From: Methanomassiliicoccus sp.
GTDB lineage: Archaea > Thermoplasmatota > Thermoplasmata > Methanomassiliicoccales > Methanomassiliicoccaceae
DNA: 64,000 nucleotides
Reading direction: 5' to 3'
Assembly: GCA_033485155.1 (NCBI GenBank)
Contig: JAWQJJ010000006.1
Coordinates: 1-64,000, forward strand
Both the position numbers and the translations under genes were made by a program. Positions 1 to 64,000 of this stretch are shown here, in pieces (the stretch's first letter is position 1; every line of letters starts with the position of its first letter). The notes under the pieces were generated by a model. The model made no database searches. It was not told the DNA's origin and saw only the letters and a program-made list of their open reading frames with translations.

Positions 1-1
1 G

Positions 2-127
2 GAGAGGAGCGGCACCTCGGGAGAGTCCACTCACGAGAAGCTGTCGGAGGCCGGTCGCAAGGGAGCGGAGGCCCAGCCGACGGAGGCCAAGCGCAAGGGA
101 GGAGAACACTCTCACAAGAACGATTGA
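2..127 (+). CDS. C-terminal end of a KGG-repeat stress protein (partial)
   Basis: An open frame runs in from the left edge and stops at TGA 125-127, giving about 41 residues. The tail is very hydrophilic and holds two copies of a short unit built on A-G/A-x-R-K-G (AGRKGAEAQ, then AKRKGGE), resembling the KGG repeats of GsiB/Con-10 stress proteins. The N-terminus lies outside the window, so length and start cannot be judged. Bacterial family members are induced by stress and desiccation; a similar role here is inference. A T-tract follows the stop. Confidence 0.5.
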   Translation, partial: ERSGTSGESTHEKLSEAGRKGAEAQPTEAKRKGGEHSHKND

Positions 128-160
128 GGCAGCCAAAGTTCCTCACCTTAAACCCGTTCC

Positions 161-167
161 TTTTTTT
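161..167 (+). terminator. T-tract terminator after KGG protein
   Basis: Seven consecutive T residues lie about 35 nt after the stop of the KGG-repeat gene. Archaeal RNA polymerase terminates readily at such U-runs. No hairpin is needed and none is obvious. Confidence 0.4.
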
Positions 168-319
168 AGCTATAATATTTTTGTACGTCGATAACCTCAT
201 CCAAAGTCCTTTCCTAAGTGATCCATTGAATGAAGTCCAGAAAGGATGAAGTTCAAACCTGACAGGCGTTCAGAACAGGATTATGATAAGGGGTTTAAGG
301 GACCAGCGTGATGTAATAT

Positions 320-508
320 TCATGGTTCGTTCGGCTTTCCTTCCTCGCAGCCCTTTTCCTGCATCTTATGCTTATTCTCCATCCACATTTCCTTCATCTT
401 ATGCATGCGCATATTCCTCATTATGTTCCCAGAGACCATGGCGGAAACGGTCGCCGCCACCCATACTACCCACAGCATCATGATGTACATCTTGAGCATC
501 TTCAGCAT
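320..508 (-). CDS. Small membrane protein, 62 aa
   Basis: Chosen start is the ATG at 508 because GAGGGG sits 5 nt upstream; the frame is open to 628 but lacks a site there. The protein starts with a short basic stretch, has one hydrophobic segment (about residues 8-28, MMLWVVWVAATVSAM), then a Met-, Lys- and Glu-rich polar tail of about 30 residues. It looks like a single-span membrane protein with a charged tail. I do not recognise the family. The Met-rich tail might suggest metal or redox sensitivity, but nothing shows this. It has no close operon partner. Confidence 0.45.
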   Translation of the reverse strand: MLKMLKMYIMMLWVVWVAATVSAMVSGNIMRNMRMHKMKEMWMENKHKMQEKGCEEGKPNEP

Positions 509-754
509 ACTTGCCCCTCGTTTACGACCTATAGTGGGGAGTTGATATTCTTTTTGCGCTACTATGGCGTAACATGCGTCTCGCTCTTCAAGAACACGTT
601 CTCTGAATGCCGAGTACATGAATACCAATATCTCAATAATATCGCCATCTAGGAGAAGCTAAGAAGGAGCTTGGCCGAAGCGATCGAGAAGTGAGTCACT
701 CCTTCCTTTAATCATGTGGAGTGAGGATTAACCGTTCTTTGATCCCTGGAGAGC

Positions 755-1015
755 TCAATCCTCCTCTCCGCGGATGGTCCCGATCTCTTCCTTCGAGACC
801 TTATCTCGGATGGTGGCCTCCTTTCTCCTCTCGGTAACGAACCTGATGTTTGGCGCCGTATTCGAATATGTATTACCTAGCTCGTCAACAAGCTCCGCCC
901 TATTATCCAAACGGTTGATGCTCCTACTGGCTTCCTCAGGCGTCTCAAAGTCCCTCGTTCCGAAGTATTCCGAGCTCATACGAATCGGGGTCATTCGCTC
1001 ATCTCTCTTGGCCAT
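755..1015 (-). CDS. Hypothetical small soluble protein, 86 aa
   Basis: A hydrophilic 86-residue frame lies 63 nt downstream of the MFS gene on the same strand, so the two may be co-transcribed. No membrane segment, cysteine cluster or known motif is visible; the C-terminal half is charged and probably helical. No clear Shine-Dalgarno precedes the ATG at 1015, and internal Met codons at residues 8 and 13 are possible starts. Family not recognised. Some risk remains that it is not expressed. Confidence 0.45.
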   Translation of the reverse strand: MAKRDERMTPIRMSSEYFGTRDFETPEEASRSINRLDNRAELVDELGNTYSNTAPNIRFVTERRKEATIRDKVSKEEIGTIRGEED

Positions 1016-1078
1016 GCCGACCGCATCCGTATTTGTACCTGTTCCTGAGGTGGGGTGATCGTTGAGTATGGGTGGATC

Positions 1079-2344
1079 TCAGACCTCAGACGGCGCGGTC
1101 GGTTCAGATGGCTTTGCCATCTGAGCCATTTCCTCAATTCGCATCAAAGCCGGAACGAAGAACGATCCTACGCCAACCACCAGGAGAGATGATCCGGCGA
1201 GCAGATACCAAAGCTCCACGCCCATTGTATCTGAAAGAGGTCCAGCGATCACCAGGCTCAGGGGGGTCATGATGGTGACCCCGCTGATGATTATGGAAAA
1301 TATTCGGCCTTGCATCTCCGGAGGTACGCCCGTCTGCATGATGGCTAAAACTGAAGCGTTGATGATGGGAAACATCATGCCGACCACGAGCAGGAGGCCA
1401 AGGGCCATCATCAGGCCGGAAGCCGGGGTCAGGCCCACCAGGAGGATGCCGGCTCCGACCACCGAGATGCCGACGAGTACCGTCACAATGCGCTTCTTGA
1501 AGCCTCCCCACACTCCCATGAGCACGCCCCCAATGATCATCCCGATACCGGCCATCGACTCCATGGACGCGTACTCCATCGCACCTCCGCCAAAGTGATT
1601 TACTGCCATGATGGGCAGTAGGGAGAAGGTAGGCGATATCAGGAAGTTGACGACCATGAACACCGCCAACAAGCTTATCACCCCGGGCCACGACCGCAAG
1701 AATCCGGCAGCTTCCTTGAGGTCCTCCTTCATGGAGGTCTTCGGCCCCGGCCTTCTTTCTGGTTGAGGGATGGACACGACCATAAGGGTCCCTATTGCCA
1801 GGACGGTGGTCGCAATGTCGGCGATGAGGACGTCCCCGACAGGAAGCATCGCGATCAGCACCGCGCCCAGAGGGGGCGCGAATATAGTGGCGACACCACG
1901 GACCGACTCGTTCAGTCCATTTACCTTAGTAAGGAACTTCTCAGGCACCATCATGGTGGTGGAGGCTTGGAAGGCTGGCCACAGGAACCCGGCGAACGAT
2001 GATCGAATGAATATCATGACATAGATGACCCAAACCTCGGCCAGATCTAGGGTGAAGATGATCACTAGCATGGTGGTCAGAGCCGCGATGCCAATATTGG
2101 CGAATATCATGACCCGACGACGGTTCCATCTGTCCAACTTCGTCCCGGCAAGTGGAGTAATGATTATTTGTGGCAGTAGGGCCATTATCATTCCGAAGGC
2201 CAGGACGGTGGCGGAATGGGTCTGCATGGTTAGCCACCATACCAGGGTGAACTGGACCAGCTCCGCGCCGAAGAAGGAGCAGGCCTGCCCTGTCCACATG
2301 GTCACAAATCGCCTAACCCACTTGCTATTCTCGTCCACTGCCAT
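1079..2344 (-). CDS. MFS efflux transporter
   Basis: This 421-residue protein has about 12 hydrophobic segments and the layout of the major facilitator superfamily. Between TM2 and TM3 the loop carries the MFS signature in the form G-x-x-x-D-R-W-N-R-R-R (about residues 67-77). It most resembles the MFS_3/EntS-like group of 12-TM exporters, which expel drugs or siderophores by proton antiport; the substrate here is unknown. AGGAAG lies 7 nt before the ATG at 2344. The gene reads away from the thiamine operon and may be co-transcribed with the small gene at 755-1015. Confidence 0.85.
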   Translation of the reverse strand: MAVDENSKWVRRFVTMWTGQACSFFGAELVQFTLVWWLTMQTHSATVLAFGMIMALLPQIIITPLAGTKLDRWNRRRVMIFANIGIAALTTMLVIIFTLDLAEVWVIYVMIFIRSSFAGFLWPAFQASTTMMVPEKFLTKVNGLNESVRGVATIFAPPLGAVLIAMLPVGDVLIADIATTVLAIGTLMVVSIPQPERRPGPKTSMKEDLKEAAGFLRSWPGVISLLAVFMVVNFLISPTFSLLPIMAVNHFGGGAMEYASMESMAGIGMIIGGVLMGVWGGFKKRIVTVLVGISVVGAGILLVGLTPASGLMMALGLLLVVGMMFPIINASVLAIMQTGVPPEMQGRIFSIIISGVTIMTPLSLVIAGPLSDTMGVELWYLLAGSSLLVVGVGSFFVPALMRIEEMAQMAKPSEPTAPSEV

Positions 2345-2808
2345 AGCTGACTTCCTAGCATCATGTAGAAAGATAAAGACTTACCTGATTGCTGGTAGTA
2401 AGAACGTCGCGCGGATCATGTGGGCTTCGCATCACCCGATCGACTAGCTGGACCTGTATTGACTGTTGGCAGTCTACCGTTTCGCTGAAGAGCTCAAATT
2501 ATTCCTCACAGACGATGATCCCAAATGGTCCCCCATCTCGCAGAACCATAGTTCTATCCTATTATCTAAACAAACAGAATCGAGCTAGAGATCCTGCCTC
2601 CAGTTCAAATATCAAAGGGGCATTATCGCTACCAATATTTCGGCAGATATCGCAGACATCGGTAGGCGCGCGAGACAATCAAAGTAAAATGCCAGCGCAC
2701 CACCGAAAAAGGGGAGAACGGCTCCAGGGATGGTTAACGGGTGCGTTGCGCCCCTGAACCGATGAAGTTGGAACTGGTAAGAAAAAAATCGATGCAGGGC
2801 CGAAATGG
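2345..2808. other. Intergenic region between MFS gene and thiamine operon
   Basis: No convincing gene is seen. It must hold the divergent promoters of the MFS gene and of the thiamine operon. AT-rich stretches occur near 2560-2590 and 2780-2790, but no unambiguous TATA box stands out. Confidence 0.4.
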
Positions 2809-2916
2809 CGTAAATGGGTGCCTGTTTGCAGATAAGCAAACCAAATGCGTATCGACCGCAGGGCTGAGAACACACCATTAGAACTTGATCTGGGTAATGC
2901 CAGCGGAAGGATGAAG
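2809..2916 (+). promoter_or_regulatory. TPP (THI-element) riboswitch in front of thiM
   Basis: The stretch has the conserved blocks of the thiamine pyrophosphate riboswitch in the right order: GGGTGCC at 2816-2822, CTGAGA at 2864-2869, an ACC block near 2873, and the long 3' block 2884-2910, close to the consensus CTGATCTGGATAATGCCAGCG. AATGG (2812-2816) can pair with CCATT (2875-2879) as P2. CCTG (2821) can pair with CAGG (2859) as P3, and a side hairpin GTTTGC-AGATAA-GCAAAC (2824-2841) enlarges P3. A P1 stem is not obvious. The element ends in GGAAGG, the likely ribosome binding site for the ATG at 2917, so ligand binding probably blocks translation. Confidence 0.9.
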
Positions 2917-3759
2917 ATGAAATCAATCAATAAAAAAGACGTTCAAGATCAGATGATCCAGGCAGTGGAAATCGTAAGAAAACAAAATCCGATGGTGGGG
3001 TCGATTACGAACGCCGTCACCATCAACTTCGTGGCCAATGCGCAACTTGCCGTCGGAGGGTCCGCCGCCATGGTCTACCTGCCCGATGAGGGTGAGTTCC
3101 TCGCGAGAGCAAGCGGTGCCACCTATGTGAACGCGGGTACTCTGTTGCCGGTCTACGAACAGACCCTGCCCCGTACGGTCAAGGCCCTACATGAATTAGG
3201 GAAACCATGGGTCCTGGATCCGGTCGCGGTCGGCATCGGTTCACTTAGAACGGACCTGTTGCGGCAATTCAGGGAGTTCAAGCCTACCGTCATCAGGGGG
3301 AACGCTTCGGAAATTCTCGCGCTGGCCGGCCTATGGGGGCTGGACGGCGGGACCGACGGATCTCATGTTCGTGGCGTCGATTCTACCGATTCGGTGATCG
3401 CCGCAAAGGCCGCGGCCGTGGCTCTGGCGAAGTGGACGGGCGGGGCCGTTGCCGTTTCCGGCGAGACGGATCTGGTAACAGATGGCTCCGTCATAGCCCT
3501 TTCTCATGGAGGATCTCACTTCATGAACAAGATCACCGGGTCGGGTTGTTCGTTGGGCGGTGTAGTCGCCGTTTATGCGGCTGTAGCTTCGCCGTTCATC
3601 GCAGCGCTCACCGCTACAGCGATGTACAATGTGGCGGGGGCCAGGGCCGAAGGTCGAGCGGATGGCCCCGGAAGTTTTCAGGTGGCATTCCTCGACGAAC
3701 TGTACAAGGCTACCGCGGCAGATGTTGCTCAAAGCTCATTTGAGATCGAGGAAGTGTGA
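2917..3759 (+). CDS. thiM: Hydroxyethylthiazole kinase ThiM
   Basis: ThiM phosphorylates 4-methyl-5-(2-hydroxyethyl)thiazole with ATP in thiamine salvage. The protein shows the family pattern: a substrate pocket around residues 25-50, D-P-V at 101-103, R-G-N-A at 127-130, G-E-T-D at 182-185 and T-G-S-G-C-S-L-G-G at 207-215, with the conserved Cys at 211. Start choice: the frame is open from 2845, but that part is riboswitch RNA. The ATG at 2917 is 6 nt after GGAAGG, giving 280 aa, which suits the family; ATG 2911 is the alternative. It is the first gene of a three-gene thiamine operon and is followed 3 nt later by a thiamine-binding protein. Confidence 0.93.
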   Translation: MKSINKKDVQDQMIQAVEIVRKQNPMVGSITNAVTINFVANAQLAVGGSAAMVYLPDEGEFLARASGATYVNAGTLLPVYEQTLPRTVKALHELGKPWVLDPVAVGIGSLRTDLLRQFREFKPTVIRGNASEILALAGLWGLDGGTDGSHVRGVDSTDSVIAAKAAAVALAKWTGGAVAVSGETDLVTDGSVIALSHGGSHFMNKITGSGCSLGGVVAVYAAVASPFIAALTATAMYNVAGARAEGRADGPGSFQVAFLDELYKATAADVAQSSFEIEEV

Positions 3760-3762
3760 TCT

Positions 3763-4086
3763 ATGAACACGCTTGTTGCTATCGCCATCACCCCTTGTGG
3801 CATAGGTGATGAGCTCGCGCCTGAAGTGGCTGAGGTCGTGCGAATAATAAGATCCTCAGGGTTGCCGAATCGCACGACCTCCATGTTCACGGAGATCGAA
3901 GGCGAGTGGGATGATGTGATGAAGGTCGTGAAAGACGCAACGTTCATCCTCGCCAACAAAGGGATCCGCACGGAGGTTGTACTGAAAGCCGATGTGCGCC
4001 CCGGATTCGCGGACATGATCCATGCCAAAGTGGAGAAAGTGAACGACATCCTGAACGGACAAAACGAACATGAGAGAAAAATTTGA
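3763..4086 (+). CDS. Thiamine-binding protein, MTH1187/YkoF-like (DUF77)
   Basis: The 107-residue protein starts with a beta strand and carries the I-T-P-x-G pattern and helix/strand layout of the small ferredoxin-like-fold DUF77 family (MTH1187, YkoF half-domain), members of which bind thiamine or its hydroxymethylpyrimidine part. It probably works in the cytoplasm as an oligomer, perhaps buffering or delivering thiamine. It lies 3 nt after thiM and overlaps thiE by 17 nt, so the three genes are almost certainly co-translated under the riboswitch. Exact ligand is inferred from family and context. Confidence 0.8.
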   Translation: MNTLVAIAITPCGIGDELAPEVAEVVRIIRSSGLPNRTTSMFTEIEGEWDDVMKVVKDATFILANKGIRTEVVLKADVRPGFADMIHAKVEKVNDILNGQNEHERKI

Positions 4087-4774
4087 CATATCCGCATACT
4101 TCGTGGTCGGACCCGAGAACACCAAAGGACGGCCCGTTCGTCAGATCATCAAAGATGTGATCGAGGCCGGATTCACCTGCGTGCAGATACGGTCGAAAAC
4201 AGCCTCGGCTCGTGAATTGATCAAGCTGACCCATGAGGCTTCTGACGTGATCGCTGAGCTCGGCAGGTCAGATGAAGTAACCTTACTGGTGGACGACCGC
4301 CTCGATGTTATTCTGGCGGCAAGAAAGCAGGGGGCAAAGGTGGATGGAATACATGTCGGACAATCTGATATCCCGGTGGAGATCTGTCGGGAGTACCTGG
4401 GTGACGACTCGGTCATCGGCCTCTCGGCCAGAACCAGCGAGCTATTTGATTACATCAGAACGGTGGATGTCAGTCAGATAGATTATTTTGGTGCTGGGCC
4501 GCTGCATGAGACAAGCACGAAACCGGATTGTGGGATGGGTCCGAACGGTAAGGTGATCACCAGGAGCTTCGCCGAAGTCGCTGAACTGGCTAGGCTTAGT
4601 CCGGTCCCGGTCGTTGTCGGCGGCGGTGTCAAGCTTTCCGACATACCTCCGCTCGCAAGAACGGGGGCCGATGGTTTCTTTGTGGTGTCAGCGGTGGCTG
4701 AGGCCGATGATCCAAAGGCAGAGGCAATTAGGCTGGTTGAGGAATGGAAAACGAATAGGGTTCGGTCACGGTGA
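4070..4774 (+). CDS. thiE: Thiamine-phosphate synthase ThiE
   Basis: ThiE joins HMP-pyrophosphate with thiazole phosphate to give thiamine phosphate. This 234-residue TIM barrel shows the family landmarks: V-Q-I-R-S-K at 38-43, V-D-D-R at 74-77, D-G-I-H-V-G-Q-S-D at 92-100, G-L-S-A at 117-120 and G-P-L-H-E-T-S-T-K at 143-151 for pyrophosphate and pyrimidine binding, plus a G-G-G motif at 184-186. It overlaps the end of the thiamine-binding gene by 17 nt, so translation is probably coupled. No separate thiD is present here; HMP phosphate kinase must be encoded elsewhere or may be fused to another protein. Confidence 0.92.
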   Translation: MREKFDISAYFVVGPENTKGRPVRQIIKDVIEAGFTCVQIRSKTASARELIKLTHEASDVIAELGRSDEVTLLVDDRLDVILAARKQGAKVDGIHVGQSDIPVEICREYLGDDSVIGLSARTSELFDYIRTVDVSQIDYFGAGPLHETSTKPDCGMGPNGKVITRSFAEVAELARLSPVPVVVGGGVKLSDIPPLARTGADGFFVVSAVAEADDPKAEAIRLVEEWKTNRVRSR

Positions 4775-5476
4775 TCAAATGCACCTGGGTGTTGTGTGGA
4801 TGAGCACCCTCGTCGCGATGCCGCTTTGAATGTGCAGTACACGTAGTACGGCACACAAATATTTCATTAACTGATGTGACCGCCGATCATCAGTGTTTGT
4901 AGATCGCCTGAAGAATCGCTTCAAATCTGTTGTCGATTTGCCGTTTCTCTCTTCCAGAGCAGGGGGCCGCTTTGCTAATGTGCGCTCGTTGCTCCCTTCG
5001 CGGCCGTCTTACGTCTTGAACGCATCGGGAGAATAGACCCCTTTATTTCCACTCCAAATTACAGGAGTTGATAATGAGAATGATTGGATCGTTTTGGAAG
5101 AGACTCATGCTCCTGAGGGCATGGGACCGATAATGTCGGCTAGAGGAGCACGCCCATGGTGATCGAAAGATGAGATTGAAACCCAGCGGACGGTCGCGTA
5201 AGCCCTACGGGATAAGCGGTGGCAATTTTTCAGCAAAGCACATCAAACGCTAACAGCCTCGGTTCCGGCCGAACGATCAACGGATTGGGCACTCGAACAA
5301 GAGTGATGCTACGGACGACAGCACCAATCAATATCTCAACTAGATAGATTGCATATATGGGGGCCGTTAATCGGCGCATAGCTGCTAGAGGTCAGGCTTT
5401 AGCATTGATGTGAAATAATCTCGCTATCGGGAATGATTTTGGTTAGTCAATAAATAAATAACGACAATAATAAACA
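4775..5476. other. 700-nt intergenic region with a hairpin
   Basis: No credible reading frame is seen on either strand. A 7-bp hairpin, CATGCTC-CTGA-GGGCATG, lies at 5106-5123 in a GC-balanced stretch (about 5090-5300) that could be a small RNA, but no family is recognised. AT-rich sequence near 5440-5475 must hold the hemerythrin promoter. Confidence 0.35.
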
Positions 5477-5890
5477 ATGGTTATGTCCTTGATGGAATGG
5501 TCCCAAGATTACAGTGTCAATGTCAAGGAGATTGATGAGCAGCACAAGAACCTCATTCGGATGATCAACGAACTCCATGATGCGATGGTTAAAGGGCAGG
5601 GTCGTTCTATGGTGGGGAAGATACTGAGCGACATGACAGAATATGCGAAGAAACACTTCGCCACCGAAGAGAGGTATATGAAAAAGTTCAATTATCCAGG
5701 ATATAACGCGCATCACCTCGAGCATGAACGATTCGTAGAGAAAGTATCTACGTTCAAGGACGATTTCGATGCTCATCGCCTTGACCTTACTATCGATGTG
5801 ATGAACTTCCTGTTCGATTGGCTCAAGAACCATATTCTGACCGTCGATAAGAAGTTCGGTCCGTTCTTCAATTACAACGGATTGACCTAG
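5477..5890 (+). CDS. Bacteriohemerythrin (O2/metal-binding)
   Basis: A 137-residue single-domain hemerythrin. The diiron ligands are all present with correct spacing: H23 (D-E-Q-H-K), H60 and E64 (H-F-A-T-E), H79 and H83 (H-H-L-E-H), H119 and D124 (H-I-L-T-V-D). Such proteins bind O2 or sense redox state and may protect an anaerobe from oxygen. There is no Shine-Dalgarno, so the mRNA is probably leaderless or has a very short leader; Met3 (ATG 5483) is an alternative start. It stands alone and ends in TAG. Confidence 0.92.
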   Translation: MVMSLMEWSQDYSVNVKEIDEQHKNLIRMINELHDAMVKGQGRSMVGKILSDMTEYAKKHFATEERYMKKFNYPGYNAHHLEHERFVEKVSTFKDDFDAHRLDLTIDVMNFLFDWLKNHILTVDKKFGPFFNYNGLT

Positions 5891-5943
5891 ATCAGTGACC
5901 ATTGGCCGTTCGGCCTTGTCATAGTCTAGCTCAGCTCATTATC

Positions 5944-5970
5944 CCAACGCTCAACACGGCCGAGCGTTGG
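5944..5970 (+). terminator. 9-bp hairpin after hemerythrin
   Basis: CCAACGCTC (5944-5952) and GAGCGTTGG (5962-5970) form a perfect 9-bp stem with a 9-nt loop, 54 nt after the hemerythrin stop. No T-run follows, so it may mark or protect a transcript end rather than act as a classic terminator. Confidence 0.45.
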
Positions 5971-6131
5971 AGTGAATTACTTCCAAGACCGAAGTTGATG
6001 AGCTCCCTTAGCGCGTCTGCTTTGTATTGCACCGCCCTTCATGGTAACTGTATCGGCACGAACAGTGTAAACAATGAATGAAAAGGCGCATGCGTGAACA
6101 GTAAATGGTGCTTTATTTTATTATATGATTA

Positions 6132-6141
6132 TTTATAAATA
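6132..6141 (+). promoter_or_regulatory. TATA box for the zinc-ribbon gene
   Basis: TTTATAAATA is centred about 27 nt before the ATG at 6164, the distance that in archaea places transcription start at or next to the start codon. There is no ribosome binding site, so the mRNA should be leaderless. Confidence 0.6.
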
Positions 6142-6163
6142 CTATACAAACCAATAATCGCTC

Positions 6164-6523
6164 ATGCAGTGCCCGACATGTTCAACCGAGTTTCCCGAAG
6201 GACACTTTTGTCCGAAGTGCGGAACCGCGATCCCTCAAGACGGAGTACAAAATGTGGCCTATGCTGTCAATCCTCCCGTTTACTATGCTCAACCGATGAT
6301 GAACCAACCCGGGCCGGAAAGGAATTGGGCAATCGCATCCATCGTATTGGGTGTCTGCAGCTTCCTCGTGTTGCCCATCATATTCACCCCTGCCGGAGTA
6401 ATATTTGGCGCTTTATCACTGTCCAAGAAGAGCCAGGGCAACAAACTTGCCTATGCAGGTATAACCCTATCCATATTGGGCCTCTTCGCATCGATCGTAG
6501 TGAATACAATACTACTGGGATGA
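6164..6523 (+). CDS. Zinc-ribbon / DUF4190-like membrane protein
   Basis: The 119-residue protein begins with a zinc ribbon, C-P-x-C at 3-6 and C-P-K-C at 16-19, followed by a Pro/Tyr/Met-rich linker of about 30 residues and two hydrophobic segments (about 55-82 and 92-118) separated by a short K-K-S-Q-G-N-K loop. The membrane part resembles DUF4190. Function is unknown; the ribbon is presumably cytoplasmic. The start is supported by a TATA box at leaderless spacing. A hairpin plus T-run terminator closes the gene. Confidence 0.75.
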   Translation: MQCPTCSTEFPEGHFCPKCGTAIPQDGVQNVAYAVNPPVYYAQPMMNQPGPERNWAIASIVLGVCSFLVLPIIFTPAGVIFGALSLSKKSQGNKLAYAGITLSILGLFASIVVNTILLG

Positions 6524-6582
6524 GGTTAAGGGTAACTCTCTGGCCTTACCGTTTGGATGAATAGTATCGGTGTCTGAGCGGT

Positions 6583-6603
6583 GCAAGGCCGCTTGCCTTT
6601 TTT
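6583..6603 (+). terminator. Hairpin plus T-run terminator
   Basis: GCAAG (6583-6587) and CTTGC (6592-6596) form a stem with loop GCCG, followed by a T6 run at 6598-6603. It lies 60 nt after the stop of the zinc-ribbon gene. Confidence 0.6.
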
Positions 6604-6880
6604 CGCTAATTATTTGGTGCCGCCCTCGCCATGGTCGCATATTCGAATCCTTTAATTATTAAATCTTCAACAGTGGCACAAGTCTTGTCTGCGAGAGAGG
6701 CTCAGGCCTCCTGTGTCGATGGCAATAGAAACACATGATGAACTCACAGAAGCGAAGATGTTTTCCTTTTATCTCTGCGTTGTCAGAGAGGTGGAAAAGC
6801 ATGCGACCATGTCGCCCAATCTATCGCATCGGGTCGCTCCCCGTACAAATGGATATGCAACAGGAAAATCAGACGGAAGC

Positions 6881-7477
6881 TCAGAGCCTTGCTTCCTGAA
6901 TAACGCACCAATTGTACAGCACGATGGTACTCCTGTATGTGTCCCTATTTTCAAGATCAAAGCATATCGCACCCTTGACACCCGGAGCATAGCGCATGGC
7001 ATACGAATTGCTCGAAGAATTTTCAAAATTGCCACTAGTGCCCGTATTATGTAGAACCAGCGACAATGCGTCCGATGGCCCACCGACAACAGCGATTGCC
7101 GTGTTATTTAGGAAGAACCGCACCAAGGCATCGGCCACATCCTTTGAGTTCTTGTCTCTGAGCCAACTGCCATCGATGAGCAGGATTTTAACCGAATGGA
7201 CGTCTTCCAATCTAGCCAGGTCGTTGGCGTACGATATGGTCGCCGTACTGGTGTTCAAAGCTCCCGAAATCTCTGAGGTTTTTTCCGAGATGCCGAGCAC
7301 AGCGATGGACAAGTTGGTGAACAGCGGCAGATCGTTAACACCGTTGGTCTGAATGTGATTGACCTCCCCTCTGTAAATATCGTTCGTCGACACCAGGATA
7401 AAAACGGTTCCTAACGATCCAGCCAGGAACATTATGGTCGCTATCGCCACAGCGGCTACAGATTCACCTCTATCCAT
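6881..7477 (-). CDS. Membrane-anchored exported protein of unknown function, 198 aa
   Basis: One strongly hydrophobic segment (about residues 8-29) follows a short polar N-terminus; the remaining 165 residues are soluble-looking and contain several N-x-S/T sequons, which fits an extracytoplasmic domain. The middle has an alternating strand/helix pattern (V-K-I-L-L-I-D-G, then A-I-A-V-V-G-G), suggesting an alpha/beta fold. I do not recognise the family. It stands alone, divergent from its neighbours. Confidence 0.6.
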   Translation of the reverse strand: MDRGESVAAVAIATIMFLAGSLGTVFILVSTNDIYRGEVNHIQTNGVNDLPLFTNLSIAVLGISEKTSEISGALNTSTATISYANDLARLEDVHSVKILLIDGSWLRDKNSKDVADALVRFFLNNTAIAVVGGPSDALSLVLHNTGTSGNFENSSSNSYAMRYAPGVKGAICFDLENRDTYRSTIVLYNWCVIQEARL

Positions 7478-7560
7478 CTCCCTTCCCCGACCTAACTATC
7501 GCCATTATTACATTTAATAATTCGTATAATGTGGCCACCAGTCTGATCAGGAACGAGTTG

Positions 7561-7842
7561 CTACCGATGCTGGAACCTTCCAAACACATGGTCAGTCAGA
7601 TAATTGACTAGTGCATTTCCAGCCAACCGTCGGTCAAAGCAACCGTGAATGTGTGTCGTGTAATGTCCAACCAGATGGGGAGAACTATCGTCCATAATCC
7701 ATTTGTATATCACATTTTTATCCTGGGTCGAACATGGCATCATTTCGAAGCCTAGAAAGCTTGGATCCAATGCTATGGTCTCCAGCCCACCATTGATGAA
7801 GTGGGGAAGATCAAGGTGGGCTGGAAGTAATATCATTTCCAA
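7561..7842 (-). CDS. Doubtful hypothetical protein, 93 aa
   Basis: A 93-residue open frame with mixed composition and no recognisable motif lies upstream of, and in the same direction as, the exported protein at 6881-7477. There is no clear ribosome binding site. The His- and aromatic-rich content reads a little like a real globular fragment, possibly the remnant of a larger gene, but chance is about as likely. Confidence 0.22.
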   Translation of the reverse strand: MEMILLPAHLDLPHFINGGLETIALDPSFLGFEMMPCSTQDKNVIYKWIMDDSSPHLVGHYTTHIHGCFDRRLAGNALVNYLTDHVFGRFQHR

Positions 7843-8077
7843 TGTGGGGTTGAGATGACTTCAAGAACGATGTCTTGATGATGGCATTATTTTTTAAGTG
7901 GATCGATTCTTGTCTTGAGTCCATATGTTCATCCAATAGGCGGAATATGTGCATGGGCCGCACATCAGAGTAGTGCAAGTCAGCAGCCTGGTTTCAGTCC
8001 TTTTAGACTATAATCTAAAGTCAATGCAACCCCCCATCAGGGAAATGGCACCCCAGGCACGGCTTTTCAGTGGGGGG

Positions 8078-8518
8078 TTAGGCCTTTCCGAAGAAGGCTC
8101 TCACCTTTCTGGTGCTCAGGTAGGCAAGGACGACGATCGGAACGAACGCCCCTATAATGCCGGCCTTGACCTCGTCCACCGATAGCTCCTGGCTTAGGGA
8201 GTAGATCATTGAAAGGACTATGTTGATAATGACAAGGACCACTCCGAATGACCACACCCAACCCCAACCTCTGAAGCAGCCTATCGCCATTATGAGGTCA
8301 ACAACCGCGACCAAGAAAACGATAAGGCCCAGGTAGGTCAGGAGTAGATTCCCTCCGATAACAAGCCAGAACGGTGCTTCCGTTCGTGATATGAATGGAA
8401 AATGAGCAATACCGGCCCATTGGAGATAACCTAGTGCTGCCACGAACGCAAGGGCCGCCATGATGAAGTACAGCGCTCCGACGATCGTCACCCCGGTCGG
8501 TCTGGACTTTGCGGGCAC
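8078..8518 (-). CDS. Four-TM membrane protein, 146 aa
   Basis: The protein has four hydrophobic segments (about residues 9-30, 48-70, 74-98 and 118-133) with short loops and ends in a basic R-K-V-R-A-F-F-G-K-A tail. The start is a GTG at 8518; no ribosome binding site is visible. It looks like one of the small integral membrane proteins common in archaea, without catalytic motifs. Family and function are not recognised. Confidence 0.65.
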   Translation of the reverse strand: MPAKSRPTGVTIVGALYFIMAALAFVAALGYLQWAGIAHFPFISRTEAPFWLVIGGNLLLTYLGLIVFLVAVVDLIMAIGCFRGWGWVWSFGVVLVIINIVLSMIYSLSQELSVDEVKAGIIGAFVPIVVLAYLSTRKVRAFFGKA

Positions 8519-9076
8519 AACAGACCATCAAGCAAGAGAGGGATTTAGCCACTCGCCCTCGAAACTCCCGAGATAGGGGACTCGTAGCCCTGAGCAGAGC
8601 GAGGGTCCCTGTTCGACCGGCCCGATGATGGTTTTACCTATGTGTCGGTGAAGTTACACTCGTCAAGCGGCTCCTGCGCTTACACTTGAGAAGCGCTACA
8701 TCGATCGGACAGGGGCCCCCAATATCGCCCGCCATACCCGCAGTGCGTCAGACCTTTTACCTGCATTTGGGTAAATCATCTACTGAAAGACGTCGGATTT
8801 CGCGATCATCAACGCCTTTCGAACGCCCTTCTGCCCATGAATGCAGCTTTGCTGCCAGCTTTCCTTCGAGCTTCAGCTATTGATTGTACTTTACCATCCG
8901 TTCTCCTCCTGGTAGGTGCACCGGTCTTCATCTTGCCAGAGCCAACAGCTACCGCGAGGCCTGAGATGAACGTGTACGCGGTCTAATCGCTCCGGCGGGA
9001 TATCGAGAGGGATCTGACGCCGATAGGTTCAATCATTCTCAAATAACCGAATCTTCAAGACTTATTCGGTGAAATA
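8519..9076. other. Intergenic region
   Basis: No convincing gene, repeat or RNA is seen between the membrane protein and the hydrolase. The last 60 nt are AT-richer and should hold the hydrolase promoter. Confidence 0.4.
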
Positions 9077-9967
9077 ATGCAAACTCAAACCGTTATTGCC
9101 ATGGAAGAACGCACCAAGATGACCGATGGCTTTGAGCTGTTCTACCGAAGATGGCCCGCAACGGGAAAGGTGGAGCGTGTGGTGATCTTCCTCCACGGGA
9201 TAGAGGTTCATTCAGGTGCGTTCCGTTTCGTGGGCCCAGAGTTGGCGAATGATCATTCTGAGGTTTATGCCTTCGACCGGCGGGGGTTCGGTAACTCAAA
9301 GGAGCAAGATCTACCGCGGGGCGATACTCATGATTTTGATCGTCATCTGCAGGATGTAGATGATTTCGTGGACTTTGTTAACAGGAATCATCCGGGTAAG
9401 GAACTATTTCTCTTCGGCCACAGCATCGGCTGTGCCTATGCCCTATGGTATGCCGCAAACCATCCAGAGAAGATCGCCGGGTTGATTCTGGCGTCTCCTC
9501 CCCTGGAGATGGGGTTCAAGTTGCCTCGTCAAGATACCTTGAAGCTCGCTCTGTCGCCGGTCTACCATCACCATTCAATGTACAATCTCATTGACGAGTG
9601 GCCGCAGACGTTCAAGGTTAGCGAGGAGTACCAGTTGATCTCGGACGATCCCCTTAGCACCAAGATATTCGGCCTTGGCTACCTGTTCGATGCCCAGACC
9701 AAGCTGACCAATAATATGCCGCATAATGCCTCAAAAGTCAATAATCCAGTGCTGTTGCTCCACGGGGATAAGGACGTCATCGCGCTTCCAAAGAGCTCAG
9801 AGGATATCAGAGACAAGTTGGAATCGGACGATAAGCGGATTCAGACATTCGAAGGCGGTGACCATTGGCTCTATCAGAGCATCATTCCGAACATGGGCTC
9901 CAAGTACAACCCTGAGGTGAAGAGAAAGGTATCTGTGCCAGCCAGGGAGTGGTTGAAACTTCATTGA
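9077..9967 (+). CDS. Alpha/beta hydrolase, monoacylglycerol-lipase-like
   Basis: A 296-residue alpha/beta hydrolase of the serine aminopeptidase/lysophospholipase group (Hydrolase_4). The oxyanion strand F-L-H-G is at about 38-41, the nucleophile elbow G-H-S-I-G at about 114-118 (Ser 116), an acid in H-G-D-K-D near 232-236, and the catalytic His in G-G-D-H-W near 257-261. It probably cleaves ester bonds of lipids or other small substrates in the cytoplasm. GGTGA lies about 5 nt upstream of the chosen ATG; Met9 is an alternative. It has no operon partner. Confidence 0.85.
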   Translation: MQTQTVIAMEERTKMTDGFELFYRRWPATGKVERVVIFLHGIEVHSGAFRFVGPELANDHSEVYAFDRRGFGNSKEQDLPRGDTHDFDRHLQDVDDFVDFVNRNHPGKELFLFGHSIGCAYALWYAANHPEKIAGLILASPPLEMGFKLPRQDTLKLALSPVYHHHSMYNLIDEWPQTFKVSEEYQLISDDPLSTKIFGLGYLFDAQTKLTNNMPHNASKVNNPVLLLHGDKDVIALPKSSEDIRDKLESDDKRIQTFEGGDHWLYQSIIPNMGSKYNPEVKRKVSVPAREWLKLH

Positions 9968-10545
9968 TCGATGAATTGATCTCCGCCTTACCGTTTTGTC
10001 TCCATTGAGCGGAGGATCGGCCGCATACCGCGGGGCTATTCGTAAAGTGACCACAGCGATCTATGGTTTGAGAGAATACAATGGACGAGCACTCAACTCA
10101 GGTCGTCGACCCAGGATGCTCTGTCCCCCCCATTCTTGTCCTGCTGGTGCGGGGGTTTGCCAAGTGCCATTGGCTGATCGGCCCAGCTTAGGCAAAGCAG
10201 TTAATACTCGGGATTCCGAACATTACTGGCCGAGCCAAGAGGCGAACTCCTTTCCCAACGAACACTATTCCGATGTGGCGTCGGTCTCCTGGCCGGCACA
10301 TAGGAGCTGTTTTTAACAATGGATTTAGCCTATCCGATGACAGGGGTCAGTATCCTTTCTATCATCTGATCCAAGAGGCCTTTTATGCTGGTCGTGGGAG
10401 GTCCCCCATCGCATTCAGCACCATCATTCTTCAATTGAGTATCATGCCGATCACCTCCTTTGGTCCCCTGCGATTCCGAATTTCCCGGCGAGATCCGAAT
10501 TCGCGAGTATGCGTCATCATGGCCTCCGTCAAGACAGCACGGTTC
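9968..10545. other. Intergenic region between convergent genes
   Basis: No supported gene is seen between the hydrolase and the ABC permease, which converge here. Short frames in this stretch have no coding character. Confidence 0.4.
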
Positions 10546-11409
10546 TTACTCCACCTTGCGCAGGTACGCAGCTAGGGTCAGGGGAGCAAATATGAGCACA
10601 ACCACCAACGATCCGATGAGCGAGAACCAAAAGTCATTGCCGATGATGCCCTGGTTGAAAAGCTCGCTGATGGCACTTACCACATATGTCAACGGGTTGA
10701 TGTTGACAAATGCCTGAAGCCAGTCTGGCAAGGTGCTGGTCGGAACGAATGCTCCGGACAGGAAGACCAGTGGGAACAGGACGAGGGTGGACGCACCCTG
10801 CACAGTGGTGGCCGAACGAGCAATGGTGCCGAGGAAGGCAAATATCCAGCTGATGCACCACGCTGCCAGGATTATGAGCATGGCTCCGAGCACAGCGCCG
10901 CCGAGGGTAGCCCAGTGGTAGCCCAGGAGGTAACCCATCAGGAACGTTAGGGCGGTGGCTATACCATAGCGAAGCGTATCGGTCAAGAGTGCCCCGGTCA
11001 AAGGAGCGATCCGGGCGATTGGCAATGACTTGAACCGGTTGAACACGCCCTTATCCATGTCCTCACGGATCTGCACGCCGGTGGCCATACATGCTGATAC
11101 CAGCGTCTGCACCAAGATTCCCGGGATGATAATCGGCAGGTAGTTTTGCCAGCTCCCCGAGACCGCTCCTCCGAAAAGGAACGTGAACAGGAGCGTAAAT
11201 ATCACCGGTTGGATCATCACGTCGAAAAGTTGCTGGGGCGTTCGCTTGATCAGCAGCAAAGAGCGATAGGCCATGGTCAGAGTATGCTTTATGGAGTCAC
11301 CGAAGCTTGCACGGGTCTTCAATTTTCGTTCAGTGACAGGAACGATCGTAGCGGTCGCTATGCGGCCCTTAATGTCGTTCCTAGAGACACTTTGCGTGGC
11401 CATGATCAA
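10546..11409 (-). CDS. ABC-2 type permease, DrrB-like
   Basis: A 287-residue integral membrane subunit with about six hydrophobic segments between residues 65 and 280 and a basic cytoplasmic N-terminus. The pattern G-x-x-I-R-E-D-M-D-x-G-x-x-N-R-F-x-S-L-P-I between TM2 and TM3 is typical of ABC-2 permeases of the daunorubicin-exporter group. It overlaps the ATPase stop by 4 nt (ATGA), so the two are translationally coupled and form one exporter. Substrate is unknown; drugs, lipids and glycans are all handled by this family. Confidence 0.88.
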   Translation of the reverse strand: MIMATQSVSRNDIKGRIATATIVPVTERKLKTRASFGDSIKHTLTMAYRSLLLIKRTPQQLFDVMIQPVIFTLLFTFLFGGAVSGSWQNYLPIIIPGILVQTLVSACMATGVQIREDMDKGVFNRFKSLPIARIAPLTGALLTDTLRYGIATALTFLMGYLLGYHWATLGGAVLGAMLIILAAWCISWIFAFLGTIARSATTVQGASTLVLFPLVFLSGAFVPTSTLPDWLQAFVNINPLTYVVSAISELFNQGIIGNDFWFSLIGSLVVVLIFAPLTLAAYLRKVE

Positions 11410-12446
11410 GCCGCCTCCCTCTCCACCAGTATGTTCTCCCCGGTCAGGGCCATGAAGACCTCGTCGAGGGTCGGTTCCTGAACGCTTATCTTGGCCAGGC
11501 GTATGCCCGCCTCACGAAGTGCGATGAGCAGGTCGGTCACCCTTTCTGGGTCGGCCATCGGAGCGGTGATGAGCATAGGTTCGGGACTTGTCGACTTGAC
11601 CTGCAGTTCTGTCTCGATCACTCGGGTCGCCTCAGCGTTATCTTTTTCATCGATAAGCCCCAAACGCAACGTTGCCACTCCGACCTCCGCTTTCAGCTCG
11701 CTAGGCGTTCCTTCGGCGACGACGCGTCCGTGGTCGATGACCGCGATGCGGTCGGCGAGGTAATCGGCCTCGTCGAGGTATTGGGTCGTAAGCAGGATCG
11801 TCGATCCTGATGAAACGAGCTGCTTGATGGTGTTCCACATCTGCGCCCTCGTTCGCGGATCAAGACCAGTGGTCGGCTCATCTAAAAAGATCAAGGGGGA
11901 TTGCACGATGAGGCTCGCTGCTATGTCGAGCCTGCGGCGCATACCTCCCGAGAACTTGTCAAGCGTCTTATTGGCCGCTTCGGTCAATCCGAAATCCTCC
12001 AGCAGTTGAGCAGCTCGCTTGCGTGCATCCGATCGGCTCAGGCCGAGCAGCATTCCGAAAACGACCAAGTTCTCAGATGCCGATAGCTTCTCGTCAACCG
12101 CGGCATATTGTCCTGTCACGCTGATGAGCTGACGGACGACGTGAGCTTCGCCATGGACGTCATGGCCGAATATTTTGGCCGTTCCAGCATCCGAGTTCAG
12201 CAGCGTTGCCAATATGTTTATGATCGTGGTCTTGCCCGCACCGTTCGGCCCCAGCAATCCATAGATGCATCCGTTTGGTATTGCCAGATCAACTCCGTCC
12301 ACTGCACGGTTATCGCCAAATTGTTTCACCAGGCCCTGAGTAACCACCGCTAATGTTCGTCCATCAGCTTGCTTAGATGGCCTGTCGATACCATCGGCCT
12401 GAATGTTCGATGGTGCCCGATGTTCGGTTCTATCTACATTGCTCAT
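11406..12446 (-). CDS. ABC transporter ATPase, DrrA-like
   Basis: This 346-residue protein carries Walker A G-P-N-G-A-G-K-T-T, signature F-S-G-G-M-R-R-R, Walker B I-F-L-D-E-P and a D-loop T-G-L-D, followed by the C-terminal extension typical of DrrA (E-P-T-L-D-E-V-F near residue 325). About 30 polar residues precede the nucleotide-binding domain. It energises the permease encoded immediately downstream. Upstream on the same strand lie two small proteins and a winged-helix regulator that may control or belong to the same unit. Confidence 0.92.
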   Translation of the reverse strand: MSNVDRTEHRAPSNIQADGIDRPSKQADGRTLAVVTQGLVKQFGDNRAVDGVDLAIPNGCIYGLLGPNGAGKTTIINILATLLNSDAGTAKIFGHDVHGEAHVVRQLISVTGQYAAVDEKLSASENLVVFGMLLGLSRSDARKRAAQLLEDFGLTEAANKTLDKFSGGMRRRLDIAASLIVQSPLIFLDEPTTGLDPRTRAQMWNTIKQLVSSGSTILLTTQYLDEADYLADRIAVIDHGRVVAEGTPSELKAEVGVATLRLGLIDEKDNAEATRVIETELQVKSTSPEPMLITAPMADPERVTDLLIALREAGIRLAKISVQEPTLDEVFMALTGENILVEREAA

Positions 12447-12496
12447 GATCTCATCCTCATTTTCTGAGTCTCTGTTTCGCTCGCTCTGAAGAACGT

Positions 12497-12560
12497 GGTC
12501 ACATTATTTGCCCGAACTGGACAGTTGTGACCACATCCTGATCACTAATTACTTGCATGC
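12497..12560 (-). pseudogene. Fragment of a second copy of the winged-helix regulator gene (3' end)
   Basis: About 60 nt closely match the 3' end of the regulator gene 13492-13983, including its stop and the first bases beyond it; TTGTGACCAC and CACATTATTTG are identical in both. In the regulator's frame the copy reads C-K-stop-L-V-I-R-M-W-S-Q-L-S-S-S-G-K-stop, against C-V-S-D-E-V-V-R-K-W-S-Q-V-L-G-L-T-K-stop in the intact gene. Homology fades further upstream. It appears to be what is left after duplication and decay of a regulator gene in front of the exporter. Confidence 0.6.
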
Positions 12561-12838
12561 AACGATCGCCGCGTCGCGGCCTTGTTCGTCGTTCGGCCCG
12601 AGGGTCGATGGGACCTCACCGGCCCGGTCGATGAACTAATACGATGCCCTGAGATCGCCATGTTGCTTCCCGAGGCCCTCGGCCAATGACGGTGATCGCA
12701 TACGGTCTCTCTGCAAACCTGGTTTTCACTACGCCTGTCGCTTTTCCAATGCTCTTTTCATCATGTCTGGGTCGGTCGCCGGACCGCCCTCACTCGAGCT
12801 TCAAGAAAACATGGCCGTTCGGAGACGGTGCTTTCTCA

Positions 12839-13093
12839 TCACCACTCCGCCCGGCCCCATCCGAACGCTTTCGTCCGGACCAGGTTCCGCACACTGACCA
12901 ATGACGCATACTCGTCGGCCAGGATCTTGGCGTCCCCGGTCGGCATACCGCTCTTGACCAGCTCCCGGTAGAATCGCTCACGGGCCTTGATGGCCGAGCG
13001 CTTCATCCTAAGGTACTGCAACCCGACCCGCATGACCAGGCCGGGAGCGTGCACCGCGGCCATCAGCACCGCTTCCTTATCGTCAGGTTCCAC
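12839..13093 (-). CDS. Small helical protein, 84 aa, paralogue of next gene upstream
   Basis: The C-terminal half (about residues 40-82) matches the neighbouring 100-aa protein: F-Y-R-E-L-V-K-S-G-M at 41-50 versus F-Y-K-A-L-K-E-A-G-M, and both end in an A-F-G-(x)-W-G-R box. The N-terminal part is different. It looks all-helical and soluble, without metal ligands. It is 42 nt downstream of its paralogue and lies between a regulator and an ABC exporter on the same strand. The family is not recognised; a partner or adaptor role for the exporter is only a guess. Confidence 0.6.
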   Translation of the reverse strand: MEPDDKEAVLMAAVHAPGLVMRVGLQYLRMKRSAIKARERFYRELVKSGMPTGDAKILADEYASLVSVRNLVRTKAFGWGRAEW

Positions 13094-13134
13094 AGGTATC
13101 CCCCAGTGTTCTTAGTGATCGAGATATTTGATCC

Positions 13135-13437
13135 CTACTCGTCCTTCTCCTCGCTCATTCGTTGCATTCCTCGCCCCCATCCGCCGAAGGCTTTGCCCAC
13201 ATTCAGGTTCCCCATGTATTCCTGGGTCAGACGGAACGCTTCCTCATTGCTCATGCCCGCTTCCTTGAGGGCCTTGTAGAAGTTGCCCACAGCCTTGCCG
13301 AAGTCTTCGCTCTCCTTGACCCCGTACAGTATCTTGGTCAGCTTTTCCAGCAGTCCGGGGACCTCTTCGCCCAGGACCTTGAATATTCCTCTTAGCTCCT
13401 CCTCGGACGGCATCTTGTGTGTTCTTTCATCGTTCAT
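13135..13437 (-). CDS. Small helical protein, 100 aa
   Basis: An acidic, probably all-helical protein with the box F-Y-K-A-L-K-E-A-G-M followed by E-E-A-F-R-L-T-Q-E-Y-M and A-F-G-G-W-G-R near the C-terminus, shared with the gene 42 nt downstream. It begins 54 nt after the regulator stop, so the three genes probably form an operon. GGAGTAATAG lies just upstream of the ATG, a usable ribosome binding site. Function is unknown; the stop is TAG. Confidence 0.65.
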   Translation of the reverse strand: MNDERTHKMPSEEELRGIFKVLGEEVPGLLEKLTKILYGVKESEDFGKAVGNFYKALKEAGMSNEEAFRLTQEYMGNLNVGKAFGGWGRGMQRMSEEKDE

Positions 13438-13491
13438 CTCTATTACTCCTTGTTCGGGCCCCTGCCCGTAATTGATACTATCATGTTCACA

Positions 13492-13983
13492 TTATTTGGT
13501 CAAACCGAGCACTTGTGACCACTTCCTGACCACTTCATCGGAGACGCAGTAGGTCTTGAATTTTTTAACGCTTCTCTCGATTACAATGCCCTGCCCTTTC
13601 AGCTCGGTTAGCTTGGCTCGCACAATGCGACGGGAGCTGCTCCCCAACCTCTTCCTTAGCTCGTCGGCCAGCTGCGATATGTTCAGATCAGGATGGTCAA
13701 GCAGGACGCGGACTATCTCCTTGGATATCGGGTCCTTGACCTGGGGGAGGATGGTCTCGATGGAGATGACCCCGTGGGTCTGATAGATGTCTAAAAGGCG
13801 GAAGTAGCGGCCGACAATGCCCTGTACTTGATCCAGCTGAGCCACCAGGTTGGCGTAAGGCTTGGTGATCTCACGTATAGATGCTTCCAGCTGGGAAATG
13901 CGCTCTGACAGCTCCCTAATCGTCTTGTCCTTTTCCTGCTCCTTGTCGCTTTCTGCTTCCGCCAATGAATGGATAAGAGCCAT
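13492..13983 (-). CDS. Winged-helix transcription regulator with N-terminal coiled coil
   Basis: Residues 1-50 are strongly charged and heptad-like (probable coiled coil). Residues 80-155 form a winged helix: P-I-S-K-E-I-V-R-V-L-L, N-I-S-Q-L-A-D-E-L, R-R-I-V-R-A-K-L-T-E-L-K-G as recognition helix, then a wing and a C-terminal helix. It probably represses or activates its own operon. Its 3' end is partly duplicated at 12497-12560. It precedes two small proteins and the DrrAB-like exporter on the same strand, the likely target genes. Confidence 0.75.
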   Translation of the reverse strand: MALIHSLAEAESDKEQEKDKTIRELSERISQLEASIREITKPYANLVAQLDQVQGIVGRYFRLLDIYQTHGVISIETILPQVKDPISKEIVRVLLDHPDLNISQLADELRKRLGSSSRRIVRAKLTELKGQGIVIERSVKKFKTYCVSDEVVRKWSQVLGLTK

Positions 13984-14100
13984 ACAAGGCTAAAAAGAGG
14001 TCGTCGATTCTCACTATCGAGGACCGAGCTAGAATGCTCTGGTCTCCTCCCCGAGGTGCTTAGTCTCCATAGGTCCGTCCGGTCCGATGCCACATCCTTT

Positions 14101-14352
14101 TTACGTCCCATTCCTTCGTCGTGCCAATGGGCTGCCCCAGAGAGTGAGATAGGTCAGCATGGACAGGAATGCCAAACCGAATGATGCCGCACCTACGAGC
14201 TCGATGGAGTAGGCGGGGATGCTGTCGATGAAGGGATAGTGCACATCGACCCCGTTGATGACTATTCTCAGAACGATATAGGACCACATCAGCATGCTGA
14301 AGAGCCACGTCGCACCGACCAGTGCCTTGAAAAAGCGAGCAATCGGACCCAT
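14101..14352 (-). CDS. Small membrane protein, 83 aa, two TM segments
   Basis: Two hydrophobic stretches (about residues 12-33 and 50-70) are separated by a short polar loop; the C-terminus is basic (L-A-R-R-R-N-G-T). It lies about 120 nt upstream of the regulator on the same strand. No motif or family is recognised. Confidence 0.5.
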   Translation of the reverse strand: MGPIARFFKALVGATWLFSMLMWSYIVLRIVINGVDVHYPFIDSIPAYSIELVGAASFGLAFLSMLTYLTLWGSPLARRRNGT

Positions 14353-14824
14353 GAGATCACTTCCGAATGGATATTTTTCATATATCGGAGTTCGATGAGG
14401 TTCATTGCGCCCAAGGCATCGATCAGCCTGCTGAGGTGATGCAATAACCTCCTACTTTTTACAAAATCGAACTTCATTAAACTTATGAACGATTGCTCTC
14501 GAGCGGTTAAGGACACTTACGCATGTCCCGCTCCCTGGACATAGGTATAGTCCAAGGTTCGCAACAATTGGCCGTCACAGGACTCATTTTGTAGATACAT
14601 CTGCCCTGTCAGTGGTCGGATGCCTGCTGCATGTGGATCGCTGACCATATGTCAAGGTTTATCGTCGATACCATTTTTGCATGACTGCTGCCCCGTCAGT
14701 CGTTCAGGCTTCGCTCATCTTCTGAGCGGTCTCGGGATCGGCGGGATTGCGATCGACGATATGTGGAAGCTCCTTGCTATAGAACAGGCAAGTATGGCTT
14801 CCCCTGGATAGATAATAACGATTC
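14353..14824. other. Intergenic region
   Basis: No credible gene is seen. Short frames on both strands lack coding character and ribosome binding sites. Confidence 0.35.
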
Positions 14825-15622
14825 TCAGGTTGACATCAAGGTCATCGCCTGGGAGATGACGTCATCTGCCGATTCTTTCGAGAGCAGGAGTTTAACTTCG
14901 TTCGAGCGACTGAGGACGTCCTTCACCAGTATGAAATGGTTCTCTAGCAATGTGGCCTGATCGCGATGGTGCATTTCCAGCATCGTTAACGGAAATAGTC
15001 GGTGCTTATTGACCAATGATTCTAATCCGTTCACCCGGGGAGTTTTCCACCCTAGCACATCCATGCCGACACATTCCGCATAATGCTGAGCATCAAGAGA
15101 AAGCCGCGTATTTGTTACCAGAATGGGCCGGTCGATTTTTTCCGTATCTCTGAGATCAAGGAAGCGCGCGTATACATAGAGTGCGATCTGGATGTTGCAC
15201 TTCAATCCCAGATCATTGTGGAACTTGCACTCTACCATCACCTTCTCCTGTTCCCGGGCCATAAGCACGTCCACCTCATGTTTCACGCATTTTCCATTTA
15301 GGATCTGGCGCGTTTTGGTGGAATACCCCTCGGCCTGAAATAGACGCGCGATGTAGCTCTCGAAGTTCTCTCCGTCAGGACCAAGTCTGAACAGTGCCTT
15401 TTTCAGGCTATAGTGTGCGGCACTGGGACCCTTGATCATCTGGCGCACTTGGCGGTAAATCTCCTCCGTGGTGATACCATCGTATAAGAGCGGCTCCAAG
15501 TCCCGGACGATCTTTTGAGCTTCATCCTGAGCGACGCCCGATCGGACTATCGCAGAGATGGTCTTTCTAGGATCGAACTCCTCTCGCTCTCCAGACCTCT
15601 TTATCACTTCGATTATTCTCAC
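14825..15622 (-). CDS. ATP-cone domain fused to a PD-(D/E)XK nuclease-like domain
   Basis: Residues 1-90 match an ATP-cone, the nucleotide-sensing domain of ribonucleotide reductases and NrdR: V-I-K-R-S-G-E-R-E-E-F-D at 6-17, then I-T-T-E-E-I and Y-S-L-K-K-A-L-F-R-L-G. Residues 92-190 look like a restriction-endonuclease (Mrr-like) fold with E-V-D-V followed by V-M-V-E-C-K, the expected D...ExK metal site. The C-terminal 70 residues are of unknown fold. A nucleotide-gated nuclease is the natural inference; the cellular role is unknown. GAGGTG stands 6 nt before the ATG in an AT-rich promoter region, supporting the start. No methylase is adjacent. Confidence 0.75.
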   Translation of the reverse strand: MRIIEVIKRSGEREEFDPRKTISAIVRSGVAQDEAQKIVRDLEPLLYDGITTEEIYRQVRQMIKGPSAAHYSLKKALFRLGPDGENFESYIARLFQAEGYSTKTRQILNGKCVKHEVDVLMAREQEKVMVECKFHNDLGLKCNIQIALYVYARFLDLRDTEKIDRPILVTNTRLSLDAQHYAECVGMDVLGWKTPRVNGLESLVNKHRLFPLTMLEMHHRDQATLLENHFILVKDVLSRSNEVKLLLSKESADDVISQAMTLMST

Positions 15623-15982
15623 CTCGATAATAATTTATTATCTTATAATTATATTATGATGAAAGCAGGGCCACATCGGCCGTCACAGATACTCTGAGGG
15701 ACGAATATCTTGCATTTTCCGTTTTCTCATTACTCCTGCGCCTATCATGCCCTGGAGGTCTTCTCGTCCAATAGTTGTTTGGTCGATCACCACGAAGACC
15801 CGGGTCATTCTTTGCGCTCGATGGTCCCAGCCGGGGGCACCAGCATAGAACCAGGCCGCTCAGGTGACGACATCTCAGCCCCTGAGCCAACAACCCTTTT
15901 TTAATGTTCATTATTGATCCTGTTCTGCTATGGTCGAGCAGGATCAAGCGGGGATAGAAGGTATAAGGTACAAGTAGATGCC
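15623..15982. other. Intergenic region with AT-rich promoter
   Basis: AT-rich sequence at 15628-15660 is the likely promoter of the ATP-cone/nuclease gene. The remaining stretch carries a 110-codon frame on the minus strand that has no coding character. Confidence 0.4.
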
Positions 15983-16477
15983 TCATTCGACAAAATGTCC
16001 CGAGGACCCCAACCTCGAGATCCGCTCTACGTAGTCGATCGGTAGATGGTTTTCCTTTGCCCCCATTATGATCTTTTCCAGGTATCCTGGCCTCGGACTC
16101 CCGATGCTTTCATCCGATGCAATATAAACCAAAGCGTCCGTCGATGTGCCATTTGCCATCTTCACTGATACTTGCGCCTTTGAGTAAAGGCCGCGGGGGA
16201 CTTCCTCATACTCATCGAGGGCTTTTTCGCAGTCCCTGCTTATCTCCCAAAGAACTCCTATAACCCGGCTACCAGGTGCTTTGACGATCGATGCATAGCC
16301 ATCGACGTTGATGATGAGACGATGGTTGTCAAGGGTGGCGACACCGAGGGGTGGGCGCCGGTCACGGCATCGCGATCGCATTTGAGCAATGTTCATGTTG
16401 GAGCCATATGCAAAGTACTTCAGACGATCATCTCCCCATTGGCGAAAAATCAGGCGTGGACAAGTATTTTTCTCCAA
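15983..16477 (-). CDS. Gamma-glutamylcyclotransferase-like protein
   Basis: The family signature Y-F-A-Y-G-S-N-M is at about residues 21-28, and the likely catalytic Glu lies in D-E-Y-E-E-V-P (about 94-100), followed by G-L-Y, as in GGCT/AIG2-like cyclotransferases. These release 5-oxoproline from gamma-glutamyl compounds; the true substrate here is not known. The first about 19 residues of the frame are poorly conserved for this family, so the start could be later, but no better start codon with a ribosome site is visible. It stands alone. Confidence 0.8.
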   Translation of the reverse strand: MEKNTCPRLIFRQWGDDRLKYFAYGSNMNIAQMRSRCRDRRPPLGVATLDNHRLIINVDGYASIVKAPGSRVIGVLWEISRDCEKALDEYEEVPRGLYSKAQVSVKMANGTSTDALVYIASDESIGSPRPGYLEKIIMGAKENHLPIDYVERISRLGSSGHFVE

Positions 16478-17011
16478 TCCCGACTCTTAAGGATGGTCCT
16501 GATCTCATCGATCGACTGCATTTCTGGCGGACTTCAAAGTATAACGTGTCCAAAATTGAGGCGTTAGTCGCCCATCCAAGATGTCGTACTCGATGTGCAG
16601 CAACATGAGGCTGCCGGAAACGCTTTCAAGTTACTTAGCAAAAACCGGCTGGCGAAGGTGTGATGACTATTGCTAAAAGCTATCACTGATGGCTTGAACG
16701 CTGCATTCATCCCTCCTACCCTCTTGCCTGGGTTTCCCCTGTCTAAAATATCGTCTCTCTTTAAAAAACACTGATTGAACATGTTGAAATCTAAATTGGA
16801 CCAAACTCGGCCGCTTTACATAATCAACTGCTTCTTTCAAAATTACCTAGCCTGACATTGACGAATAGTTAGGCGGGGCTTATTACGGGGACCTTATCGA
16901 GGTAACACAAATTGAAGTGTTACTATCGAAACAGAGAAAGCAATGAAAAATGCCATGGAATTTCATATCAATTTTCAGAATTATCGTCCAGCATGTTTCA
17001 TTCGGTATACT
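16478..17011. other. Intergenic region upstream of the nickel operon
   Basis: No gene is supported. The sequence becomes AT-rich after 16780. The NikR-like operator and the operon promoter lie at its right end. Confidence 0.4.
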
Positions 17012-17038
17012 TATGATAACACGAAATATAATATCATA
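17012..17038. promoter_or_regulatory. Candidate NikR operator upstream of the nickel operon
   Basis: TATGATA (17012-17018) and TATCATA (17032-17038) form a perfect 7-bp inverted repeat with a 13-nt spacer. Read as TATGA-N17-TCATA it closely resembles the E. coli NikR site GTATGA-N16-TCATAC. It lies just upstream of the probable TATA region (17056-17071) of the operon starting at 17097, and a nikR gene ends the same locus. Assignment rests on similarity and context. Confidence 0.6.
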
Positions 17039-17096
17039 TGCTAATCGTGCTACGATTCTTAAATTCTTAATACTCGTACGCATTATCGCCGAGTAA

Positions 17097-17864
17097 ATGA
17101 CCGCGGAGGACCAAGCGCTCAAAGGGGCGATACGAAAAAAATGGGACCTTTCGTCATCCACCTACGATTCCGATTTTGGACATGGAATAAAAGATGGTGA
17201 GGAGAGGGACGCCTGGAAACGATACCTGGGGACCGCGTTGCCTACGAAAGGATGTCGTGTTCTTGATGTTGGATGCGGCACTGGGGAGATCAGCCTACTA
17301 CTGGCCGAGATGGGCTATGGAGTCAAAGGTGTCGATCTCTCCGAGGACATGATGAACAAGGCGAGAACCAAAGCCTCACAGCGCGGTTTGAATGCTACCT
17401 TCGAAAACGGAGATGCAGAGAACTTGCAATTCGGGGCCGGCTCCTTTGATGTCGTGGTAAACAGACATCTTCTGTGGACGCTCCCACATCCAGAGAGGGC
17501 GCTTCAGGAGTGGATGAGGGTCGTCACCGTAGGGGGTAGTGTCATCGTAATCGACGGAGTATGGAATGACGGAACCATCGGTACCAAATTCCGCCGAGCG
17601 GTGAGGAACATCGCTATTGCGGTCGTCGATCGAAAGAATCCATGGGGGGGCTACTATGGGCGGGATGTCAACTCCCGTTTACCACACCCAGGTGGTGTCC
17701 CTCCTGAAAAGACCCGTGAATACATGGAAAAGGCAGGACTGGTGAATGTAACCGCCGTTGATCTCACGGAGATCCGACGGATCCAGAGCGCGAGCATGCC
17801 CCGTCGCTACCGGGTCGCCAATAAGTGGAACTACTTTTTAGTGAAAGGAATAAAAAAGGTTTAG
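17097..17864 (+). CDS. Class I SAM methyltransferase leading the nik operon
   Basis: A 255-residue UbiE/COQ5-type methyltransferase. SAM motif I is V-L-D-V-G-C-G-T-G at about 56-64, an acidic residue follows in G-V-D-L-S, and motif II/III lies around D-V-V-V-N-R-H-L-L-W. The substrate cannot be told from sequence. It is the first gene of the nickel-import operon and ends exactly where the binding-protein frame begins, so a link with nickel uptake, such as modification of a metal chelator, is a reasonable guess. No ribosome site precedes the ATG; the mRNA may be leaderless. Stop is TAG. Confidence 0.85.
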   Translation: MTAEDQALKGAIRKKWDLSSSTYDSDFGHGIKDGEERDAWKRYLGTALPTKGCRVLDVGCGTGEISLLLAEMGYGVKGVDLSEDMMNKARTKASQRGLNATFENGDAENLQFGAGSFDVVVNRHLLWTLPHPERALQEWMRVVTVGGSVIVIDGVWNDGTIGTKFRRAVRNIAIAVVDRKNPWGGYYGRDVNSRLPHPGGVPPEKTREYMEKAGLVNVTAVDLTEIRRIQSASMPRRYRVANKWNYFLVKGIKKV

Positions 17865-17873
17865 GTGGAAAAA

Positions 17874-19427
17874 ATGCAGAAAAAAATACTGGCTATCTTG
17901 GCCGTGGCCGTAGTGGCCATCGTCGCGGTTGCCTCGATCGGCCTCATGAATCAGGGCAGCAGTACCTCGGAGAAGACCCTGACGGTCGGAGAGCTGTGGG
18001 ATATCACTGCTGTGGACCCACATGCCGGTGATGGAACGCTTATGAAAGAGAAAGCGCTGGTAGGTGAGTGTCTGGTCGGATCGAACGATGATTTCTCCTT
18101 GAAGCCAGAGCTCGCCACGTCATGGAAGAACATCGATAACAACACCTGGGAGTTCAACCTCAGACAGCATGTGATGTTCCATAATGGCAAGGAGATGAAG
18201 GCTTCGGACGTTAAGTTCTCCCTTGAGAGAGCATGCAACCTCAACCCGACCGCCAAATCCCTCCTGAAGCTCGATCATGTGGAGATAGTAAGTGATTACG
18301 TCGTTCGAATTCACACCACCGCTCCCAACTCTATTGCTCCTGCAGCCTTGGAATACTCAAGCTTCGTGATTTTAAGTACGGACTCCGTGAGCGGTGACAA
18401 GTTCGTTAAGCCCATCGGCACCGGCCCATTCGAGATGGAGAGCTATGATAACTTGACGCATCAGATGACCATGGTCAAGAACTCTGATTGGTGGGGCGGA
18501 GCGGTCAACTTCGACAAGCTTATCATCAAGCCGATCACCGACCCGAACACCAGAGCTCTGGCGATAGAGAACCACGAGGTCGACTTCACTGCCGATGTGC
18601 CTCTGAGCGAGATCAATACCATTGACGCTCTGCCGGGCATAAATGTCGAGAAACACGTGACACCTCGGGTATATAGGCTGGCCTTCAACCTGGACAAGGA
18701 TCCCTGGAACAATATCACGGTCAGACATGCCATCGCTTACTCGATCAACAGCAAGAGCATTGTCGACAACGCTCTCTCTGGAGTAGGCAGCCCGGCGAAG
18801 GGAATATTCCTGCCCGACATGGCATGGGCCAACAAGAGCCTCACCGGCTACCAGTATGATGCCAACAAGGCCAAGGCGCTCTTCGCCGAAGCGGGCTTTG
18901 CCTATGAGAACGGCAAGTTGGTCAACCAGACAAGCCACAAGCAGCTGAGCATCTCTATCCTGACCTACACCGATAGGCCAGGACTGCCGCTCATCGCTGA
19001 GGCCTTGGCCGGCCAGCTCAAGGACATGGGCATTGACGTTACCTACGACGCTAAGGAGTACAGCGCTTACACCGCTCAGAGCAAGGAGCGCCAGTGGGAC
19101 CTCGATATCATGGCCCGGGCGCTGACCATGGTTCCCGATCCTGCCTATGTCTTCGGTGATTACCTTCCTGGTGGCAGCCTCAACGCTATGAACTATTCCA
19201 ACCCCGAAGTCGTCGACCTTTATAACAAGATGACTGCGGAGTGGAACATCACTGCGAGGTACAACTACTCTCAGCAGATCGAAGGCCTCCTTTACAACGA
19301 TGCACCGGCCATCTACATCAGCTACTATGGTGTGGCCATGGTCATGTATGACTACGTAACAGGGTTTCACTTCGATCCCACCGCTCATGACTATCGGCTC
19401 AACCCGGACATGAAGGTGCAAAAGTAG
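17874..19427 (+). CDS. nikA: Nickel/peptide ABC transporter substrate-binding protein
   Basis: This SBP_bac_5 family protein of about 517 residues has a signal-anchor (residues 4-24, hydrophobic after M-Q-K-K) and then the typical body: E-L-W-D-I-T-A-V-D-P-H at the start, a W-x-F-x-L-R-x-x-V-x-F-H-N-G segment near 97-110 and L-T-Y-T-D-R-P near 360. Family members bind peptides, nickel-chelates or heme outside the membrane. Nickel is preferred because nikR is adjacent and a NikR-like operator precedes the operon. ATG 17874 is chosen because AGGTGG precedes it by 5-6 nt; a GTG at 17865 is the alternative. Confidence 0.87.
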   Translation: MQKKILAILAVAVVAIVAVASIGLMNQGSSTSEKTLTVGELWDITAVDPHAGDGTLMKEKALVGECLVGSNDDFSLKPELATSWKNIDNNTWEFNLRQHVMFHNGKEMKASDVKFSLERACNLNPTAKSLLKLDHVEIVSDYVVRIHTTAPNSIAPAALEYSSFVILSTDSVSGDKFVKPIGTGPFEMESYDNLTHQMTMVKNSDWWGGAVNFDKLIIKPITDPNTRALAIENHEVDFTADVPLSEINTIDALPGINVEKHVTPRVYRLAFNLDKDPWNNITVRHAIAYSINSKSIVDNALSGVGSPAKGIFLPDMAWANKSLTGYQYDANKAKALFAEAGFAYENGKLVNQTSHKQLSISILTYTDRPGLPLIAEALAGQLKDMGIDVTYDAKEYSAYTAQSKERQWDLDIMARALTMVPDPAYVFGDYLPGGSLNAMNYSNPEVVDLYNKMTAEWNITARYNYSQQIEGLLYNDAPAIYISYYGVAMVMYDYVTGFHFDPTAHDYRLNPDMKVQK

Positions 19428-19435
19428 GTGTCGCC

Positions 19436-20377
19436 ATGTGGAAAGGTGTACTGAAAAAAACCTTTTCCTTTTTATTTACCATCGTCGCAGTCACAGTGCT
19501 CACCTTCTTCCTAATGAACATCATGCCAGGGGAGCAGGCTGACACCGTCCTACGGCACACGTTCCTAGGCCTTGACGAATCCGCTCAAGACTGGCAGATC
19601 AAGGAGGTCGCGCAACGATACAATCTTGATCAACCATTACTGGATCAATATGGCCACTGGCTTTCTGGAGCTATGCATGGCGATCTGGGAACTTCATACG
19701 TCTATCATCAGCCCGTATCGGACATGATCTCCATTCGGCTGCTGCCAACGATTTCATTGGCTGCCCTGGCAATGCTGCTGGCTCTGGCCCTCGGCATCCC
19801 GTTGGGGATCATTAGCGCGTTGAAAAGCAACAAACCGATTGACTATGTGGTCAGGATGGTCTCGATGTTCAACGCATCTATGCCCAGCTTTTGGCTGGCG
19901 CTCATGCTCATCATAGTCTTCTCCATTACCTTCAAATTGTTCCCCACGTCAGGATACGGAGGTCTGCAGTATATGATACTGCCAGCTCTGGCCCTCGGCC
20001 TTCATCCTGCTGCGGTGATCACCCGCATGACCCGCACCAGCGTTCTGGAGACATTGGGGCAACAATACATCGTTTTCGCTCGGGCCAAAGGTCTCCCCGT
20101 ATCCAGCATCATCAGCCGGCATGTGCTGAAGAACGCTCTCCTACCAACCCTCACCGTTTTGGGGATAGAGTTCGGAGGTTTGCTCGGAGGCACGGTTATC
20201 ATAGAAAGCATATTCAATTGGCCCGGATTGGGCAATCTATTAGCTAACTCTGTGCTGGCTAAAGACATACCAGTAGTAATGGGCGTGGTCGTGGTAATCG
20301 TGATCATGTTCGTCTTGGTTAGTCTGGTGGTCGACGTTCTCTACACGCTCATCGACCCACGCATTAGGAGCGGATAA
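19436..20377 (+). CDS. nikB: Nickel ABC transporter permease NikB
   Basis: A 313-residue permease of the DppB/NikB type with six hydrophobic segments. The N-terminal V-L-T-F-F-L-M-N-I-M-P-G motif of the family is at about 20-31, the EAA-like coupling loop (around F-A-R-A-K-G-L-P at 216-223) faces the cytoplasmic ATPases, and the protein ends in the usual Y-T-L-I-D-P-R-I-R. It lies 8 nt after nikA and 1 nt before nikC. Confidence 0.9.
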   Translation: MWKGVLKKTFSFLFTIVAVTVLTFFLMNIMPGEQADTVLRHTFLGLDESAQDWQIKEVAQRYNLDQPLLDQYGHWLSGAMHGDLGTSYVYHQPVSDMISIRLLPTISLAALAMLLALALGIPLGIISALKSNKPIDYVVRMVSMFNASMPSFWLALMLIIVFSITFKLFPTSGYGGLQYMILPALALGLHPAAVITRMTRTSVLETLGQQYIVFARAKGLPVSSIISRHVLKNALLPTLTVLGIEFGGLLGGTVIIESIFNWPGLGNLLANSVLAKDIPVVMGVVVVIVIMFVLVSLVVDVLYTLIDPRIRSG

Positions 20378-20378
20378 G

Positions 20379-21284
20379 ATGGAACTTTTCGAACAGCGAA
20401 AGAAATTGATCGACGATCTCGTAGGGATCGTCCCTGGAAGGGAGATCTGGTCAAAGATCAAGGGCAACCGGATGATATTATTCTGTCTTCTCCTGCTGGG
20501 GACCATCACCTTGTTGGCGGTATTCGCGCCGTTCATCTCACCCTACGACCCAGCCGAGCAGAACCTTACAAACCGTTTGCAAAGTCCCTCCATGTCTCAT
20601 CTGATGGGCACCGACTACCTGGGCAGAGACATCTTCAGCAGGGTGCTGTACGGAGCTCAGACTTCGCTGTTCATCGCCGGGGCGGTCGTTGCCGTCTCGC
20701 TGACCTTCGGTGTGGCTGCAGGCAGCCTCGCAGGGTACTTCGGTGGATGGACCGATGGTGCAATAAGCAGAGTCATTGACGTGCTCATCTCCTTTCCAGG
20801 GATCATCCTATCGTTGGCTTTGATCGGCGTAATGGGAGCGGGAGTGTTTAATCTGATTCTTGCCCTCTCCATAGTCCACTGGGCCAGCTATGCCCGTCTC
20901 ACGCGGGGACAAGTGTTGACGGTGAAGAACAATGATTATATCGCATCCTCGAAGCTCGTCGGATCGAGCCGTATGAGGATCATGATCAAGCATATCCTGC
21001 CCAACTCCATCGCCCCGGTCATCGTGCTCGCTACCATTGACATGGGGCACGTCATCCTGGCCGCGGCGTCACTGAGCTTTCTTGGCTTGGGCATCCCCGC
21101 GTACATTCCGGAGTGGGGCTCCATGATCAGCTTGGGCAAGGAGTACATCCGGTCCGCGCCCTATGTGATCCTCGGCCCTGGATTGGCCATTACGCTGGTT
21201 GTAGTTCTGTTCAGCCTGTTGGGTGACAGCCTAAGAGATGTTCTTGACCCAAAGAAGGAGGAGGGCGAACTTGGCAATGCTTGA
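20379..21284 (+). CDS. nikC: Nickel ABC transporter permease NikC
   Basis: A 301-residue DppC/NikC-type permease. It has a cytoplasmic N-terminal helix, the family box L-M-G-T-D-Y-L-G-R-D-I-F-S-R at about 75-88, six hydrophobic segments and the coupling loop around S-S-K-L-V-G. It ends with G-D-S-L-R-D-V-L-D-P as in the family. It forms the membrane channel with NikB; its last codons overlap nikD. Confidence 0.9.
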   Translation: MELFEQRKKLIDDLVGIVPGREIWSKIKGNRMILFCLLLLGTITLLAVFAPFISPYDPAEQNLTNRLQSPSMSHLMGTDYLGRDIFSRVLYGAQTSLFIAGAVVAVSLTFGVAAGSLAGYFGGWTDGAISRVIDVLISFPGIILSLALIGVMGAGVFNLILALSIVHWASYARLTRGQVLTVKNNDYIASSKLVGSSRMRIMIKHILPNSIAPVIVLATIDMGHVILAAASLSFLGLGIPAYIPEWGSMISLGKEYIRSAPYVILGPGLAITLVVVLFSLLGDSLRDVLDPKKEEGELGNA

Positions 21285-22203
21285 GATCAGTGGTCTGAAC
21301 GTTGGCTTTACAACCTCTCGCGGTGAGGTCAAGGCAGCCTGCGATGTCTCTCTCACAATTGAAAAGGGAGAGACCTTCGGCATGATCGGGGAGAGCGGTT
21401 CGGGCAAGTCGGTGATTGGGATGTCGATCCTGAAGCTCTTGCCAGCATCGGCCCGAATGACGGGGAGTATTTTCTTCGACGGTGAGGATCTCATAACAAA
21501 AAGTGAGCGAGATATGCAGCATGTCCGACGAGATTCCATTTTCCTCGTGCCGCAGAACCCCTCGGGTTCCCTCGATCCCTTGATGAAGAACGCGGAGCAG
21601 ATCGCCGAGGTGTTCTACGAACAAAAGATGGGGGAAAAAGAGGCTTGGGCCCGATCGGTTGGGATCCTGCGTAAGCTCAACCTTCAGGACCCCGAACGCG
21701 TGGCGCGGCAATATCCCCACCAGTTATCAGGAGGGATGAAACAGAGGATCTTGGTAGGGGTGTCCATGACTGCTCATCCTCGTCTGATTGTTGCCGACGA
21801 GCCTACCAAGGGGCTCGATAGAAGCTCGCGAGATAACGTAGCCCAGCTGTTAAAAGGCATAGGGGATGAGGAAAGGGCCCTGCTGGTCATAACTCACGAT
21901 ATCGACCTGGCCGAGGAGATATGCGATAAGATCGCGGTCATCTATGCGGGAGAAATCATCGAGATGGGGAGAACCGAGGAGGTCATCAAGCATCCTCGAC
22001 ACCCATATACTCAGGGGTTGATCCGATCCGTGCCCAAAAATGGTATGATGCCGATGCTGGGCTTTTCCCCTAACCTCACGGACCTACCACCGGGCTGCCG
22101 GTTCTACGATCGCTGCGAAAGCGCGAAGCGCTGCGCCGAATGCAAGGCAATACATCCCGATCTTAGCGAACAAGAAGGAGTGTGGGTAAGATGTCGACCA
22201 TGA
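21271..22203 (+). CDS. nikD: Nickel ABC transporter ATPase NikD
   Basis: An OppD/DppD-type ATPase of about 310 residues with Walker A G-E-S-G-S-G-K-S, signature L-S-G-G-M-K-Q-R, Walker B L-I-V-A-D-E-P and a C-terminal four-cysteine segment (C-x5-C-x5-C-x2-C near residues 278-293) as in many OppD proteins. The start is taken as TTG 21271, 6 nt after GGAGGAGG, within the end of nikC; ATG 21277 is the alternative. It energises uptake together with NikE. Confidence 0.88.
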   Translation: MAMLEISGLNVGFTTSRGEVKAACDVSLTIEKGETFGMIGESGSGKSVIGMSILKLLPASARMTGSIFFDGEDLITKSERDMQHVRRDSIFLVPQNPSGSLDPLMKNAEQIAEVFYEQKMGEKEAWARSVGILRKLNLQDPERVARQYPHQLSGGMKQRILVGVSMTAHPRLIVADEPTKGLDRSSRDNVAQLLKGIGDEERALLVITHDIDLAEEICDKIAVIYAGEIIEMGRTEEVIKHPRHPYTQGLIRSVPKNGMMPMLGFSPNLTDLPPGCRFYDRCESAKRCAECKAIHPDLSEQEGVWVRCRP

Positions 22204-22868
22204 TGGAAGTCACCGATCTTTCAAAATACTATGGAAAGGTGAAAATCTTTGAAAATATCAATTTCACGATAAGCGCTCACGAGACCCTGGGCCTATACGG
22301 AGACAGCGGAGGAGGCAAGACAACTGTGGGACGAATGCTCGTAAAATTGGATCGGCCCACATCCGGACAAATTCTCTACAAGGGCCATGATATCAACGAA
22401 ATGGGCCGTCGAGAGTTTAGGAGATATCGTAGCAAGCTGCAAATGATCTTCCAGAATCCAGAGACCTCCATCGATCCCAGATCGAAGTTGTATGACTGTG
22501 TCGCCGAACCATTGATCATTCAGAAGAAGGGGGATAAAGAAGAGATAAGAAAGGAGGTATCCCGGTTGGTAGAGATGGTCGGGCTTCGGGACATTCACCT
22601 TCAGAGATATCCTCATCAGCTGAGCGGTGGAGAGATCCAGAGGGCGGTTCTAGCGAGAGTCATAGCTTTACGTCCAGAGCTGATCGTGGCGGATGAGGCA
22701 ACCTCTATGCTGGATGTGTCGACCCAGGCTCAGGTCCTAAGACTAATGCAAAAGATACAGGAGGAGACTGGGGTATCCTATCTGATGATCTCCCATGACG
22801 AGGACGTCCTCAAGGCCACCTGCGACCGCATATTGAAGTTTCAGAATGGGTCTCTGAAGGAGGTGTGA
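22191..22868 (+). CDS. nikE: Nickel ABC transporter ATPase NikE
   Basis: A 225-residue ATPase with Walker A G-D-S-G-G-G-K-T-T, Q-loop I-F-Q-N-P, signature L-S-G-G-E-I-Q-R and Walker B L-I-V-A-D-E-A. It is shorter than typical OppF and lacks the C-terminal oligopeptide extension, as NikE does. ATG 22191 follows GGAG by 10 nt and overlaps the nikD end by 13 nt. It is the last gene of the operon and faces nikR, 38 nt away. Confidence 0.88.
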   Translation: MSTMMEVTDLSKYYGKVKIFENINFTISAHETLGLYGDSGGGKTTVGRMLVKLDRPTSGQILYKGHDINEMGRREFRRYRSKLQMIFQNPETSIDPRSKLYDCVAEPLIIQKKGDKEEIRKEVSRLVEMVGLRDIHLQRYPHQLSGGEIQRAVLARVIALRPELIVADEATSMLDVSTQAQVLRLMQKIQEETGVSYLMISHDEDVLKATCDRILKFQNGSLKEV

Positions 22869-22906
22869 TCGCCAGCGATGTGTGTGGATGGCTCGGAGGC
22901 GTCGCT

Positions 22907-23374
22907 TCAATCCATAGAGCTTCGAATTCCCGGCCATGCATTGTGGTCCTGACGGCACTGTTCTGAAGAACTGGTTGAGAATAGCACTGGCCCAGCATGC
23001 AACACGCCCTTGGCCTTGGTAAGCTCCTCCGACAGTTTGTTAACCTCGAGGACAGGGCCCTGTACAATCAACACCTCGAGGCATTTTTCTCGGTCAAGGT
23101 GAACATGAACGCTCGAAGAGATAACATTGTGATGGTTATGCTGAGCTTCGATGAGTTTCTCGGTCGAACTCCCTCCATGGTGGTGATAATGGAGGACTAT
23201 TGCTCCGACGGCCTGTGTGCTCTCATCTTTTAACGCCTCTCTCGTCAGGGCCTCATTAATAAGCTCGCGGAACGCTTCAGATCTGGTGGGGTAGCCTTTT
23301 CGCTTGATGTACCTATCGAATCTGTTCAAGAGTTCTGGTTCCAGGGAGATTCCCATCCGTGTTATCTCCTCCAT
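22907..23374 (-). CDS. nikR: Nickel-responsive repressor NikR
   Basis: A ribbon-helix-helix domain (residues 1-48) is followed by an ACT-like nickel-binding domain. The four square-planar nickel ligands of NikR are present with exact spacing: H79, H90, H92 and C98, matching H76, H87, H89 and C95 of E. coli. Nickel binding drives DNA binding and shuts off import. The C-terminus is about 15-20 residues longer than usual. Start at 23374; Met7 preceded by GGAGGAG is possible. It converges on the nik operon and probably acts on the palindrome at 17012-17038. Confidence 0.93.
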   Translation of the reverse strand: MEEITRMGISLEPELLNRFDRYIKRKGYPTRSEAFRELINEALTREALKDESTQAVGAIVLHYHHHGGSSTEKLIEAQHNHHNVISSSVHVHLDREKCLEVLIVQGPVLEVNKLSEELTKAKGVLHAGPVLFSTSSSEQCRQDHNAWPGIRSSMD

Positions 23375-23928
23375 GACTATTGAAAAGGTTGGCCATCACA
23401 AAAAGCTTCGTTTCTTGTTCCAGATATCTATCATTGAAGAAAAAATGTGCCCTCATCTCCTGTTTTCTCGTAACCTAGGTGGTCGGGATAAATTCTCCTC
23501 TGAAAATGACTTTTTCCACTGCAGCTTTCTTTGGGCAATCAAATGCTGCCAGTTTTCAATATTCTTATGATCCAGCTGTGATCATTATTTACTTATGGCA
23601 TTATCAAACCTCAAGAGTATTACGAATTTTAAAATAGTAACACGCACATTCTGGTCTATGGAAATGGCGGACCCCTTTGTCTTACTTCGCTCGTGTTCAG
23701 TAACCTCCTTACAAAGCAACCCTCTTACCGCCATTTCCAATCATTTCTATTACAAAGGTGGTGCTCAGGCTGAGAAAGGTGGTTTTTCAATAGGCAACCC
23801 TCATCTCCCCCTCATTAATCGCATATGTGTTGGAGAGGACACCTTGGCCACACCTGCATGATCTAGCCTCCATGCCGGTCTCCCCGATCGATATTTTAAA
23901 GGGCTGCAACTATAGCTATCTCAATGCG
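23375..23928. other. Intergenic region between nikR and the DUF4198-like gene
   Basis: An AT-rich stretch without a supported gene. It contains the nikR promoter on the minus strand near 23390-23450 and a near-palindrome TGATC-N7-GATCA around 23571-23587 of unknown meaning. Confidence 0.35.
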
Positions 23929-23984
23929 GTAATACTTTTTTTATATTCGTAATACTATGCGCTGGCCGATAGCAAAATGCTATC
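23929..23984 (+). promoter_or_regulatory. Promoter with repeated GTAATACT and a hairpin
   Basis: GTAATACT occurs twice, at 23929-23936 and 23949-23956, exactly 20 bp apart and flanking the TATA-like run TTTTTTTATATT. Downstream, GATAGCA-AAA-TGCTATC (23968-23984) is a perfect 7-bp inverted repeat at the expected transcription start, just before the gene. The spacing of two helical turns suggests a regulator site on one face of the DNA. Confidence 0.5.
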
Positions 23985-23987
23985 ATT

Positions 23988-24761
23988 GTGACATGGGGCG
24001 ATATGAAAATGGATTATAATATGATGGATCGTATGAATAGGAACTTGGATAAACGCCTACTTGAGAAACTTAGCAAGGTGTACTACGGACACGAGCTTTG
24101 GCTCGACACGTCTTCGAACCGAGGGATAAACATCTCCTGCCACCTGCGGTACGGACATAATATGAGTGTCGACGGCATAGCACCAAAGGATTACGTGAAT
24201 CCTTTTGTATACACGCCGAACAAGTCGCTCAGAGAGATGGCTATAGGCGTGGAAGAGAAGAACGGTTGGAAAATCTCTTGCCCGAGGACCGTAGATGGAG
24301 ACTACACATTCTATACAGACTCATCATCAGTCTGGTGCCGCGACTCGAAGGGAGATTGGAAGATGGGCGCGAAGGCCAAGGTCGGCGACGTCGCCTATTC
24401 TGGAGCCTACAAGCTTGTAGCCAAGAGAATAATATCCGTCAAAGCCGACGGCAGGTTCGCACCGAAAGCTCATACGACTCTTGATATCCTCCCCCCGGCC
24501 CGAGAGGTCAAATTGGGTGACACTGCATTGTTCACTGTAAAATACGAGAAAAAGAACCTTCTCGCTGGGCAGATGAAGGCCTATTGCAAGGACTCCGGCA
24601 AGGAATCGATGGTCGATGTGATGAAGGGAAAGGCTGCGGTTACCATAGATAGCAAGGGTACTTGGATGTTCTTGGTTCGTCACCGCGATGAGACCAAGAA
24701 AGTCAGTGATGAGTTCGATGAAACGGTCTACGTTACAACCTTGACCATGGAGATCCGCTGA
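23988..24761 (+). CDS. DUF4198-like protein of a nickel cluster
   Basis: A 257-residue protein with H-E-L-W near the N-terminus (about 34-37) and a beta-rich body with the sequence flow of DUF4198 proteins, which in bacteria are often linked to nickel/cobalt import (NikK-like). Unlike those it shows no signal peptide, so it seems cytoplasmic. The frame opens with GTG 23988; ATG 24003 is an equally plausible start. It is 2 nt upstream of a CooC-like ATPase and then CooT, which supports a role in nickel handling. Exact function unknown. Confidence 0.6.
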   Translation: MTWGDMKMDYNMMDRMNRNLDKRLLEKLSKVYYGHELWLDTSSNRGINISCHLRYGHNMSVDGIAPKDYVNPFVYTPNKSLREMAIGVEEKNGWKISCPRTVDGDYTFYTDSSSVWCRDSKGDWKMGAKAKVGDVAYSGAYKLVAKRIISVKADGRFAPKAHTTLDILPPAREVKLGDTALFTVKYEKKNLLAGQMKAYCKDSGKESMVDVMKGKAAVTIDSKGTWMFLVRHRDETKKVSDEFDETVYVTTLTMEIR

Positions 24762-24763
24762 AG

Positions 24764-25525
24764 ATGATGAAGATAATCGCCACGGGAAAGGGGGGCGTGG
24801 GAAAAACTACGATCGTTTCCACTCTATCGCGCCTGCTGGCTAAAGGGGGCAAGAAGGTCCTTGTATTCGACACCGATCCCAGTATGAACCTGGCAATGAC
24901 GCTTGGGATACCGTTTAGGGACATAGCAACGCTCACCGAGGACAAGGCCGCGATTTCAGAGGAACTCGATGGGTGTCATGATGAAGAGCTCGACATAGAT
25001 GAGATTATAGCTGAGCACTCTGCCGACACGGTGGACGGTGTCAAGGTCGTTATCATGGGCACCATACCCTCAGGCGGGTCCGGTTGCCTGTGCTCCCCCA
25101 TATCTCTAGTAAAGGTAATCATCCAATCGCTCTCGGACGAGCCCCGAGGATATGATATCGTCATCGTCGACTCCCAAGCTGGACCTGAGATATTGGGTCG
25201 GGGTCTCGCTACCTGTTTCGACTGCAACCTTGTGGTCACCGAGGCGATGCCCAAGGCGATGGAAGTGACCCGCCAAGTGCTCAGATTGAGCAATGACCTG
25301 CAGATATCTCGATCGCTGCTCGTATTGAACAAACTGGAGAACGAAGCCGACCTCGATATGGTCAGGAGGGAATTGAAGTTGGATCGAAAGGACATCGTGA
25401 CCATAAGGAGCGACGATGCGGTCAGAAAAGCGGACCGCAACTGTACATCGATCTTGGACGACGCCCCCAGCTCTCTTGTGGTGAAGGACATCGAATCGCT
25501 GATCAATGTGATGATGAGCGGTTAA
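24764..25525 (+). CDS. cooC: CooC-family nickel-insertion ATPase
   Basis: A MinD-superfamily ATPase of 253 residues with deviant Walker A G-K-G-G-V-G-K-T-T at 8-16, D-T-D-P-S at 36-40 and the C-x-C motif C108-L-C110, which in CooC binds nickel at the dimer interface. CooC loads nickel into carbon monoxide dehydrogenase; related proteins may serve other nickel enzymes. No CODH gene is in this window, so the client is unknown. It sits between the DUF4198-like gene and cooT on one operon. Confidence 0.85.
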   Translation: MMKIIATGKGGVGKTTIVSTLSRLLAKGGKKVLVFDTDPSMNLAMTLGIPFRDIATLTEDKAAISEELDGCHDEELDIDEIIAEHSADTVDGVKVVIMGTIPSGGSGCLCSPISLVKVIIQSLSDEPRGYDIVIVDSQAGPEILGRGLATCFDCNLVVTEAMPKAMEVTRQVLRLSNDLQISRSLLVLNKLENEADLDMVRRELKLDRKDIVTIRSDDAVRKADRNCTSILDDAPSSLVVKDIESLINVMMSG

Positions 25526-25541
25526 TGCCGAGGGGAATCAG

Positions 25542-25751
25542 ATGTGTGAGTTCACAGTACTATTGGACAGTGGTAAGGACAGAAAGGAGGTGGCCAGGAA
25601 TATTATCAAGGCCAAAATCAAGGATGGCAAGGTGGTCCTGATGGATATCAAGGGAAAGATCACCAAGATCGACGGAGGAGTCATCACTACGGTCGATACC
25701 ATGATGGCCGAGATGATAATCTCCGGCGGGAGGGTTCAGGATTCTCATTAG
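25542..25751 (+). CDS. cooT: CooT-family nickel-binding protein
   Basis: The 69-residue protein starts M-C-E-F-T-V, the hallmark of the CooT family whose Cys2 binds nickel in a dimer. Short beta strands follow (K-V-V-L-M-D-I-K-G-K-I and G-V-I-T-T-V-D), as in the SH3-like/RNP fold of CooT. It probably buffers or delivers nickel with CooC, 16 nt upstream. AGGGGAATCAG before the ATG provides a weak ribosome site. Stop is TAG. Confidence 0.85.
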   Translation: MCEFTVLLDSGKDRKEVARNIIKAKIKDGKVVLMDIKGKITKIDGGVITTVDTMMAEMIISGGRVQDSH

Positions 25752-25788
25752 TTGCCATTGAAAAAAGAGGGGGGGGGCGAGGGCCCCT

Positions 25789-26913
25789 TCACTCCCTCAT
25801 CTTGCCCCCGTCTCTCGAACCCCGGACGAACGCCTCGAAATTCGCCGCAGACATCAGGGGAGGACACTCGCAGGCCATACTGGCGATGAAACCGTTCTTG
25901 AAGTGCTTGTAGCGCATGGCGTCCTTGTACGCCTGATCGTAGACCTGCTTGGGCGTGCCACTGAACGCCAGAAGGGTGTCGGTGTTGCCCATCATGCAGC
26001 ACTTGTTCTCGTAGATTTTTGCCACCTTTAGGAGGTCGATGGGCTGCGTCCCATCATATGCGGCATGCATGACCGACCCGGGCGGGAAGGGCATGTCCTG
26101 GCATAGATGGTAGTCCTGTCCGTGGTCGCCGCACTGGTGGTAGAAGATCCCGGTCGTCCCCGCACCTATCTTTATGATCTTCTCCAGTGCATCCTTCATG
26201 TAGTCGGTGGCGAACTCCTTGCACTGGTCGACCGACATCGTCGAGCTGTTGGCCAGCAGGGTGGCGCAGGATGTTTTGAACGGCTTTCCGGGATAAAGTT
26301 GGCTCACCGCCTCGCAGGCGTTGATGCAATGGGTTACTACCTTCCTCATGAGGCTGTGCATGAGGTCAGGTTCCTGGATGACCCACATGAGCATGTTCTC
26401 TGGCGACACCCAGAAGCTTCCGATGACGAACGGCTCATAGATGAACTGCCATGGCTTGTAACCTTTGCCCGAGTACATCTCCACCGCCTTGAGCCCCCTG
26501 ACGTGCCGTGCCATCGTCGGCCCCTTTGCCAGTTCCTCGGGCGACAAGGGTTCGAGCTTATCCGCCTTCTCCACCGTGTCCGCGGGGTATGTGAGTATGC
26601 TGGGAGCGGACATGGGGCCGGTAGGCATCTTTATGGTGCCCCCATAATCCTCATTCCAGTAGACTGCATAGTTCCAGTTCAGATACGGCATGATGCCGTA
26701 CATCCGAGCGGTGTCCAGCTGCCAGGCGATGGCCATTTCCGGTTCCATGTAATATTCGTACAGGGAGTGGTTGTGAGCGGTGGCTGCATAGCCGCCGACC
26801 AGCGGGCCTATGGGCACGTATTCATGTTTTCCGTCAACGAACATCCTCTTGATGTTTTCCCTTTCCCTATCGTAGTTCTCCTTTGTCCCGGCAGGCAGCG
26901 ATTCCCAACTCAT
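25789..26913 (-). CDS. UroD-fold corrinoid/CoM methyltransferase-like protein
   Basis: A 374-residue member of the uroporphyrinogen decarboxylase family branch that includes methylcobamide:coenzyme M methyltransferases (MtaA, MtbA). Likely zinc ligands are H259 and C261 (Y-H-Q-C-G) with a third cysteine at C348 or C350 (A-C-E-C-P-P). It would transfer a methyl group from a corrinoid protein to a thiol; substrate and partner cannot be told, and no corrinoid protein or substrate methyltransferase is adjacent. It is convergent with cooT and stands alone with a long upstream region. Confidence 0.75.
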   Translation of the reverse strand: MSWESLPAGTKENYDRERENIKRMFVDGKHEYVPIGPLVGGYAATAHNHSLYEYYMEPEMAIAWQLDTARMYGIMPYLNWNYAVYWNEDYGGTIKMPTGPMSAPSILTYPADTVEKADKLEPLSPEELAKGPTMARHVRGLKAVEMYSGKGYKPWQFIYEPFVIGSFWVSPENMLMWVIQEPDLMHSLMRKVVTHCINACEAVSQLYPGKPFKTSCATLLANSSTMSVDQCKEFATDYMKDALEKIIKIGAGTTGIFYHQCGDHGQDYHLCQDMPFPPGSVMHAAYDGTQPIDLLKVAKIYENKCCMMGNTDTLLAFSGTPKQVYDQAYKDAMRYKHFKNGFIASMACECPPLMSAANFEAFVRGSRDGGKMRE

Positions 26914-27552
26914 ATTGATCCTCTCATTATTTCCATCCTCTCACCCCCTCGTATTCAATGGCGGTCGCCTTATCCGAGGCGGGTTCATCGATGATGGTAC
27001 TGGCCTCCTTGTATTGGCATCCTTTTGCATATGGTCCAGCGTATAAGTTACTTATCGCATCATTACCTGAAATCGGGCAACCTGAAGGCAGAATGAAATC
27101 ATCTGGCTCACTCACAGGCTTATTTCGCTTTCAGTCCCCCTCCCCAGTCTGCCGTGCCTAGTGTCCTATCAGTATGATCGCCGAGCGATCTAGGTCGGGG
27201 CCTCCGGTGTGATTTGGGGACATGGTGATATGGGGCGGAAGAAAACTGGGAGCTGCTTTAGTGGATTGAAACAAGATTTTAGAACGTTGATGAATGGTTT
27301 AGTTTCATACTCATCCACTCAAGCGGGGGTATGCTCCTGACCTTGGGGCTGTCCGCCGGTCAAGCAAATCGATTAATGACGTCGACTCGGATCACCATTG
27401 CGCCAGCCAGGTGTCGACCTGTGAAACCTGACGTTCACCATACCAAGTGATCTTCTCCCTGTTGGCAATTGCCAGAGATATGCCACCGATATCTGTCAAT
27501 TTCCTTTGAATATTTTGTCGCAGCACGTATCAGAAAAATTGAACGAAGAGGT
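26914..27552. other. 640-nt intergenic region
   Basis: No supported gene is seen. A TATA-like CTTATAC on the minus strand near 27045-27052 could be the methyltransferase promoter and would give a leader of about 100 nt. A 62-codon minus-strand frame (26927-27115) lacks convincing features. Confidence 0.35.
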
Positions 27553-28122
27553 TTATTCCCTGACCGTTGCTGGACTGCCTGCCGAGCGCATCCTTAGGCC
27601 ACCTAAGATATTGATGATGCCTAAGATCACCAAGAAGATGCCAACCAAGATCAGCAGAGCCAATATTCCAGTTCCTGGATATATCACCAGCAGAATGCCT
27701 ATGATCAGGGCCCATGCTCCCGACAGTACCAGCAACCAGCGATTGGAAGTTCCGAAAGTTTGAGTCCTTCTTGGAGCGATGGCGCCCTCAGCGATCTGAA
27801 GAATGCCCGCGATAATGGCAAAAATTCCGACGATATACACGGCTGCCACCGCGGTCACTCCTGGTAAAAAGATCGCCGCCAATCCGATGATAATATCCAG
27901 GACACCTTCCACGAGGTTCAGCGTTCTATGCGTCCCTATTTTCCTGGATCGGCTAAATCCGAGGAGAATGAAACCCGCTACCAGCATGAAAATGCCGAAT
28001 ATGATCAAAAATATTGTCAAAGTGATCCCTGGTACAAAGATGAACGCCAGGCCGAATATCAGGGCGATGATGCCGAACGCTGTTCGGCCCCACCATATTC
28101 TACTCATTCCTTCTTTTGCCAT
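27553..28122 (-). CDS. HdeD/DUF308 family membrane protein
   Basis: The 189-residue protein has six hydrophobic segments arranged as three repeated hairpins, with recurring G-x-x-L/I-I-x-P-G and G-I-F-x-I-I-x-G-I patterns typical of the acid-resistance membrane protein HdeD (DUF308). HdeD contributes to acid or general stress tolerance in E. coli by an unclear mechanism. It stands alone. Confidence 0.85.
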   Translation of the reverse strand: MAKEGMSRIWWGRTAFGIIALIFGLAFIFVPGITLTIFLIIFGIFMLVAGFILLGFSRSRKIGTHRTLNLVEGVLDIIIGLAAIFLPGVTAVAAVYIVGIFAIIAGILQIAEGAIAPRRTQTFGTSNRWLLVLSGAWALIIGILLVIYPGTGILALLILVGIFLVILGIINILGGLRMRSAGSPATVRE

Positions 28123-28779
28123 GGTTCATACCTCATCTATCAAGCGCTTATGCGCGATGAAATCGGTCTGAACCACCTTTATTAAAGGATTGCAAGCGCT
28201 TTCAGCGTCTTTCTCACAACTTATCGTTTTACCGCTCTCTCTCAAAATGAAAATGATTTTTTAATTTCAGTTACGCTCAAAGGGAGAAGCGGACGCCTCG
28301 CCATTAATGGCGCCCATCTTGGTACTATTGCTGCTGGGAGATCATTTCATGGCTTCAAGGCCGAGAGTAATGACATATTACTTGATGCCGGACTTCGGAC
28401 GAAATGATATCAGAGCCTCTGACTGCGCTCCAGATGGGGCAAACATCACACACGGCGAGGCCGACGAGAACGGTGCAGGCTTGCCTAACGCACCAAGTGC
28501 GATTGGAAGGCTAGCTAAGGGAGCCACACATCTCGAGGGTGACTGCTCACGTTCAGCAATCCTTTATGCGGTGGCATCATCACGAATGGGAAGGCCTAGA
28601 GCGACCAAGTATCCTGGTGCCCTCAATCTAAAGTTGTAGATTAGTGTATTTTGCTAAGAGTTACGTACTATACTGATGAAATACATCCCATCTCCAACTT
28701 CTGGCCCGTGTCAATATAAACGTAAGATCATTGGCGCAAAATACTTCTATCTCGCGTTGGAAAATCGTATGGAAATAAG
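28123..28779. other. Intergenic region between divergent genes
   Basis: No supported gene is seen between the HdeD-like gene and the prenyltransferase. It holds both promoters. A 110-codon plus-strand frame here lacks coding character. Confidence 0.35.
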
Positions 28780-29493
28780 ATGACGGCTGTTAAGGGGGCT
28801 GCCCAAGCGGTTATTAGTAAGGCGAGGAAAGAAGTTGATTTTTCACATCTTTATAGGATTCCTCGGCATATTGGTGTGATCCCCGATGGGAATAGAAGAT
28901 GGGCCATCAAGAGCGGGATGCAGAAGCATGAAGGTTACCAATTCGGCCTTGAGCCCAGTTTTAGACTTTGCGATTTATGCATCAAGTTGGGAGTGGAGGA
29001 GATTACTTTCTACGGATTCACCCAGGATAACACCAAGAGACCTGAGGTCCAGAGGAAAGCCTTCCAAGGAATATTGGTCCAGGCCGCTCACCAGCTATAT
29101 GACAAGGATCTGGCACTGATGGTCATCGGAAACACTAGTTCCTCGATGTTTCCTTCGGAGCTTTTACCATTCACAAATAGAACCGTCTTTGGTCGCGGAT
29201 TGCTGAAGACCAATGTTCTTGTAAATTACAGCTGGCAATGGGACCTCGAGCAATTCCGATCAAGGGGAACGGATGGTGACGGAATAATCAGCAGGCTTGG
29301 TTCCTCAGAGGTGTCTCGCATCGATCTCATTCTCAGATGGGGTGGAAGAATGCGATTGAGCGGATTCCTGCCGGTCCAGTCGGTCTATTCAGACATGTAT
29401 GTCATCGACGAACTGTGGCCCGATTACCGAGATGAACATGTATTGGCCGCGCTGGAGTGGTTCCAGGAACAGGACGTTACGCTAGGCGGATAG
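28780..29493 (+). CDS. uppS: cis-prenyltransferase (polyprenyl diphosphate synthase)
   Basis: A 237-residue Z-isoprenyl diphosphate synthase, which makes the polyprenyl phosphate carrier used in archaeal glycosylation. Motif V-I-P-D-G-N-R-R-W-A is at 33-42 with the catalytic Asp at 36; F-Y-G-F-T-Q-D-N is at about 77-84; the C-terminal R-W-G-G-R-M-R-L-S-G-F-L-P, Q-S-V-Y-S-D and W-P-D-Y boxes match the substrate-binding region. The usual I-R-T-S-G-E form is changed to L-R-W-G-G-R, as in some archaeal homologues. It ends in TAG TAA. Confidence 0.88.
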   Translation: MTAVKGAAQAVISKARKEVDFSHLYRIPRHIGVIPDGNRRWAIKSGMQKHEGYQFGLEPSFRLCDLCIKLGVEEITFYGFTQDNTKRPEVQRKAFQGILVQAAHQLYDKDLALMVIGNTSSSMFPSELLPFTNRTVFGRGLLKTNVLVNYSWQWDLEQFRSRGTDGDGIISRLGSSEVSRIDLILRWGGRMRLSGFLPVQSVYSDMYVIDELWPDYRDEHVLAALEWFQEQDVTLGG

Positions 29494-29946
29494 TAAAATG
29501 CATGGTAATTAATCAGGCCATACGAAGCTATCCTCCTTCTTGCTTCATTTGTGGGGAAGGCCACAAGGGAGTAGCGAGCGGGTCGTTGGAGTCGATGTCC
29601 CTCCCGCGCATCGTCACTACCAGGATGGGCGAGGAGTGAGATTTTCAAACCTTTAACAATGATGATTGAGAAATAATAGGCACCTATTTTCGGCCGAAGC
29701 GTAATCTCCTCGGCGCTTATCGACTCATCTATACTGGCAAAGGGGCACTTTATCATTATCCATCGGTCTGACAACGATATTTCTGGTGTCGATGAACAAG
29801 ATTGCTGATGAGGGGATGAAGATAGAATCTAAAAAAGCGGTTGCTTATGATAGAATGTTGAAGCTACTTTTTATTATATCAAGGCCTTTATCGATGATGG
29901 GAAAGGGAATGGGGCACTCTGTTCTAAACCAATAAGTTCAAGCCTG
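29494..29946. other. Intergenic region upstream of the sensor kinase
   Basis: No supported gene. AT-rich sequence near 29865-29885 probably contains the kinase promoter. Confidence 0.35.
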
Positions 29947-32325
29947 ATGGATAATTGGATGGTCAGCCAGATGTGCCCGAATACTCAGGAAAGAGATATT
30001 GATCCTCAGCAATCGAGCAAGGAAGCGGATCATGAACGCCGTTATCGATCTCTATTCGACAATAGTCTTGATGCGGTCTTCCTGACGAAAACTGATGGTA
30101 CTATCCTCGAAGCGAATCCTGCAGCACAGCATATGTTTGGTATGACCGAGGATGAGCTCAAAGCCGCAGGACGGGATGGGATAGTCGTTCAAGATGGGCG
30201 CCTGGATGCAACATTACGTGAGCGCTCTGTGAATGGGAGCACAAGGGCAGAGCTGACCTATCGGCGTAAAGACGGCTCCACTTTTTCAGGTGAGGTCACC
30301 TCAAGCGTGTTCGAAGACTTCGACGGAGTGAAAAAAGCCAGTTCGATTATCAGAGACATCTCAAGGCGCAAGAATGCAGAGGAAGCGCTGAGGATGAGCG
30401 AAGAAAGCCTTCGCTCTCAGATCGAGAATTCCCCCCTCGCAGTCGTTGAGTGGGATAGAGATTTTATCGTGACCCGTTGGGCCGGTGAATCTGAAAGGTT
30501 ATTCGGTTACACGGCAGAAGAAACGCTGGGCAGGTTGATCATGAATCTGAACCTGATACACCCCGATGACGTACCTATTGTTGAAAGAACGATGGGGAAG
30601 CTGACCGACGGGATCAGCAAGAGGGTCGTATCTTCCAACCGCAACATTTCCAAGGATGGTAAGGTTCTGTACTGCACCTGGTACAATACCGTTCTCTATG
30701 ATGCCCAAGGTAAAATGTCCTCAGTATTGTCGTTCATAATGGACTATACCGCAAGGGCCAGAGCAGAGGAAGCATTGAAGTGGCGACAGAAGAAGGATGA
30801 GCTCATGAAGGATATAGCCGGCAAGCTTCTGTCCACGACCGACACTCAATCCGTGATCGATGATCTGGCGAAGAGCACCATGGAGTTCCTTGATTGCGAT
30901 GTCTTCTTCAACTATCTTGTAGACAAACAATGCGGCGGAATTACGCTCAACGCATACACAGGTGTCCCGGCCGAAGAGATGACCAACATGGGTCACCTCA
31001 ATTATGGAGAAGCGGTCTGTGGTCGAGTTGCCCAGAGCGGTAAGGGGATAAATGTAGGCGATATCCTAACGAGTGATGATGATCGGACGCCATTCCAACG
31101 TTCTCAGGGCGTCCAAGCTTATGCATGCAATCCTCTGATGATAGGCGACAGGATCATCGGTACGCTCTCCTTCGGCACCAAGTCCAGGCCGCAGTTCACC
31201 GACGAAGAGCTGGCAACGATGCAGGAGGTCGCCGGCTACATCTCGCTGGCTATGCATCAATTGGAAGAGCGGGAAGCGCTCGGGGAGAGCGAGGCCAAGT
31301 ACCGCAGCCTGTTCAAGGAGAACAGCTCGGTCATGTTGCTCATAGACCCCTCCTCTGGTCGGATAGTCGATGCCAACCGCGCCGCTAGCGAATACTACGG
31401 TCACTCACTCGACAAGCTCACTGAGCTGAAGACCATGGATATCAATACTCTACCGCCGGGAGAGGTTCGGGCGGAGATGGGGAGGTCCCTGTCGGGCGAG
31501 AAGCGCTGCTTCAATTTTCAACATGTCTTGGCGAACGGAGAGATCCGCGATGTCGAAGTATTCTCCGGCCCCATCACTGTAAATGGCCGAAAGCTCTTGT
31601 ACTCCATCATCCACGATGTCACCGAGCGCAGGCGGGCTGAGGATAAGATGAAGCGCTCTAACGATGAGTTGCAGCAATTCGCTTACGTTGCTTCCCACGA
31701 CCTCCAGGAACCGTTGCGGATGGTAACCTCCTACCTCAGTCTTACGAAAAAGAGGTATGGGGAAGAGCTTCCGCCAAAAGCGAAGGAGTTCATGAGCATG
31801 GCGATCGATGGCTCGATGAGAATGAGAGAGCTCATCGACGACCTGCTGGAGTTCTCACGTGTCGATGCACGACCGATCGAGCTAAAGGATGTTGACATGA
31901 ATGAGGTCGTAAAAGTGGTGGTGGAAGACCTGCACATCGCCATCGGAGATGCTAACGCGAAGCTTTTGATCGAACCCCTACCAGTGGTTCGGGCCGATGA
32001 TGTTCAGATGAAGCAGATTATGACGAACCTGGTATCCAATTCTATTAAATTTCATGATGGCAGGTCGCCAACAGTCGAGGTTTCGGCTGTCACCTACGAC
32101 AATGAGTACGTGTTCTCGGTGAAGGACAACGGAATAGGGATCGATCCACAGTATGCAGATAAGTTGTTCAGGATGTTCTCGCGGTTGCATACCAGGGAAG
32201 AGTACACTGGAACGGGCATTGGTCTGGCGATCTCGAAGAAGATCGTAGAGCGTCATGGCGGCCGCATATGGTTCGAGAGCGAACCAGGCAAGGGGACGAC
32301 GTTCTATTTCACCATTCCAGTTTGA
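29947..32325 (+). CDS. Multi-sensor histidine kinase (PAS-PAS-GAF-PAS-HisKA-HATPase)
   Basis: A soluble kinase of 792 residues. Domains in order: PAS about 30-145, PAS about 150-280, GAF about 290-445, PAS about 450-565, dimerisation/phosphoacceptor helix with H584 (A-S-H-D-L-Q-E-P-L-R), then the catalytic domain with N box N-L-V-S-N-S-I-K-F, G1 D-N-G-I-G-I and G2 G-T-G-I-G-L. There is no membrane segment, so it senses an intracellular or diffusible signal. A single-domain response regulator lies just downstream on the opposite strand and may be its partner. The frame starts at ATG 29947; Met5 and Met9 are alternatives. Confidence 0.93.
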   Translation: MDNWMVSQMCPNTQERDIDPQQSSKEADHERRYRSLFDNSLDAVFLTKTDGTILEANPAAQHMFGMTEDELKAAGRDGIVVQDGRLDATLRERSVNGSTRAELTYRRKDGSTFSGEVTSSVFEDFDGVKKASSIIRDISRRKNAEEALRMSEESLRSQIENSPLAVVEWDRDFIVTRWAGESERLFGYTAEETLGRLIMNLNLIHPDDVPIVERTMGKLTDGISKRVVSSNRNISKDGKVLYCTWYNTVLYDAQGKMSSVLSFIMDYTARARAEEALKWRQKKDELMKDIAGKLLSTTDTQSVIDDLAKSTMEFLDCDVFFNYLVDKQCGGITLNAYTGVPAEEMTNMGHLNYGEAVCGRVAQSGKGINVGDILTSDDDRTPFQRSQGVQAYACNPLMIGDRIIGTLSFGTKSRPQFTDEELATMQEVAGYISLAMHQLEEREALGESEAKYRSLFKENSSVMLLIDPSSGRIVDANRAASEYYGHSLDKLTELKTMDINTLPPGEVRAEMGRSLSGEKRCFNFQHVLANGEIRDVEVFSGPITVNGRKLLYSIIHDVTERRRAEDKMKRSNDELQQFAYVASHDLQEPLRMVTSYLSLTKKRYGEELPPKAKEFMSMAIDGSMRMRELIDDLLEFSRVDARPIELKDVDMNEVVKVVVEDLHIAIGDANAKLLIEPLPVVRADDVQMKQIMTNLVSNSIKFHDGRSPTVEVSAVTYDNEYVFSVKDNGIGIDPQYADKLFRMFSRLHTREEYTGTGIGLAISKKIVERHGGRIWFESEPGKGTTFYFTIPV

Positions 32326-32383
32326 GCATCAGTGAGGAGTTCTCGATAACGTCCTCATGGGGGTCTTTAGAATTGATCTCTCA

Positions 32384-32947
32384 TTATCTTGGGCCATATG
32401 GCTCAATGAAGGGAACAAGATCCCTGCCATCAAAAAAAGGACGATATGGCTGCATCTCACAGGCAATGAACCTAATTTTCATGCCTGCGTTCGATACACC
32501 CATGCTATGAGGTTGCTCTGTTTTTGACTTCAACGCGAGTAGTGGTACAAGAATCCCCCTGAGCCACAGTATGGCAGCATCTATCTCGTTGGTGGTGGCG
32601 GGCTTTACGCGATAATCTGTTGCACCTAGGTATCGTGCCCTGGCCTCGTCATCCTGGTTCCTGGAACCAGTCATCACAATGACAGGAATGCCGTGGAATC
32701 CCTGAATCTCTCTTATAGCCCTCAGTACCTCGAAACCATTGACCCTGGGCATATTCAAGTCCAGGATAACCATGTCGGGAAACGGGCTGCCAAGGATCCT
32801 CTGCCCCTCAAGAATATCCAGTGCCTCTCGCCCATCGTTGGCAACGGTGACAGAGATTGGCACGTTGGCGTCCGCCAGAAGCTCATTCATGAACAGCACA
32901 TCCGCCGGGTTGTCTTCAACTATCAAGACATCGATTGCTTTGCTCAT
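32384..32947 (-). CDS. Response regulator (receiver domain, long C-terminal tail)
   Basis: A CheY-like receiver of the Rcp1 type: acidic pair E11-D12, phosphoacceptor D63 in V-I-L-D-L-N-M-P, T/S in V-M-T-G-S and K in Y-R-V-K-P. It lacks a DNA-binding output domain. The receiver ends near residue 135; about 50 further residues do not resemble a known domain and could be frame continuation after loss of the original stop. It converges on the sensor kinase 58 nt away, the likely phosphodonor. A TATA-like ATTATAG lies upstream on the minus strand near 33030. Confidence 0.88.
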   Translation of the reverse strand: MSKAIDVLIVEDNPADVLFMNELLADANVPISVTVANDGREALDILEGQRILGSPFPDMVILDLNMPRVNGFEVLRAIREIQGFHGIPVIVMTGSRNQDDEARARYLGATDYRVKPATTNEIDAAILWLRGILVPLLALKSKTEQPHSMGVSNAGMKIRFIACEMQPYRPFFDGRDLVPFIEPYGPR

Positions 32948-33327
32948 CCCCTCACCTCTCTCGGCAGGGGAAAGAAGACAACCTCGTTTTCCGGCTTCGC
33001 CCTGAGTTATAAGGACACTCGCTCCGTTCTATAATCTGTTTGCTCATGTTTTCCCATCCCTTTGATTTGATTCATTCTGGGCAGAGGCTAATCCATTGTT
33101 AGGTCATCAAAATGCTCTGAGTAAAAAATTATGCCATCATTATATGTTAAGAGAATGATATGGATAACAATCGAGTGTGATCATTCACCGATTGCCGTTA
33201 CTTCTAGGCGATGGTCACCCTCTCGAAGCACTCCTTGTGCAGGCATTAGAAAAAAAGGATGATGGCCGTCGTGTTTTTCCCGTTACCTCAATTTTGACAA
33301 TACGATCGCAACGGCTCCGAAAGTGGC
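32948..33327. other. Intergenic region
   Basis: Contains the response-regulator promoter near 33025-33040; no supported gene otherwise. Confidence 0.35.
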
Positions 33328-33816
33328 TCACTTGTGTTCGCTCATATCTTCATCGATGAGGCGGCTCAGGTTCCTTGATGCAAACCAAGTAAAGATGCCG
33401 AGCGTCAGTATTCCGAATAATATCATGACCATCATGCCTCCATAGAGGCCATAGATCATTGAATCCCTGCCAGTATCCGGATTAGTAATGAGCAATAGCA
33501 CAAAGCCAATGCCAGCCGATATGGCATAGCACATCGAAGACATCCAGAGATACTGATCTGCATTAGTCCTAGAGACCATTCCAAGGTCGATATTCCTGCT
33601 TGCATAAAGGCTAATTCCAGAGAGTAGACCAAGCATCAGAATCGAAGCGATGAACGCTAACTCGATCTTCACGAACCATGAACTGTAGGTTTCACTGATA
33701 CTTCCATTGTAGCCGGTGAAAAACCCAAGCAGAAACATGATGATGAACACCAATGGCCATAATATCTGATTGTTCCTTCTTGCATTGGCAACATTACCCA
33801 CCATACTAAGTGCCAT
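33328..33816 (-). CDS. Four-TM membrane protein, 162 aa
   Basis: Four hydrophobic segments (about residues 18-37, 50-72, 92-112 and 122-145) with a charged C-terminal tail R-L-I-D-E-D-M-S-E-H-K. No catalytic residues or known family are seen. It stands alone. Confidence 0.6.
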   Translation of the reverse strand: MALSMVGNVANARRNNQILWPLVFIIMFLLGFFTGYNGSISETYSSWFVKIELAFIASILMLGLLSGISLYASRNIDLGMVSRTNADQYLWMSSMCYAISAGIGFVLLLITNPDTGRDSMIYGLYGGMMVMILFGILTLGIFTWFASRNLSRLIDEDMSEHK

Positions 33817-34459
33817 ATGATCTAGTAATCGAGGATGACCATTTCTATTATACTATTGTACAAATAAATGATATTGATAATAATGAAGTTGGGAAGTAGA
33901 AAATACAGCCAGATGAATTAGCAAAGTAGTATGCAACGAGCATGTAAGATAACTGTTCCCCGACACATGACCAGTACATTTTCCATCTGCTTTTATGACT
34001 TGGTAGAAAAGTGGATTTGTATTATTTTCATGGTTTAAACTTATCTGTTACCGGGTTTAGTAAAGTGGCTAGATGTACCGACTTTGCATAGTTCGTTGCA
34101 TACTGTGGTACTATTGGGTCGGTTATGCAACGCATTATGAAATGGAGGGAACAGGGCGCGAGGAGAACGATTTTCGGTCGAAAATAGTTTGTTGCATTTG
34201 CCTCCAGTCAAAAAAAGATGTAGTTGTTCGTCCACTACTTTGATAACCTAATGTCGATGGATCGCTGGCCAAAGAGGTATATTAACCGCTTATCGGCTTC
34301 GTTGAATAAGGTTTGTCCTGAAACAGTCAAAACCGTTTCTCGATCAGCCCATTTGCCGTGCAATAATACAATGGCACTTACTGATCCCAGAGTCCCTCGA
34401 TTCCAAAATAATGAATGCCCGAAAATAGAATAAAAGAAGAGTTTAGAAATGGGTTTGGA
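33817..34459. other. Intergenic region with degenerate repeat and dyad
   Basis: No intact gene. GTTGCATA (34095-34102) and TATGCAAC (34124-34131) form a perfect 8-bp dyad with a 21-nt loop. The stretch 34106-34267 is partly repeated at 35103-35191 and 35397-35480. Confidence 0.45.
34106..34267. repeat. Degenerate repeat, copy A (long form)
   Basis: The right half (34181-34267) matches 35103-35191 with shared cores GTTGTTCGTCCACT and AATCGCTGG/GATCGCTGG. The left half (34106-34180) matches 35397-35480 more weakly, with shared GAGGAGAAC and TACTAT cores. Copies are all on the plus strand and flank the secreted-protein gene. Confidence 0.5.
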
Positions 34460-34966
34460 TTACAGCGGGACGTATGGATCGGTGTTCCCTGCAGCGATAG
34501 TCCAGGATACGCCGGACAGGTCGAGCGAACCAAATTCGGGCTCGATGGTCACGACGATGGTTTGAGATGTGCCAGGCGTGGCGGTCAGGCCTACGCTGCC
34601 GTATACACCAGTCGAATATTCGGCTACTCCGACCGTATCGCCATCCACCGTCATCGTTACGGTAAAGTCACCCGTAGACTTGGTTCCGGTAGAGGACTCA
34701 GTTATCGTAATGTAGTATGTTGAGGTGGAACTTCCTCCATAGTTGGCGGTCATAGTCACATTGTACTGATCACCGACAGCATAGGAATCTGTAATTTCGT
34801 TCCACTCGTTATCGGTTTGAAGAAGGTAGACGACCTGAGGGTCCTTTGAATCGGTTTGAATGCTGTCCCATATGATGGCTGCGGATACAATCAAGCTCAC
34901 AAAACCAATTGCCCCGAGCAACATGAAGAGGCTCGTTCCAGTAACCTTGCTTTTCTTAAGATTCAT
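34460..34966 (-). CDS. Secreted or anchored beta-rich protein, 168 aa (pair member 1)
   Basis: The N-terminus M-N-L-K-K-S-K-V-T-G-x-S-L is followed by one hydrophobic segment (about residues 12-33) and a Thr/Ser-rich, beta-strand-like extracellular region with alternating T-x-T-x-T patterns. The leader is shared with the divergent gene at 35640: M-N-(L/F)-K-(K/R)-S-K-(V/L)-T-G-x-S-L-x-M-L. It resembles an archaeal surface or pilin-like protein. Function unknown. The start is confirmed by the conserved GAGATGGG upstream in both genes. Confidence 0.7.
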   Translation of the reverse strand: MNLKKSKVTGTSLFMLLGAIGFVSLIVSAAIIWDSIQTDSKDPQVVYLLQTDNEWNEITDSYAVGDQYNVTMTANYGGSSTSTYYITITESSTGTKSTGDFTVTMTVDGDTVGVAEYSTGVYGSVGLTATPGTSQTIVVTIEPEFGSLDLSGVSWTIAAGNTDPYVPL

Positions 34967-35049
34967 GTTCCCATCTCAAACGATCTGGGAGTGATAAACT
35001 TCCAGACTTGGTAGAACATCCGCTTAATCGAGGCTTAAAGTGATGCTCA

Positions 35050-35071
35050 TTAATATTAATAATGATAATAA
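35050..35071 (-). promoter_or_regulatory. Promoter element of secreted protein 1
   Basis: On the minus strand this reads TTATTATCATT then ATTAATATTAAT, about 90 nt before the ATG at 34966. Nearly the same element precedes the divergent paralogue at 35530-35557, so both genes are probably controlled alike. Confidence 0.55.
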
Positions 35072-35102
35072 GTAACATCCAAATAATTATCAAGTGGGTG
35101 TA

Positions 35103-35191
35103 GAAAAGAAGTTTGTCGCATGAATCCTCAATTCAAACAGATTTGGTTGTTCGTCCACTTCTTTGACTGCATAATGTCTATAAATCGCTGG
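35103..35191. repeat. Degenerate repeat, copy C (right half only)
   Basis: Imperfect direct copy of 34181-34267. Identical cores include GTTGTTCGTCCACT and TCGCTGG. Confidence 0.5.
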
Positions 35192-35396
35192 TAACTTGGT
35201 CGAAAACAAGATTCGTAGATCGCCGTTTTAGAGACCCGAATAATGTATTCAAATAGTATTCTAAATGTTTTCACTATTTTATTCTATACTGCCAGAGAAA
35301 TGAATTTTGAATATTTTTCATGTACGTCGGTGTCGAACCTTACTCGAAAAGTGATATTGAGCCAGATCAACGACCGTTGAATAATTTCACCTTCCT

Positions 35397-35480
35397 ATGG
35401 ATACTATGGAGCTGCATTATTCAATGGATTATTCAGAGCGGGAAGTGGAGCTTGAGGAGAACAATTCGGTGTAAAAGCTA
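35397..35480. repeat. Degenerate repeat, copy B (left half only)
   Basis: Imperfect direct copy of 34106-34180, sharing TACTAT, GGGAA and GAGGAGAAC at matching distances. In one frame the copy reads like a short acidic protein end closing in TAA at 35472-35474, so the repeats may be decayed gene tails. Confidence 0.4.
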
Positions 35481-35529
35481 AGCAGATTCCACCGCGCACT
35501 CTCCCAACACGCCCAATAATTATCTGGCC

Positions 35530-35557
35530 ATTATCATTATCACTATTAATATTAATA
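35530..35557 (+). promoter_or_regulatory. Promoter element of secreted protein 2
   Basis: ATTATCATTATCAC then TATTAATATTAAT lies about 85 nt before the ATG at 35640 and mirrors the element of the divergent gene. The 5' leader also carries a GGAGGG-TAAAC-CCCTCC hairpin (35602-35618). Confidence 0.55.
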
Positions 35558-35639
35558 AACATGTCTTTAAGTCCTAATCCAATGGATTTTGCAACAGGTT
35601 TGGAGGGTAAACCCCTCCGGATGACATGAGATGGGTAAC

Positions 35640-36227
35640 ATGAATTTCAAGAGAAGCAAGCTAACCGGATCAAGCCTTCTGATGTTGATCGGATGTATCT
35701 GCATGGCCACCATATTCGTCAGCGCGGCCGTGCTCATACTGTCGATGCCCAGGACCAATGGCTCGCAGGAAGTTACCACCTATCCGGTCAACATAAGCAT
35801 TACCACCTCGTTCGACTATCACACCACTTACTCTGGCACCACCGGTATGGAAGCTTGGACTTACACCACGGCCGTTCCTGCCAACCACTATGGGGAGATG
35901 TTCTACTCTTCCTACACCGGCGAATCTCAACCACGGTACGACATCAGGGTGACCGTGACTTGCGATAAGGCGTTCGTGGGTAGCGACATCACGATCGGCT
36001 ACATTGGGAGCCATTCCGGCCCCGGCACTATGACTCCTGGCACTGGTGCCACCTATATCAACCTGAATGTTCAGGATGGGACCCAGGTTGATAGCAGCAC
36101 TTGGACCTCCAGCATGGTCATCCATTCCAATGACATCACTGATATGTTCTACTGGATGCAGATCACTCCGTACCTGGAGAGCGCACACTTCACGCTGACC
36201 TATCAGGCCATCCAGGCCGAGGTTTAA
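35640..36227 (+). CDS. Secreted or anchored beta-rich protein, 195 aa (pair member 2)
   Basis: It begins M-N-F-K-R-S-K-L-T-G-S-S-L with a hydrophobic segment (about 12-35), then a Thr/Tyr/Gly-rich beta-strand region, as in its divergent relative. The frame opens at 35631, but alignment of both leaders (GAGATGGG then AACATGAA) fixes the start at 35640. The mature part differs from the relative, as for surface proteins sharing an export leader. Function unknown. A T-rich stretch at 36246-36260 probably ends the transcript. Confidence 0.7.
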   Translation: MNFKRSKLTGSSLLMLIGCICMATIFVSAAVLILSMPRTNGSQEVTTYPVNISITTSFDYHTTYSGTTGMEAWTYTTAVPANHYGEMFYSSYTGESQPRYDIRVTVTCDKAFVGSDITIGYIGSHSGPGTMTPGTGATYINLNVQDGTQVDSSTWTSSMVIHSNDITDMFYWMQITPYLESAHFTLTYQAIQAEV

Positions 36228-36292
36228 ACCTCTTAACCCAACCTCATTTCTTTTTTTATTCATCGTTAAATCAGACGTGTGGTGAAAGTGTT

Positions 36293-36514
36293 TCATTTCC
36301 CTGCCTTCCGGTGAATCCTGTTCAGCGACCGTTTAACTACCTTCCTCCTGATCTCATCCTGCCCGACCTTGGAGGACACCTCAAGCGTGGCGTCGGTAAC
36401 ATCTGACTTCGTCAGGCTGAAGATACGATACAGCTTTTCAAGCCGTTCCGCTTGCATTGGAATGAGCCTAATCTGGATGGAAACGACCTTGCTCTCTTCC
36501 GTCTCGGCCATCAT
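36293..36514 (-). CDS. Hypothetical small basic protein, 73 aa
   Basis: A short strand-like V-V-S-I-Q-I-R-L-I-P is followed by two charged helices, a layout compatible with a ribbon-helix-helix DNA-binding protein, but no family match is certain. GGAGAAGAGGG lies upstream of the ATG pair at 36514/36511. It sits downstream of a recombinase pseudogene and could belong to the same former mobile element. Confidence 0.5.
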   Translation of the reverse strand: MMAETEESKVVSIQIRLIPMQAERLEKLYRIFSLTKSDVTDATLEVSSKVGQDEIRRKVVKRSLNRIHRKAGK

Positions 36515-36621
36515 CTCGACCGCCCTCTTCTCCTGATTCGTTCAAAGAGGATCACCCCCAGTAATAGGGAGAATCACCAGGGCGGTGAACATCAAGGAGA
36601 ATTGCACATGCCCCCAAGAGT

Positions 36622-37095
36622 TCATGCCGAATCTCCGGAAACCTCGTTAGGGATGTCGGCGGAGACCTCTGCGCCGTCAGGTCTCATTCCGATCTGGACA
36701 TTTAAATTACTCCTGCTTTTCGAGGAAGGGGTATTCCGACAGGGGAGGTGTGTCTTGTAATCGACACCATCCCGCTCGAAGTGCTCCCTAAGCGTATTTC
36801 GAGGGACACCTAGCTCCTTGGCTACTGCAGAGAGCGATCCGCGTACCTTGAGGAGCTCAATGGCAAGGGAGGTATTGACGTCGGTCCTCGCCTTCTGCCC
36901 CCATCCTTCGCCTTCGTGCATTCTTCGAGCGATACCTTCCTTCACGCGCTCGGCGGTCTGTTTCCTCTCTAATCTCGACCTTCAAGAGCGAGGATGACAC
37001 GTACGAAGAACTCACCGACCGGATTGGAGGTATCAACGGTCCCGCAAATGGTGTCTTTCACCATCTCAGCCCACCCAAACTGGAAAGAAATGTCG
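36622..37095 (-). pseudogene. Serine recombinase (resolvase) pseudogene
   Basis: The upstream part (37095 to about 36975) reads D-T-S-N-P-V-G-E-F-F-V-R-V-I-L-A-L-E, the resolvase catalytic-domain end, then hits a TAG. In the next frame it continues R-L-E-R-K-Q-T-A-E-R-V-K-E-G-I-A-R-R, a clear resolvase E-helix, followed by a helix-turn-helix (A-V-A-K-E-L-G-V-P-R-N-T-L). Thus one frameshift breaks the gene, and the N-terminal catalytic serine region is missing. It lies about 100 nt from the 3' end of tRNA-Gly. Confidence 0.7.
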
Positions 37096-37193
37096 GATTA
37101 GTTGAATATTCTGATGAAAGTAGATGGAAAATGACCAATCCCAAAGATGCAAACTTTAGGAATCGTTTTCATCTTGCTAGATAGGAAAACTGG

Positions 37194-37266
37194 TGCGGGC
37201 GACGGGATTCGAACCCGTGTTCTAACCTTGGCAAGGTTAAGTGATAACCAACTACACTACGCCCGC
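37194..37266 (-). tRNA. tRNA-Gly (GCC)
   Basis: The 73-nt cloverleaf has acceptor GCGGGCG paired with CGCCCGC and discriminator A, the T loop GTTCGAATC, and an anticodon stem TAACC/GGTTA around loop TTGCCAA with anticodon GCC. No intron and no encoded CCA. It stands alone between the recombinase remnant and valS. Confidence 0.95.
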
Positions 37267-37343
37267 TTGTGCTCCTGTGTATATCCTCATTCCATTTAAA
37301 CCTTACCGGTCTGGCAGGTCCATTTTCACCTGCTGGAAAGGCC

Positions 37344-39962
37344 TCACGGGGAGAGGGCGATGAGCACGTCCCGGACCTGCAGGGTCTCCACCGCCTTCCC
37401 CTCGAGAGTAAGCTTCTTCTGCACCTCGACGAAGCTCTGATCCAGCGAGACAGTACTGCCGTCGGACAGCGTGAGCTCCAATGCCCCGCGCTCCAAGGCG
37501 GCCGCAGCCTGCTGCGGCTCGATCGATTCCAGCAGCTGCAGGACCTCCTTCCCCTTGGCCTTGAAGGTCGGTCCGACCTTGGCCTTGACCGGCTTCACCG
37601 CCACGACCTTCTCCTCGAGAGCCGCCTCAGCCACGATCTTCAGCTCCTTGGACCGGGAAGTCTCCAGTATGTCCGTCTCGTAGCCCTGCAATGACAGCGC
37701 CGACGGCCCGATAAGTTCGATGAGCTCCATCTCCTTGTTCAGTGGAAGCTTCTTTTCCGCTTTCCACGAGCGGATGGCGCTGACCACGTCCTTGACCAGC
37801 TCCCCCCGGACCTCGTCCTCTTCGGAGAACAGGACCGGCTCCGGCCACGCGGAGACATGGATGCTCTTCACCCCGTCCATGTCGGCGAACCCGTCCTGAT
37901 AGATGTCCTCGGTGACGTGCGGCATCAGGGGCGCCAGCATCTTCGCCAGGCCGAGGGTGATGGTGTACAGCGTGAACCTGACGCCGTCGTCGCCCTCCCG
38001 GGTGCGGTACTTGACCAGCTCCAAGTAGTGGTCGGCATACTCGTGCCAGGCGAACTCTTCCACTTCCCTCATGGCCTTGTCGAACTGGTAGCCCTCGTAG
38101 TACTGAGTGGCGTTCTTGACCACCTTGGAGTACCGGCTGAGGATCCACCGATCCAGGGGCTGCAGCCCCTTCATCTCAGGCTTGGCCTTGACGACCATGC
38201 CGGTGAACTTGCCGATGTTCCACATCTTGGTCGCCAGGCGCTTGCCGTGGATGACATCCTTCTCCCGGAAGGCGTTGTCCTCCCCCAGCGCGCAGGTGCA
38301 TGCGTAGTAGCGGAGGGCGTCCGCGCCGTACTCCTGCAGTATGGGCACGGGATCGATGACGTTGCCCAGGGAGGAGTGCATCGGAGTACCGTCGGGCGAC
38401 ATGATGAACCCGTGGATCATGATATTGTCCCACGGCCGCTTGTCGGTCATGAGGTAGCACCGGAGAAGGGTGTAGAACGCCCACGTCCGGATGATATCAT
38501 GGCTCTGGGGCCTCATGGACATCGGGTACAGGCGGTCGAACTTCTCCATGTCCCGGTCCCAGAAGGTGTTGTACAGTGGAGATATGCTGGAGTCCATCCA
38601 GGTATCGAAGACATCCTGGCAGCCGATCAGCTGGCCTCCGCACAGCGGGCACCGATCCATCGGCGGCTTGTCCACCGTGGGGTCGATGTAGCAGTCCTCC
38701 TCCCTGGCCGGGACGACATGCCCGCAGTCCTCGCATTCCCAGAGAGGAATGGGGGTGGCAAAGAACCTCTGCCTGGATATGACCCAGTCCCACTGCAAGC
38801 TGTTGATCCAATCCTTGAGTCGCACCTTCATGAAGTCGGGGTGCCACTGGACCTCGTCCGCCAGCTTGAGGATCTGCTCCTTGAAGTCCATGATCTTCAG
38901 GAACCACTGGGGCACCTGGAGGAACTCGATGGGAGTGTGGCAGCGCCAGCATCCGCCCACGTTCTGCTTGATGCTGTCCTGCCTGACGATCAGCCCGGCG
39001 GCCTTGAGGTCCTCGATGATGGCGGCCTTGGCTTCCTTCACCGTCATTCCCTGGTACTTGCCAGCCAGGCGAGTCATGCGGCCCTGCTCGTCGATGGCCT
39101 TGTCCAGCGGCAGGTTGTACTTCATGACCCACTCCAGGTCGGTCTTGTCGCCGATGGTGCAGATCATGACCACCCCGGTGCCGAACACTGGATCGACCTT
39201 GTCGTCAGCGATGACCTTGATCTCCTTGTTGTAGATTGGGGTGAGGAGGGTCTTTCCCACCAGCCTCTCCTTCTCCCGGTCGTCCGGGGACACCGCCACG
39301 AGCTGGCAGGCGGACAGCAGTTCCGGCCTGGTGGTGGCGATGATGATCTCCTCGTCGCAGTCCTTGACCTTGAACTTGATGTAGTTCAGCTTGGTCATGT
39401 TGTCGGAGTACTCGACCTCCGCGTCGGCCAGGGCGGTGATACAGGAGGGGCACCAGTTCACAGGATAGGTGCCCTTGTAGATCAGTCCCTTCTTGAAAAG
39501 CTTGAGGAAGGTGATCTGGGTGATGCGCCGGTAGTATGGAGCGTCGGTCTGATAGTAGATGGAGGGGTCCATGCTCTCCCCCAGCACCTCGAACTGGTTG
39601 GTCATCTGATCGATGAACGAGTTGGCGAACTCCGAGCACAGGCGGATGTACTCCTGCCGGGGCACCGTGAGCTTGGTGATGCCGTGCTTCTTCTCCACCT
39701 TGACCTCGGTCGGAGTCCCGTTCACGTCGAAGCACAGCGGGAAGAACACGTTGTGGCCGCGCATCCTCTTGTACCGGGCGGCGAAATCGATGAGCGAGTA
39801 ACCGGTCGCATGGCCGAGGTGCAGCGAGCCGGAGGTGTACCGCGGAGGATTGTCGATGCTGTATACGGGCTGGGGAGAGCAAGGGTCGAACCGGTAGATC
39901 TCCCATTCCTTCCACTTCTCTTGCCACTTCTTCTCCGTCTGCACTGCTTCGTACTGAGCCAT
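37344..39962 (-). CDS. valS: Valyl-tRNA synthetase
   Basis: An 872-residue class I synthetase that charges tRNA-Val. Near the N-terminus it has H-L-G-H-A-T-G (HIGH motif), then an editing domain with T-T-R-P-E, zinc-like knuckles C-W-R-C, C-E-D-C and C-P-L-C, a catalytic half with W-V-I-S-R-Q-R and a C-terminal anticodon-binding and helical tail. The KMSKS loop is unusual: it reads P-M-H-S-S-L-G-N, without either lysine. Length is normal for archaeal ValRS. No clear ribosome site precedes the ATG. No partner in an obvious operon; it is 118 nt after a CBS protein. Confidence 0.95.
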   Translation of the reverse strand: MAQYEAVQTEKKWQEKWKEWEIYRFDPCSPQPVYSIDNPPRYTSGSLHLGHATGYSLIDFAARYKRMRGHNVFFPLCFDVNGTPTEVKVEKKHGITKLTVPRQEYIRLCSEFANSFIDQMTNQFEVLGESMDPSIYYQTDAPYYRRITQITFLKLFKKGLIYKGTYPVNWCPSCITALADAEVEYSDNMTKLNYIKFKVKDCDEEIIIATTRPELLSACQLVAVSPDDREKERLVGKTLLTPIYNKEIKVIADDKVDPVFGTGVVMICTIGDKTDLEWVMKYNLPLDKAIDEQGRMTRLAGKYQGMTVKEAKAAIIEDLKAAGLIVRQDSIKQNVGGCWRCHTPIEFLQVPQWFLKIMDFKEQILKLADEVQWHPDFMKVRLKDWINSLQWDWVISRQRFFATPIPLWECEDCGHVVPAREEDCYIDPTVDKPPMDRCPLCGGQLIGCQDVFDTWMDSSISPLYNTFWDRDMEKFDRLYPMSMRPQSHDIIRTWAFYTLLRCYLMTDKRPWDNIMIHGFIMSPDGTPMHSSLGNVIDPVPILQEYGADALRYYACTCALGEDNAFREKDVIHGKRLATKMWNIGKFTGMVVKAKPEMKGLQPLDRWILSRYSKVVKNATQYYEGYQFDKAMREVEEFAWHEYADHYLELVKYRTREGDDGVRFTLYTITLGLAKMLAPLMPHVTEDIYQDGFADMDGVKSIHVSAWPEPVLFSEEDEVRGELVKDVVSAIRSWKAEKKLPLNKEMELIELIGPSALSLQGYETDILETSRSKELKIVAEAALEEKVVAVKPVKAKVGPTFKAKGKEVLQLLESIEPQQAAAALERGALELTLSDGSTVSLDQSFVEVQKKLTLEGKAVETLQVRDVLIALSP

Positions 39963-40080
39963 GGACGGGGTTCGAGATGGACATTTGATTAAAAAGGGTT
40001 TGGCCGCGGGCGGTTCGCCGAGCGGCGAGAGCGACCTAACGGTTGGCTTGCCCGATAGGAAAAAATGGGAAAGGGGCCGG

Positions 40081-41283
40081 TCAATAGCTGTGGCCGATGT
40101 TGCGCGTCTTCCGCCGGTGCTCCAGCTTCAGCTCCTTGTGCTCGATGACCCGCCGCTCGAAGGTCCGCATGAGGTCCGCCGTTGCGCGTATAAGGTCCCA
40201 ATCCACCGAGCTGGCGGTGAACACCCGATCGTCGGTGGTCAGCCGGCCGTGCAACGAGTACTTGTAGTTCAGCCCCTCGTCGTTGTACATCCCGACGTGC
40301 AGATCGAACAGCATCGGCGTTGCGATCGGCGAGATCTTCTTCATCGACAGCTCGATCTCCTTCATCATCATGTCCTGGGCGAACCGGTCATCATCCCTCA
40401 GACCGGAGATCTGGGTGTACATCATGCTCCTTTGGCGGAGGGAGGCGATGAGCGCGACCAGATCGTATTTGGTCACGATCCCCCTCATCTCGCCCCCCTC
40501 GACCACCGGCAGGGTGGAGATGCCGCGGTCCAGCATGATCCTCGCCGCCTCCCCCAGTTCCATGGTCGGCGGAGCGACCACCGCCGGCTCCACCGCTACC
40601 GAGCCGACCGTCACGTCGACCGGGTCCTTCTCCCCGTTGGCCTCGCCCACTGTCTGCCTGATCCTCTCGTACCAGTTCATGTTGGCGATGTCCTTTATCC
40701 CCACGACCCCAACGATCCTGCCGTTGTTGTCGACCACCGGGAGGACTCGGACGTCCAGGATGCTCATGAGCTTGACCGCGTCCCTGGCGCTGGTGTCGAG
40801 CTTCACGCTCTTGACGTCGGGGGACATGATCTCGCCGACCGGTATCCTCTGCAGCTCCCTGATCTCCCGTACCACCCTCAGCAGGTCCGATCGGGAGACC
40901 ATTCCCACGATCGAGCCGTTGTTCTGCACCGGTACCTCCCTGAAACCGGAATTGATGAACAGTTCCGCCACCTCTGTGACCGGGGTCGATGGGGTGACGA
41001 GCTGGGGCATGACCATGACCGTATCCGCCTTGGCATCTATGGACAGGTTCCTCCTCTTCAGCAGCGTGCCGTAGCTGACCACGCCCATCAATCTCTTCTT
41101 TTCGGCGGCGACCGGGACCTCATGGATGTCCAGGTCCCTCATCCTCTTCAGTATGTCGTTGACCGTGTCCGTCGGCGAGAACGTCTCAAACTTCTCGCTC
41201 ATGAGCGTATCTAGGCCCATGCTGTCGACCTCGGTCCTGATCCTTTCCTTCCTGTTCACTCCTACCAATTCCTCAGCTGGCAT
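40081..41283 (-). CDS. Four-CBS protein with C-terminal HPF-like domain (copy 1)
   Basis: Four CBS motifs occupy about residues 20-300 (repeated I-V-G-M-V-S, I-V-G-V-V-G-I-K-D, M-R-G-I-V-T-K-Y-D patterns), and the last 100 residues resemble the ribosome hibernation factor HPF/RaiA: a strand L-F-D-L-H-V, then an A-S-S-V-D-W-D helix and a basic R-R-V-I-E-H-K-E-L-K-L-E-H-R-R-K tail. CBS pairs usually bind adenine nucleotides. An energy-sensing ribosome-associated protein is the inference. Start ATG 41283 follows GGAGG; the frame upstream is not used. It is a tandem paralogue of the next gene. Confidence 0.8.
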   Translation of the reverse strand: MPAEELVGVNRKERIRTEVDSMGLDTLMSEKFETFSPTDTVNDILKRMRDLDIHEVPVAAEKKRLMGVVSYGTLLKRRNLSIDAKADTVMVMPQLVTPSTPVTEVAELFINSGFREVPVQNNGSIVGMVSRSDLLRVVREIRELQRIPVGEIMSPDVKSVKLDTSARDAVKLMSILDVRVLPVVDNNGRIVGVVGIKDIANMNWYERIRQTVGEANGEKDPVDVTVGSVAVEPAVVAPPTMELGEAARIMLDRGISTLPVVEGGEMRGIVTKYDLVALIASLRQRSMMYTQISGLRDDDRFAQDMMMKEIELSMKKISPIATPMLFDLHVGMYNDEGLNYKYSLHGRLTTDDRVFTASSVDWDLIRATADLMRTFERRVIEHKELKLEHRRKTRNIGHSY

Positions 41284-41449
41284 CAAAAACCTCCTAATGC
41301 GGAACTGGCTCCGCCCCCGCCGGTGCCGAACGTTGTCGGGAGCGCACTTCAGCCCGATGATTAACAGCGTAGCCACGTGTATTTATGGTGTGGCCCATGG
41401 TCGATGACCAGTACGAAAAAAAGGAAGGGGTTTGATCGGTCTTCGCGGC

Positions 41450-42649
41450 TCAGCTGTGCCCGATGTTCCGCGCCTTCTTGCGGTGGTCGATCTTCTCCTC
41501 CTTCCGCTCCACCACCATGCGCTCCAGGCGCTGCATGAGGTCGACGGTAGCCTTGTTGAGGTCCCAGTCCACCGCGGATGCCACCCACACCTTGTTCTCG
41601 GTGATCAGGCGTCCGTTGAGCGAGTACTTGTTGGTGGTCGCCTGGGCGTTGTACTTGGTCACGTGCAGAGTGAACAGCATGGGCCTCGATATTTTGGCGA
41701 TTTTCTGCAGCGAGGCGGTGATGTCCTTCTCCATCTGCTCCGCGGCGAACTTGTCCTCCGAGTCCAGGCCGGTGATCTGGGTGTACACCATGTCCCGCTG
41801 GCGGAATGAGGCCAGTAGCTCGATGATGTCGTACTTGGTGATGATGCCCACGAGGTCCTGATCATCGACCACCGGCAGGGTGGAGACCTTGTGGTCGAGC
41901 ATCAGCTCCACCGCCCTCCCGAGGTCGGCGCCCTTCTCGACCGTGACCACCGAATCCAGCTGGACCGAGGACACGTTGACCTTGACCGGGCTGTTGTCCC
42001 CAGTTATCTCTCCCACGGTCTCCCGCTTTCTCTCCCTCCAGTTGTAGTTCGCCACCTGCTTGATGCCGATGATGCCGGTAAGGCGGTTAGCCCCGTCCAC
42101 CACTGGTAGGGTGCGGATGGTGAGGTTCTTCATGGACAGCAGGGCTGCCTCCACGGGATCCTCCGAGCCGACCGTCTGGACATCCTCGGTCATGACATCC
42201 TCGACCTTCAGCTCGCGTAGCTCCTTGATACCCAGGATGAGCTTGACCATGTCCGTGCGGGAGATGATACCTTGTATGATCTGACCCCGGACGATGGGTA
42301 TCTGCCGGTACCCGGAGGTCATGAATGCCTCGGCCACCTCGGTCACCAAGGTGTCCGGGGTGATCTCCTGCGGCATGACGGCGATGGAACCGGCCTTGGT
42401 AGTGATGGGGAGGTTCCGCCTCTTCAGCAGCGTGCCGTAGCTGACAACGCCCATCAATCTCTTACCATCCAGGCTGACCGGCATCTCGTGCAGGTCGAGC
42501 TGTCCCATTTTCTTAAGCACGTCCGAGAGCTGCTCCTCGGGGCTGACATGTTCGAACCCCTTGGACATCAGGTCGCTGAGATCAATCGCCTCGATCCTCG
42601 ACCTGATCTGCTCCCTCTTCTTGATTCCCGCTATCTCCTGTGCGTTCAT
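41450..42649 (-). CDS. Four-CBS protein with C-terminal HPF-like domain (copy 2)
   Basis: This 399-residue paralogue of copy 1 has the same order: four CBS motifs to about residue 300, then an HPF-like tail with L-F-T-L-H-V and a basic end R-K-E-E-K-I-D-H-R-K-K-A-R-N-I-G-H-S. The closing box A/T-R-N-I-G-H-S is shared by both copies. ATG 42649 with GGAGAG 6 nt upstream is the chosen start. It lies between glyS and copy 1 on the same strand with 166-172 nt gaps, so each may have its own promoter. Confidence 0.8.
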   Translation of the reverse strand: MNAQEIAGIKKREQIRSRIEAIDLSDLMSKGFEHVSPEEQLSDVLKKMGQLDLHEMPVSLDGKRLMGVVSYGTLLKRRNLPITTKAGSIAVMPQEITPDTLVTEVAEAFMTSGYRQIPIVRGQIIQGIISRTDMVKLILGIKELRELKVEDVMTEDVQTVGSEDPVEAALLSMKNLTIRTLPVVDGANRLTGIIGIKQVANYNWRERKRETVGEITGDNSPVKVNVSSVQLDSVVTVEKGADLGRAVELMLDHKVSTLPVVDDQDLVGIITKYDIIELLASFRQRDMVYTQITGLDSEDKFAAEQMEKDITASLQKIAKISRPMLFTLHVTKYNAQATTNKYSLNGRLITENKVWVASAVDWDLNKATVDLMQRLERMVVERKEEKIDHRKKARNIGHS

Positions 42650-42821
42650 TGTTTCTCTCCAGTCGCTTGGGACATCTACGAAGAGGTTTTCGCCTGTGCG
42701 GCGAAGTCTCGTTCCTGGTGCGTAAAACACCGTCCAAGCTATTGAACCTTGGCTGCCAATGTTGCTAAATTGTATGCCGGCGGCCCGAGGGCCGCCGGAA
42801 AAGAAAAGGAACGGTTTGAGG

Positions 42822-44525
42822 TCACTCGCTGTTCGAGGGGACCACGAACTGGTCGATGTTGGCCCCGCAGAGCACGGCCCGAGTGACCAGGGGCAGGTCC
42901 TTGATGGTGACCCGGACCTGGGACTGGCTGTCCCTTTCCCTCAAGGTCACGGAACCGTCCTCGAGGGACTGGTAGTCCACCGTTATGCAATAGGGGGTCC
43001 CTACCTCATCCATCCTGGCGTACCGCCGACCGATGGACCCGGAGTCGTCATAGTAGGTCTCGATGCCGCTGTACCGGATCTCCTGGTCGATATCCATGGC
43101 CACCTTGTCCAGGTCATCCCTGGCCATCAGCGGGAACACCCCGAACTTGATGGGGGCCACCGCGGCGCTGAGCTTCAGCATCTCCATGTCCCCCTTCTTG
43201 GCATAGGCGTGCTCCAGGCAGGTGTAGGTGATGCGGTCGAGACCGTGCGAGGGCTCGATGACGTGGGGTATGACCTTGACCCCCGAGACCTTCTCCTTGA
43301 CTCGGACGATGTCGAACATCTCCCTGCCGATGGCATGCTTCTGCCCATCGATCTCCACGGTCACGGTGTCGTTCTCTATCATCGCCGGGTCGGTGGCCTC
43401 CAGGGCCTTGCCAATCTTGGCCCCCAGGGCCTTGAACTTGGGGCCCAGCAGACCATACTTCGGCTTGATGGCGTCCCTCTCCACTTCGTGGGGGGTGTCG
43501 AACCGCTTGAACGCGGACATGTCGACCCCGGAGAATTTGATGTGCCGGGAGAGGTCCCAGCACCCCCGGTCGGCGATGCCCACGATCTCCGTCCAGCCAA
43601 AACTCAGCAGTGCCTCGGCATCCCAGCAGTCCGCGGCGTAGTGGGCCATCTCATCCTTCTCATGCTGCCGGAAGCGAAGCCGCTCGCCGTCCACGCCCAC
43701 CGATTTGAGGAACTCCTGGGTGAACCATACGAAGTACGCCAGCACCTGGTTGCAGATGACCCCTTGGGCCACTGCTTCCCCGACCGTCAGCTCTAGCTCG
43801 CGGTGGTCGTTGGTGAAGAGCCTCAACCTCTCCTCCTTGATGTCATCGAAGCGAGGCCAGGTCTTGTCCTCCGGGTCCACGAAGAGCTCGCACTCCATCA
43901 TGTTGAACTCCCGCATGCGGATGACGCCCTGACGGGGCGAGATCTCGTTGCGGTAGCCACGGCCCACCTGGATGACGCCAAGGGGAAGCTTCTCCCGGTT
44001 GTAGCGGTATAGGTTCGGGAAGTTGACGAAGATGCCCTGCGCCGTCTCCGGCCTGAGGTAGCCGACCCTGCCGGACCCCGGACCGATCACGGTCTTGAAC
44101 ATAAGGTTGAACTCCTCCACCGAGGAGAGCTCGCCGCCGCAGGTCGGGCAGGTCACGTCATTCTTCCTTATGAGCTCGTCCAATTCCTTCTCCTTCAGGA
44201 TGCCGGGGTTAGGGTGCAGGTCCTTGACCAGGTGGTCGGCCCGATGCGCCTCCTCGCACGACTTGCACTTCACCATCTTGTCGGCGAACTCGTCCACGTG
44301 CCCGGAGGCCTTGAACACGATCTCCGGACCGATGGTCTCCGAGTCGATCTCCACGAAGCCCTCCCCCAGGGTGTACAATCTTCTCCATATTTCCACGATA
44401 TTGTTCCTCATCGCGGTGCCCAGGGGGCCGTAGTCATACATGCCGGCGACACCGCCGTAGATCTCGAAAGAGGGGTAAAGGAAACCCCTGCGCTTGCACA
44501 GCGAGAGAACGTCTGATGCATCCAT
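42822..44525 (-). CDS. glyS: Glycyl-tRNA synthetase (dimeric, archaeal type)
   Basis: A 567-residue class II synthetase. The N-terminal K-R-R-G-F-L-Y-P-S-F-E-I-Y-G-G-V-A-G motif, a zinc-type C-x2-C pair (C-K-S-C near 83-86, C-P-T-C near 125-128), the motif 2 region G-R-G-Y-R-N-E-I-S-P-R, and motif 3 G-L-D-R of the eukaryal/archaeal GlyRS are all present, with a C-terminal anticodon-binding domain. It charges tRNA-Gly; a tRNA-Gly gene lies 5.5 kb away on the same strand. It is 30 nt after a CBS gene, so co-transcription is likely. Confidence 0.96.
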   Translation of the reverse strand: MDASDVLSLCKRRGFLYPSFEIYGGVAGMYDYGPLGTAMRNNIVEIWRRLYTLGEGFVEIDSETIGPEIVFKASGHVDEFADKMVKCKSCEEAHRADHLVKDLHPNPGILKEKELDELIRKNDVTCPTCGGELSSVEEFNLMFKTVIGPGSGRVGYLRPETAQGIFVNFPNLYRYNREKLPLGVIQVGRGYRNEISPRQGVIRMREFNMMECELFVDPEDKTWPRFDDIKEERLRLFTNDHRELELTVGEAVAQGVICNQVLAYFVWFTQEFLKSVGVDGERLRFRQHEKDEMAHYAADCWDAEALLSFGWTEIVGIADRGCWDLSRHIKFSGVDMSAFKRFDTPHEVERDAIKPKYGLLGPKFKALGAKIGKALEATDPAMIENDTVTVEIDGQKHAIGREMFDIVRVKEKVSGVKVIPHVIEPSHGLDRITYTCLEHAYAKKGDMEMLKLSAAVAPIKFGVFPLMARDDLDKVAMDIDQEIRYSGIETYYDDSGSIGRRYARMDEVGTPYCITVDYQSLEDGSVTLRERDSQSQVRVTIKDLPLVTRAVLCGANIDQFVVPSNSE

Positions 44526-44555
44526 TGTAATTACCTCTTCTATGGGTCCGAACGT

Positions 44556-45401
44556 CTATTGAGCCAGGATGGAAATGGCGTTGACATCGTACAGCATGGC
44601 CACCAGGTTGTCCTTGGAGTCCACCACTGGCATCTGCCCGAAGTCGTTGCGCCTCATGGTCCGAGCGGCCTCCGATACGCTGGTCTTCCTAAAGACGGTT
44701 GTGGGTGATCGGATCATGATGTCCCTCACCGGGATGGCGGGGACATCGATCTTCGAGACCTCGAACCACAGCTTCATGACGTTCCTGAGCCCCTCCCAGG
44801 TCCATTCATCCTCGTCCCCCCCGATGCCCAGGGCCGTGAGGGCAATGGAGCCGTTGATCAGGCTCTTGTTGAAAACGTCGCGGTCAGTCAGTATGCCGGA
44901 GAGGCGTCCGGAGGCATCCAGGACCGGAAGCGCGTTGACCCTGGAGGCCCTGAAGGTGACGAGGGCGACCCTTAGGGGAGCGTCCTGATAGATGGGAACG
45001 CAAGGAGAGAGCGCAAGCTCTTCCACGGGTATCCCCGAGGCCCTCTTTTCCACCTCATACAGAAGGTCGGTGGGGGTGAGGATGCCTACCAGTTTACCGT
45101 TCTCTATCACCGGGTAGTGGGTGACCTTGGTCTTCACGATAAGGGACGCGGCATGTTCCACGGTGTCCTGAGGGGACAGCGTAAGGGGCTCACGGTTCAT
45201 GACCATGGCGAGCTGGTCCTCCTCAGGGTTCTGGAAGATATCTTGGCGGGTGATCATTCCCACCAGGGAGCCATCGGCCTTCTTTATGATGGGAACTCCG
45301 GTGAGGTTATGCTTGACCATGAGCTTGAGGACGTCATTTCGGGAACCGGGGATCTCGGCGGTGATGGGGTTGTGGGACATCACCTTGTCTACTGTGGTCA
45401 T
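44556..45401 (-). CDS. CBS-domain protein (four CBS motifs)
   Basis: The 281-residue protein is made almost wholly of four CBS motifs arranged as two Bateman modules (V-M-S-H-N-P-I-T, then V-M-N-R-E-P-L, I-L-T-D-R-D-V-F and I-M-I-R-S-P-T). There is no extra output domain. Such modules sense AMP/ATP or SAM. Its start overlaps the universal stress protein stop by 4 nt and glyS follows 30 nt later, so it belongs to a stress/translation operon. Stop is TAG. Confidence 0.88.
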   Translation of the reverse strand: MTTVDKVMSHNPITAEIPGSRNDVLKLMVKHNLTGVPIIKKADGSLVGMITRQDIFQNPEEDQLAMVMNREPLTLSPQDTVEHAASLIVKTKVTHYPVIENGKLVGILTPTDLLYEVEKRASGIPVEELALSPCVPIYQDAPLRVALVTFRASRVNALPVLDASGRLSGILTDRDVFNKSLINGSIALTALGIGGDEDEWTWEGLRNVMKLWFEVSKIDVPAIPVRDIMIRSPTTVFRKTSVSEAARTMRRNDFGQMPVVDSKDNLVAMLYDVNAISILAQ

Positions 45402-45850
45402 TTCTTCTCCTCCGGCGTAGGTTCAGTCCTCACGACCAGGACGGGGACCGGGGCGAACCGCACCACCCTCTCGGCGACGCTGCCCAGCAGGAGCTTGGAG
45501 ATGCCGGTGCGGCCGAGGGTACCCATCACCACGAGGTCGTAGTTCTCGGCCTCGTCGACGATCTTCTTCGCCGGGTTGCCCTCGACGACCTTGGGTTCGA
45601 CCTTGACCCCGAGCTTCTCTCCTTCCCCGACCACATAATCGACCGCATCCTTGCCCTCTTTCTCCAGGAGGGAGTAAATGCTGACCACGGTCGCGTCCAT
45701 GGGGAAGTTGACGAAGGACGCCTGATCGACGACGTAAAGGGCCGTTACCTCGGCTCCCATGGCCTTGGCCAGTTCAAGCCCCTGGGCGATGGCTGCCTTG
45801 GTGTTCTCGCTCCCATCGGTCGGTATCAGTATCTTGTTGAACCTGTTCAT
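45398..45850 (-). CDS. Universal stress protein (UspA family)
   Basis: A 150-residue UspA-domain protein with the ATP-binding pattern G-T-L-G-R-T-G then L-G-S-V-A-E near the C-terminus, and the N-terminal I-L-I-P-T-D-G-S motif. ATG 45850 is chosen because GAGAGG lies upstream and the ATG overlaps the amidohydrolase stop as ATGA, showing translational coupling; a GTG at 45865 is less likely. It probably binds ATP and modulates stress survival. Confidence 0.92.
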   Translation of the reverse strand: MNRFNKILIPTDGSENTKAAIAQGLELAKAMGAEVTALYVVDQASFVNFPMDATVVSIYSLLEKEGKDAVDYVVGEGEKLGVKVEPKVVEGNPAKKIVDEAENYDLVVMGTLGRTGISKLLLGSVAERVVRFAPVPVLVVRTEPTPEEKK

Positions 45851-46914
45851 CGTGTTCCTCTCCACGTCCTTTCACCTGCGCAGACCAATAACGGCTCCTC
45901 ACCCGCTGTGCGCAGTACCAGGTCGGTGAGGGGTTCCCCATGCTTCGAACGCACGACCATGAGGTCGCATGTTCTCTCTGGTTCAAACTCTAACAGTTGG
46001 CTCTGATTTATAATTTTTCGCCCATTACTGGAAGCCATCTCTAAAACGCAGTCTAGGCGAGTGATTCCTTGCTGTCGGAGTATCCTTGCTGCGAATTCCA
46101 TCTCCACGAAGAGGTCGGGCATGGAAATCATCGCGTTGTCCGTGCCCAGGGCTACCGACACCCCGGTCCTGATCATCCTTGCCAGGGGCGGGGCCATGCC
46201 GAAGAACATGTTGGACCGGGGGCACACCACCACTGGCAGCTCCAACTGGGCGCATCGTTCCAGATCCGCATCGGTGGCCTGGGTCATGTGAATGATATAG
46301 GAAGGCTTAAGGTCAAGTACCTTGTCAAGATCCTCCCGTATCCTCTCGGAGCAATGGATGGCGAAGGTCTTGCCCCTCGATCTGACGAACTGCGCCAACT
46401 CCCTTAGCTCCTCGTAGTCCCAGTCCGATACCGCCGACGGACCGATCCCGTCGGTGAACTTGAGCAGCGCATCGATCTCCTCTTGATCGAACCGCGGAGC
46501 CTGCGGCTTGCCCAGCACGTGCGGTCTGGCCCATTTGGCCGAGGACATCAGGCGGGCACCCCGGACCCCACCCTCCCGGAAGTCGGCGAAGGAGGAGATC
46601 CCCCGGCGGAACATGAGCTCGGACATGTGGGCGATGGCTTCCCGCTGCTTATCCTCGGGAGTGTTGGCCAGCACCCGATACTTCAGTCCGTTGGGAGGTG
46701 CCACCACTTCAGCCAAGGAAAGGGAGAGGTCCACCGGCACGACGTAGTCGGCGATGTGGGTATGGGCGTTGGTGAATGTAGGAACGATGATGCCCTCGGC
46801 AACGCTCTCCCTTGCCCTGCCGCTGCCGACCTCCTTTATCAGACCATCCTCGAAACCGACATGGCCATCCCGGAAACCGCCCGAGGTGAGGACCTTCCCG
46901 GAAACGTACTGCAT
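45847..46914 (-). CDS. Amidohydrolase (chlorohydrolase/deaminase family)
   Basis: A 355-residue metal-dependent hydrolase with the zinc motif N-A-H-T-H (about 49-53), a further His in A-I-H-C-S, and the G-T-D-N-A motif of the TRZ/ATZ-SsnA deaminase group. The substrate is unknown; members deaminate nucleosides, guanine or related compounds. ATG 46914 is favoured because a TATA-like GAAATATATTC sits about 26 nt upstream (leaderless), although the frame is open to 46944. It heads an operon with the universal stress protein and the CBS gene, and is divergent from the peptide system at 47106. Confidence 0.85.
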   Translation of the reverse strand: MQYVSGKVLTSGGFRDGHVGFEDGLIKEVGSGRARESVAEGIIVPTFTNAHTHIADYVVPVDLSLSLAEVVAPPNGLKYRVLANTPEDKQREAIAHMSELMFRRGISSFADFREGGVRGARLMSSAKWARPHVLGKPQAPRFDQEEIDALLKFTDGIGPSAVSDWDYEELRELAQFVRSRGKTFAIHCSERIREDLDKVLDLKPSYIIHMTQATDADLERCAQLELPVVVCPRSNMFFGMAPPLARMIRTGVSVALGTDNAMISMPDLFVEMEFAARILRQQGITRLDCVLEMASSNGRKIINQSQLLEFEPERTCDLMVVRSKHGEPLTDLVLRTAGEEPLLVCAGERTWRGTR

Positions 46915-47000
46915 GGCTACGGGAACAGGGTGAATATATTTCAATCATCTTGCCGCCGTGCCCCGCCGCCGGGGCAAGAACTGTCCAACCAGTAAAACGT

Positions 47001-47019
47001 GTAGGTGTATACATCCAAC
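47001..47019. promoter_or_regulatory. Operator-like palindrome 1 of the peptide operon
   Basis: GTAGGTGTATACATCCAAC is an imperfect palindrome differing at three positions from the perfect-armed copy at 47073-47091. It lies about 35 nt upstream of the TATA box of the peptide gene. Confidence 0.6.
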
Positions 47020-47039
47020 TAAAACTGGACGATAGCAAT

Positions 47040-47053
47040 TTATTTATAATATA
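47040..47053 (+). promoter_or_regulatory. TATA box of the peptide/radical-SAM operon
   Basis: TTATTTATAATATA gives a strong TATA box. Transcription should start near 47072-47080, inside the second palindrome, leaving a leader of about 30 nt before the peptide ATG. Confidence 0.6.
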
Positions 47054-47072
47054 ATTCAGGCTAAACCGCTAT

Positions 47073-47091
47073 GTTGGATTATACATCCAAC
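47073..47091. promoter_or_regulatory. Operator-like palindrome 2 of the peptide operon
   Basis: GTTGGAT-TATAC-ATCCAAC is a perfect 7-bp inverted repeat at the predicted transcription start. TATACATCCAACTA is identical in palindrome 1, 72 bp upstream. Confidence 0.65.
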
Positions 47092-47105
47092 TATGAGGTA
47101 AGAAA

Positions 47106-47201
47106 ATGAGCGTAGTAATGTGCCGCATGGAATGCAAGGTCGATGGGAACGGGCTCTCGCACTACATCATATATGATGAGCAGGGCGAACTCCCCTTCTG
47201 A
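47106..47201 (+). CDS. cbpA: 31-aa Cys-containing peptide, probable radical-SAM substrate (CbpA-like)
   Basis: A short frame codes for 31 residues starting M-S-V-V-M-C-R-M-E-C with Cys at 6 and 10 and ending E-L-P-F. GAGGT lies 7 nt before the ATG, and a strong promoter with two palindromes precedes it. The radical SAM/SPASM gene starts 40 nt downstream. Size, position and Cys content fit a precursor of a modified peptide. From memory, methanogens have such a pair named CbpA/CbpB; this assignment is not checked against models. T-rich sequence between the two genes could reduce readthrough. Confidence 0.7.
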   Translation: MSVVMCRMECKVDGNGLSHYIIYDEQGELPF

Positions 47202-47241
47202 TCAAACCCCTTTCCAACCTTTTTCTGTAAGGTGAGAGACG

Positions 47242-48642
47242 ATGATATCTGATGACAACACAGCGATAGCTATGAAGCCGTTCGGGCTCAACTCGGGAAC
47301 GGGCCCCCACCTCCAGTTGCTTGATGTGGGAGACTGGTATGCATTCATCGAGCCGGAGAGCATGTTCTGGGCCCTGGTGGCGAAGGACAAGGACCTCAGT
47401 AAAGCGCTCCGGGAGGACGTTCTTCCGGTGTACGCACAGCATGCCGAGAGCATGCGGAGCGAGCTGAGGCAGTTCCGATCGGAGGAGCGGTTCAGCGCCG
47501 TATACTTCAATCCGACCGGCAGGTGCAACGCCAGCTGCCGGTACTGCTACCTTCCCGACGACCTGCGGGGACAGGGGCATCACATGACCTATGAGGAGGT
47601 CTCCCTGGCCTTGGATAACTTGCATGACTTCTTCCAGAACTATCCTGGCTCGGTGGCCAAGAAGGGCAAGAAGCCGGTCATCGTGTTCCATGGCAGCGAG
47701 CCCCTGTTGGTGAAGGACGTCCTAAAAAGGATCGTGGTCGACCGCGCCGACGAGTTCATCTTCGGCATTCAGACCAATGGATATCATCTGGAGGATAAGG
47801 ACGCCGATCACTTCATGGATCACCGGGTCTCCCTCGGCATATCACTAGACTCACCGTTCCGGGAGGTGAACGACCGTATCCGGCCTCTCCGGGGAGGTGG
47901 AGGTACCTTTGACCGGGCGGTCCACGCCATCGAGCACCTCGACGGCTACCGCAATATGAGCGTCATATGCACCATCAGCTCGATGAATGTGACCACCCTG
48001 CCGGAGATGATCGACTTCCTTGCCGACCGGAAGGTTCCCTCGGTCCTCATGAACCCGGTCCGCGGCACCCAGGAGGTGGCGAGGTCCCTGAGGCCCCCCA
48101 ATGATGTACTCATTCCCAAGTTCACCCAGGCGGTGGACCGGGCGGTGGCTAGGACCAAGGAGGGGCGGCGGATCACTATCGGCGACTTCTCCAACCTGAT
48201 CCTGGGCATCGTCGCTCCGCAAGGCCGCAGGCTGATGTGTGACATCACTCCCTGCGGTGGAGGCCGGTGCTTCGTCTCCGTTGCCTCTGACGGTTCCATC
48301 TACCCATGCTCGGAGTTCCTCGGCATCAAGGACTTCAGCACCTCCAGCGTCTTCGAGAAGGGCGGGGTGGAGAGGGCGGTGAGATCGCCGCAGCTAACGG
48401 CGGTGCGCTCCCGGTGGGCCGAGGACATCCCCGTATGTTCGGATTGCGTCCTGAGGAACATCTGCGGCGCGCCCTGCCCCGGGGAGGTGTATAGCGAGAC
48501 GGGGACGGTGATGGAGAAGAGCCCATACTGCGAGTTCTACGAGGCTGTCATACGGTATGCCTTCCATCTCATTGGCAAGGGGGAGCTGCCCAACCTGGTG
48601 AGAATGGATGGCTACGATTTTCGTTTCAATCTGTTCTCGTGA
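47242..48642 (+). CDS. cbpB: Peptide-modifying radical SAM/SPASM enzyme (CbpB-like)
   Basis: A 466-residue enzyme with the radical SAM cluster C95-x3-C99-x2-C102 (R-C-N-A-S-C-R-Y-C-Y), a TIM-barrel core (H-G-S-E-P-L glycine-rich region; G-I-S-L-D-S), and a C-terminal SPASM domain rich in Cys (C-D-I-T-P-C-G-G-G-R-C, Y-P-C-S-E, C-S-D-C and C-G-A-P-C). SPASM enzymes modify ribosomal peptides or proteins. An N-terminal extension of about 85 residues could bind the peptide. It follows the 31-aa peptide gene. ATG 47242 has GGTGAG upstream. Product chemistry cannot be told. Confidence 0.88.
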   Translation: MISDDNTAIAMKPFGLNSGTGPHLQLLDVGDWYAFIEPESMFWALVAKDKDLSKALREDVLPVYAQHAESMRSELRQFRSEERFSAVYFNPTGRCNASCRYCYLPDDLRGQGHHMTYEEVSLALDNLHDFFQNYPGSVAKKGKKPVIVFHGSEPLLVKDVLKRIVVDRADEFIFGIQTNGYHLEDKDADHFMDHRVSLGISLDSPFREVNDRIRPLRGGGGTFDRAVHAIEHLDGYRNMSVICTISSMNVTTLPEMIDFLADRKVPSVLMNPVRGTQEVARSLRPPNDVLIPKFTQAVDRAVARTKEGRRITIGDFSNLILGIVAPQGRRLMCDITPCGGGRCFVSVASDGSIYPCSEFLGIKDFSTSSVFEKGGVERAVRSPQLTAVRSRWAEDIPVCSDCVLRNICGAPCPGEVYSETGTVMEKSPYCEFYEAVIRYAFHLIGKGELPNLVRMDGYDFRFNLFS

Positions 48643-48648
48643 ATGGCA

Positions 48649-48668
48649 AACCCCTTTTTTCCTCATTT
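48649..48668 (+). terminator. T-rich terminator after the radical SAM gene
   Basis: A run of pyrimidines with a T7 and a T5 stretch lies just after the stop at 48642, a typical archaeal terminator. Confidence 0.5.
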
Positions 48669-48749
48669 TTGTTCATCGAATGGTCGGCAGGGGAATACTT
48701 TTTATAGATTCATCAGATTGAGTGGACCAAATTATCTGAGGTGTTAGAC

Positions 48750-48923
48750 TTGGTTGCGAAGATCAACGCTGACGAGTGTGTTGGATGCGGAGCTTGTGAG
48801 GACGTCTGTCCCCAGTCGGCCATTAAGGTTACCGATGTAGCGGTTGTCAACGAGAAGGACTGCGTTGACTGCGGCGCTTGCGTGGACGAGTGCCCGAACA
48901 ACGCCATCACCGTGGACGAGTAA
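48750..48923 (+). CDS. 2[4Fe-4S] ferredoxin
   Basis: A 57-residue ferredoxin with two C-x2-C-x2-C-x3-C-P motifs (C-V-G-C-G-A-C-E-D-V-C-P and C-V-D-C-G-A-C-V-D-E-C-P), each pairing with the other cluster. It carries electrons at low potential. Start is a TTG at 48750, 6 nt after GAGGTG; the GTG at 48741 is part of that ribosome site. TTTTTATAGATTC near 48700 is the TATA box. It might supply electrons to the adjacent radical SAM enzyme. Confidence 0.93.
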   Translation: MVAKINADECVGCGACEDVCPQSAIKVTDVAVVNEKDCVDCGACVDECPNNAITVDE

Positions 48924-49029
48924 ACCCGGATCTGTTTCCAACTGGAGCTCCGCTCCACCCTTCCCGATTTTGTTATATTCATTCCCTTATCAGCGGTGTT
49001 TATAGCCACGTTGTCGCTACCTCTGCCGG

Positions 49030-49773
49030 ATGTTGCCCGGGTACTTGCTGTCTGTTCTGACACTTTTGTCAGCAGCGTACGTGCCGGCCGTTCTTGCCTT
49101 GATCTGGATACGATGGGGGGAGCGGGGGCGCAAGGAGAGGTGGGATGACCTCTTCCTTACCTTCCTGGGCGGAGCGGTTATCGCCGTCATCGCCGCCACC
49201 GTGCTGGAGATCGCCGCGGCGGGAATACTCAGCTCGGCGGTCATAAGGGAATATGACTTCTTCGTCCGGAACCCGAACTTCATCACCTTCATCATCATCA
49301 TCGCGATCGCGCCCATCATCGAGGAGTTCGTCAAGGCAATGGTCGTTCTGCGGTTCTCCCGGTACATCTGGCGGCCGCGCAACGGCCTGGTCTTCGGGGC
49401 TGCCTGCGGCCTCGGGTTCGCGGCCACCGAGAACTTCCTGTATGAGGGCACCGCGCTGTTCACCGGCGGCTTTGCCGCGTTCATAACTCTGGCGATCATC
49501 CGCAGTGTGTCATCGCTCCTGATGCACGCCTCCGCCACTTCCATCTCCGGCTATGGGGTGGCCAGGGCAAAATCGTACGCCGACCACTGGTGGCCGTTCC
49601 TCATCTTTGCGATCCTGATGCACTCTACCTTCAACATGTTCGCGTCATTTGGGGAGCTGTTCGAGACTCGCATCGGGCCGATAGCCAACGTCATTGGCCT
49701 GGGCTTCTCCATCGGCCTGGTCCTCATCGCCACCATCTATCTCCGGTGGAGGATCGGCGGTTACCACGCCTGA
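49030..49773 (+). CDS. PrsW family intramembrane metalloprotease
   Basis: A 247-residue protein with seven or eight hydrophobic segments and the PrsW motifs E98-E99 (I-I-E-E-F-V-K-A), A-T-E-N at 132-135, H166 (L-M-H-A-S-A-T) and H198 (L-M-H-S-T-F-N). PrsW cleaves membrane-anchored regulators or other substrates in the membrane. A TATA-like GTTTATAGCC about 27 nt upstream supports a leaderless ATG at 49030. It is 3 nt from the end of the reductase gene on the other strand. Confidence 0.92.
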   Translation: MLPGYLLSVLTLLSAAYVPAVLALIWIRWGERGRKERWDDLFLTFLGGAVIAVIAATVLEIAAAGILSSAVIREYDFFVRNPNFITFIIIIAIAPIIEEFVKAMVVLRFSRYIWRPRNGLVFGAACGLGFAATENFLYEGTALFTGGFAAFITLAIIRSVSSLLMHASATSISGYGVARAKSYADHWWPFLIFAILMHSTFNMFASFGELFETRIGPIANVIGLGFSIGLVLIATIYLRWRIGGYHA

Positions 49774-49776
49774 GGA

Positions 49777-50712
49777 TCACTTGGCCCAGTATGGCTCCTT
49801 GATGAACTTGTAGGCGCTGTTGGACGCGATGGCCGCCTCCCCGCAGGCGACCACGATCTGCTTGTACTTGCCCTTGTAGGCGACGGCATCGCCGCAGGCG
49901 AAGACCCCGCGGCGGGAGGTGCACATGTCGGTGTCTACCCTGATGAGGCCCTCCTCCAGCTCCACCCCCCACTTCTTCAAGTCGTCAGCCTCGTTAGAGG
50001 TGCCGATGTTGACCACGACGGCGTCGGCCTTGCGCTCGATAAGCTTCCCATTCTGCTTCAGGACCACGCTCTCGACCCGATCGGCGCCTTTGATCTCCAC
50101 GACCTCGGCGTTCATGACCGTCTCGATCTCGGAGTTGTGGACCCTCTCCACGACCGCCTCGTCCGCCCGGAAGGTGTCCCGGCGGTGAACGATGCAGGTT
50201 TCCGAGTTCTCGCACGCTAGGAGGGCCATCTCCAGCGCGGAGTTGCCTCCCCCTACGAAGATGACTTCCTTGCCGAGCAGGTACTCCTTCTCGGGCATCT
50301 TGTAGTAGATGCCCTTGTTCTCAAACCTCTCTTCGCCCTTCGCTCCGATCCTCTTGGGCTTGAAAAGACCCATCCCGGTGGCGAGAATGACCGCCTTAGT
50401 CTCGTAAGCTCCCCTGTCCGTGCGCACGAGCAGGTGGCCGTCTTTGTCCTCGAGCCCGGAAGCGCGTTCGTGGTCCCGGATAATGCACCCCATCGACACG
50501 GCGTGGTTGATGAGGTTGTTGGACAGATGCCCAGCATCGGTGCTCACGTATCCCGGCCAGTTCTCGATGCTTTTTTCCGGGTACAAACTGGCCAACTGGC
50601 CACCGGCGGCGGTCGCGTCGATGATGAGGGTGGTCAGTTTTCTCGTACGTGCGTAAACGCCCGCGGTGAGCCCTGCCGGTCCAGCGCCGATGATAATGAG
50701 ATCGTGAAGCAT
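49777..50712 (-). CDS. Thioredoxin-reductase-like flavoprotein without CxxC
   Basis: A 311-residue FAD enzyme with the FAD motif I-G-A-G-P-A-G-L-T-A at about 7-16, NAD(P) motif F-V-G-G-G-N-S-A-L-E near 150-159, and C-terminal C-G-D-A-V. The place where thioredoxin reductases have the redox C-A-x-C is G-I-Y-Y-K-M-P-E, without cysteines. Such proteins act as ferredoxin-NAD(P)H reductases or other reductases. A ferredoxin gene lies about 850 bp away, so a role in ferredoxin reduction is plausible. Confidence 0.85.
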   Translation of the reverse strand: MLHDLIIIGAGPAGLTAGVYARTRKLTTLIIDATAAGGQLASLYPEKSIENWPGYVSTDAGHLSNNLINHAVSMGCIIRDHERASGLEDKDGHLLVRTDRGAYETKAVILATGMGLFKPKRIGAKGEERFENKGIYYKMPEKEYLLGKEVIFVGGGNSALEMALLACENSETCIVHRRDTFRADEAVVERVHNSEIETVMNAEVVEIKGADRVESVVLKQNGKLIERKADAVVVNIGTSNEADDLKKWGVELEEGLIRVDTDMCTSRRGVFACGDAVAYKGKYKQIVVACGEAAIASNSAYKFIKEPYWAK

Positions 50713-50871
50713 TAAGGGAGCAATACAGGTTAATGTTATTAGGGTTTCGAATGGTTTCGGGCGGACAACGCCCCCTCAGCATCGTTTATAATGATAATCG
50801 TCCCGCGATTGATGGATTCCGGAGAGCCGACACCTTGAAGCCCTATTGGTGGTGATTACCAGGGGATAAGA

Positions 50872-51426
50872 ATGTCGTTCCGAGCCTTCATATCGATAGA
50901 CCTTGCCAGGATCAGGGAGATCGAGGACCTCATCATTTCCCTGAAAACCGCAGATCCCACCCTAAAGGTGGTAGACCCCGGGCAGATTCACATAACCCTG
51001 AAGTTCCTGGGGGAAACGCCGGAATCCAAGGTCCAGGGGATCGTGGACACGATGAAGGAGGCGGCACAGGGGATCGAGCCGTTCGAGGTCCAGCTTAAGG
51101 GGGCCGGAGCGTTCCCCACCAAGAACCGCATCAGAGTCATCTGGGTCGGGATGAACGATACCCTGCCCATGGGGACCATGGCCACCCGGCTCGATGAGTC
51201 GCTTTCCCGACAGGGCTTCGAGCGGGAGAGGAGGCCTTTCGCCCCCCATCTGACCATGGCCCGGACCAAGGTTGAAGCATCCAATCCCGTGCTCCGCCAG
51301 CTCATAGACAACAATGCCCACAACGAGTTCGGCACGATATTCGTGGACCGCATCCGGCTCAAGAAAAGCATTCTCACCAAATGCGGACCGCAGTACTCGA
51401 CGGTGGAAGAGATATTGCTGTCATGA
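50872..51426 (+). CDS. thpR: RNA 2',3'-cyclic phosphodiesterase ThpR
   Basis: A 184-residue two-H phosphoesterase with both catalytic motifs: H40-I-T-L and H126-L-T-M. It opens 2',3'-cyclic phosphates of RNA (formerly called 2'-5' RNA ligase) in the cytoplasm, possibly in tRNA splicing or repair. The ATG has a GGGGAT stretch upstream. It is divergent from the reductase. Confidence 0.93.
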   Translation: MSFRAFISIDLARIREIEDLIISLKTADPTLKVVDPGQIHITLKFLGETPESKVQGIVDTMKEAAQGIEPFEVQLKGAGAFPTKNRIRVIWVGMNDTLPMGTMATRLDESLSRQGFERERRPFAPHLTMARTKVEASNPVLRQLIDNNAHNEFGTIFVDRIRLKKSILTKCGPQYSTVEEILLS

Positions 51427-51493
51427 ACGGCGTAGCGTCAGTGTAGCCATTGGGAAGAGATACCTCTCCCGTGCCTAGAGGGGCGGGAGAACC

Positions 51494-51973
51494 ATGAGGT
51501 ATTTCACCAAGAGCATCCGAAAGGATAGGAACGGGGGGATCGAGGGACTGCCCCTTCAGCTGATGATCATGGTGGTCGTCGCGGGGTTGGGAACGGCCAT
51601 CATCCTGGGGTGGATGGGCGGCATTAGGGCGCCGAGCACGATCGATGCCGTGTACTCGAACCCCACCGAGATCGTTCTCAGTGATGGCGACAAGGACGGC
51701 GTGTATTCCAAGGCCGGCATCATGCTGACCATCACCGCTATGGACCAGAACGGCGAGCCGGTCAAGGACGCCACCGTCGTCCTGGACGGGTGCGATATCA
51801 AGACCTCAGCAGGCAAGCAGGTCCATGGGACGACAGACGCCTCTGGCAAGGTCGTATTCACCAGCCTCACCGCTTCCCAGACCGGCCGGTCCGTGGGCTT
51901 CATCACCGTGACCGTCACCAAGGGCGGGATGGGGGCGGACAGCACCCTCACCGTCCCGGTCATCTCGGAGTGA
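51494..51973 (+). CDS. Pilin-like secreted protein with Ig-type domain, 159 aa
   Basis: A basic start (R-K-D-R-N-G-G-I-E-G-L-P-L) leads into one hydrophobic helix (about residues 22-43), a layout like class III signal pilins. The C-terminal part has the flow of an Ig-like (Big_1 or SpaA-like) domain: D-Q-N-G-E-P-V-K-D-A-T-V-V-L, then T-T-D-A-S-G-K-V-V-F-T-S-L. It likely sits outside the cell. GGCGGGAGAACC precedes the ATG. It is 4 nt upstream of the next gene in an operon of three. Confidence 0.7.
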   Translation: MRYFTKSIRKDRNGGIEGLPLQLMIMVVVAGLGTAIILGWMGGIRAPSTIDAVYSNPTEIVLSDGDKDGVYSKAGIMLTITAMDQNGEPVKDATVVLDGCDIKTSAGKQVHGTTDASGKVVFTSLTASQTGRSVGFITVTVTKGGMGADSTLTVPVISE

Positions 51974-51977
51974 TCTC

Positions 51978-52451
51978 ATGAAGAGGTGGGACCGGAGGGC
52001 GTTGGAAGGCCTTCCCCTAAGGCTCCTCATCATGTCCCTCCTCGTATCCCTGACCGTCCCGGTGGTCATGGGAAGTGTGGAGAGCTATGAGCGCTCCACC
52101 GCCCGCTCCATGCTGGTATCGGCGTCGGAACATTTGTTAAGCACGGTCGAGGAGACAATGTCTGCGGGAGAAGGTAACCGCAGGATCATTGTCCTAACGC
52201 TTCCCTGGAGCGTCGACAGATACCTGCTCGCTCTCGAGGTCGGAGGCGAACTGGAACGACCCTCGTCGATGACCATCCGATGCACCTGCGATGGTCTCCC
52301 CTTCGCCACCATGGTGCCGGAGGACCCACCGGCAAGGATGACCTCCTCCGATATGCGGACCCTGAGGCTAGTGGGCGGGGAGCACCGTCTGTCGGTGGAA
52401 TGCGCCATGGTCCAGGGGAGAATGGTGGCGGTCGTGGAGGTTGTGGGATGA
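51978..52451 (+). CDS. Pilin-like membrane-anchored protein, 157 aa
   Basis: The N-terminus R-R-A-L-E-G-L-P-L-R-L-L-I-M mirrors the upstream gene's G-I-E-G-L-P-L-Q-L-M-I-M, followed by one hydrophobic segment and a beta-rich domain. Both are probably exported surface subunits. Function unknown. It overlaps the next gene by 4 nt (ATGA). Confidence 0.65.
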   Translation: MKRWDRRALEGLPLRLLIMSLLVSLTVPVVMGSVESYERSTARSMLVSASEHLLSTVEETMSAGEGNRRIIVLTLPWSVDRYLLALEVGGELERPSSMTIRCTCDGLPFATMVPEDPPARMTSSDMRTLRLVGGEHRLSVECAMVQGRMVAVVEVVG

Positions 52452-52861
52452 TGGAGTTTGTGATGTCAAGAGTATGGATGGTGATTGCCGGACTGGCGGT
52501 GCTGACGGTCATCATGGCGGCCTTCGCTGGCTTGGACCGTAAGGCTGAGGAAGCGGTCGACATGGAGGGGGCATCCACCCTGTCGTCTGTGATCTCGGAC
52601 CTCCAGCGGAACGAAGCCACCGCCGAGATGGCGGTCGACATGGGCGCCATGATCTCTGATCAGCAGGTCACATTTTCGATCAGCACAGGGACCATCGAGA
52701 TAAACGAGGGTCGGCGGAGAGGGATAGCGGGTTTCTACGAAGCAGTCACATTGATCATAGATGGGCAGGCGGTCGACCGGCTCGAGGTCGGCCGGGACGA
52801 CGTGCTACTGATCCGTTCCTCGGCGGGGAAGGTTCAGCTGGAGAAGGTCTCGACGATGTGA
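52448..52861 (+). CDS. Pilin-like membrane-anchored protein, 137 aa
   Basis: A hydrophobic N-terminal helix (about residues 8-27) is followed by an acidic and then beta-rich domain. The start ATGATG overlaps the previous stop, showing coupling; the frame is open further upstream but not used. It belongs to the three-gene surface-protein operon. Its end overlaps the 3' end of sufS on the other strand by 28 nt. Family not recognised. Confidence 0.65.
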   Translation: MMEFVMSRVWMVIAGLAVLTVIMAAFAGLDRKAEEAVDMEGASTLSSVISDLQRNEATAEMAVDMGAMISDQQVTFSISTGTIEINEGRRRGIAGFYEAVTLIIDGQAVDRLEVGRDDVLLIRSSAGKVQLEKVSTM

Positions 52862-54045
52862 TGGAGCGCATCGATGACCTTCCTGCACTCCTGCTCATTG
52901 TTATAGATATAGAACGAGGCCCTGGCGCAGCCGTCGATGCCCCTGGAGCGGAAGAAGGGATGCATACAGTGCATCCCCGACCGGATCTGGACCTTGGCGA
53001 TCTCATCAATGATCATGGCCACGTCGTGAGAGGTCATCCCCCGGATGTTGAACGGGAAGATCCCATCTCGCAGGGCGGCATCTCTCGGACCGAGGATGGT
53101 CAGCGCATCCAGGTCCTTGACCCCCTTGGTCATCATCCGATTGAGGCCCTTCTCATGCTCGGCCACCTCATCCATCCCGATGGCGCTCAGGTAGTCGACC
53201 GCCGCTCCCGTGCCGATGACCCCTGAATAATTGAGGAGGCCGGCCTCGAACCGCTCGGGAGGGGGCAGGAACTCCACACCCTCATAGTCGGTGGTCCCGA
53301 CGCTTCCGCCCCCGCCGAGGAGCGGTTCGATCTTGCCCAACAGCTCCTTCTTGGCGTACAGCACCCCCACACCCGATGGCCCCAGCATCTTGTGGGCGGA
53401 GAAGGCGAACATATCGACATCTAGATCCTCGACGTTGATCTTGCGGTGAGGGGCCGACTGCGCTCCGTCGAGCATCACCACCGCCTTCCGGTCGTGAGCC
53501 ATCCTTATTATCTCCTTCACCGGGAGGGTCGTGCCGGTCACGTTGTTGGTGTGGGCCATGGAGACCATGGCTACATCGGCGGTGAGGGCCGCCTTGAACG
53601 CCTCCATGTCGAACAGCCCAGACGGCGGAGTGGGGACCATGCGGTGCTTGATCCTGCCCTCGGCCCGCCGCTGGAGCCAGGGAACATGATTGCTGTTGTG
53701 CTCCATGTCCGTGGTGAGCACCGCCGCGCCCTTGGGGAACCGATAGCCCTTGGCGACGATATTGAGGGACTCAGTGCAGTTTTTGGTGAAGATCACGCAC
53801 GAGGGGTCGGAACAGCCGATGAACGCGGCCACCTTCTCTCTGGCCTCCTCCACCTTCACCGATACTCTAGTCGCAAGACGGTGGACCGATCTCCCGCCGC
53901 AGGCCGGATACTCTAGATAGTACTCGTTCATGGCATCGATGACCTGCCTCGGCCTCATGGCCTGGCAGGCGTTATCCAGGTAGATGATGTCCTTTTCTGC
54001 CGATGAGTAGATGGGAAAATCCTGTCGCAGTCGTTCGACGTCCAT
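52834..54045 (-). CDS. sufS: Cysteine desulfurase, SufS/Csd type
   Basis: A 403-residue PLP enzyme that takes sulfur from cysteine for Fe-S clusters and thiolation. PLP Lys is K219 (S-A-H-K-M-L-G) and the sulfur-carrying Cys is C360 in R-S-G-M-H-C, as in the SufS group. ATG 54045 is chosen since AGGAG lies 7 nt upstream. Downstream on the opposite strand lie iscS and iscU, so two desulfurases share this area. Specific role of this copy is unknown; an 81-aa protein gene lies just upstream. Confidence 0.9.
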   Translation of the reverse strand: MDVERLRQDFPIYSSAEKDIIYLDNACQAMRPRQVIDAMNEYYLEYPACGGRSVHRLATRVSVKVEEAREKVAAFIGCSDPSCVIFTKNCTESLNIVAKGYRFPKGAAVLTTDMEHNSNHVPWLQRRAEGRIKHRMVPTPPSGLFDMEAFKAALTADVAMVSMAHTNNVTGTTLPVKEIIRMAHDRKAVVMLDGAQSAPHRKINVEDLDVDMFAFSAHKMLGPSGVGVLYAKKELLGKIEPLLGGGGSVGTTDYEGVEFLPPPERFEAGLLNYSGVIGTGAAVDYLSAIGMDEVAEHEKGLNRMMTKGVKDLDALTILGPRDAALRDGIFPFNIRGMTSHDVAMIIDEIAKVQIRSGMHCMHPFFRSRGIDGCARASFYIYNNEQECRKVIDALHHIVETFSS

Positions 54046-54268
54046 GATCGCTCCTGGCATTCCGATCGGTCTATTTCACAGTATGCTGTCAACCGGATGA
54101 AAATCCTTGCGCATCGGCTCGAGTGTAGTCCGTGCGAGCGAAAATCCACCGATCATCCTTCTTGCTGCTGGGTGATCAAGCATGCCTCATCGAAGGTACC
54201 GAGCGCCTCCCCCCGGGCAAGCCATTCGTTCGGATATGTTTTGGATCCGGCATCGTCCATGCCCGGCA

Positions 54269-54514
54269 TTAACCTCCTGGCGACAATATCCTGAACTGCT
54301 CCCCCTCTCCGGCGTTATCTTTGATCCACGCGACCCAATCCGGCTCGGTGACGTCGGCGACTAAGACGATTCTGCCCTTCTCTTCCCCGACCTGGCGGAT
54401 GAAGCCGAAGTGCATCCCCTCGGTGGAGAGAGAGGCAATACCATCGCTCTTGAACTGTGATACGATGCGCCGAGCATCCGCATCGTTCTGAGGAAGGAGC
54501 ATTTTGACCATCAT
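54269..54514 (-). CDS. Hypothetical soluble protein, 81 aa
   Basis: The protein has a helix with charged residues (A-D-A-R-R-I-V-S-Q-F-K) and a strand-rich second half (R-I-V-L-V-A-D-V-T-E-P-D-W). It looks like a compact alpha/beta fold; no motif is recognised. GAGGG precedes the ATG by about 6 nt. It lies 223 nt upstream of the SufS-like gene on the same strand. Confidence 0.55.
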   Translation of the reverse strand: MMVKMLLPQNDADARRIVSQFKSDGIASLSTEGMHFGFIRQVGEEKGRIVLVADVTEPDWVAWIKDNAGEGEQFRILSPGG

Positions 54515-54822
54515 GAGGGTCCCTCAAGCGTCCAAGTATTTTACGTCTTTCTCATCTATAAAGTGCCATTCGGCGTCCTTCGGAATATTGGCGCTGCCCA
54601 CCTCGAGTCTAACGCTCCCGCACGGTCCCGGCGACGGGGGCATCAGGATTTCCTGGCCAGCGATCGGAGGACGATCGCCCAAGGCTTAGAGAAAATTATC
54701 GCGTAGAAACCCTTTTTATCCATCGGGTCCGTCCATTATCCATATGAGGGCATCAGCATTGGAATTAACGATTGTTATTTATAACCCATTGGATTATGCC
54801 CCCATGGATAAAAGGTGAGCTG
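54515..54822. other. Intergenic region between divergent genes, with iscS promoter
   Basis: No gene is seen. TTATTTATAAC at 54774-54784 is the probable TATA box for iscS, about 40 nt before the ATG at 54823. Confidence 0.45.
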
Positions 54823-56013
54823 ATGGAGAGAGTATATTTCGATAACAGCGCCACCACCAAGGTGGACCCCCGGGTCCTGGAAGAGATGCTGCCCTTCTTC
54901 ACCGAGCATTATGGCAATGCATCCTCCCTGCACTCCTTCGGGCAAGATGCCTATGATGCGATGGAATTGGCCAGGGAGAGGGTCGGAGCGGCCCTCGGGA
55001 CCGCGGCCAGAGACATCATCTTCACCTCGGGAGGAACGGAATCGGACAACCTGGCGATACAAGGGGCGGCCTACGCTCTCGCCAGCAAAGGCCGTCACAT
55101 TATCACCTCCAAGGTCGAGCACCACGCCATCCTGCATACCTGCCAGTTTTTGGAAACCCAAGGCTTCAAGGTCTCCTACCTGCCGGTGAACGAGGAGGGT
55201 TGGGTATCTCCCGACAGCCTCAAGGAGGCGATGACCAAAGAGACCACCCTCGTGTCCATCATGGCCGCGAACAACGAGATCGGCACCATACAGCCGGTCA
55301 AGGAGCTGGCCGAAGTGGCCAAGGAGGGTGGGGCCATATTCCACACTGATGCCGTCCAGGCAATGACCAAGGTTCCCCTAGACATGTCCAAGCTGAAGAT
55401 CGATCTCCTGTCACTATCGGCGCACAAGGTCCACGGCCCGAAGGGGGTCGGCGCCCTCTACGTCCGCAAGGGCGTGAAGCTTCGTCCGATCATCTATGGC
55501 GGAGGGCACGAGCGCGGATTACGGTCCTCGACCGAGAACATTCCGGGCATCGTCGGGCTGGGCAAGGCGCTCGAGATCGGGATGAGCGAGATGGATGAAA
55601 GCGTCGCCAAGATGTCGGCGGTCCGCGATCGCCTCATCGAAGGTACCCTGAGCTCCGTACCCCGCTCCTATCTGAACGGCCCGAGGGGAGCCAACCGGCT
55701 GTGCAACAACGCCCATTTCCGCTTCGATTACATCGAGGGCGAGGGCATGATACTGCACCTCGACATGAGAGGGTTCGCCGCCTCGACCGGCTCGGCATGC
55801 TCGACCAAGAGCTTGGAGCCTTCGCATGTCCTACGTAGCCTCGGGCTGAAGCACGAGCAGTGCCACGGCTCACTACGGTTATCTCTGAGCAAGTTCAATA
55901 CCATGAACGAGGCCGAGCTGTTCATAGAGGCCATCGGGCCGGTCGTGGAGAACCTGAGAAAGATGTCGCCGCTAAACGAGAAGGTGGATTACAATGTCGC
56001 CACAGTACACTAA
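54823..56013 (+). CDS. iscS: Cysteine desulfurase IscS/NifS
   Basis: A 396-residue PLP enzyme of the NifS/IscS class: N-S-A-T-T at 8-12, H100 in V-E-H-H, PLP Lys K202 (S-A-H-K-V-H-G) and the mobile-loop Cys C326 (G-S-A-C-S-T). It passes sulfur to the scaffold encoded by the next gene, which it overlaps by 20 nt. ATG 54823 follows GGTGAG; the longer frame from 54772 lacks a site. IscS-IscU pairs of this type are common in methanogens. Confidence 0.95.
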   Translation: MERVYFDNSATTKVDPRVLEEMLPFFTEHYGNASSLHSFGQDAYDAMELARERVGAALGTAARDIIFTSGGTESDNLAIQGAAYALASKGRHIITSKVEHHAILHTCQFLETQGFKVSYLPVNEEGWVSPDSLKEAMTKETTLVSIMAANNEIGTIQPVKELAEVAKEGGAIFHTDAVQAMTKVPLDMSKLKIDLLSLSAHKVHGPKGVGALYVRKGVKLRPIIYGGGHERGLRSSTENIPGIVGLGKALEIGMSEMDESVAKMSAVRDRLIEGTLSSVPRSYLNGPRGANRLCNNAHFRFDYIEGEGMILHLDMRGFAASTGSACSTKSLEPSHVLRSLGLKHEQCHGSLRLSLSKFNTMNEAELFIEAIGPVVENLRKMSPLNEKVDYNVATVH

Positions 56014-56479
56014 GACGGTAATGGAGCATTTCACCAACCCGCACAACGTAGGGGAGATACCGGACGCTGATGGGATCGGAGAAGTGGGAAACCCGGTCTG
56101 CGGGGACCTGATGTACATCTACATCAAGGTCAAGGACGATATACTCACCGACGTCAAGTTCAAGACATTCGGATGCGGGGCGGCCATCGCCACCAGCAGC
56201 ATGGTCACCGACCTGGCCAGGGGCAAGACCCTCGATGAGGGGCTGAAGATCACTCGGAAGGACGTCGCCGACAACCTTGGAGGATTGCCGCCCCAGAAGA
56301 TGCACTGCTCGAACCTTGCGGCCGACGGCCTCCACGAGGCCATCCATGACTACCTGCGCAAGCAGGGACGAGAACCCCCCCTGCCCCCCGGCGCCAAAAA
56401 GGAGCATGAGGAGGATGACCACTGTGTCGTCGATGTCGATTCCCCAATCCACATCGAGGATACCGTCCCCAAACCGTGA
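55994..56479 (+). CDS. iscU: Fe-S scaffold IscU/NifU-like
   Basis: A 161-residue scaffold with the three assembly cysteines and the Asp: C36 (N-P-V-C-G-D38), C61 (G-C-G-A-A) and C105 (M-H-C-S-N). The C-terminal about 40 residues are acidic with one extra Cys and are unlike the core. It overlaps iscS by 20 nt, so the pair is co-translated. It builds Fe-S clusters from IscS sulfur. Confidence 0.95.
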   Translation: MSPQYTKTVMEHFTNPHNVGEIPDADGIGEVGNPVCGDLMYIYIKVKDDILTDVKFKTFGCGAAIATSSMVTDLARGKTLDEGLKITRKDVADNLGGLPPQKMHCSNLAADGLHEAIHDYLRKQGREPPLPPGAKKEHEEDDHCVVDVDSPIHIEDTVPKP

Positions 56480-56702
56480 CGGCGGAAACCACTTCCTACT
56501 TTTTCATCATCCGTACCTGAGCTGGAATCGATCTCAAACAAGCCCATTTTTTACCGCATGGAAGGGTGGTAGGGAAGGCCGCGACGGCTGGGATGACTTC
56601 CTCCGACCGACCCACATCTCGCAAGCACCTGTCGCCCCCTTCTGTCGAACAACTAAGCGCGCACCGAAGGCTTTTCATCCCCGGACGCAATCGGTCCAGG
56701 CG

Positions 56703-57614
56703 ATGACCACGCTCGAGGTGGACCTTGCCGGTATCAAGCTCAGGAACCCCACCATCCTGGCGTCCGGAGTGATGGGAGAGACAGGGGAATCCCTGCTGAA
56801 GGTCGCAGAGGCAGGGGCCGGGGGACTGGTCACCAAGTCCATCGGGCTCGAGCCCAGGAAAGGGTATCCGAACCCCACCCTGGTGGAGTTGCCGGACGGC
56901 TACATCAATGCCATGGGGCTGCCCGGTCCGGGCATCGAGGCCTTCGCCGAGGAGATGGAGGTCGCGCTGAGAAGCAGGGTGCCCATCATCGGCAGCCTGT
57001 TCGCTGCCATCCCCGAGGACTTCACAACCCTCGCTGGCAAGATGGAGGACTACGGGGCGGCGGCGGTGGAACTGAACCTTTCCTGCCCCCATGCTAAGGG
57101 CTACGGCATGGAGGTCGGCATCGACCCCGATGCGGTACGGTCGATCGTCTCCTCGGTCAAGGGCGCGGTCGGCATACCGGTGATGGCCAAGCTGACCCCC
57201 AACACCCACCGGCTGGTCGAAGTCGCCCGGGCGGTGGAGGCGGCGGGCGGTGATGCCATCGTGGCGGTGAACACCGTCAAGGCCATGGCCATCTCCGTTG
57301 AGGCCCGCCGACCAATACTGTACAATCGGACGGGGGGACTCTCCGGTCCGGCCATCAAAGGCGTGGGGTTGCGGTGCGTGTACGAGCTACATGAGGCGGT
57401 GGCGTTGCCCATTGTCGGGGTAGGCGGGATTGAGAGATCCGGGGACGTGCTTGAGTACATGATGGCCGGCGCCTCTGCGGTCCAGGTGGGCAGCGCGGTG
57501 GGCAGGAAGGGCCTGGCGGTGTTCAGGGAGATAACCGACGGCCTGATGAGTTACATGGGCGCGCACGACCTTGGTGACCTGAGGGAGATTGTGGGGGTGG
57601 CCCATGCTCATTGA
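56703..57614 (+). CDS. pyrD: Dihydroorotate dehydrogenase, catalytic subunit PyrD (class 1B)
   Basis: A 303-residue FMN TIM barrel that oxidises dihydroorotate to orotate in pyrimidine synthesis. The catalytic cysteine is C128 in N-L-S-C-P-H, the sign of class 1 enzymes, and G-V-G-G-I plus the phosphate-binding G-A-S-A-V-Q-V-G motif are near the C-terminus. The frame is open from 56277 across the iscU end, but homology starts at M-T-T-L-E-V-D, so ATG 56703 is used. It overlaps pyrK by 11 nt. Confidence 0.95.
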   Translation: MTTLEVDLAGIKLRNPTILASGVMGETGESLLKVAEAGAGGLVTKSIGLEPRKGYPNPTLVELPDGYINAMGLPGPGIEAFAEEMEVALRSRVPIIGSLFAAIPEDFTTLAGKMEDYGAAAVELNLSCPHAKGYGMEVGIDPDAVRSIVSSVKGAVGIPVMAKLTPNTHRLVEVARAVEAAGGDAIVAVNTVKAMAISVEARRPILYNRTGGLSGPAIKGVGLRCVYELHEAVALPIVGVGGIERSGDVLEYMMAGASAVQVGSAVGRKGLAVFREITDGLMSYMGAHDLGDLREIVGVAHAH

Positions 57615-58374
57615 GACCAGGGTCAGGGAGCGCATCGAGGCCGGAAAGGGCATTACGACCCTAGTGTTCGACGCCCCCATGGAGGCGAGGCCCGGACAGT
57701 TCGTCATGGTGTGGGTCCCCGGCGTCGATGAGGTGCCCATGTCTCTTTCTCACATCGGGCCGCATGCGGGCATCACGGTCAAGGAGGTAGGAGAAGCGAC
57801 CAAAGCGCTATCGTGCCTCCGGCCGGGGGATGTCATCGGCATCCGGGGACCGTACGGTAACGGATGGCGGTTATCCGGCGGTCGCATCCTGTGCGTCGGT
57901 GGTGGGGTGGGCATGGCCCCCATAATCACCGCAGTGGAGGCCGCCGGCGACCCTGGCCGGGTGGCTGTGGCCATCGGAGCGCGCAACCACGGGGAGATAA
58001 TATTCGAGGAACGTGCGCGCTCCGTGTCCAACGATGTGCGGATAACCACCGATGACGGCAGCTACGGGCTCAAGGGCACCGTGGTCAGTCTGGCCGACAC
58101 GATGATGAAGGAGAAGCGCTACGACCTCGTCCTCGGCTGCGGCCCGGAGGTCATGAACAAATTCCTGCTCAAGGCCTGCAAGGATAACGAAGTACCTTGC
58201 CAGCTCTCGTTGGAACGCCTGATGAAATGCGGCGCCGGGCTGTGCGGCTCCTGCGTCATTGACGGCCTGCGGGTGTGCGCCGACGGTCCGGTATTCACCG
58301 GCGAGCAGGTTGAGAGGATGGCCGAGTTCGGCAAGTGCAAGCGGGACGATGCCGGGCTTAGAGTGAAGCTGTAG
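57604..58374 (+). CDS. pyrK: Dihydroorotate dehydrogenase electron-transfer subunit PyrK
   Basis: A 256-residue FAD/[2Fe-2S] subunit that passes electrons from PyrD to NAD. FAD-binding P-x-S-L-S and G-P-Y-G-N-G-W, the NAD-type G-G-G-V-G-M-A-P, and the C-terminal cluster C-G-A-G-L-C-G-S-C...C are present. The start overlaps the pyrD stop (ATG 57604, GGGGTGG upstream). Stop is TAG; it overlaps the convergent synthase gene by 17 nt. Confidence 0.94.
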   Translation: MLIETRVRERIEAGKGITTLVFDAPMEARPGQFVMVWVPGVDEVPMSLSHIGPHAGITVKEVGEATKALSCLRPGDVIGIRGPYGNGWRLSGGRILCVGGGVGMAPIITAVEAAGDPGRVAVAIGARNHGEIIFEERARSVSNDVRITTDDGSYGLKGTVVSLADTMMKEKRYDLVLGCGPEVMNKFLLKACKDNEVPCQLSLERLMKCGAGLCGSCVIDGLRVCADGPVFTGEQVERMAEFGKCKRDDAGLRVKL

Positions 58375-59527
58375 GGATGACCTGGGCCACAATGTCGTTG
58401 AACTCGGCATTGCTGACCCGCCCCTTCCTTTCACCCAGCTCCTTGATGCGCTTGCATATCTCTACCGCCTGCTGGTCAGTAGCGTTCACGCGCATCTCCT
58501 CCAGCCTGCGCTTGACGTAATTGACCCCGGTCTTCTTGCCCATGATGATGTGTCTCTCGTTGCCCACCGCCTCTGGCGGTATGGACTCGTAGGTCATGGG
58601 GCAGTTGAGGATTGCCGCCACGTGTATCCCGGACTCGTGGGCGAACACGTTGGTGCCGACCAGGGGCTGATTCCTCGGTTTGTGCAGCCCGGACACCTGG
58701 CAGATGTGGTCAGACAGTCTCTTCATCACGGTGCAGTCGATCCCTATGTCCAGGCCGTAGAGGTACTTCAGGGCGACCACGAACTGCTCCAGGGGAACGT
58801 TCCCTGCGCGCTCCCCGATCCCGTTGACGGTGGTGGTCACCGCGGCCGCCCCGGCCTTCACCCCGGCGATGGCGTTCGCCGTTGCCAGCCCGAAGTCGTT
58901 ATGAAGGTGCAGGGCCACAGGCACCTTGACCTCCCTCCTAGTCCGAGTGACCAGGTCAGTGATCGCTTCTGGGGTGGCGCACCCTAGGGTATCGGTCACG
59001 CCGACCCTCACGGCCCCATTGGCCTCCGACTGGCGGTAGAACTCCATGAGGAACTCAATATCCGTCCGGGTGGTATCCTCGGCGCTGACCGATGCCGGGA
59101 TGCCCCTGGTTTTACAATAATCGAGAGCATCGACGGTCATGGACAGCACCTCCTCGCGAGTCTTCTTCATCTTGTGTTTGAGATGGATCTCCGATGTCCC
59201 GACGAACAGCAGCACCATGTCCACGCCGGCGTCGACAGCAGCGTCGATATCTCCCTTGGTGACCCTGGAGAGCGCCAGAATATCCGCCTTCAGGCCCATG
59301 TCGGCGATGGCCCTTATCGTGCGGACCTCGTTCTCAGAGACCGCCGGAAAGCCGGCCTCGATCTGATGGACACCGGCATCGTCGAGCATTCGGGCGATGA
59401 CCGCTTTCTGCTCCGAGGAGAACGCTACGCCCGGCGTCTGCTCCCCATCGCGAAGGGTGGAGTCGTAGACGATGACCTTGGCACCCTTCAGCACCGGGTT
59501 GAAAGGACTGACCGCGACCTTGTCCAT
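58358..59527 (-). CDS. Homocitrate / isopropylmalate / citramalate synthase family (AksA-like)
   Basis: A 389-residue acyltransferase with D-S-T-L-R-D-G-E-Q at about 22-30, H-L-H-N-D-F-G-L near 215-222 and G-I-G-E-R-A-G-N near 248-255. It lacks the C-terminal leucine regulatory domain. Members of this size in methanogens make homocitrate for coenzyme B (AksA) or isopropylmalate (LeuA) or citramalate. Which one cannot be decided from sequence alone; AksA is preferred because the host looks methanogenic. It converges on pyrK. Confidence 0.82.
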   Translation of the reverse strand: MDKVAVSPFNPVLKGAKVIVYDSTLRDGEQTPGVAFSSEQKAVIARMLDDAGVHQIEAGFPAVSENEVRTIRAIADMGLKADILALSRVTKGDIDAAVDAGVDMVLLFVGTSEIHLKHKMKKTREEVLSMTVDALDYCKTRGIPASVSAEDTTRTDIEFLMEFYRQSEANGAVRVGVTDTLGCATPEAITDLVTRTRREVKVPVALHLHNDFGLATANAIAGVKAGAAAVTTTVNGIGERAGNVPLEQFVVALKYLYGLDIGIDCTVMKRLSDHICQVSGLHKPRNQPLVGTNVFAHESGIHVAAILNCPMTYESIPPEAVGNERHIIMGKKTGVNYVKRRLEEMRVNATDQQAVEICKRIKELGERKGRVSNAEFNDIVAQVIPTASL

Positions 59528-59666
59528 GATAGGCCGAACCGAGGGGGACCTTATAACACTATTCTCGCTTCGGCGACGCTCTCCTAACGGCAGTCGATAA
59601 TCGTAATATTATTTCAAGCTCGAAATATCTATATGCTTCCACTATGTTCAACCCGCGGAGTGTTCG

Positions 59667-59867
59667 ATGAACTGTCCCAAGTGCAACAAAGAGATGGAGC
59701 ACGGTTTCGTTCGCTCAGAAAGCTTCATCGGCGGGGTGAAATGGATGGCCGAGCGGAGCTCCAAGAGCCTGGGCTTGGAAAGCCTGGCCAAGCCCGACCC
59801 GCTCGGCTTCTGCTTCATGGAAGGGTTCCGCTGCCGGGATTGCCACACCATAGTTATTCAATACTGA
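59667..59867 (+). CDS. Zinc-ribbon protein (DUF6487-like), 66 aa
   Basis: C-P-K-C near the N-terminus and C-R-D-C near the C-terminus form one zinc ribbon around a middle strand with G-G-V-K-W. The layout (M-x-C-P-x-C-x-x-x-M, then a tail C-x-x-C) matches DUF6487-type proteins. Function unknown. AT-rich sequence upstream (TAATATTATTTC near 59604-59615, TATCTATATG near 59626) provides the promoter. Confidence 0.75.
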   Translation: MNCPKCNKEMEHGFVRSESFIGGVKWMAERSSKSLGLESLAKPDPLGFCFMEGFRCRDCHTIVIQY

Positions 59868-59883
59868 ACGGCATTTCGCAGGC

Positions 59884-60084
59884 ATGACCGGTGTCAATAC
59901 AAGCCGATGGCCCTGGTGGAAGGCCCATGAGCTGAGGATCAACCTCGTCTTGATGCTGGCATCGTTGTTCGTTATGTCGGTGGGATTTGCTCTCCAGATC
60001 GGCACGATCGTGGGCATCAGCCTCCTACTGCTGATCTTTTTCGCCACCTATACCGTGTACGCTTATGTCCGCCGCGACCTGTGA
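59884..60084 (+). CDS. Small membrane protein, 66 aa
   Basis: Two hydrophobic stretches (about 20-37 and 40-57) after a Trp-rich start (R-W-P-W-W-K). No motif. It lies 16 nt after the zinc-ribbon gene, so both are likely co-transcribed; its end overlaps the convergent secreted-protein gene by 22 nt. Confidence 0.55.
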   Translation: MTGVNTSRWPWWKAHELRINLVLMLASLFVMSVGFALQIGTIVGISLLLLIFFATYTVYAYVRRDL

Positions 60085-60638
60085 CCGCCGAACCGGGGTA
60101 CAGCCTGCACGAAGGGCCATCTCGGCGCACGTTCCAGGCGGAAGATGATTAGGATGACGAGGATGGGGACCACGGTCACCACGATCGGGACAAAGACCTC
60201 CTCGGGGATGCCGAAGGCCGAGATGCTGAATTTAGTCGCGTCGATGGTGCCGTAGAACTGCTTCTGGACGGCTTGGCCATCGGCGCCCACAGCCATGATG
60301 GTGACGAAGGCGGAGTACGTGCCTTCGGCCTCCACCGGCATCCTCGTCTGCTCGCTAACGAACTCCTTGGTCCCGCCGGCGGGGATGACCTCAGAGCCGG
60401 TGAACACGCTGTAGTAGGTGGGCATCCCTGGCCAATTGATGGTGAGAGCGACGGAGCGGATGGTCATGTCCCCTGCCCCCTTATTCGTCACCGTGACGTG
60501 GATGTATTCGTTGAAGTTGATGTGGACCGCATCGGTGAAGTCAACATCCGCAGCCCACTCCGCGCTCGCCGAGCTGAGTCCAAGGAACAGTACAATGGTC
60601 AGAGCGATTAGGGGGGCCGCTGCACGGGTCGCGGACAT
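60063..60638 (-). CDS. Secreted protein with C-terminal membrane anchor, 191 aa
   Basis: Signal peptide (residues 1-27 ending S-S-A-S-A), then a beta-rich domain like a CARDB/immunoglobulin-type fold (V-T-V-T-N-K-G-A-G, I-N-W-P-G-M-P) and a single hydrophobic anchor near the C-terminus (V-V-T-V-V-P-I-L-V-I-L-I-I) followed by basic residues. The chosen ATG 60638 has a TATA-like AGATATATTG about 27 nt upstream, giving a leaderless mRNA; the frame continues to 60755 without support. Confidence 0.75.
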   Translation of the reverse strand: MSATRAAAPLIALTIVLFLGLSSASAEWAADVDFTDAVHINFNEYIHVTVTNKGAGDMTIRSVALTINWPGMPTYYSVFTGSEVIPAGGTKEFVSEQTRMPVEAEGTYSAFVTIMAVGADGQAVQKQFYGTIDATKFSISAFGIPEEVFVPIVVTVVPILVILIIFRLERAPRWPFVQAVPRFGGHRSRRT

Positions 60639-60800
60639 CGCCGGGAAAATGGCAAGTCTGGGCAATATATCTTTTCGGCCCGAGGGTCCGTCTAAAGAAC
60701 GTCCATTATCGGAACGGTCAACATGATGAGACGGAGGTCTTGACATACTCTTCATTAAAGACCAGTAAGTGAATCACCGCCCAGACGTGGAAGGTTGGAT

Positions 60801-61301
60801 ATGAAGAAGATGTGGAAGAACCGCTCCGGTGTGTCCCCGGTCATCGCCACCATCCTGTTGGTCGCGATCACCGTCGTGTTGTCTTCGGCCCTTTATCTTT
60901 ATGCCATGAGCCTCGGAGGGACAGGCTCCTCCGCACCCAGCGGAGCCTACGCTTCCGCCCAGACCCTGGATGCGAAGAGCATCAAGTTCAATCTTGGAAC
61001 GATGAGCAGAGATGTCGAATTCACCGAGTGCAGGTTCGTCGTCGGCCTCAATGACGTTGTGGCATCGGCCCAGGCGGTGATCGGCACCGGACCCGGTAAC
61101 GCCCTGACCTTCACTCCGGTCGAGGGCGGAGCCACCTTCACCGTCACCTTCGTCGACCTCAAGGAGGACGGCAAGATAAGCATGGGCGATTATGCAGAGA
61201 TCGTCACCAGTGAGAACGCTCTTACTCCTGGCGTGTACACGGCATACTTGCTGTGGGCCCAGGACGGATCCCCTATCTGCACCATGACCCTGCCACTGTG
61301 A
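60801..61301 (+). CDS. Archaeal type IV pilin-like protein
   Basis: A basic N-terminus and the classic archaeal class III signal followed by a hydrophobic helix: K-N-R-S-G-V-S-P-V-I-A-T-I-L-L. This is the DUF1628/archaeal pilin signature, processed by a prepilin peptidase before the V-S-P motif. The 166-residue protein has a beta-rich exported domain. ATG 60801 follows GGAAGG. It probably forms an adhesion or surface filament subunit. Confidence 0.85.
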   Translation: MKKMWKNRSGVSPVIATILLVAITVVLSSALYLYAMSLGGTGSSAPSGAYASAQTLDAKSIKFNLGTMSRDVEFTECRFVVGLNDVVASAQAVIGTGPGNALTFTPVEGGATFTVTFVDLKEDGKISMGDYAEIVTSENALTPGVYTAYLLWAQDGSPICTMTLPL

Positions 61302-61344
61302 CGATCCGTTCAAGCTAGGGAGGCTGGCTGATCGGGCAGGATCG

Positions 61345-61368
61345 CCCGACCCCGCCCCGTGGGTCGGG
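61345..61368. terminator. Strong hairpin between convergent genes
   Basis: CCCGACCC (61345-61352) and GGGTCGGG (61361-61368) form an 8-bp GC stem with an 8-nt loop. It lies between the pilin stop and the convergent membrane-protein gene. No T-run follows. Confidence 0.5.
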
Positions 61369-61454
61369 AAATTGCGTTAGGAGAATACTTCTCCAAAACC
61401 CAGACCTTCAATATGAAGAGACTTCAAGAAAAATGATGTTGAAAAAGCATTCAT

Positions 61455-62090
61455 TCAGATATGCAATTCATCAGAGACAACTCTCTCCATCTTCTCTAGC
61501 TTCCTCATTCTCTTCCTCTGTACTCTCCAGTTGTTAGTTTGGGTTATAAAGAAGTAAGCTGAGATGATGACCGTGGTTAGATTCAGAGCAGTAGATGAGC
61601 TAAGAGTTATCCCTGTTTGAATTCCTAGTATTAAATCCACCAGCATTGACAGACAACCCAGGAAATATAGTACGAACAGGATAGCGATGAGCGGCCATAC
61701 TTTTAGGGAGATATTGATCGCTTTAACTATGTCGTAATTTATGTCGGTAATGCTCTTTTGTCCATTTTCCCAAGTATCTGGGTTCTTCCCGATCTGCTTG
61801 ATTTGCTCATAGTTTGCTCTGATTTGCATCAGAAGATATGCTTGGATTATCGCTGAGGCTATCAAGCCGATTAGAAGCACCGGGTTGGGTGATATGTTCA
61901 ATGTTTGTCGGATAAACTGCGCCGATCCACCCTCCAGCGTAGTAGTCGTGACGTTAATGATGTCAATGAGGATGATGACCAAGGTAAACTGCAAACCGCG
62001 CAGGATAGCGTTCTTCAGATAGCGCAGGTGCATTAAAGTATCGGCTTCGGCCGACTCTATGACTCCCTGCACCCCATGATTCCGCGTCAC
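61455..62090 (-). CDS. Membrane protein with four TM segments, 211 aa
   Basis: Hydrophobic segments at about 31-50, 68-90, 130-150 and 165-187; charged tail R-V-Q-R-K-R-M-R-K-L-E-K. Start is GTG at 62090, which overlaps the stop of the upstream winged-helix gene (GTGA), so both are translationally coupled. Function unknown; partnership with the regulator suggests a membrane-linked control. Confidence 0.65.
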   Translation of the reverse strand: MTRNHGVQGVIESAEADTLMHLRYLKNAILRGLQFTLVIILIDIINVTTTTLEGGSAQFIRQTLNISPNPVLLIGLIASAIIQAYLLMQIRANYEQIKQIGKNPDTWENGQKSITDINYDIVKAINISLKVWPLIAILFVLYFLGCLSMLVDLILGIQTGITLSSSTALNLTTVIISAYFFITQTNNWRVQRKRMRKLEKMERVVSDELHI

Positions 62091-62344
62091 AATCCATCCT
62101 CCCCAATGTACAATTCAGCGTTGATCCTCATGAACCAGCTGTATCTTTCTATGCCCAAAGGGAGGATCTTGTACCGAATTCTGGTCCGTTCTCCCCACTG
62201 CTCCTCGTATGATTCAATGTAGCCGGCCTCCTCTAATTTTGCCAGATATTTTTCCGCGGTCGATGCCTTGAGGCCGCATGTCTGAATAAGGTGCGTCTTT
62301 ACTATCCCCCCCTCTTCAGGGTTATTCCTAATAATCCGTTCCAA
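62087..62344 (-). CDS. Winged-helix regulator (HTH_45-like), start unclear
   Basis: A winged helix-turn-helix: helix, V-K-T-H-L-I-Q-T-C-G-L, recognition helix S-T-A-E-K-Y-L-A-K-L-E-E-A-G, then the wing. The coding pattern extends upstream of the TTG at 62344, with Y-I-K-R-K-S-E-Y-R-S-S typical of the family, back to about 62401, but there is no ATG/GTG/TTG before the in-frame stop at 62402-62404. GGTGAGG just upstream looks like a ribosome site. A frameshift or an unusual start codon is possible. It overlaps the next gene by 4 nt. Confidence 0.7.
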   Translation of the reverse strand: MERIIRNNPEEGGIVKTHLIQTCGLKASTAEKYLAKLEEAGYIESYEEQWGERTRIRYKILPLGIERYSWFMRINAELYIGEDGL

Positions 62345-62438
62345 TAAGTTCTGGATGATGATGTTGCTAGATCTGTACTCGGACTTACGCTTGATGTATC
62401 CTCACCCATCAATCTTTTCAAATGAATAGTAGCTTATT

Positions 62439-62456
62439 CATTGTTCCAGAACAATG
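62439..62456. promoter_or_regulatory. Perfect palindrome between regulator and ABC exporter
   Basis: CATTGTTC-CA-GAACAATG is a perfect 18-bp palindrome 38-95 nt before the regulator start. Its core GTTCC(A/G)GAAC recurs at 62607-62616, next to the ABC gene's TATA box. Confidence 0.6.
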
Positions 62457-62606
62457 GTAGGCCACATTATACCATCTGATGCTAGGACGTACCGAAGGCT
62501 AGTTAATATCGATTAAGCCCTTAAAATCAAGGCCAGTAACGTCATCTCTCTATCATTATCATCGGCCCCCATAGCTGCTGAACTCCTGACATGAATATGG
62601 ACCAAT

Positions 62607-62616
62607 GTTCCGGAAC
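62607..62616. promoter_or_regulatory. Second palindrome next to the ABC promoter
   Basis: GTTCCGGAAC is a perfect 10-bp palindrome sharing its arms with the one at 62439-62456 and preceded by CAAT. It directly precedes the TATA-like GGTTATATCG (62618-62627), about 60 nt before the ABC start. Confidence 0.55.
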
Positions 62617-62686
62617 GGGTTATATCGCTCGCTGGGAATCGTGCGTTGCGGACCAATATGTCCCTAAACCTGAAGGAGTGCAAGAC

Positions 62687-63619
62687 ATGGATTATGCAAT
62701 AGAGATTGAAGGCTTGACGAAGACATATCAGGATTTCGTCGCCGTCGATTCGTTATCTCTAAAGATCGAGAAGAATCGCTTTGTTGGATTTTTAGGCCCT
62801 AACGGGGCCGGAAAGTCAACCACAATCAAGATGCTCACGAACTTAACCAAGGCGACCTCTGGAAAGGCCTACCTCGACGGCATTGATGTAGTAACCGATC
62901 CTAAAAAGGCGTTAGCCGAGGTAGGGGCAGTCGTGGAGACCCCAGAGTTCTACCCTTATCTTACACCAGATAAGAGCTTGGAGTACATCGCCAAGCTTAG
63001 AGGGATGAAGAGCGAGGACATTAAAAAACGATCAACCGAGGTCCTTGAACTGGTCAAGATGGAAAAGGAGAGGAGCAAGAAGATCGGGACGTTCTCCAAA
63101 GGAATGAAGCAAAGGGTCGCTCTGGCTCAAGCCTTGATGTTCGACCCTTCGATAATTATACTGGATGAACCGACCTCCGGCCTTGACCCGAGGGGAATGG
63201 TCGAGGTCCGTGAGGTTCTCTTAGACTTGAAGGAGCAGGACCTAACCGTCTTCATGTCCTCTCACCTTCTGAACGAGGTTTACGGTCTATGTGACTCGGT
63301 GGCGATGATGAACCGAGGAAAACTGTTGCTTAATAAGTCGGTGGAGGAGCTGAAAGGAAGCATCGAGGTGAGCAGGATACAAATTGAGACAATTAAGAAG
63401 ATTGATGAGGCACGATTGAAGAAGCTTGCTGAGTTACCTCATGTTATTGGCGTCGAACCTTCTCACAGCAATCAGTTCGTGGTCGAGTTCAAGGGAGACA
63501 TGGAGGATAGGAATGCACTTCTAAGGAACATAGACAGCGATCTTAAGGTAACTGCGTTCTCTGAGGCTGGCAACCCGTTGGAGGAGTTATACATGGGCCT
63601 GATAAAGGAGTCGAGGTGA
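62687..63619 (+). CDS. ABC transporter ATPase
   Basis: A 310-residue exporter-type ATPase: Walker A G-P-N-G-A-G-K-S-T, signature F-S-K-G-M-K-Q-R, Walker B I-I-I-L-D-E-P and D-loop S-G-L-D-P-R-G, with the C-terminal region typical of ABC-2 partners. ATG 62687 has AAGGAG about 8 nt upstream; the frame from 62591 has no such support. The permease follows 4 nt later. The divergent HTH_45-like gene and shared palindromes suggest regulation. Confidence 0.93.
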   Translation: MDYAIEIEGLTKTYQDFVAVDSLSLKIEKNRFVGFLGPNGAGKSTTIKMLTNLTKATSGKAYLDGIDVVTDPKKALAEVGAVVETPEFYPYLTPDKSLEYIAKLRGMKSEDIKKRSTEVLELVKMEKERSKKIGTFSKGMKQRVALAQALMFDPSIIILDEPTSGLDPRGMVEVREVLLDLKEQDLTVFMSSHLLNEVYGLCDSVAMMNRGKLLLNKSVEELKGSIEVSRIQIETIKKIDEARLKKLAELPHVIGVEPSHSNQFVVEFKGDMEDRNALLRNIDSDLKVTAFSEAGNPLEELYMGLIKESR

Positions 63620-63623
63620 TCCG

Positions 63624-64000
63624 ATGACGTCATGGCAGGACGTCCCATCGGACTTTCAACAGATTGGGGTCACAACTAGATATGAGATGGAGAAGCACTT
63701 CCAGAGCCGGGGTTTCCTTGGTATAATGGGCCTTATCGGCGTTGTGATCACCTTAATGACTGTAATCCGGCCATTGCTAGGCTTGGACTTCTCCAGCGAT
63801 GCTGTATCGTTCGTTAACGACTATACGACCTGGGTGCAAATAATCGTCCTCATTGGTGCTGTGGCCTTTGCAAGCGGCGCTCTATCCTCGGAGTTCGAGA
63901 AGAGGACTGGACTCCTAATGTTCCCTCAGCCGGTGAAGAGGACAACTTTCCTGGTCGGCAAGTACCTCTCCAGCACCATCGTGATGGCCCTAGCTCTCGG
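63624..64000 (+). CDS. ABC-2 permease, N-terminal part (runs off the window)
   Basis: GAGGTG precedes the ATG at 63624. The visible about 125 residues contain a polar start, R-Y-E-M-E-K-H-F-Q-S-R-G-F, then a hydrophobic segment (about 32-52), an exported loop, a second segment and the cytoplasmic motif S-S-E-F-E-K-R-T-G-L-L-M-F-P-Q-P-V, typical of ABC-2 family permeases. It pairs with the ATPase just upstream. The gene continues beyond 64000. Confidence 0.85.
   Translation, partial: MTSWQDVPSDFQQIGVTTRYEMEKHFQSRGFLGIMGLIGVVITLMTVIRPLLGLDFSSDAVSFVNDYTTWVQIIVLIGAVAFASGALSSEFEKRTGLLMFPQPVKRTTFLVGKYLSSTIVMALAL

Follow-up and report, generated by a model that had tools for sequence, protein, structure and literature searches.

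A putative palindromic operator links a divergent archaeal CbpA/CbpB peptide system to a predicted cobalt/corrinoid regulon of Methanomassiliicoccales

Results

The most informative feature of the cbpAB locus in Methanomassiliicoccus sp. is a perfect palindrome, missed by the earlier note on this DNA, which sits 33 nt before cbpA at about the expected transcription start. Sequence comparison of this putative operator and its neighbors across genomes places cbpAB in a predicted cobalt/corrinoid (B12) regulon, since other copies of the same operator lie beside genes for cobalt and corrinoid functions. On balance, and with modest confidence, we favor the reading that cbpAB encodes a divergent archaeal CbpA/CbpB RiPP within this regulon, the modified product of which serves intracellular cobalt/corrinoid handling under scarcity. 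The features described below are listed in Table 1, where the window is the whole 64,000-nucleotide stretch of DNA that was analyzed.

Table 1. Genes, protein motifs and predicted control elements of the cbpAB locus, with positions in the window.
Feature	Position	Strand	Basis
Imperfect operator copy GTAGGTGTATACATCCAAC, 72 bp upstream of the main copy	47001..47019	.	3 mismatches
TATA-like box TTTATTTATAATATAA, A/T-rich, between the two operator copies	47039..47054	+	By eye; role inferred
Perfect palindromic putative operator GTTGGAT-TATAC-ATCCAAC	47073..47091	.	Genome counts, conservation, regulon neighbors
Ribosome-binding site GAGGT	47095..47099	+	By eye in the sequence
cbpA, 31-aa precursor peptide MSVVMCRMECKVDGNGLSHYIIYDEQGELPF	47106..47201	+	TIGR04164 match and purifying selection
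CbpA core C-x2-[DE]-G-x-G-L-S-H-Y-I, residues 10-21	47133..47168	+	Common to Methylovirgula CbpA
cbpB, 466-aa radical SAM/SPASM peptide maturase	47242..48642	+	TIGR04163, PF04055
Radical SAM motif CNASCRYC (C95, C99, C102)	47524..47547	+	Invariant in archaeal and bacterial CbpB
SPASM auxiliary-cluster Cys C333, C338, C356, C399, C402, C408, C412, C430	48238..48531	+	
T-rich run 3′ of cbpB, likely transcription end	48655..48670	+	By eye; inference

The earlier note had read a Cys-containing gene of 31 codons here, with a ribosome site and a SPASM gene 40 nt downstream, and all three are borne out; the strong promoter of the note was judged by eye. The peptide MSVVMCRMECKVDGNGLSHYIIYDEQGELPF matches the TIGR04164 profile ('modified peptide precursor CbpA') with 30.5 bits and an E value of 1.8e-7, and an intact homologue lies immediately 5′ of cbpB in all nine of the Methanomassiliicoccales genomes that carry cbpB, as had been expected of a genuine short gene; a peptide gene also adjoins the single bacterial plasmid copy of cbpB. 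When cbpA copies of equal length are compared with that of the window as reference, there are 7–15 synonymous and 1–5 non-synonymous codon differences (15 against 3 in typical comparisons), and the reading frame is therefore under purifying selection. Assignment to the CbpA/CbpB type, for which a profile search had been proposed, stands for the enzyme and falls short for the peptide, as CbpB passes its curated cut-off (375 bits for TIGR04163) and the 30.5 bits of CbpA lie under that of TIGR04164 (35 bits). Four further archaeal CbpA copies score 24.1–27.5 bits, all below the same cut-off, and Methylovirgula CbpA scores 59.4 bits; by these profile scores we class archaeal CbpA as a divergent relative or subtype of TIGR04164 and not as a member by cut-off.

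Alignment of the homologous short genes reveals the conserved Cys that the note had anticipated. With small variations the archaeal peptides follow the pattern M-[SN]-x-x-M-C-R-[ML]-x-C-x-V-D-G-N-G-L-S-H-Y-I-I-Y ... E-[LF]-P-F, in which Cys10 is conserved and Tyr20 strictly so, and the segment C-x2-[DE]-G-x-G-L-S-H-Y-[IV] is common to the archaeal and bacterial forms. The composition is rich in Met, Cys, His and Asp, and neither a signal nor a double-glycine leader was found within the 31 residues.

The product of cbpB scores 483.7 bits against TIGR04163 over residues 27–449, with a further match to PF04055 (Radical_SAM, 62.9 bits) and one to PF13186 that is below threshold (18.3 bits, cut-off 21.5). 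It carries both the CxxxCxxC motif and the Cys for two auxiliary clusters by which a radical SAM/SPASM maturase is recognized. The eight C-terminal Cys are invariant in CbpB, that of Methylovirgula included, while C343 varies, and from their arrangement we infer that they could ligate two auxiliary clusters, as in anSME. The second-best profile is PapB, at 117 bits and far under its cut-off of 340, and the best sequence match in the PDB is CteB, the thioether-forming (ranthipeptide) SCIFF maturase; beyond the CbpB profile itself there is no specific enzyme match. A fold model with an overall pLDDT of 61 gives ChlB, anSME, TigE, SkfB and CteB as its top structures. In this model, the overall confidence of which is too low to support conclusions on substrate or RRE, residues 25–81 form three strands and one long helix, and the N-terminal ~80 residues are possibly an RRE (PqqD-like); a single-sequence model was poor.

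In the 2.8-Mb, 15-contig assembly there are seven exact copies of GTTGGAT-N5-ATCCAAC and five with one mismatch, where 0.013 and 0.53, respectively, would be expected under a first-order Markov model. The exact palindrome occurs in 63 of 147 Methanomassiliicoccales genomes, representing 25 of 30 genera, and the reversed control pattern is absent from the genomes listed; the arm letters are identical across genera and the spacer is variable. Most of these sites were found by the arm sequence itself, but the cbpA sites were not chosen in this way, and each of the nine cbpAB genomes has a palindrome with no more than one mismatch 27–40 nt 5′ of the cbpA start. The upstream copy is present at 72–73 bp in all five genomes of the family listed (0–3 mismatches), and two further sites in this genome show operator pairs at a spacing of 71–72 bp. 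An Rfam search revealed no cobalamin riboswitch or other element near cbpAB.

The genes beside the other operator copies in this genome are functionally coherent. They include two importer operons of the BtuFCD type, of which one continues with CbiZ and the other with a CobD-like gene; CbiM-CbiQ-CbiO with a CbiA/CobB-family amidotransferase; CobN; CobA (adenosyltransferase); CobT; CfbA (sirohydrochlorin chelatase); CbiT-CbiL, with two mismatches at the CbiT site; and MtaC-MtaB, with a permease opposite. One site lies by an alcohol dehydrogenase (ADH) and a TrpD-like phosphoribosyltransferase. Several of the same neighbors recur at operator sites in other genera, with CbiD in addition, and at some sites in other genomes no nameable gene adjoins. 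A literature search yielded no report of a cobalt/corrinoid regulon in Methanomassiliicoccales. We note separately that cfbA, a gene of F430/nickel synthesis, carries the operator (L046:6663-7061) and so may serve cobalt too, and that the ADH and TrpD-like pair is a repeated operator neighbor (L044:5036-7211; L081, L087), possibly a lower-ligand gene pair.

A Fur-family gene lies directly 5′ of cbiM in many Methanomassiliicoccales genomes (L049:8544-8939, which is G000 C3:22543-22938) and is present in 36 of the 147; its product is a candidate cobalt-responsive regulator. As the regulator of the operator described here it is disfavored, having no ortholog (E ≤ 1e-22) in five operator-bearing genomes, G213, G242, G396, G398 and G399, the first two of which are 99% complete. 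A different dyad, TTAGTAATNNGTATCATTAC, with only two copies in the genome (G000 C1:448557-448576 and C3:22974-22993), lies immediately 5′ of a corrinoid importer operon and of cbiM, and is likely bound by a different regulator, which may be the Fur encoded beside cbiM. DtxR is disfavored as well, since the single member detected in the genome is next to FeoB (FeoB and its iron role being assigned by eye from the sequence). In two genera a DUF4443 winged-helix gene, located downstream of an apparent SAM synthetase gene, ends right before an operator copy (L074:842-1426, L075:797-1381); its product is a possible candidate for the regulator.

Above the cut-off, cbpB was found in 9 of the 147 Methanomassiliicoccales genomes, and from this sparse occurrence of the pair we conclude that cbpAB is dispensable for corrinoid use. 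The highest-scoring CbpB (718.9 bits, 39% identical) is bacterial, so that the 'methanogen type' of the earlier note is imprecise; it is encoded on the one plasmid on which a bacterial cbpAB was found, pHY1 of Methylovirgula sp. HY1. The plasmid genes (L069:14768-20295) stand immediately 5′ of pqqADE, with a nitrate reductase operon nearby, and the stretch examined contains no cobalt gene and no cobalamin riboswitch. A search for viral copies found none, nor did a search of 40 genomes of another phylum, which had no positive control. Most of the gene order amidohydrolase-cbpA-cbpB-ferredoxin-PrsW-TrxR is kept within Methanomassiliicoccaceae, although PrsW was not detected at one locus of this family (L059). 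In a second family (G298, G475/L058; locus L052) the operator, cbpA and cbpB are kept and every flanking gene is absent. The ferredoxin, PrsW and TrxR-like reductase genes, which the earlier note had offered as electron donors or protease partners, are therefore better seen as a shared neighborhood than as linked functions, and no exporter or protease is linked to cbpAB across genomes; the ferredoxin gene has its own TATA-like box, picked out by eye at 48698-48707. In the G475-like genome the gene immediately 5′ of cbpAB (L058:6900-7553) encodes a DUF1638 protein, of a family that occurs in clusters for methylamine methyltransferases. CobN is lacking in seven of the nine cbpAB genomes, CbiM in two and both in two, and this patchy co-occurrence led us to reject a role tied specifically to CobN or to CbiM.

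Discussion

The operator provides a basis for proposing how cbpAB may be used. A repressor would bind GTTGGAT-N5-ATCCAAC over the transcription start, aided by the second copy upstream, and with sufficient cobalt or corrinoid it would turn off not only cbpAB but also the uptake of corrinoids, the import and chelation of cobalt, and the synthesis and salvage of cobamides; repression under sufficiency is suggested by analogy, by what the genes encode and by where the operator lies. Under scarcity, CbpB, with its radical SAM cluster and two auxiliary ones, would modify CbpA in the Cys10-x2-Asp13/Gly-x-Gly-Leu-Ser-His-Tyr core, the likeliest changes being a thioether at Cys or a cross-link of aromatic type, and mature CbpA, probably kept in the cell, would then serve in cobalt/corrinoid binding, transfer or rescue. 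For both the cross-link and the metal or corrinoid role of CbpA we rely on inference. The retention of operator, cbpA and cbpB while flanking genes change counts in favor of this explanation, as do the invariant Cys of CbpB and its CteB match; the patchy co-occurrence with CobN and CbiM counts against it, as do the presence of the pair in only 9 of 147 genomes and, for the cross-link, the absence of a specific enzyme match other than CbpB, and so, for a cobalt/corrinoid role, does the Methylovirgula pair beside pqq and nitrate reductase genes without cobalt genes. The narrower proposal that mature CbpA is itself a cobalt- or corrinoid-binding ribosomal peptide, made when cobalt is limiting and acting either as a cobaltophore or as a chaperone for cobalt inside the cell, a cobalt counterpart of methanobactin, we advance only tentatively, and think rather unlikely as it stands.

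Among the alternatives, the one that survives best, though we think it improbable, is that CbpA, in the manner of PqqA and MftA, gives rise to a small redox cofactor for an enzyme used under corrinoid shortage. The strict conservation of the peptide, Tyr20 included, the position of the bacterial cbpAB just 5′ of pqqADE and the ADH gene within the regulon would all fit, but the regulon ADH operon is also present in G398, where cbpB was not found, and no dedicated partner enzyme or protease was found. Slightly less probable again is export of the mature peptide as a methanobactin-like metallophore that scavenges cobalt or corrinoid and is re-imported by the BtuFCD-type importers of the regulon. 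Two BtuF/FhuD-type importer operons are available for such re-uptake and the Met, Cys, His and Asp content of CbpA would suit metal binding; yet CbpA has no leader of either kind sought, neither an exporter nor a protease keeps company with the genes across genomes, and the peptide sequence is hardly diversified. We give the same low standing to the view that cbpAB is a corrinoid-independent substitute or a stress response in which no metal is bound. Bacterial B12-riboswitch regulons do include substitutes, such as metE-type isozymes, and the distribution of cbpAB is patchy, but no co-encoded enzyme could replace a corrinoid step. It is very improbable that the palindrome forms a hairpin in RNA or recurs by chance, without functional meaning, and that cbpAB is an ordinary RiPP, for although a 7-bp stem with a 5-nt loop could form, the arms keep the same letters across genera while the spacer varies, paired copies flank the TATA-like box on both sides, the frequency far exceeds chance, the neighbors are coherent in function and Rfam has no match.

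A cobalt/corrinoid function for the modified CbpA thus remains the reading that we prefer, and it bears on the statement in the earlier note that product and role are both unknown: this holds for the product, whereas for the role the operator points to cobalt/corrinoid homeostasis. The cobalt/B12 operator gives the predicted CbpA/CbpB RiPP family its first testable role, and it places archaeal cbpAB in a named physiological pathway with a simple induction condition, through which the product could be isolated and its function tested. No report on CbpA/CbpB came to light in a literature search that reached few of the subscription journals; the model names 'cobo_pep' and 'rSAM_cobopep' indicate that a cobalt context may already have been noted by NCBI curators. 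More broadly, the regulon seems to govern cobalt and corrinoid genes generally in Methanomassiliicoccales, which are corrinoid-dependent methylotrophic methanogens.

Relationship to known systems

The closest counterpart is CbpA/CbpB of Methylovirgula pHY1, in which the peptide gene is likewise directly 5′ of the SPASM enzyme gene and encodes the same C-x2-[DE]-G-x-G-L-S-H-Y core. The archaeal peptide differs in having about 9 residues, not 25, before the shared Cys, and in its extra Cys6 and conserved [LF]-P-F end; the locus differs in that archaeal cbpAB has a cobalt/corrinoid operator, in contrast to the pqq and nar neighbors of the plasmid genes. CbpB shares the full set of auxiliary-cluster Cys with the ranthipeptide thioether formers PapB and CteB, but the substrate spacing here is C-x2-[DE] and that of PapB substrates is C-x3-D. 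With methanobactin and the PQQ and mycofactocin peptides there may be a likeness, in that these are short ribosomal peptides that become metal- or redox-active molecules, yet no genes are held in common with cbpAB. Finally, bacterial B12-riboswitch regulons have a similar content (BtuFCD, CbiMNQO, cob/cbi genes and CobN), whereas the putative control element in these archaea is a DNA palindrome.
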